DNA of 20,589 nucleotides from a virus. Position 1 is the stretch's first letter. Each line of letters opens with the position of its first letter. Below the pieces are notes generated by a model. That model was not told the origin of the DNA. It saw only the letters and a program-made list of their open reading frames with translations, and searched no databases. Below, one piece after another: positions 1 to 20,589 of this stretch. Made by a program: the position numbers and the translations under genes. Location of the stretch: positions 1-20,589 of the IMG/VR virus record IMGVR_UViG_3300011114_000520; one strand, given 5' to 3'.

Positions 1-1
1 T

Positions 2-406
2 GATAAGATCACAGACATTCAGAACTCAGATGATGAAAATGAGTACATGAAATCAATGCTACCTAAACAGAAGAGCTATATCCCAAGGTTTGCACTGATC
101 ATGCAGTTCATTTGGTCCGCAGAGGATGACAGCTATACTCCTGCAACTATCAGAAAGGAATCACTACTCAGAGCTGAAAAGCTGTCAGAGTATTTCATCA
201 ATATGAGTAAGCTGGTAAAGGTAGATGTAAAAGAAAAGAATCAGCTTAGGATCATTGCTAAAAGCATCGGATCAATGGATCCTTTTGATCAGTTCAAAGC
301 AATGTATGAGAATAATAAAAAAGTAAACAGAACAACAGCCTCAGAGATACTGGAGGTAAGTCGTAAAACAATCCAGAGATGGGTTAAAAAATTGGAATCA
401 AAATGA
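2..406 (+). CDS. DUF3987-type replication protein (primase/helicase-like), C-terminal fragment
   Basis: The frame is open from base 2, so the gene starts before the window; the ATG at 47 is internal. About 134 residues are visible. The segment reading SYIPRFALIMQFIW, followed by a helix that ends in LSEYF, looks like the C-terminal all-helical part of DUF3987 proteins, which are primase- or helicase-like replication proteins of phages and mobile elements. The last 30 residues (TASEILEVSRKTIQRWVKKL) form a helix-turn-helix, probably for DNA binding. The P-loop ATPase part would lie upstream and cannot be seen, so the family call rests on the C-terminus only. The stop overlaps the next start (ATGA). 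Its position ahead of nuclease and recombination genes fits a role in phage replication. Confidence 0.6.
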   Translation, partial: DKITDIQNSDDENEYMKSMLPKQKSYIPRFALIMQFIWSAEDDSYTPATIRKESLLRAEKLSEYFINMSKLVKVDVKEKNQLRIIAKSIGSMDPFDQFKAMYENNKKVNRTTASEILEVSRKTIQRWVKKLESK

Positions 407-600
407 AAACATACTACATCATTGCCGTAGCAATCGGCATCAGCTTGATATGGCTTCTTGTAAACAAAGAAACTCAAGCAATTCAGCCATATGAATCACC
501 TGAGTATACATTTGTAACTCCTAAAGATTGGGCCAATGACAGCACCATGGCACCAGGTAAGATATTAACACTTGATAGAATCTATGAACAAGGAAAATAA
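403..600 (+). CDS. Small single-pass membrane protein, unknown function
   Basis: This 65-residue protein starts with a short positive end and a hydrophobic helix (IIAVAIGISLIWLLV, residues 6-20), followed by a polar tail of about 45 residues. The helix is an uncleaved anchor or a signal sequence; no lipobox cysteine is present. The start overlaps the preceding stop by four bases, and the end overlaps the likely start of the nuclease gene by 17 bases, so it is translated within the same transcript. I do not recognise a family. Small membrane proteins at such positions in phages can be superinfection-exclusion or lysis-related proteins, but nothing in the sequence selects one of these. Confidence 0.55.
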   Translation: MKTYYIIAVAIGISLIWLLVNKETQAIQPYESPEYTFVTPKDWANDSTMAPGKILTLDRIYEQGK

Positions 601-1054
601 GAAAAGATACAAAGCCCTGGAGCTTGCATATCTCAAGGAGAAACATCCCACTATACCTGAATCATTCCTGGCCACAACATCCATCAGTGATAAGTCAGCC
701 AATGGACTCACCAGGATGATAGTATCATTCATTCAGATGTCAGGATACCAGGCAGAACGAATCAATACCATGGGGACCTATCGAGCTGCAAAGAAATACA
801 CAAACTTGGATGGAGTGACAAGGACTATAGGAAAAGGATCCTATACTAAATCGGGAAGCACTCCAGGATCCGCGGATATTTCAGCAACAATCAATGGTAG
901 ATCTGTTAAGATAGAGATCAAGATAGGAACTGATAGGCAATCAGATGCACAGAAAGCATATGAGAAAGCTATAGTACAGGCAGGTGGATGGTACCTGATA
1001 TGCAAGAATTTTGATGATTTCATAGAATGGTTTGATTCATTCATGAAAAATTAA
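584..1054 (+). CDS. VRR-NUC-like PD-(D/E)XK nuclease
   Basis: This 156-residue protein carries the signature of VRR-NUC / Holliday-junction-resolvase-like nucleases in its C-terminal half: GSADI (catalytic Asp about residue 98), then VKIEIKIG (Glu111-x-Lys113), then a helix beginning with Gln and ending in AGGWYLIC, where the family usually has a helix plus a strand with a Gly pair. Such enzymes are metal-dependent nucleases that cut branched or nicked DNA. In phage replication clusters they are thought to resolve junctions or trim recombination intermediates. ATG 584 is preferred to TTG 572 because it gives a plain MNKENKKR start and less overlap with the gene before. The promoter of the following operon lies in its 3' end. 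Confidence 0.7.
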   Translation: MNKENKKRYKALELAYLKEKHPTIPESFLATTSISDKSANGLTRMIVSFIQMSGYQAERINTMGTYRAAKKYTNLDGVTRTIGKGSYTKSGSTPGSADISATINGRSVKIEIKIGTDRQSDAQKAYEKAIVQAGGWYLICKNFDDFIEWFDSFMKN

Positions 1055-1064
1055 ATTATATTTG
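1031..1064 (+). promoter_or_regulatory. Bacteroidota-type promoter for the ERF/exonuclease operon
   Basis: TATATTTG at 1057-1064 is an exact match to the Bacteroidota -7 consensus TAnnTTTG, and TTTG at 1031-1034 is a -33 candidate 22 bases upstream, slightly longer than the usual spacing. The ERF start codon is at 1086, which predicts a leader of roughly 15 bases with no Shine-Dalgarno sequence. The promoter lies inside the last codons and just after the stop of the nuclease gene. Motif reading only; the transcription start is inferred. Confidence 0.6.
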
Positions 1065-1085
1065 TACAAATTAAACACTAATAAA

Positions 1086-1610
1086 ATGGCAACAGTAAAG
1101 AAAACGGATGAGCTATCATCCCCGGTGCCGATGTACCGAAAGCTCTGGTCAGCAAAGCAGCAGATCGGAAAGGTTCACAAGAACGCAAGGAGTCATCACT
1201 CCAAATATGCGGATCTCAATGCAGTTCTGGATGCATGTGAACAGATACTACTTGACAATGGATTGATGATCCTACAGCCTATCAACGATGATATGGTAGT
1301 GACTCAGATCATTGATGTAGATTCAGGAGAGAAGATTGAATCATTCATGAGGCTCCCAGCACTCACAAATCCTCAACAGCTTGGATCTGCTGTGAGTTAC
1401 TATCGAAGGTATTCACTGATCAGTCTGCTTACATTGGCTGCAACAGATGATGATGGGGAGCAAGCATCAAAGACAATTCCACAATCAAAGCCAGGAATCT
1501 CTGAGACTGGATTCAAGAAAGCAGTGGATTCTATTGCTGAGGGTAGATACACTAAGGAGGCATTGATGGATAACTATACACTAACCAAAGAACAGGAGGC
1601 AGCACTATGA
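1086..1610 (+). CDS. erf: ERF-family single-strand annealing recombinase
   Basis: This 174-residue protein shows the ERF core. Near residue 38 it reads HSKYADLNAVLDACEQILLDNGL, interrupted here after DLNAVL only in my quotation. Near residues 102-123 it has GSAVSYYRRYSLISLLTLAA followed by an acidic TDDDGE, the typical end of the ERF domain. ERF proteins (named for phage P22 Erf) form rings that anneal complementary single strands and serve in circularisation and recombination-dependent replication. The start at ATG 1086 is chosen over the in-frame TTG 1062, because that TTG is part of the promoter box. The stop overlaps the exonuclease start (ATGA), so a strand-resecting nuclease and an annealase are made together, as in λ Red-type pairs. 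Confidence 0.88.
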   Translation: MATVKKTDELSSPVPMYRKLWSAKQQIGKVHKNARSHHSKYADLNAVLDACEQILLDNGLMILQPINDDMVVTQIIDVDSGEKIESFMRLPALTNPQQLGSAVSYYRRYSLISLLTLAATDDDGEQASKTIPQSKPGISETGFKKAVDSIAEGRYTKEALMDNYTLTKEQEAAL

Positions 1611-2239
1611 AATGGCACCCATCAGAGATTGGAAAGATCATGACAAATGCAAGGGCCAAAGGAGAGGTCCTGAGCGAAACGGCAAAGAGTCATATCAGAT
1701 CCATTGCGAAGCAGAATTTTTACGGATACACTGTGGATCTCAACAGCAAGTACATCACCAAAGGCAAAGAGCAGGAGCAGGATTCCATTGATCTACTCAA
1801 TGCTGTAAGGTTTACCAGCTACAAAAAGAATACTATGAGGATTGAAACAAATCTGTTCACAGGTGAATGTGATATTCTATTGGATGATCTAATCATCGAT
1901 ATCAAAACATCATGGTCCCTGGAGACTTTTCCTGCAACTGCTGATGAAGGATATGAGGCAAATTATGAATATCAGGGCAGAGCATACATGCACATCTATG
2001 ATAGGCCGTATTTTGAGCTGATCTATTGCATGGTATCAACGGATCCAACAGGTGATCATAACTTGCTCAGCCCATGGGATAACCTATCACTGCACCGGGT
2101 AGATCATATTGATCCTGCAAAGCGTATTACAGTGCTTAGATTTGAGCGAGATTTTGAGATTGAGCAACAGATGATTGAGAAGCTCCGACATGCTTCAGAG
2201 TATTATTCACAGTATTATTCACAACTCCAGGAGAAATAA
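1607..2239 (+). CDS. YqaJ/RecB-type exonuclease, partner of ERF
   Basis: This 210-residue protein has the PD-(D/E)XK exonuclease motifs in order: a Glu-rich helix (KGKEQEQDSIDLL, about 52-64), GECD (86-89), IIDIKTSW with Asp98 and Lys100 as the D-x-K pair, and YQGRAYMHIY (about 122-131), the Q-x-x-x-Y motif of RecB/YqaJ nucleases. It would chew one strand of double-stranded ends to give single-stranded tails for the ERF protein encoded immediately upstream with a 4-base overlap. The length fits the λ-exonuclease-like single-domain type. The C-terminus carries a repeated YYSQ motif (SEYYSQYYSQ), which is simple repetition without evident meaning. The gene ends the operon; no clear terminator follows. 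Confidence 0.82.
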   Translation: MKWHPSEIGKIMTNARAKGEVLSETAKSHIRSIAKQNFYGYTVDLNSKYITKGKEQEQDSIDLLNAVRFTSYKKNTMRIETNLFTGECDILLDDLIIDIKTSWSLETFPATADEGYEANYEYQGRAYMHIYDRPYFELIYCMVSTDPTGDHNLLSPWDNLSLHRVDHIDPAKRITVLRFERDFEIEQQMIEKLRHASEYYSQYYSQLQEK

Positions 2240-2337
2240 AATCAAGGGGATGGTGGGCTAATACCCTCACAGGCTCGCAAGAGATAGTGGTGTAATGTAA
2301 CATACCTTGGTTTTATTAACCTTTAAATCAGAATAAG
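2240..2337. other. Intergenic gap with unexplained sequence
   Basis: A 98-base gap between the exonuclease and a tiny gene. It begins with a G-rich piece (GGGGATGGTGGG at about 2246-2257) followed by CTAATACCC, where GGG can pair with CCC, then a tandem TGTAA TGTAA at 2291-2300. I see no open frame, no tRNA and no T-run terminator. It may be the leader of the small-gene cluster or a short RNA, but the sequence does not settle this. The first copy of the junction repeat begins at 2322. Confidence 0.3.
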
Positions 2338-2340
2338 ATG
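2322..2340 (+). repeat. Gene-junction repeat, copy 1
   Basis: TTTAAATCAGAATAAGATG. The last three bases are the ATG of the 56-residue gene at 2338. It is preceded by ATTAACC. The same words recur at 2511, 2873 and 3129. In this copy the part corresponding to codons F-K-S-E-stop is not at the end of any evident gene, which suggests a remnant of a deleted or replaced upstream gene. Confidence 0.85.
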
Positions 2341-2508
2341 AAGAAATTTATGATAATTTTCTTAAGTACGTTGTTAATATTTCAATTATTCACAATGTAT
2401 GTTATGGGTGACTTCTATCAAGGGATGATTCTTGAAAGCATTGGAATGGGTGCTATTTTTTCAGCACTTATGGCGTATGGATGCACTGACTCTAAAATAA
2501 TTAAGTAA
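2338..2508 (+). CDS. Small two-helix membrane protein, unknown
   Basis: A 56-residue frame begins at the ATG of junction-repeat copy 1 and ends at 2508, two bases before copy 2. It has an N-terminal MKKFMIIFLSTLLIFQLF helix and a second hydrophobic stretch (GMGAIFSALMAYG) separated by a short polar turn, so a hairpin membrane protein is likely. The N-terminus could also act as a signal peptide. No family is recognised. Support for coding comes from a frame that fits exactly between two repeat copies and from the hydrophobic pattern; the short length leaves doubt. Confidence 0.5.
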   Translation: MKKFMIIFLSTLLIFQLFTMYVMGDFYQGMILESIGMGAIFSALMAYGCTDSKIIK

Positions 2509-2510
2509 CC

Positions 2511-2526
2511 TTTAAATCAGAATAAG
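2511..2526 (+). repeat. Gene-junction repeat, copy 2 (no start codon)
   Basis: TTTAAATCAGAATAAG, followed by CAAA instead of ATG. It follows TAACC, like copy 1. It sits immediately after the stop of the 56-residue gene and is followed by a 70-base leader holding a promoter box, so this junction has lost, or never had, the coupled start. Confidence 0.85.
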
Positions 2527-2570
2527 CAAATTGAGTATATGTACTCATTTTTTACAATGATTGTGAAATC

Positions 2571-2578
2571 TAAATTTG
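2571..2578 (+). promoter_or_regulatory. TAnnTTTG promoter box before the small-gene cluster
   Basis: TAAATTTG is an exact match to the Bacteroidota -7 element. The next start codon (2597) is 18 bases further on, giving a leader of about a dozen bases. A T-run around 2548-2553 sits where the -33 element should be, but TTTG itself is absent. It is probably the promoter of the small genes 2597-3532. Confidence 0.5.
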
Positions 2579-2596
2579 TATCAAAACAATTTAAGT

Positions 2597-2887
2597 ATGA
2601 AAACAGCAGAAGAAACAGCCACAGAACTATTTGAAAAGTTCTATGCAATTCAGGAGTTCAATGATTGGACAAATGACAAAAGTATGATTAGCCTTTTAGA
2701 GGATTTGAATGAAGAACATTCAGCTGCTTGGGAGGTATATTGGAACAACTTAGCAGTATCATCGGCATCACAGGCAGTGACTGAAATAATTGATGCTTTG
2801 CTTCTATGCAGATCGTCATTAGAACTATTGTCCTACTATGAGGATGTACAAAATCATTTAAGCAAATTAACTTTTAAATCAGAATAA
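2597..2887 (+). CDS. Hypothetical acidic small protein
   Basis: This 96-residue acidic, helix-rich protein has no motif I recognise. ATG 2597 (MKTAEETATELF) is chosen over the in-frame TTG 2576, which lies in the -7 promoter box. It contains two Trp-containing helices and a leucine-rich stretch (IIDALLLCRSSLELLSYY). It ends in FKSE-stop, encoded by junction-repeat copy 3, which also supplies the start of the next gene. GATC occurs only once in this gene, unlike the flanking phage core. Function unknown. Confidence 0.6.
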   Translation: MKTAEETATELFEKFYAIQEFNDWTNDKSMISLLEDLNEEHSAAWEVYWNNLAVSSASQAVTEIIDALLLCRSSLELLSYYEDVQNHLSKLTFKSE

Positions 2888-2891
2888 GATG
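2873..2891 (+). repeat. Gene-junction repeat, copy 3
   Basis: TTTAAATCAGAATAAGATG. Here it encodes the last four residues F-K-S-E and the stop of the upstream gene, then the ATG (2889) of the downstream gene. The upstream context TTAACT resembles TTAACC of copy 1. Confidence 0.88.
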
Positions 2892-3143
2892 AAAAACCTA
2901 AGAAGAAAATGGTATGTAGAAAACTACAAAGATACATTACCACCAAAACAGTACGGAATTGAATTTGATTTGGCAGTTCCACAAACATTAGGAGACCAGA
3001 CATGGTATTTTAATTGTAAAAATGTACCTGATGAATTACCAGAAGGGTATAGCTTTCTTGAAAAACCCATTGAGAAATATATTGGATATGGGCTAAGCCA
3101 AGAAGAAGTAGATATGTTAAATAATAATTTTAAATCAGAATAA
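2889..3143 (+). CDS. Hypothetical small protein between two junction repeats
   Basis: This 84-residue soluble protein begins basic (MKNLRRKWY) and continues acidic. It has no recognised domain; the middle has a Trp-Tyr-Phe strand (QTWYFNCKNV) and a PEGYSFL turn. Both ends are set by the junction repeat: its ATG comes from copy 3, and its final F-K-S-E-stop from copy 4. It is therefore a complete, exactly bounded gene unit. The cassette is poor in GATC, which suggests a history different from the core genes. Function unknown. Confidence 0.6.
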   Translation: MKNLRRKWYVENYKDTLPPKQYGIEFDLAVPQTLGDQTWYFNCKNVPDELPEGYSFLEKPIEKYIGYGLSQEEVDMLNNNFKSE

Positions 3144-3147
3144 GATG
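3129..3147 (+). repeat. Gene-junction repeat, copy 4
   Basis: TTTAAATCAGAATAAGATG. It encodes F-K-S-E-stop of the gene ending at 3143 and the ATG (3145) of the next gene. Upstream of it, AATAATT differs from the TTAAC(C/T) that precedes copies 1 and 3, so identity stops close to the coding end. Confidence 0.88.
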
Positions 3148-3327
3148 GACAGAAAAGAAAGAGTCACTCTATTGGTGGCAGCAATTATTCAGAATGAGAG
3201 ATTCAGCGAAGGGATCTCATTGGATACAATCATTGAGGATGCCTATGATCTGGATGAGCGCATTCAGGCATATTGTGAACATGAGGCATGGGAATACCAG
3301 AATCCCCTTCCAGATAAAGTAGATTGA
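3145..3327 (+). CDS. Hypothetical acidic 60-residue protein
   Basis: A helical, acidic protein (MDRKERVTLLVAAIIQNERF, then an acidic amphipathic region with DLDERIQAYCEHEAWEY). No family recognised. The start is provided by junction-repeat copy 4; the stop TGA is followed at once by the next ATG (3329). GATC is again frequent here (two sites in 183 bases), so the gene resembles the phage core rather than the preceding cassette. Possibly a small replication-region or regulatory protein; function unknown. Confidence 0.55.
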   Translation: MDRKERVTLLVAAIIQNERFSEGISLDTIIEDAYDLDERIQAYCEHEAWEYQNPLPDKVD

Positions 3328-3328
3328 T

Positions 3329-3532
3329 ATGAGGACAAAATTCAAAAGACAATCCGAGGTCTATCATATAGATCAAAACTTTTACTATTGGGAAATTTCA
3401 TTTTTACAATTTTCTAAATTACCTTTGACTAATGAGGAGTATCATGAGGTTCATAAAACATTGGAGGATAAGATGCAAGAGATTGAGCTTCGGAGAACTC
3501 ATGTGGATAGCAATAATCAACACAATCAATAA
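3329..3532 (+). CDS. Hypothetical 67-residue protein
   Basis: It begins basic (MRTKFKRQ) and has aromatic-rich middle segments (FYYWEISFLQF) and a charged helical C-terminus (EYHEVHKTLEDKMQEIELRR), finishing in an Asn/His/Gln tail. No signal peptide or membrane helix. The start lies one base after the previous stop, and the next gene begins three bases after its stop, so it is part of one transcript. No recognised family. Confidence 0.5.
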   Translation: MRTKFKRQSEVYHIDQNFYYWEISFLQFSKLPLTNEEYHEVHKTLEDKMQEIELRRTHVDSNNQHNQ

Positions 3533-3535
3533 ACG

Positions 3536-3769
3536 ATGGAGACAAAAGTAAACAGCGGAGCAATCTTCAAGAATGACTTTAAGACTGCCGACAATCAGCC
3601 AGACTACAGAGGCAAGATTAATGTGAATGGCAAAGAATGGGAAATAGCATTATGGGTAAAAGGAACACAGCAAGCTGGCAAGTATTTCAGCGCATCCATC
3701 AAAGAGCCATGGGTGAAGCCTGAAGAATCAGTTCCAACAGCAAATGAAGACGATGATCTCCCATTCTGA
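3536..3769 (+). CDS. DUF736-like small protein with SSB-type acidic tail
   Basis: This 77-residue protein opens with a segment like DUF736 proteins of plasmids and phages: SGAIFKNDFKT, then PDYRGKINVNGKEWEIALWVK, quoted here in two parts, then GKYFSASI. It ends in ANEDDDLPF. Bacterial single-stranded DNA-binding proteins end in a similar acidic peptide (DDDIPF), which recruits partner proteins. I infer that it binds single-stranded DNA or docks onto the host replication machinery through this tail. It is much shorter than a full OB-fold SSB (about 110 residues for the core), so it may be a tail mimic rather than a true SSB. The next gene's start lies inside its 3' end. Confidence 0.65.
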   Translation: METKVNSGAIFKNDFKTADNQPDYRGKINVNGKEWEIALWVKGTQQAGKYFSASIKEPWVKPEESVPTANEDDDLPF

Positions 3770-3953
3770 ACTAAGCGACAAAATGAGGGCTTCTCTACAA
3801 GAGAGGCTCTCTTCTCGCTACAAGATAAGGCATCTGAGTGATGATTCAGGACTGCCATATCATCAGCTCTACAGATTCATGCGAGGGAAGCAAGTATCTG
3901 AGTCATTCATCAATCAGGTCTGGTCCTATTGTCACAATGTTCTGGGAGCATGA
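3744..3953 (+). CDS. Small helix-turn-helix DNA-binding protein
   Basis: This 69-residue protein has a Cro/repressor-like pattern: RYKIRHLSDDSGLPYHQLYRFMRGK, of which LSDDSGLPYHQLYRFMRG is the helix-turn-helix part (about residues 31-48). It would bind DNA as a small dimer and act as a phage transcription regulator. Three starts are possible: ATG 3744, 3753 or 3783. The last removes the 26-base overlap with the gene upstream and leaves 56 residues with the motif intact. The end overlaps the following sigma-like gene by 17 bases. Target unknown. Confidence 0.55.
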   Translation: MKTMISHSELSDKMRASLQERLSSRYKIRHLSDDSGLPYHQLYRFMRGKQVSESFINQVWSYCHNVLGA

Positions 3954-4437
3954 AGCATACAAGATCGCCAAGAAGATCACTAATGGCTCCCCATTACACA
4001 AGGACCTTGTCGGCCATATCTACCTACTGCTATACAACAGGAACATCCCTGAAGAGGATCTCCCCCGAACATTTGCCAGATTCGCGTACAATCAGTACAA
4101 ATGGCCCGGCAGTGATTGGAACAAGCAATTCAACACAATGGCCCACATGGTATCCCTGGACTATGACATCCCCTTGCAGAGTGACGATGATGATGAGGAA
4201 CAAGAGCATCAAAAATACTTGAGGGAATACATGGACAAGGAGAGCAATGATGATCAGGAGCTATTCATCAAGGAGGTAACCAGGATGCATCTCTATGGCA
4301 TGACATTCAGAGACATCAAAGCACAGACTGGTCTATCACTCAGAGTAATTCATTCAGCAATCAAACAATTTAAATATGAGCTATATTGCAATCATCCTGA
4401 TATCAATTGGGCTATCCAGGGCAGTCCAGACTTTTAA
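3937..4437 (+). CDS. Sigma-70-like transcription factor (putative)
   Basis: This protein of 166 residues from ATG 3937 (MFWEHEAYK) has two parts. The N-terminal part (GSPLHKDLVGHIYLLLYNR and ARFAYNQYKW) resembles region 2 of ECF-type sigma factors, and the C-terminal part (RMHLYGMTFRDIKAQTGLSL, then RVIHSAIKQFKYEL) is a region-4-like helix-turn-helix. An acidic linker with DDDDEEQEH separates them. I infer a divergent phage sigma factor that could redirect host polymerase to later phage promoters. The earlier in-frame ATG 3838 is rejected, because it would overlap the HTH gene by more than 100 bases. The similarity is by pattern only, so this could be another DNA-binding regulator. Confidence 0.5.
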   Translation: MFWEHEAYKIAKKITNGSPLHKDLVGHIYLLLYNRNIPEEDLPRTFARFAYNQYKWPGSDWNKQFNTMAHMVSLDYDIPLQSDDDDEEQEHQKYLREYMDKESNDDQELFIKEVTRMHLYGMTFRDIKAQTGLSLRVIHSAIKQFKYELYCNHPDINWAIQGSPDF

Positions 4438-4591
4438 TCTTCCTGATGTGAAGCCATTGAATTGCCAAAGCTGCCTATCATTCTGGCACTCAGTAATCAT
4501 CTTTGGACTAATAGAATGGCAGCTGATAGGGCTATCATTCATCACCTATTTACTATCTGATCTGATCATGACATGGGAGAGCAAGAGATAA
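4376..4591 (+). CDS. Small two-helix membrane protein with CxxC motif
   Basis: This 71-residue protein has two hydrophobic helices (YIAIILISIGLSRAV at the start and FITYLLSDLI near the end) and between them NCQSCLSFWHSVIIF. The C-x-x-C-x-x-F-W pattern followed by a hydrophobic stretch recalls the short membrane proteins of the DUF1360 type, where the Cys pair sits at a helix boundary. Unusually, the first 62 bases overlap the end of the sigma-like gene in another frame; no later start keeps the first helix. Function unknown. A role at the host envelope (exclusion or lysis timing) is only a guess. Confidence 0.5.
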   Translation: MSYIAIILISIGLSRAVQTFNLPDVKPLNCQSCLSFWHSVIIFGLIEWQLIGLSFITYLLSDLIMTWESKR

Positions 4592-4743
4592 AAAAAGAAG
4601 AGCGAATCATGAGCGACAAGGACATGTACTTTGCCATGATCGGAGCTGTACTGATCCAGGAGCTGAATGCCAGCAGAGAGCTGCGCAGAAAGATCTCAGG
4701 TACAATGCTTGAAAAGAAACTAAAAAACATATTAAAGAGATGA
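4573..4743 (+). CDS. Hypothetical 56-residue helical protein
   Basis: A frame from ATG 4573 (MGEQEIKKEERIM) to TGA 4741-4743 fills the gap between two genes and ends in an ATGA overlap with the next start, the usual junction in this genome. The second ATG (4609, MSDKDMYFAMIGAVLIQEL) is also possible and removes the overlap with the membrane protein. It has one amphipathic-to-hydrophobic helix (YFAMIGAVLIQEL) and a basic C-terminus (KKLKNILKR). No recognised family. Confidence 0.5.
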   Translation: MGEQEIKKEERIMSDKDMYFAMIGAVLIQELNASRELRRKISGTMLEKKLKNILKR

Positions 4744-5093
4744 TCTCAGAAGACTTAAAGCAGCAAGCTATACGCTATCAGAAGAGTAGATCCTTTTCAC
4801 TCAATCAGAATCTCAAAGAGGAGCTGGTCGTATGGCTCAAGGCATACAAAGGAATGACTCTAAACAAAGGATGTGGCACATGCATACGCAATGCGATGAA
4901 TGATCTGATCTACTGGATGCAGACTGAGAAGGCTCAAGAGATCAGGCCAGCGAAGATACAGTTCATAGGAGTGAAGCAATACAACTATGACTCAATGAGC
5001 TACAATGATCTCAAGGCATTGGCTCAGGAGAGAGGCCTGAAGATGGGCCAAGCTCCAAAGAAAGCAGACCTAATCAAAGCACTTGAATCATGA
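4740..5093 (+). CDS. Phage protein with C-terminal HeH/SAP-like motif
   Basis: In this 117-residue protein, the last 35 residues (MSYNDLKALAQERGLKMGQ followed by APKKADLIKAL) form the helix-extension-helix of HeH/SAP/Rho-N type motifs, which bind DNA or serve as a docking module. The middle holds GCGTCIRNAMNDLI with a C-x-x-C and a preceding Asn/Lys-rich turn. It overlaps neighbours by ATGA on both sides. It may be a DNA-associated accessory protein, but the rest of the sequence gives no direct clue to its task. Confidence 0.55.
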   Translation: MISEDLKQQAIRYQKSRSFSLNQNLKEELVVWLKAYKGMTLNKGCGTCIRNAMNDLIYWMQTEKAQEIRPAKIQFIGVKQYNYDSMSYNDLKALAQERGLKMGQAPKKADLIKALES

Positions 5094-5809
5094 TAGTAGC
5101 TCCTATTCCGGTGCATGGCCGTAGACCATTACTCAAGTACACAATCTCAAGGCTACAGAAAGCAGGAGTTCAGGTGATCTGTATGGGCCATGATAGTGAT
5201 GATCAGGAGCTAGCACTATCCCTGGGGGCTGAATGGATCAGCATCAGCAATGATCCTCTTGGTGCCAAATGGAATGCTGGCTTCATGGCAGCCCGAAAAT
5301 ACGAGCCTACCGGTGTGCTATTCGTAGGATCCTCAGATTGGGTGTCTGACAACTACATTGCAGAGGCTGAGCGAATGCTTCCTCAATATGACATGCTCGG
5401 AAAGCTTGGATGCTATTTTACTGATCTTGGTCCAAGCAATATCCGTACTGTGAACTGGTTCGGATATGGCAAAGGATCAAGAAGCTATGAGCCTATCGGA
5501 ATTGGAAGAGTGTTATCAACAAGACTACTGAATAAACTCAACTGGCAGCCATTCGACAAGAGACTAAGCTCTGGCCTTGATTGGTCCATGTGGCTCAAGT
5601 CATTGGCATCAGATGCATCTGTGGGAATATTCGAGGATCCTGATCTGAAGCTGCTGAGCATATCAACACATGCCTGGGGAAACAAACACAGATTCACAGA
5701 TCACTGGACAGGATCACTGAGCAGATCATCAGAGAAACTGAGCAACAAAGATGAGGAGGAACTATTCAAATCATTCCCTGAGATCTACCTACTACACGAA
5801 CAGATATGA
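5090..5809 (+). CDS. GT-A-type glycosyltransferase (family 2-like)
   Basis: This 239-residue protein starts with the nucleotide-sugar-binding strand of GT-A enzymes (IVAPIPVHGRRPLLKYTIS), has the conserved SNDPLGAKWNAGFMAAR (about 53-69), then LFVGSSDWVSDNYI (about 77-90), where SSDW takes the place of the D-x-D metal motif. A later GLDWSMWL (about 162-169) could hold the catalytic acidic residue. No membrane helix or signal peptide, so it is cytoplasmic. It would transfer a sugar to a lipid-linked glycan, a protein or DNA; the acceptor cannot be read from the sequence. It overlaps the amidotransferase gene by ATGA, which suggests that the two act on the same sugar. One of three carbohydrate-acting genes in the window. 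Confidence 0.72.
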   Translation: MIVAPIPVHGRRPLLKYTISRLQKAGVQVICMGHDSDDQELALSLGAEWISISNDPLGAKWNAGFMAARKYEPTGVLFVGSSDWVSDNYIAEAERMLPQYDMLGKLGCYFTDLGPSNIRTVNWFGYGKGSRSYEPIGIGRVLSTRLLNKLNWQPFDKRLSSGLDWSMWLKSLASDASVGIFEDPDLKLLSISTHAWGNKHRFTDHWTGSLSRSSEKLSNKDEEELFKSFPEIYLLHEQI

Positions 5810-6897
5810 AACAATATAATACAATCCAAATGAAAGAATGCCCGAGATGTCTTTTCACTGAAGACATAGCCAAGATATCAGATAAGCAGTGTGAATACTG
5901 TGATCTGCATGATGACCTACAGGCCAAGGCAAGGCCAGAGGATCTAAATACTGAACTGCAAAAGATCCGCAAAGCAGGAGATGGAAAGAAATATGACTGC
6001 ATCATGGGGATCTCCGGAGGCCTTGACAGCTCAACACTGCTATACACTGCGGTGCGTTACTGGGGACTCAAGCCTCTTGTAATTCACTTTGACAACAATT
6101 GGAATGCTCCAGAGGCAATCCATAACATGACTATGCTGATCAGAAAGCTCGATGTGGATGCTATCGTTTACCATGTCAACAAGCAGGAATATGATAAGCT
6201 CAACGAATCATTCCTGTATGCAGGGGTTCCAGATGCCGACATTCCGAATGATATCGCAATGACCAAGCTGATGTACGATACAGCTCACAAATACAAGATC
6301 AAATACATTCTCAATGGTCATGACTTTAGAACTGAGGGATCAACTCCAAAAGGATGGACCTACATGGATGCCAAATACATCCAATCGGTTTACTTTGGAT
6401 ACACAGGCAAAGCCCTCAAGAACTATCCTCTATTCACATTCTGGGATCAGATATTCTATGCCATCAAAGGAATCAAGAACATCAGACCTTTTCACTATGG
6501 ATTCGACAGAGAAACCATGGAGACTGAAATGAAGAAACTGATTCAATGGCAGGACTATGGAGGCAAGCATTGTGAGAATGTGTATACTGAGTTTGTCGGA
6601 TCATGGCTGCTACCTAATAAGTTCGGCATTGACAAACGTATCGTTTACCTATCAGCTCAGGTGAGATCCGGCAAGATCACCAAGACACAAGCCCGGGAAT
6701 ACCTTGCCAACAAATCTGAGTTCGATGGTGATAAGCTCGGTGATAGCTTTGATAAATTCATGAGCCTGGTGAACATCCGCAAAGGTGATCGAACCAAATA
6801 TGCCCGATACAACTTCAAGGCATACAGACCATTGATATGGATCCTTGCCAAACTCAATGTAGTTCCATATACTTTTTACGTCAAATACTGTAAGTGA
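5806..6897 (+). CDS. N-acetyl sugar amidotransferase (WbpG/PseA-like)
   Basis: This 363-residue protein has a zinc ribbon at the N-terminus (C12-P-R-C15, C29-E-Y-C32) and an ATP pyrophosphatase P-loop, YDCIMGISGGLDSS, with SGGLDS at 70-75. The family (WbpG, PseA) uses ATP and ammonia to convert a sugar carboxylate to an amide or amidine, as in O-antigen or pseudaminic acid modification. Later motifs include PLVIHFDNNWN and YILNGHDFRTEGSTPKGW. In bacteria it works with HisH/HisF-like subunits that supply ammonia; neither is seen here, so the host would have to provide it or free ammonia is used. The gene has an ATGA overlap with a glycosyltransferase gene. The length is near that of cellular homologues and it appears intact. 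Such a gene in a phage replication region is unusual. Confidence 0.8.
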   Translation: MKQYNTIQMKECPRCLFTEDIAKISDKQCEYCDLHDDLQAKARPEDLNTELQKIRKAGDGKKYDCIMGISGGLDSSTLLYTAVRYWGLKPLVIHFDNNWNAPEAIHNMTMLIRKLDVDAIVYHVNKQEYDKLNESFLYAGVPDADIPNDIAMTKLMYDTAHKYKIKYILNGHDFRTEGSTPKGWTYMDAKYIQSVYFGYTGKALKNYPLFTFWDQIFYAIKGIKNIRPFHYGFDRETMETEMKKLIQWQDYGGKHCENVYTEFVGSWLLPNKFGIDKRIVYLSAQVRSGKITKTQAREYLANKSEFDGDKLGDSFDKFMSLVNIRKGDRTKYARYNFKAYRPLIWILAKLNVVPYTFYVKYCK

Positions 6898-7349
6898 TGC
6901 CAATACCTAAACCAAGACCAGGAGAGAGTGAGAATGAATTCGTGCAGAGATGTATGGGTGATGAGAAGATGAAAGATGAGTATCCATCAACTCAAAGATA
7001 TCCCGTATGCAAAGCATCATGGGAACGTGCAAAGCATGAGTTCCAGGATGCATACAATGACTACCCGGATGCTGTAGTGAATAATGCAAAGAGAGGTATT
7101 GAACTCAATGACAAGGTCAACAACAAATGTGCTACTCAGGTAGGCAAAGTGAGAGCGCAACAGCTTGCCAACAGAGATAAAGTCAGTATTGAAACGATCA
7201 AACGCATGTTCAACTATCTTTCAAGAGCTGAGGTGTACTATGACAATGGCACTCCAGAGGATTGTGGGTACATCAGTTACCTACTATGGGGAGGCAAAGC
7301 AGCCAAGGAATGGGCGCAGTCAAAGATCAATGATTTCAACAATGGCTAA
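6897..7349 (+). CDS. Conserved phage protein with two head-associated modules
   Basis: A 150-residue protein from ATG 6897 (TGATG overlap with the preceding stop; the GTG at 6894 is less likely). The first module, PKPRPGESENEFVQRCMGDE and then a YPSTQRYPVCKASW stretch, is one I associate with the ends of phage portal or prohead-protease proteins. The second contains CATQVGKVRAQQLANR, MFNYLSRAEVYYDNGT and GYISYLLWGGKAAKEWA, and is often found fused to phage head proteases. Neither has a known activity. Here they form a small separate protein far from the head genes. It may help assembly or bind a head protein, but this is inferred. The assignment is from memory of the family patterns. Confidence 0.5.
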   Translation: MPIPKPRPGESENEFVQRCMGDEKMKDEYPSTQRYPVCKASWERAKHEFQDAYNDYPDAVVNNAKRGIELNDKVNNKCATQVGKVRAQQLANRDKVSIETIKRMFNYLSRAEVYYDNGTPEDCGYISYLLWGGKAAKEWAQSKINDFNNG

Positions 7350-7635
7350 GATATCCTTTGACTACGATGGAACCATCTCAACAGCCAAGGGAACAGAGTT
7401 CGCTCAGAGATTCATTGACAAAGGAGATACTGTATACATCATATCAGCCAGATCTCGCAAGGGAGGTATGCTCGACAAAGCAGATCAACTCGGAATACTT
7501 CATTCCAGAGTATATGCGACAGGATCCAATGAGGCTAAGGTGGCAAAGGTGAAAGAGCTGGGAATATCAAAACACTACGACAACAATCCAGACGTGATCA
7601 AGGCTCTTGGTAGTATAGGGGTATTATTTAAATAA
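7342..7635 (+). CDS. Minimal HAD-superfamily phosphatase
   Basis: A 97-residue protein from ATG 7342 (8-base overlap with the previous gene). SFDYDGTIS (5-13) is HAD motif I, with nucleophile Asp7 and acid/base Asp9. ISARSR (34-39) is motif II with Ser35, and HYDNNPDVI (78-86) is a motif IV-like acidic Asp80 site; Lys68 or Lys71 could be the motif III Lys. There is no cap domain, so the active site is open and could take large substrates such as 3'-phosphorylated nucleic acid ends, or a small phosphosugar. Small HAD proteins like this are frequent in phages. Next to the sugar genes a sugar-phosphate role is possible, but this is only an inference. Confidence 0.68.
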   Translation: MAKISFDYDGTISTAKGTEFAQRFIDKGDTVYIISARSRKGGMLDKADQLGILHSRVYATGSNEAKVAKVKELGISKHYDNNPDVIKALGSIGVLFK

Positions 7636-7667
7636 TATAATATAATATAATATAATATATATATATT
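7632..7667. repeat. AT-rich pentanucleotide and dinucleotide repeat
   Basis: Five tandem copies of ATAAT (7632-7656) followed by about five AT units. The repeat overlaps the stop codon of the HAD gene and fills the gap before the terminase genes. It is an easily melted segment in an otherwise mixed sequence. It could be an upstream promoter element, an origin-like unwinding element or a slippage product; no TAnnTTTG box lies in the gap. Confidence 0.9.
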
Positions 7668-7672
7668 AAAAG

Positions 7673-7687
7673 TGGAACAGAATTCCA
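7673..7687. promoter_or_regulatory. Inverted repeat TGGAA-N5-TTCCA
   Basis: A short inverted repeat (arms 7673-7677 and 7683-7687) between the AT repeat and the small terminase gene. As DNA it could be an operator half-site pair; as RNA the stem is weak. Tentative. Confidence 0.3.
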
Positions 7688-7691
7688 TAAT

Positions 7692-7706
7692 ATAGGTTAG
7701 GCCTAT
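7692..7706 (+). promoter_or_regulatory. Inverted repeat covering the terminase small subunit start
   Basis: ATAGG (7692-7696), loop TTAGG, CCTAT (7702-7706). The right arm includes the first two bases of the ATG at 7705. In the mRNA this would place the start codon at the foot of a small hairpin, which could dampen translation; as DNA it could be an operator. Five base pairs is short, so chance is possible. Confidence 0.35.
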
Positions 7707-8106
7707 GGCAAACAAGCATAGAAATATCGACGAAGAGGAGCTAAGAACACTGGCATGGAAATACATTGACGAGTGTGAGAATGCTACCAAAGAGATAGCT
7801 ACCAACAGCGGAGTCAAAGAAATCAAAGAAAGAGTTCTGCCAGATGTCAGGCACTTTCTACGCATTTGGCTGAGAAGGAATAATTTTGAGTTCTATCAAA
7901 AGAGTCAGTGGTATAGAGCTATTGACAATCCAAATCATCCATTAGGGGACACAATAAAAAATATCGATGATGACTTCAAAGCTCTTGCCATTCATATCGT
8001 AGGCAATGAGGGCAAAGGAATCTTCTACGGAAAGAACTTCCTTGGAATGAATGACAGGCAACAGATCGAACAAAAGAATGTTGATAAGTTTGATTTCGAG
8101 GAATAA
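7705..8106 (+). CDS. terS: Terminase small subunit (putative)
   Basis: A 133-residue protein directly upstream of the large terminase. The end has GKGIFYGKNFLGMNDRQQIE followed by an acidic tail (KFDFEE); the pattern of K-N-x-x-G-M-x-D-(R/K) after a helix is typical for small terminase subunits of this kind. The N-terminal part is helical, with a long charged helix (ELRTLAWKYIDECENATKEI) where DNA-binding helix-turn-helix motifs occur in the family. It would recognise the packaging site and load the large subunit. Family similarity outside the C-terminal motif is weak to my eye, so position is a main argument. Confidence 0.62.
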   Translation: MANKHRNIDEEELRTLAWKYIDECENATKEIATNSGVKEIKERVLPDVRHFLRIWLRRNNFEFYQKSQWYRAIDNPNHPLGDTIKNIDDDFKALAIHIVGNEGKGIFYGKNFLGMNDRQQIEQKNVDKFDFEE

Positions 8107-8158
8107 ATCGTATCTTATCACAGTTTTATTTCATAAGTAGTTTATAGGTATCCGGGTG

Positions 8159-8175
8159 GCGCAGCGCACTGCGCT
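8159..8175. promoter_or_regulatory. GC-rich palindrome upstream of the large terminase gene
   Basis: AGCGCA-C-TGCGCT (8163-8175) is a perfect 6+6 palindrome with one central base. The overlapping GCGCAG-CGCA-CTGCGC (8159-8174) gives a 6-bp stem with a 4-base loop. It sits in the 78-base gap between the two terminase genes, 10 bases before the start codon, and is notably G+C-rich for this genome. Candidate packaging or cos-proximal site, operator or translational control hairpin. Confidence 0.5.
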
Positions 8176-8184
8176 AACTTTTAC

Positions 8185-9387
8185 ATGGCAACAATCAAAG
8201 GATACAAACCACATGACAACCAGCGAATGATCCACAACGCTATCAATTCAGGAGCGCAGAAATATTATGCTTTGAATATTGGTAGGCAGTTTGGAAAAAC
8301 ATTGCTAGGGATCAATCAGCTTCTGTATTGGGCAATCAATGATCCAGGGTGCAAGATCGCATGGGTGACTCCCGTATACAAGCAAGGCAAGAAAGTATTC
8401 GCAGATCTGGAGAGGGCAGTCCGCAGCTCAGGTCTATTTGAGTTCAACAAGTCTGATCTTATAGTGAGTGGGTTTGGATCTACCATTGAATTCTTTTCAG
8501 GTGAGAGACCTGATAACATCCGAGGGAACACATTTCAATACATGATAGTGGATGAGATGGCATTCACCAGACCAGAGCTTTGGGATGAGGTCCTATCAGC
8601 TACTGTCATGGTCAAAGGAAAGAAGGTGATATTCATATCAACTCCCAAGGGAAGGAATCACTTTCATAGGATCTGTATGCAGCCAAACTATGATGAGAGG
8701 TATGCGTACTTTCATTTCACATCCTATGACAATCCCATGATAGATCCGCAGGAACTCAATGAGAGAAAGCGGTCACTTCCTGATCACATCTTCAGACAGG
8801 AATACATGGCCGAGTTCATCGACAATGCTTCAGGACTATTCAAGGATATCAGATCCTGCGTGGGTACCTGGTCAGCTCAAGGCAAGAACTATGCAGGGCT
8901 TGATATCGGTAGGGCAGATGACTACACTGTGCTGACCATACTGAATGAAGCAGGACAGATGATCTATGTCGGCCGATGGAGGCATGATGAATGGACCAAG
9001 ATCATCGATAAGGTAGAGGCACAGATCCGCAAGTACAATGCAGTGACTCTGATTGAGGTCAATAACCAGGGAGACATCTTCCATGAGATGCTGTCATCCC
9101 GGATGCGTAACCTGATCAATCCATTCACTACCACATCCAAAACCAAGCCGGTGATCATTGAGGATCTTGCCCTGGCATTTGAGCAGCAAGAGATCAAGAT
9201 CATGGAGGAGGGATGGCTCATTGATGAGCTTGAGAATTTCACGTATATTTACAATCCGAATACGAGATCAGTTCAATACTCTGCACCTATCGGGATGCAT
9301 GATGATGGAGTGATCTCACTCGCACTTGCATGGCATTGCAGAAAGCACTACAGCAAGCGCGGCCAATACAAGATACTAAGAGCATGA
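8185..9387 (+). CDS. terL: Terminase large subunit
   Basis: A 400-residue packaging motor. ATPase part: Walker A GRQFGKT (33-39), Walker B MIVDEMAF (120-127), and the coupling motif IFISTPKGRNHF about 152-163. Nuclease part: GLDIGRADDYTVL (about 237-249, first metal-binding Asp), IEVNNQGD (about 290-297) and a terminal MHDDGVISLALAW with the last acidic pair (about 371-383). Both domains are complete and the length is within the family range. It pumps DNA into the prohead and cuts the concatemer. The ATG follows a GC-rich palindrome, and the stop overlaps the next gene by ATGA. Confidence 0.93.
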   Translation: MATIKGYKPHDNQRMIHNAINSGAQKYYALNIGRQFGKTLLGINQLLYWAINDPGCKIAWVTPVYKQGKKVFADLERAVRSSGLFEFNKSDLIVSGFGSTIEFFSGERPDNIRGNTFQYMIVDEMAFTRPELWDEVLSATVMVKGKKVIFISTPKGRNHFHRICMQPNYDERYAYFHFTSYDNPMIDPQELNERKRSLPDHIFRQEYMAEFIDNASGLFKDIRSCVGTWSAQGKNYAGLDIGRADDYTVLTILNEAGQMIYVGRWRHDEWTKIIDKVEAQIRKYNAVTLIEVNNQGDIFHEMLSSRMRNLINPFTTTSKTKPVIIEDLALAFEQQEIKIMEEGWLIDELENFTYIYNPNTRSVQYSAPIGMHDDGVISLALAWHCRKHYSKRGQYKILRA

Positions 9388-10097
9388 AACAGATACAGGG
9401 ATCCTATCCAAAGAGCATCAGAGAATGTACTCCAGATCAGTTAACCAAATGGCTGATGCTGGCACCGATCATTCAGGACACAAATAAGACCTTGAGCAAT
9501 ATGCTTGATTTTCATTGTCAGCTGATCAGCATCTTCACAGGGCTATCAATGAATCAGGTTCGCAAGGTTCATGTAGATGATATTTTGAATTTGGCAACAG
9601 AACTGCTTAAGATGTTGGCTGAGTTTAAAACTGAGGAGCCATCAGGATCAGTGATCATTGATGGGAAGACCTATACCTTTGAGAAAAACTTTGAGTACAT
9701 TACTACTGGGCAGATCATTGACATGAAGCTGATCGAGGATGTATCACAGTCACCTGCTGAAGCACTCGCCATCTGTTATGTTGAGGAAGGGATGGAATAC
9801 TGCCAGGAGGATCTGCGAGGGAAGGTGTTGAATCCTAACAAAAAGAGGGAGGAGATCTTCAAGGCCAAGTTCCCAGGTGATGAGTTCCTGAATTTCTTCG
9901 CTTTTTTTTTGCGCGAATCCGAGAAGCGGAAGCTCGCTATCATGGGGATTCAATCAGCGAGGATGACAGTGATGAATCAGAATCTTCTGAGGCAACTATC
10001 AGAGATTCCGAATGGTTTGCCTGGACCAAGAACATCACGTACCTGGCTAAAGAAATTGGTAAAGATGTGGACACTATCACGCGTCAGCCATACGTGA
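9384..10097 (+). CDS. Tail assembly chaperone candidate, unshifted product
   Basis: The zero-frame product is 237 residues. The start is ATG 9384 in an ATGA overlap with the terminase gene. The first ~175 residues are mostly helical (LTKWLMLAPIIQDTNKTLSN, ILNLATELLKMLAEF), with an IIDGKTYTFEKNFEYITTGQ strand part, as in gpG-like tail chaperones. Codons 176-237, after the nine-T run, are compositionally unlike the rest (basic, no pattern) and overlap a far more protein-like −1 frame. The longer zero-frame tail may therefore be a by-product rather than a functional segment. See the frameshift product for the alternative reading. Confidence 0.55.
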   Translation: MKQIQGSYPKSIRECTPDQLTKWLMLAPIIQDTNKTLSNMLDFHCQLISIFTGLSMNQVRKVHVDDILNLATELLKMLAEFKTEEPSGSVIIDGKTYTFEKNFEYITTGQIIDMKLIEDVSQSPAEALAICYVEEGMEYCQEDLRGKVLNPNKKREEIFKAKFPGDEFLNFFAFFLRESEKRKLAIMGIQSARMTVMNQNLLRQLSEIPNGLPGPRTSRTWLKKLVKMWTLSRVSHT

Positions 10098-10174
10098 AGA
10101 CGTTATTCTGGTTGAATTTCTACAAGATAAAAACGGAACAAGATTACATCTTATATAAGAATGGCAGAGTTTGA
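9384..10174 (+). CDS. Tail assembly chaperone candidate, −1 frameshift fusion (gpG-T-like)
   Basis: If ribosomes slip back one base at the nine-T run, reading continues from GCG 9911 in the −1 frame to TGA 10172-10174. This adds 87 residues, giving about 263. The added part begins ARIREAEARYHGDSISEDDS, then has an acidic serine stretch and a structured segment (WFAWTKNITYLAKEIG, FWLNFYKIKTEQDYILY). The −1 frame opens at 9884, has no ATG, and fully covers 10098-10160, which otherwise holds no gene; it ends 14 bases inside the next gene, in keeping with the packed layout. Siphophage tail chaperones (λ G/GT) are typically made in this way. Sequence error in the homopolymer is the main alternative. 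Confidence 0.7.
9902..9911 (+). promoter_or_regulatory. Slippery T-run for −1 frameshifting
   Basis: Nine T followed by G. In the zero frame the codons are TTT TTT TTG, so T TTT TTG (9905-9911) fits the X XXY YYZ slippery pattern. The run could also cause polymerase slippage. It lies where the −1 frame takes over. Confidence 0.65.
9915..9951 (+). promoter_or_regulatory. Possible RNA structure downstream of the slippery run
   Basis: GAATCC (9915-9920) can pair with GGATTC (9946-9951), and GAG (9921-9923) with CTC (9933-9935); alternatively AGC (9925-9927) pairs with GCT (9932-9934) around a GGAA loop. It begins three bases after the slippery heptamer, close for a stimulatory hairpin (5-9 is usual). 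Not folded by program. Confidence 0.35.
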
Positions 10175-10688
10175 TTTCTTAGAAGGATTGGGATTCTCAC
10201 AGACTGATCTTGCTCAGCCTGAGACAGCGTATGACAAGTTCATCCTGGCACTTGGAAACTCAGTCACAGAGTCATTCAGAGATTACATCCGGGACAATGT
10301 AAACAACACAGGGGCATTGGCTCAATCTGTGGTGTACTTTCCAACAGGAGAGATGAGCTTTGAGATCCAAGCGGATCAATACTACAAGTTCCAGGATGAG
10401 GGTGTGAATCCTGTAGGGCAAAGTAAGTTCCCGACAAACTATCAATTCAAGCTGCCATTTGTAACCAAGGCCCATGCGATGGCCATCAGAGAATGGAAGG
10501 GATATGACATGAGTCATGCCTATGCATCGGCAGCAGCTACCAAGTTTAAATATGGATTGAAGCCTCGCAACATCACAGCTAATGTCATGACTGATGAGGT
10601 GCTTGATAAGATAGCAGCAGATCTGGCCGAGGTAACCGGGTTAATCTTTGAGGTGACATTCACAAAAAATACTGAAAAATGGCAATAA
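10161..10688 (+). CDS. HK97 gp10-like tail completion / head-tail joining protein
   Basis: A 175-residue protein. The pattern NTGALAQSVVYFP, then a strand (EMSFEIQADQYYKF) and QDEGVNP with PTNYQFKLPFVTK, resembles gp10/tail-completion proteins, in which an N-terminal helix is followed by 'T-G-x-L-x-x-S' and a β-rich part around an 'E-x-G' loop. These sit at the head-tail connector or tail terminator. Its start lies 14 bases inside the −1 frame of the preceding gene, and its stop overlaps the next start. The assignment is by pattern and could be wrong at the level of exact role; a structural role in the tail is well supported by the neighbours. Confidence 0.45.
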   Translation: MAEFDFLEGLGFSQTDLAQPETAYDKFILALGNSVTESFRDYIRDNVNNTGALAQSVVYFPTGEMSFEIQADQYYKFQDEGVNPVGQSKFPTNYQFKLPFVTKAHAMAIREWKGYDMSHAYASAAATKFKYGLKPRNITANVMTDEVLDKIAADLAEVTGLIFEVTFTKNTEKWQ

Positions 10689-11893
10689 CGATAACAGCAG
10701 AGCCTCAGCCTTTTTGGCCTATATGTAACAATGTGACATATCAATTTGAATCAGATCAAACTGCGCAACCTAATTTCTCCTATATTGTAGAGGTATATAT
10801 CAATGCTGCTCTTCATTCAACTCATGAGGTATATCCGGAGAGTGGAATTGCAGGTAAATTTATCTTATCAAGTATAGGCCGAGCTGTAGTCACTACAAAC
10901 TATCCAGGTGAATCTACAATTGCACAGGAGTTGCTTGTGGATAATGAATGGTACATCAATGTGTATGAGAAATACGGCACTCCTCCGGTGACTGATCTTG
11001 GATCTGTTGAAACATCTGCATCCAGAAGATTCTTGAATGGATCATTTAGATATGGAGATGCTACTACTGGAGGATGGGACTATCAAGATTATGATCTTGA
11101 CACAGGTGGAAAGGGTGATTTTTTCTTGACTGATTTTCCAAGGAATCGCAGAGACATGGTAGCATATGCAGAATATAAATATCTATCAATCATCAATAGT
11201 GGAGCTGATGACTGCACCGGATATGTTTATCTATATGATATCACTGGATCTGTTATTGCATCAGCAACATGGATTGGCGCACTCGGTGCAAATCTCAGAG
11301 TGCCATTGCTTAATGTAGCACCGATTAATTTGGTAGTAGGTACATCACTTGTTCAGGCTGATTTTAATGATTGCTACTATTACACTATCCAGATCAAGCA
11401 GACAGCAACTCCATCAAAGGATTCTGAGATCTATAAGATATACTATGACACATCCTGCTCAGCGTATCCAAGAAGAAGATTACACTGGCTCAATAAGTAC
11501 GGAGCATGGGATAGCTTTACCTTTACTTTGCTTTCAGAGGATTCAACTGATATCACATCAAATAGATATTCAAGATCATTGGGACAATGGAATAATGGGA
11601 ATAATTTTGACTATGATCTCAACTATGGCCAGCAGATGACTATGAGTAAATTCATGCAGGATAAACTGATATTGAATTCAGACTGGATCCATGAGGATGT
11701 ACAGCAGTGGCTTGTTCGTGAGCTGTATGAATCACCGAGGGTATACCTACAGAATGACTTTGGTACATCAGTTTTGGAGCCTGTGAATGTGACCAATGCG
11801 AACTATATTCTGAAGCAAAGAAGAAAGTCAGGACTCATTCAAGAGCTTGTTCAGATTGATAGAACCTATACTAAAATCTCTCAGCTTGGCTAA
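10679..11893 (+). CDS. Tail structural protein (baseplate/tail tip region)
   Basis: A 404-residue, β-rich protein, full of Tyr, Trp and Asn. The N-terminus (MAITITAEPQPFWPICNNVTYQF region) recalls the β-sandwich start of minor tail proteins from Bacteroidota phages; no membrane or enzyme motif is seen. Near 260-290 there is CSAYPRRRLHWLNKYGAWDSFTF, of which the first 20 residues form the core word I recognise from such tail proteins. The neighbour downstream is a large tail protein joined by a TAATG overlap, suggesting that the two assemble together at the tail tip. A portal protein would be of similar length but is helical, and this sequence is not. Confidence 0.5.
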   Translation: MAITITAEPQPFWPICNNVTYQFESDQTAQPNFSYIVEVYINAALHSTHEVYPESGIAGKFILSSIGRAVVTTNYPGESTIAQELLVDNEWYINVYEKYGTPPVTDLGSVETSASRRFLNGSFRYGDATTGGWDYQDYDLDTGGKGDFFLTDFPRNRRDMVAYAEYKYLSIINSGADDCTGYVYLYDITGSVIASATWIGALGANLRVPLLNVAPINLVVGTSLVQADFNDCYYYTIQIKQTATPSKDSEIYKIYYDTSCSAYPRRRLHWLNKYGAWDSFTFTLLSEDSTDITSNRYSRSLGQWNNGNNFDYDLNYGQQMTMSKFMQDKLILNSDWIHEDVQQWLVRELYESPRVYLQNDFGTSVLEPVNVTNANYILKQRRKSGLIQELVQIDRTYTKISQLG

Positions 11894-14298
11894 TGGAACT
11901 GTACATCAATAATTTCAAGGTTGATATCAATGATAGACTGCCTTTTCCATTGACCTATAGCATCAGTGACATCAAGAATCTGAGCGAAAGGAAAGGGAAT
12001 AACTCAAAGACTATCAGCATACCAGGGACCAAAGGGAATCTGTTCCTGATGTACAATGCTTTCAGCTTGAGCGTAACGGCAGGAGTCACAGGAGAGGTCA
12101 GCTCATTTGATTTTGATCCTACTACCAAGGCCATAGCTCGATACTATGAGCAAGGGATCCTTCAATTCAATGGCTATTGTCAGCTGATTGATTGCGAGTA
12201 TCTGAATGGTGACTGGTCATTCAATATAGTTCTGTTCAGTGATCAGCTTGATTATATTGCCAGACTTGCACAGGTCAGAGTTAATGAGCTTGATTGGTCC
12301 GCATATGATCATGCATGTACCAGGGCAAATCAGACAGACTCATGGGCAGGAACTGTACAGGTGAATTCTGTATCAACAGCCAATAAAACTGGAGCTAATT
12401 GGGATGGGTTCGGATATTACTATGGACTGATTGACTATGGTTTCAGCAGGGTAGCACCGGATACATTCGCAGTGGATCAGATCCCTCCTCAAATGTTCTG
12501 CTATGAGATCCTGCAAAAGGCATTTGAATACGCAGGCATCACATGGAATAGTGCATTCCTGGAATCACAGACATTCAAGAGATTGCTGATGGCCTATCAG
12601 GGAGGTGAGCTTCCGAATGTCAACGCAACATTGGCAGCACAATATAGCGCATACAATGATGAGGACAACAGGCCAGATGGATACATCTTGCAGACAGGGC
12701 TATCAATCACATCTCAAGGATGGCAAGCAATATTCGGAGGAGGTGGAGATCGCAAAGCAGACTACAATCTTGCCGTAAATACTCAGCCTGTATATGGCAC
12801 CATGATCACAGATCCAGAAGGACAGATCACCACAGGCACTCCGTTGACATTTCAGGCTGCATATGGTGGACTGTTTCTTCTTGAGTATGCAGGAGATCAT
12901 GATATCACCTTTGATTTTAACATCGCAGGAGCTACAATTGTGGATGCTCATTTGAGATTCTCTTTGCAGCTCTTGGTGTATAAGAATGGATTTGCCATCA
13001 GTAACAACATAGTCTACCAGGGAGATCTGGACAATGCTACAGGAGATGTGACTGGCACTGTATCATTCAATTATTCTGAGGTATTTAATTTGGCCATCAA
13101 TGATGTACTGACATTCAGATACGTTTGCCAGGTATTTGATAGTGATATCCGCGTGGATGCGGTACCAAGTACATTCTCGACATCATTCAACATCACCAAT
13201 GTGAATGCTCAGATCAATATACTCAAGCAAGAGCAGACATTTGCTCCAGGATCTACTGTGCAGCTGAATCAGTTCTTGCCAGATATGGACTGCGCGACAT
13301 TCCTGAAGGGGATCACTACGGCATTCAATCTGTACGTTAAGCCATCCACAGATGATCCTACCATACTTGAGATTGAACCATTGAATGATTTCTATGGCAG
13401 CACAGCGGATGCATTGAACTGGACTGATAAGGTTGATCACAGCAGAGTCATGAGGGTGACTCCGACAATCAACTTTGCCAGCAAGGACTATGCTTTTAAA
13501 TTTGCTGAGGATTCAGATTACTACAATGCAGCCTACATGAGTGATAGGAATCAGCAATATGGATCATTCCTGCTTGAATCACAGAATCAATTCAGTAAAG
13601 ATACTACAGAGTTCACGCTACCATTTGCGCAGAAGCTACTTGTCAACATCCCATTTGATGATGTGACATTCACAAATATTGTAGTGCCTCGATCATTCCA
13701 GGTGAGATTCAATGAGGATGGATCCTCAGAGGTGAATGTCGCTAAGGGCAAGCCATTCCTTGTACAACTCGGACCAATGACATCAGCTGCATGGAATCAC
13801 ATTGATGAGGCAGGAGTGAGTCATGCTGAGACAGACTATCCGTATGTGGGCCATCTCAACAGCTTGACATCACCAACATTTGATTTTAACTTCGGGGTGC
13901 CTGATTATATCTACTACGATGGAGCAGCGTATACGACAGAGAATTTGTATTTCTATCATGAGCAATTCATGAAAGAGATCATCTCCAGATTTGGCAAGCA
14001 GATGAATTGCTATATCAAGATAACTCCTGACATGGTGAATCTCTTGGACTTCAAGAAACTTATCAACATTGATGGGGTAGTATACAGGCTCCAGAAGGTA
14101 GAGAACTATGACTCAGGCAAGGATGAGACTACAGCAGTGGAACTGATTCGCATAATAAAGAGTGAGGGACTCGCAGCATTCACCACTATCCCTCCATTCG
14201 TTCCATCACTTGGGGCCACATGGAGAGTGACAGAGGCAGGAGGCATTGCGAACAACAGGATCACAGAAGATGGAACACAAATAAGAAGAACAGAATAA
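11893..14298 (+). CDS. Large tail protein, probable tail hub / distal tail
   Basis: An 801-residue protein. The N-terminus (MELYINNFKVDINDRLPFPL, then LSERKGNNSKTISIPGTKGN near residues 30-49) belongs to a type found at the tail tip of Bacteroidota siphophages; YYEQGILQFNGYCQLIDC near 84-101 is a β-hairpin domain of the same kind. The long middle is β-rich with Asn/Asp/Thr turns and no enzymatic motif. The last 25 residues (TWRVTEAGGIANNRITEDG and an RRTE end) form a different module rich in R-I-T-E. That tail-end motif recurs in the small gene at 14569. The role in receptor or baseplate assembly is inferred from composition and position. Confidence 0.55.
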   Translation: MELYINNFKVDINDRLPFPLTYSISDIKNLSERKGNNSKTISIPGTKGNLFLMYNAFSLSVTAGVTGEVSSFDFDPTTKAIARYYEQGILQFNGYCQLIDCEYLNGDWSFNIVLFSDQLDYIARLAQVRVNELDWSAYDHACTRANQTDSWAGTVQVNSVSTANKTGANWDGFGYYYGLIDYGFSRVAPDTFAVDQIPPQMFCYEILQKAFEYAGITWNSAFLESQTFKRLLMAYQGGELPNVNATLAAQYSAYNDEDNRPDGYILQTGLSITSQGWQAIFGGGGDRKADYNLAVNTQPVYGTMITDPEGQITTGTPLTFQAAYGGLFLLEYAGDHDITFDFNIAGATIVDAHLRFSLQLLVYKNGFAISNNIVYQGDLDNATGDVTGTVSFNYSEVFNLAINDVLTFRYVCQVFDSDIRVDAVPSTFSTSFNITNVNAQINILKQEQTFAPGSTVQLNQFLPDMDCATFLKGITTAFNLYVKPSTDDPTILEIEPLNDFYGSTADALNWTDKVDHSRVMRVTPTINFASKDYAFKFAEDSDYYNAAYMSDRNQQYGSFLLESQNQFSKDTTEFTLPFAQKLLVNIPFDDVTFTNIVVPRSFQVRFNEDGSSEVNVAKGKPFLVQLGPMTSAAWNHIDEAGVSHAETDYPYVGHLNSLTSPTFDFNFGVPDYIYYDGAAYTTENLYFYHEQFMKEIISRFGKQMNCYIKITPDMVNLLDFKKLINIDGVVYRLQKVENYDSGKDETTAVELIRIIKSEGLAAFTTIPPFVPSLGATWRVTEAGGIANNRITEDGTQIRRTE

Positions 14299-14308
14299 TA
14301 TGGCACAA
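14291..14308 (+). repeat. Tail-cassette junction repeat, copy 1
   Basis: CAGAATAATATGGCACAA. It holds the end of the large tail gene (…T-E-stop) and the start (M-A-Q) of the next. It differs by one base from the copy at 14699. Confidence 0.75.
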
Positions 14309-14566
14309 TGGGAAGAGATCCTGGTAGCAAACCAGGGAACAATCGTAGTAAACGATACAACAGAGAAGACAACAGCATTCGATGCTATCTTTGTACTTGA
14401 GGATACAGTATTCAACAGCATTAAAATTGCTGGAGTGGATAAGAAGACAGAGATCATCACAACTCCTGGAACTGCGGTGAAAGCAGGTGCAATGCTCAGA
14501 GCAAGTGGAGCGCGAAAGTTCTCAGGTGTTAAATTGACATCAGGATCTATAGTATTAATTCTCTGA
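14300..14566 (+). CDS. Small β-rich tail or decoration protein
   Basis: An 88-residue protein starting MAQWEEILVANQGTIVV. The sequence alternates hydrophobic and polar residues (strands), with turns such as NDTTEKTT, and ends GVKLTSGSIVLIL. No signal peptide or enzyme motif. A small β-barrel or trimeric fibre/decoration subunit is plausible. It begins in junction-repeat copy 1 and stops two bases before the start of the 45-residue gene, inside a tail module that ends at repeat copy 2. Function not known to me; the structural role is inferred from the context. Confidence 0.5.
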   Translation: MAQWEEILVANQGTIVVNDTTEKTTAFDAIFVLEDTVFNSIKIAGVDKKTEIITTPGTAVKAGAMLRASGARKFSGVKLTSGSIVLIL

Positions 14567-14568
14567 TT

Positions 14569-14706
14569 ATGTACGGATACGGATTCTCAATGTTATTGAA
14601 TAGTGTTCGCACTGCCATCAGTGCAGCTGCTTCGCTATTCAACAGGGTAACAGAGGACAATATTGAGAGAATAACAGAAGACAATCAACAACGAATAACA
14701 GAATAA
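14569..14706 (+). CDS. Tiny protein with R-(I/V)-T-E-D-N repeats
   Basis: A 45-residue frame from ATG 14569 that fills the gap between two tail genes. An Ala/Ser-rich amphipathic helix (MLLNSVRTAISAAASLFN) is followed by three imperfect repeats: RVTEDN-IE, RITEDN-QQ, RITE-stop. The motif echoes the end of the 801-residue tail protein (NRITEDG, then RRTE). I infer a small tail-associated linker or fibre-attachment peptide, or a displaced C-terminal piece of a duplicated tail gene. Coding is likely because of the repeats and the tight fit between neighbours. Confidence 0.5.
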   Translation: MYGYGFSMLLNSVRTAISAAASLFNRVTEDNIERITEDNQQRITE

Positions 14707-14716
14707 CATGGCACAA
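14699..14716 (+). repeat. Tail-cassette junction repeat, copy 2
   Basis: CAGAATAACATGGCACAA, 17 of 18 identical to 14291-14308. It again spans a T-E-stop end and an M-A-Q start. The two copies enclose 408 bases holding two complete small genes. Confidence 0.75.
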
Positions 14717-15205
14717 AAGATAAGTGGATTGACAGCAATGTCAGCGGTAAGAATGGCAACAACGGATCTCCTTGAGGTATCAGTAGATTCAGGAGGAGGC
14801 ACATTCGTTTCAAGAAAGATGACAGGATCACAGCTCGCAAAAACTATTCCTGTAGAGATTGTGGTAGCTGCTTCTGATGAAACAACAGCATTGACTGCTG
14901 GTACTGGCAAGGTGACATTCAGAATGCCTCATGCAATGACTTTGACATCTGTACGTGCATCCTTATCAACTGCTCAGGCATCAGGTAGTATCTTCACTGT
15001 TGACATCAATGAAGGTGGTACATCTGTTCTAAGTACAAAGCTGACAATCGATAACACAGAGAAGACATCCACAACAGCTGCAACTGCACCGGTGATATCT
15101 GATAGTGCATTGGCTGACGATGCTGAGATCACAGTGGATATTGACCAGATCGGCAATGGATCTGCAAAAGGTTTGAAAGTAACGTTGATAGGATACAGAG
15201 CGTAA
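14708..15205 (+). CDS. Tail fibre / receptor-binding-like protein
   Basis: A 165-residue protein with an N-terminal attachment part (MAQKISGLTAMSAVRMATTD and VSVDSGGGTFVSRKMTGSQL), then a β-sandwich domain with SLSTAQASGSIFTVDINEGG, STKLTIDNTEKTST and DAEITVDIDQIGNGSAKGLK, ending in VTLIGYR. The second part is a widespread C-terminal domain in phage tail-fibre and virion proteins, in which short Gly/Ser turns link the strands. The first part resembles the 'I-S-x-L-x…T-D-x-L' anchor found at the start of many phage tail proteins. It probably forms an oligomer at the tail and contacts the host surface or other fibre subunits. Confidence 0.6.
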   Translation: MAQKISGLTAMSAVRMATTDLLEVSVDSGGGTFVSRKMTGSQLAKTIPVEIVVAASDETTALTAGTGKVTFRMPHAMTLTSVRASLSTAQASGSIFTVDINEGGTSVLSTKLTIDNTEKTSTTAATAPVISDSALADDAEITVDIDQIGNGSAKGLKVTLIGYRA

Positions 15206-15208
15206 GTC

Positions 15209-16069
15209 ATGGGAATGATCATCAATCCATATTTAGTGCAGCCAAGCATTCCAGCATTTACAGGAATACTTGACACTTACTCAGGTGCTGCTGTAGCGTA
15301 TTCTGCTGCTCGTAGATTAAGTTCTACTTATACAGGAGCATTAATTCGTGTAAGACGTAGTTCAGATAACGCAGAGCAAGACATAGGATATAACGAAAGC
15401 AATGTATTAGACGAGTCTGCGCTTACTACTTTTGTGGGTGCTGGAAATGGATTTGTAACTAAGTGGTACGATCAAAGTGGAAACGCTAAAAACTTAGAGA
15501 ATTCAACAGCACTCAATCAGCCAAGAATCGTGACTTCGGGTGCTGTATTAAAAGACAATTCTAAACCTGCTCTTTCATTTAATGGTACATCTCAATATTT
15601 AGCAGTCACAGATAACACTATTTTACACGCTTCAAGTTTAACTTCTTGTTTTTATGCTGCTCAAATAATCAGCGGGAATACTAATGCGCCATTAGCAAGT
15701 AAATCATATTCAGCAGATGGAGGTTACTTTTTTGGTCAATTAGGAGCGGATAATAAATTGCAGTTATATATTGATCAAGGAACGAATATAGTAGGAACAG
15801 CAGCAATATTAAACTCTCAAAAATTGTTTACTAATTTTAACCAAACAGGAGTTAATAACATAAAATATTATATTAATGGTTCAATTGATGCAACCTTTAC
15901 GAAATTAGATTTATCAGGCACAAATAGCACATATTTTGCACTTGGATTTGATCCATTAGGTGTTTATTTAAAAGGTAATTTTCAGGAAGCTATTATTTAT
16001 TCTACAGATAAAACATCTAATCAGTCAGGCATTGAAGGTAATATTAACACATTCTATTCAATCTACTAA
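15209..16069 (+). CDS. Tail adhesin with arabinofuranosidase-B/LamG-like domain
   Basis: This 286-residue protein has AAVAYSAARRLSSTYTGALI with RVRRSSDNAEQDIGY, GNGFVTKWYDQSGNAKN, NQPRIVTSGAV and KPALSFNGTSQYLAV. This pattern is that of the concanavalin-A-like domain of α-L-arabinofuranosidase B (AbfB) and of LamG-type lectin domains in phage tail proteins. I infer binding to, or cutting of, host surface polysaccharide; I cannot identify catalytic residues. The base composition changes in this gene: it has many TTA/ATT codons and only about three GATC in the 1,080 bases from 15241, against one per ~50 in the core, so it looks recently acquired. The next gene starts on its stop codon. Confidence 0.65.
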   Translation: MGMIINPYLVQPSIPAFTGILDTYSGAAVAYSAARRLSSTYTGALIRVRRSSDNAEQDIGYNESNVLDESALTTFVGAGNGFVTKWYDQSGNAKNLENSTALNQPRIVTSGAVLKDNSKPALSFNGTSQYLAVTDNTILHASSLTSCFYAAQIISGNTNAPLASKSYSADGGYFFGQLGADNKLQLYIDQGTNIVGTAAILNSQKLFTNFNQTGVNNIKYYINGSIDATFTKLDLSGTNSTYFALGFDPLGVYLKGNFQEAIIYSTDKTSNQSGIEGNINTFYSIY

Positions 16070-16314
16070 TGAAAGTAACAGGCTACAAATACACGAATGA
16101 ACAGGATGCTATTGATGCAAGAGAGGCGTGTGATACTTATTATGGTATCCCTGTTTCACCTACAGATATTACACAGAACTGGGTTGAATATCAAGAGGCA
16201 TCTTTAAATACTCCTATCTTTTGGTATATTAGACACGATGATAGTTTGGATGTGGTATTAGGAGCGCCAACTGACTTTGATGTTGAGACTCCTCCATTCC
16301 CTCCATTGAAATGA
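16069..16314 (+). CDS. Small tail-adhesin-associated protein
   Basis: An 81-residue acidic protein starting MKVTGYKYTNEQDAIDAREA, with NWVEYQEASLNTPIFWYI and a Pro-rich end (TPPFPPLK). I have seen similar short proteins after adhesin genes in Bacteroidota phages, where they may be chaperones or accessory fibre subunits, but no activity is known to me. Its start uses TAATG with the adhesin stop and its composition matches that gene (no GATC), so the two probably moved together. A terminator follows 20 bases later. Confidence 0.55.
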   Translation: MKVTGYKYTNEQDAIDAREACDTYYGIPVSPTDITQNWVEYQEASLNTPIFWYIRHDDSLDVVLGAPTDFDVETPPFPPLK

Positions 16315-16334
16315 TGTAAATATTTTAACTTTAC

Positions 16335-16360
16335 AAAGGCCGGGTGACTGGCCTTTTTTT
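16335..16360 (+). terminator. Rho-independent terminator
   Basis: AAAGGCC (16335-16341), loop GGGTGACT, GGCCTTT (16350-16356), continuing into a run of seven T (16354-16360). A 7-bp stem with a T-tail, just after the adhesin pair and 10 bases before the tape measure start. It ends the upstream tail transcript in whole or part. Confidence 0.88.
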
Positions 16361-16370
16361 GAATAAAGAC

Positions 16371-18791
16371 ATGGCAAATAAAGAAGCAGTTTTTTCGCTA
16401 AGGGTTGACACAGGCAGCTCAGTACAGGATGTACAATCATTTGACAAGGCAATCAATGATCTAAATAAGGATGTGCAGAATGTACAGAAGACTGCGCAGA
16501 GTGGTGCCGGGCTGGATAGCTTTGATCAGAAAATGGCTGAACTCAATGCCAGGGTAGAGGCAGGTGGTATGACCATGCGCGAGCTGACTCAGACCATGAA
16601 GCAATACCAAACTATTGCTGCTCAGGCTGGGATGGAATCACCTGTAGGGCAACAAGCATTGCAGGCAGCTGCACAGCTAAAGGATGAGATCGGAGATTTG
16701 AAAGCTGCTACCACTGCTCTATCTTCTGACTTTGTTGGACTTGATACTGCACTCGCAGGAGTGGAGACTGGAGCAGCTGTATTCCAGGGCTTTCAGTCTG
16801 CTATTGCTTTGACTGGAGTGGAATCTGAGCAACTTGTACAAACAATGGTGAAGCTGCAAGCTGTTCAAGGTGTAGTGAATGCTGTGAATACTGTAGCAAA
16901 AAATCTGAACTCAGATGCGATTCTTGGGATACAAGTTCGGAATGGCCTTGAGAAAATTGGCAATTTTATTCGTACAGGTACAATCACAGGATTGACAGCT
17001 CAAGCAACAGCACAGGGTGCAGTTACAGCAGCAACAGCAAGCACAACATTAGCAATGAAAGCATTGAGAACTGCCATCATTGCCACAGGAATTGGTGCGC
17101 TTGTTATTGGTTTGGTAGCTGCTGCCGATGCACTTGGGTTCTTTGGTGATGAAAGTGAGAAAGCAGAGAAGGCTCAAAAAAAATTAGATGATCAGCTCAA
17201 ACTTACAAACGATAGGCTCCAAGAACAATCCAATTATACCAATGATTTGGTAGAAGGAACAGCTCGAGATACTGAAAGATTGGTGGCTCAAGCTAAATTA
17301 AGAGGAGCGAGTGAAGCAGAAATCACTAAAATAAAAAAGGAGCAGAGTGATCTTCAGAGACGTTTATTGGCAAATGATGTTGAATTTCAAAAGAAAGAAT
17401 ACTATAAAGCATTGAATAATCGAAAGATTAATCTGGAACAATTAACCAAATTTGAAGAGACTTATTTCGGAGCAAAGAAAAAATTATCTGAATTTGATTC
17501 TAAAGCAACACAGGATGCATTGAATGATCAAGTAAAAGCTCAAGAGGATGCACAAGAGAAACAAAAGAAAGCTCAAGAAAAAGCAGCAGAGGCAGCTAAG
17601 AAAGCAGCTGAGCAGCGCAAGGAAGATCTTAAATTAATTACTGATGCAGAAAAAGAATTTGCTTTGTCCTCTTTGAGTGATAAGGAACAAGAAATAATTA
17701 AGGAAGAGGAGAAATTTAGCAAGCTCATAAAACTTGCGCAAAAATATGGATACGATACAACAAATCTGAGACTGGCACTCAAGAATGCTATCAATGATAT
17801 TGAGGCAAAATATGCTCAACAGGAATTGGATCTGTCTGATCAAGTTCAAAAGGAAAAGAGACAAAAAGAAATTGAGACATTCAATCGCAAGGAAGCCTTG
17901 AGAAGAGAGGAGATTGCAGCTGAAGAGGCATTTTATGATGAATACAACGCAGCACTGTTGACTCAGCAACAAACTGAGGAGCTTGCTGTAACTGATAAGT
18001 ATTTTAATCTGATTGAACAGGCTAAAAAATACGGCCTTGATACAGCAGCTCTGGAAGAGAAGCAACAGAAAGAACTTGCTGATATCAGAAAGAAATACGA
18101 TGCTGAGAATCTACAAAAGAAAATTGATATCGGTCAACAGATCCTCAGCCAGGTATCTGCTTTGAATTCTGCCATCGCAGACATTGAGAATGCAAGGCTA
18201 CAGGAATTACAGAATCAAACGGATGCACAACTTGCATCATTGGATCAAGCGCAACAGCAGGAACTAAACAGCACTAATCTGACAGCTGAGCAGAAAGCAG
18301 CTATAGATCAGAAATATGCTGCTGCAAAATATGCTATTGAACTTAAGAACTTCCAGGAGGTAGAGAAGATTAAGAAGCAACAGTTTGAAAGAGACAAGGC
18401 TCTGCGCATTGCTCAGGTAGCAATCGATACAGCAACAGCAATTGTCAAAGGTATTGCTCAGTTTGGTCCTCCTCCATCTCCTGCGGGTATTGCTGCCATT
18501 GCATCAGCTGCAATCATTGGAGCTACACAGATCGCTGCCATTGCTGCACAGAAATATCAATCCGGTACTGCTCCATCATTTAATACTGGAGGAGGAGGAG
18601 GTGTGAGCGCAGGAGCCACAGCAGGACAACTCGGAGGCAACGCTGCCAACGCTAATCTGAATACTCAGCAACAGAATACAGCTGAGCTGATAGCACAAAG
18701 CAATCAAGGCGCACCGGTATATGTTCTTGAGTCTGATATCACAGGAACTCAGAACAAGGTAGCTATGCAGAATAAGCTAAGCGTTTGGTAA
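16371..18791 (+). CDS. Tail tape measure protein
   Basis: 806 residues from ATG 16371 (MANKEAVFSLRVDTGSS); the earlier in-frame GTG lies in the terminator hairpin and is rejected. A long coiled-coil body (Gln/Lys/Glu/Ala-rich, about residues 260-680), a hydrophobic segment IATGIGALVIGLVAAADALG (about 236-255) and a second one near 705-726 (GIAAIASAAIIGATQIAAIA), then a Gly-rich stretch. These are the hallmarks of tape measures, which set tail length at about 1.5 Å per residue, here about 120 nm. The expected partner is the frameshifted chaperone at 9384, seven kilobases away. The last 29 bases overlap the 3' end of the minus-strand gene. Confidence 0.85.
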   Translation: MANKEAVFSLRVDTGSSVQDVQSFDKAINDLNKDVQNVQKTAQSGAGLDSFDQKMAELNARVEAGGMTMRELTQTMKQYQTIAAQAGMESPVGQQALQAAAQLKDEIGDLKAATTALSSDFVGLDTALAGVETGAAVFQGFQSAIALTGVESEQLVQTMVKLQAVQGVVNAVNTVAKNLNSDAILGIQVRNGLEKIGNFIRTGTITGLTAQATAQGAVTAATASTTLAMKALRTAIIATGIGALVIGLVAAADALGFFGDESEKAEKAQKKLDDQLKLTNDRLQEQSNYTNDLVEGTARDTERLVAQAKLRGASEAEITKIKKEQSDLQRRLLANDVEFQKKEYYKALNNRKINLEQLTKFEETYFGAKKKLSEFDSKATQDALNDQVKAQEDAQEKQKKAQEKAAEAAKKAAEQRKEDLKLITDAEKEFALSSLSDKEQEIIKEEEKFSKLIKLAQKYGYDTTNLRLALKNAINDIEAKYAQQELDLSDQVQKEKRQKEIETFNRKEALRREEIAAEEAFYDEYNAALLTQQQTEELAVTDKYFNLIEQAKKYGLDTAALEEKQQKELADIRKKYDAENLQKKIDIGQQILSQVSALNSAIADIENARLQELQNQTDAQLASLDQAQQQELNSTNLTAEQKAAIDQKYAAAKYAIELKNFQEVEKIKKQQFERDKALRIAQVAIDTATAIVKGIAQFGPPPSPAGIAAIASAAIIGATQIAAIAAQKYQSGTAPSFNTGGGGGVSAGATAGQLGGNAANANLNTQQQNTAELIAQSNQGAPVYVLESDITGTQNKVAMQNKLSVW

Positions 18792-19419
18792 TAAATTCAC
18801 GCTGCGCTTTCTGATTGAACCAAGTATCAGAGGTGCTGAAAGATCCGTAAAGGCTCAGGAACTCCTGGGCCTTTCGTATGTCATTGGCTACCTTGAGATT
18901 CTCACCTTGCACATGATCGCATCCGTAGTAATTCAGATACATTGATTTGATAAAATGATTGTGCTGCTTCCATGTGATGCGATCAAATAGGCCGATGAGC
19001 TTATCTGAATCCATGAGTACAGGCTGATGGCACTCAAAATTCATGATCGGTTTGTTCACTGACTTGAGAAAATCAATAGTATTCTGCATTGCTTCCTGAT
19101 ATGTGGGTGCATGCCGTTCATTGATCTGCATCTCACCACTGCTCAGGATCCTATCAAAGCGGAAATTCGGGCCAAGAAAAAAGTCATCATTCATGTAGCA
19201 GAAGGTGCCATCCATATGCCAGGCAAAATGCATCATCTTATTGGTGACATCGCATCCTCTAATGGGCAGAGTGCTGATAGGAATGTGAATCCCATCAGGA
19301 TGTAGATCCCCAATGATATAAACTTCAGCATCAGGATCAAATGATCTCAGCCATTTGATAGAATGAGCCAGAACATCCACTTTGTTCTGCGCTTTGCGGT
19401 AGGGATAGACGTATTTCAT
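18763..19419 (-). CDS. Stealth-type sugar-phosphate transferase (moron)
   Basis: This 218-residue protein on the opposite strand has the Stealth family motifs: AEVYIIGD (31-38), FCYMNDDFFLG (73-83) with the Asp-Asp active pair, ECHQPVLM (129-136) with His131, and FSTSDTWFNQKAQREF (CR4-like). Stealth proteins transfer hexose-1-phosphate units to capsule or surface glycans (examples are CpsY-like and GlcNAc-phosphotransferases). The N-terminal CR1 motif of longer members is replaced by MKYVYPYRKA, so it is a short form. It is the only − strand gene, convergent with the tape measure (29-base overlap) and divergent from the protease gene, with its own promoter box. I infer a moron that alters host surface polysaccharide, for example to exclude related phages. 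Confidence 0.72.
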   Translation of the reverse strand: MKYVYPYRKAQNKVDVLAHSIKWLRSFDPDAEVYIIGDLHPDGIHIPISTLPIRGCDVTNKMMHFAWHMDGTFCYMNDDFFLGPNFRFDRILSSGEMQINERHAPTYQEAMQNTIDFLKSVNKPIMNFECHQPVLMDSDKLIGLFDRITWKQHNHFIKSMYLNYYGCDHVQGENLKVANDIRKAQEFLSLYGSFSTSDTWFNQKAQREFITKRLAYSA

Positions 19420-19424
19420 TGGAA

Positions 19425-19432
19425 CAAAAATA
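19425..19432 (-). promoter_or_regulatory. Minus-strand TAnnTTTG box for the Stealth-like gene
   Basis: CAAAAATA on the + strand reads TATTTTTG on the − strand, a match to the Bacteroidota −7 element. Its last base is five bases before the start codon (19419), so the mRNA would begin at or next to the ATG. No clear TTTG −33 is seen (CTTTTC lies about 18 bases upstream). Confidence 0.55.
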
Positions 19433-19445
19433 CATATTTCTATAT

Positions 19446-20066
19446 ATGAAAAGAGAACTCCCTGTATATGAGATCTACATCGATCTAAATGATGAGGATA
19501 CTACTGTAGAATTCAATTCACTTGTAGCAGATCCTGCGCATGAGATCAGTTATCAGACTTTCAGCCAAGCTAAAAGGTATCAATTCAATGAAGAGGAGCG
19601 AGTGATAACCGGGGTAGCTATCTCTGCGGATACTCCGATCTACAGATATGATGAGCAAAGCAATGAGGAATACTATGTAGTGTTCACAAAGGATGCTATC
19701 AAGAATATCATCGTTGACTATGCTCGCAGACAGAACTTCAACAATGTGAATCTGGAGCATAACGCTGGCAAGGTAGTGGATGGGATCTACATGATTCACA
19801 GCTACCAGGTAGATGAGGCAAAAGGATTCACAAAGCCTGAGAGATTCCATGATGTGAATGATGGATCCTGGATAGTGAGCTACAAGGTTATGAATAACGA
19901 GATATGGGATAAAGCCAAGGCAGGAGAGTGGACAGGATTCAGCGTTGAAGGATCATTCTTCCTGAGTGAGACGAGCAGAACTGTTGAGAGTGAAATGATG
20001 AAGCAAGTATTCGCTGCACTTGAGGATCTGCGTGGTGTAATTGGAACAAGTAAACATAATAAATAA
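19446..20066 (+). CDS. Prohead protease, XkdF/S78_2-like
   Basis: 206 residues from ATG 19446; the in-frame TTG at 19419 overlaps the divergent start and is rejected. The core reads RVITGVAISADTPIYRYDEQ, EYYVVFTKDAI, NLEHNAGKVVDG (His105 candidate), then WIVSYKVMNNEIW and GEWTGFSVEGSF (Ser166 candidate). This is the XkdF-like serine protease type, which cuts scaffold and capsid during head maturation. The C-terminus is short and helical. A scaffold-like protein follows 11 bases later, as in typical protease-scaffold-capsid order. It has no visible promoter, so it is transcribed through from upstream or from a promoter I did not recognise. Confidence 0.75.
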   Translation: MKRELPVYEIYIDLNDEDTTVEFNSLVADPAHEISYQTFSQAKRYQFNEEERVITGVAISADTPIYRYDEQSNEEYYVVFTKDAIKNIIVDYARRQNFNNVNLEHNAGKVVDGIYMIHSYQVDEAKGFTKPERFHDVNDGSWIVSYKVMNNEIWDKAKAGEWTGFSVEGSFFLSETSRTVESEMMKQVFAALEDLRGVIGTSKHNK

Positions 20067-20077
20067 ACACAGTAAAG

Positions 20078-20589
20078 ATGAACGAAAACTTCAAGAAAGT
20101 AATGGATGCAATCGCAGAGATGAAATCAATGTTCTCTACATCTACGGAGGAGCCTACAACGGTTGAATTCGGAGAGGGAGTATTGATGGATGGAACTGCT
20201 ATTGAATATGAAGGTGATCTTGCTGTTGGCACACAGGTATATGTTGTTGCTAATGGTGAGCAAATCCCAGCTCCTGAAGGCACTCATGCACTTGGTGGTG
20301 AGTATGAAGGAGTGAGCATTGTAACAGATGCAAGCGGTGTAGTAGTAGAGATCATTGATGAGAGAGCAGCTCCAGCAGCAGCTTCATCTGATGATACTCC
20401 GGAAACTACAGCAGAGTCAATGAGTGCTGAGCAAGTGGAAGCAATCGTATCTGCAAAGATGGAAGCATTCTCTAAGGTAGTCGAAAGCCTTGGTGAAATG
20501 ATCCATACTATTGTGAGCGACAATGAAACACTTCGCACAGAGATGAGCGCAATGAAATCAGAATTCGATGCATTCAAAGCAGCTCCATC
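20078..20589 (+). CDS. Capsid scaffold-like protein, 5' part
   Basis: An open frame from ATG 20078 (MNENFKKVMDAIAEMKSMF) to the window end, 170 complete codons; the gene continues beyond. Three parts: an N-terminal helix, a β-rich region (TTVEFGEGVLMDGTAIEYEG, VGTQVYVVANGEQIPAPEG), and an acidic, Ala/Ser-rich linker leading to a heptad helix (ESLGEMIHTIVSDNETLRTE). An acidic coiled coil after a prohead protease gene fits a scaffolding protein, which would be degraded by the protease during capsid maturation. The β-rich N-terminal half is more than a bare coiled coil and could be a delivery or capsid-binding part. The leader AACACAGTAAAGATG lacks a Shine-Dalgarno sequence. Confidence 0.6.
   Translation, partial: MNENFKKVMDAIAEMKSMFSTSTEEPTTVEFGEGVLMDGTAIEYEGDLAVGTQVYVVANGEQIPAPEGTHALGGEYEGVSIVTDASGVVVEIIDERAAPAAASSDDTPETTAESMSAEQVEAIVSAKMEAFSKVVESLGEMIHTIVSDNETLRTEMSAMKSEFDAFKAAP

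Follow-up and report, generated by a model that had tools for sequence, protein, structure and literature searches.

In phage lambda and in HK97, a −1 ribosomal frameshift gives two products with a common N-terminus, gpG and gpGT in the former and gp13 and gp13-14 in the latter. Lambda-type −1 frameshifting is widely conserved in long-tailed phages, where two-product frameshift genes are typically tail chaperones (PMC5009743), and annotated tail chaperone sites lie on average 26 nt from the zero-frame stop (PMC10885494). The reading frame can also be changed during transcription: runs of nine A or T make bacterial RNA polymerase slip efficiently in vivo, and one of nine Ts is used in this way by Thermus thermophilus dnaX (PMC5009743).

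Here we describe a gene with a nine-T run (T9) in a 20,589-base virus record, analysed over its whole length and called the window below. The zero-frame product is named X and the −1 extension M. Like the lambda and HK97 pairs, X/X-M combines a short helical −1 domain, a shift in the −1 direction, a second frame without an independent start and a location within the structural module of a long-tailed phage. Unlike them, X/M lies behind the terminase large subunit gene (TerL) rather than between tail tube and tape measure, has no clear homology to their proteins, carries T9 in place of GGGAAAG and keeps its zero frame open for about 61 codons past the site, the first 14-18 residues of which are under dual constraint. 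With Thermus dnaX it shares a nine-base A/T run and alternative C-termini, but the genes are unrelated, and slippage truncates the protein there whereas the shifted frame holds an extra domain here. A further counterpart is found in genes 38 and 39 (phrog_32199 and phrog_38404) of the isolated Nonlabens phage P12024S, which have the same arrangement of an X-like gene directly behind TerL, T9 and an M-like −1 ORF; they differ in their extremely diverged sequence, in the TerL family, in the phase of T9 and in a second gene with its own ATG.

Results

The locus lies directly behind the terminase

The features of the locus are listed in Table 1. The first-pass annotation of this DNA had already delimited the −1 frame, its 87-residue extension and its end 14 bases inside the next gene, and these coordinates were confirmed. 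It had also remarked that the gene sits right behind the terminase and not beside the tape measure, which holds: the tape measure candidate begins about 6 kb downstream, and the same placement behind TerL is seen in three relatives of about 32 kb and in P12024S. The gene order in these three relatives, named partly from database matches and partly by inference, is TerS, TerL, X/M, gp10-like, tail genes, tape measure, protease, capsid and portal. The family matched by the gene downstream of X/M is that of P12024S_42, which resembles tail completion/Neck1 proteins (phrog_5). From the match to phrog_9483, a long-tailed virion with a tape measure is predicted.

Table 1. Features of the X/M locus and its surroundings in the window
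Feature	Position	Strand	Basis or remark
TerL (terminase large subunit), directly upstream of X	8185..9387	+	ATGA overlap with X
X, zero-frame product, 237 aa	9384..10097	+	ATG 9384 to TGA 10097
X domains: residues 1-176 to the run; about 14-18 constrained residues; tail without detectable constraint	9384..10097	+	
−1 frame ORF; extension M, 87 aa from 9911 (after FFF)	9884..10174	+	Stop ends at 10174
T9 slippery run, followed by G	9902..9910	+	Invariant in 354/354 complete relatives
T_TTT_TTT heptamer, zero-frame phase GCT TTT TTT TTG	9902..9908	+	Site from conservation; mechanism proposed
Dual-constraint segment: zero frame RxxAILGIQ, −1 frame AEARY	9911..9952	+	Conservation
Gene downstream of X/M (ATG 10161)	10161..10688	+	Weak match to phrog_29822 (E 0.005)
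Tape measure protein candidate	16344..18791	+	phrog_9483, E 1e-5

Elsewhere in the window, two adjoining genes at 5090-6897 resemble, on a reading of their sequence, glycosyltransferase-like and N-acetyl sugar amidotransferase-like proteins, which suggests that the phage may encode surface sugar modification. A TAATA repeat run (ataatataatataata, 7630-7668) lies between two genes that precede the terminase small subunit, and a minus-strand gene at 18763-19419 comes after the tape measure candidate and before the protease, a position kept in the three relatives of about 32 kb.

The nine-T run is invariant among relatives

Relatives were sought among viral contigs with X and TerL, which gave far more than 100, and further ones were found with a profile and two divergent members. 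We obtained 360 loci with X, of which 354 reach the site; in the other six the gene is cut off where the contig stops or has lost an internal part. All 354 complete relatives have a run of exactly nine Ts, always in one codon phase, at amino acid identities down to about 50%. Because many of these loci overlap on the same contigs, the 170 unique 270-base contexts around T9 are the fairer count, and all of them have nine Ts. By Fitch parsimony, none of the nine T positions changed over a tree with a total length of 14.8 substitutions per site, including the three zero-frame third positions, compared with 9-29 changes at the third positions just upstream. The run is followed mostly by G, otherwise by A or C; the codon ahead of it can be GCT (Ala), GGT (Gly), AGT (Ser) or AAT (Asn), all with T as third base. 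T9 is the sole T run of at least nine in the window, and a first-order Markov sequence of this kind would hold one with a probability of about 0.04; the real test of T9 is its conservation.

Among the 360 loci, no intact homologue with a single uninterrupted frame was found. Three loci that might have been taken for such (L068, L105 and L144) were rejected since they carry internal deletions in X or M, and are either defective phages or assembly joins; L105 still retains T9. One relative with T9 lies on a short MAG contig (L145), and no other copy was found in 388 sampled genomes of the phylum of that MAG.

Both frames are conserved past the run

The −1 extension M is conserved: 17 columns are invariant across 20 sequences. 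The first-pass annotation had noted that the −1 frame lacks any ATG, and among relatives this extends to GTG and TTG ahead of the conserved EWF motif in 161 of 163 copies, with two exceptions. In 31 of the 163 copies a −1 stop abuts the run and the −1 frame is open only from there on, so the shift can be assigned to T9. None of the 163 keeps its third frame open beyond 19 codons.

The zero frame had been described as patternless just after T9, and this was not borne out. We found a conserved R-x-x-A-I-L-x-I-Q motif in which R182, A185 and Q190 are invariant, and changes between +30 and +50 from the start of the run cluster at zero-frame third positions. In the −1 frame, synonymous variation is reduced after T9 across the dual-coded stretch and later returns to normal. 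The zero-frame constraint extends over about 14-18 residues, and the run is thus not simply the point at which X is cut short; only beyond about +20 codons does this frame look unconstrained, and its stop falls within the PYVK codons of M. We found no strong case for selection keeping the whole zero-frame tail open, as random synonymous codons leave it open with a median P of 0.13. Judged by these patterns of substitution, the first 14-18 or so zero-frame residues after T9 are dual coding. Collectively, conservation indicates that both frames are under selection and that the shift must occur at the run, and strongly supports a frame change at T9 that joins a zero-frame domain to a −1-frame domain, so that the gene very probably makes two proteins, X and X-M, differing at their C-terminal end.

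The slippery site has no conserved RNA stimulator

T_TTT_TTG, the heptamer proposed in the first-pass annotation, would as sole site leave the invariant T at 9902, the third base of the Ala, Gly, Ser or Asn codon, unexplained. Together with the dual-coded bases that follow, the conservation is best fitted by T_TTT_TTT, which is invariant in the zero-frame phase, as the putative ribosomal −1 site. A 6 bp downstream stem had also been proposed; it is not common to the relatives. RNAalifold on 35 sequences gave no consensus pairs in the 66 nt downstream or the 89 nt upstream of T9, and single-sequence folds differ among relatives, leading us to reject a conserved RNA stem.

A counterpart in Nonlabens phages

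In P12024S the run lies at 23578-23586, in another codon phase than in the window, and the M-like −1 ORF that follows the X-like gene is annotated as a separate gene. Genes 38 and 39 (23136-23830 of JQ823122), recorded as two hypothetical proteins, look like a single frameshift gene with T9. The run is also present in P12024L and in one further contig. The X proteins of the two groups align with an hhalign E of 3.4e-4, a score reached by 0/150 column shuffles, while the score between the M proteins was exceeded by one shuffle of 150.

The window group and P12024S also share the capsid protein (MCP, phrog_11320), a structural protein of 177-181 aa (phrog_19091) and the gp10-like family (phrog_29822). 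The two TerL (8185-9387 in the window, 21928-23136 in P12024S) belong to different families though capsid, 177-aa structural protein and X are shared, and this points to an exchange of the packaging module. Flavobacterium phage 6H gave a weak match to the X fold (E 1.9e-3) and was set aside; it has no T run there, and a −1 stop comes before the point at which the next ORF opens.

Database and structure comparisons of X and M

Pfam, PHROGs and NCBIfam hold no named family for X or M, and neither shows clear homology to lambda G/T or HK97 gp13; the score of M against the lambda T family, reached by 2/150 column shuffles, is just suggestive. In BFVD, the predicted structure of X (mean pLDDT 74.5) matched uncharacterised phage proteins, including I6R9M9 of P12024S (E 1.7e-6); a single hit carried the name tail assembly chaperone, and its E of 0.24 is not significant. 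Foldseek against the PDB returned nothing significant for X, and with VIA-align Z did not exceed 2.9 for X or 4.5 for M.

Discussion

On our reading, which we hold to be probable as a whole, X and X-M arise from T9 and work like gpG and gpGT, the slip being ribosomal. Most copies would be read straight through T9 to give X, and in a fraction the frame would change to −1 within the run, M replacing the zero-frame C-terminus. In the ribosomal step, which we slightly favour, two tRNAs would move by −1 on U_UUU_UUU; the preference stems from the fact that all tail chaperone frameshifts known to us are ribosomal. By likeness to gpG/gpGT in long-tail assembly, abundant X may coat the tape measure, and scarce X-M may recruit the tail tube; neither product of a G/GT-type pair would be expected in the virion.

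That X/X-M is a G/GT-like tail assembly chaperone is likely, by analogy. The comparison with gpG/gpGT, already made in the first-pass annotation, stands for the two-frame architecture and for the synteny in tail-bearing phages; together with weak similarity these carry the chaperone reading, and clear homology to the lambda and HK97 proteins is absent. As the position differs too and the likeness of M to lambda T is just suggestive, we say that the pair "works like" G/GT and do not file it with the lambda or HK97 protein families. The distance from the run to the zero-frame stop, about 186 nt against the 26 nt average of annotated sites (PMC10885494), counts against a chaperone.

A two-product gene of another kind, with X/X-M acting in packaging or head-tail joining, would suit the absence of clear chaperone homology and a place directly behind TerL and ahead of the gp10-like gene in both phage groups, but we think it rather unlikely: X stays while the TerL families differ and so does not track TerL, we saw no second overlapping pair with a slippery site ahead of the tape measure, and in long-tailed phages a two-product frameshift gene is typically a tail chaperone (PMC5009743). 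We give much less weight to the idea that M is translated on its own by internal initiation or re-initiation. The annotated start of gene 39 in P12024S is indeed an ATG overlapping the X stop codon, but start codons are lacking ahead of EWF in nearly all relatives, M is conserved just after T9, and separate translation leaves the invariance of T9 unexplained. Least credible of all is that the gene is a frameshifted pseudogene or an artefact of sequencing or assembly. Although homopolymers are in principle error-prone, hundreds of contigs, drawn from many samples, carry the same nine Ts and have both frames conserved, and the run is also present in the MAG contig and in the isolated phages P12024S/L.

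A serious rival, which the first-pass annotation overlooked, concerns the agent of the slip. In programmed transcriptional slippage, RNA polymerase would slip on T9, for instance adding a tenth U; a fraction of mRNAs would carry U10 (or U7), from which ordinary translation yields X-M, while U8 or U11 mRNAs would yield X with a short tail. We regard this as a possibility of somewhat less than even weight, nearly as well supported as ribosomal slippage owing to the exact nine Ts and the lack of a conserved stimulator. T9 falls within the range of conserved A/T runs (about 8-9 or more) at a frame junction that marks such slippage; a heptamer requires only seven, and the run is also nine long in P12024S despite its other codon phase. 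U_UUU_UUU is less prone to shift in E. coli than A_AAA_AAG (PMC5009743). The early closure of the third frame in every copy points the same way, as does, mildly, the fact that the two extra Ts (9909-9910) are unchanged, like only 5/54 downstream dual-coded sites, which would fit a need for the full run. This last point is weak, however, as first and second codon positions upstream have often stayed unchanged too. The two extra Ts belong to codons that both frames use, and might be kept by coding constraint alone. Moreover, T9 contains T_TTT_TTT in every phase, so the run itself also suits a ribosomal slip. To our knowledge no published tail chaperone uses polymerase slippage, and a literature search found no paper on one. 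More tentatively still, a polymerase slip on the exact nine-T run may set the ratio of tail-assembly proteins, as a transcriptional G/GT switch common to the aquatic family and the Nonlabens phages.

A large unannotated family of aquatic phages, together with P12024S/L, gains a likely tail assembly chaperone pair, which annotation pipelines overlook or break up. X/M is a clear example of dual coding past a slip site, and it offers a natural case, with a cultured representative, in which to ask whether a structural protein ratio can be set by slippage in transcription instead of frameshifting on the ribosome.
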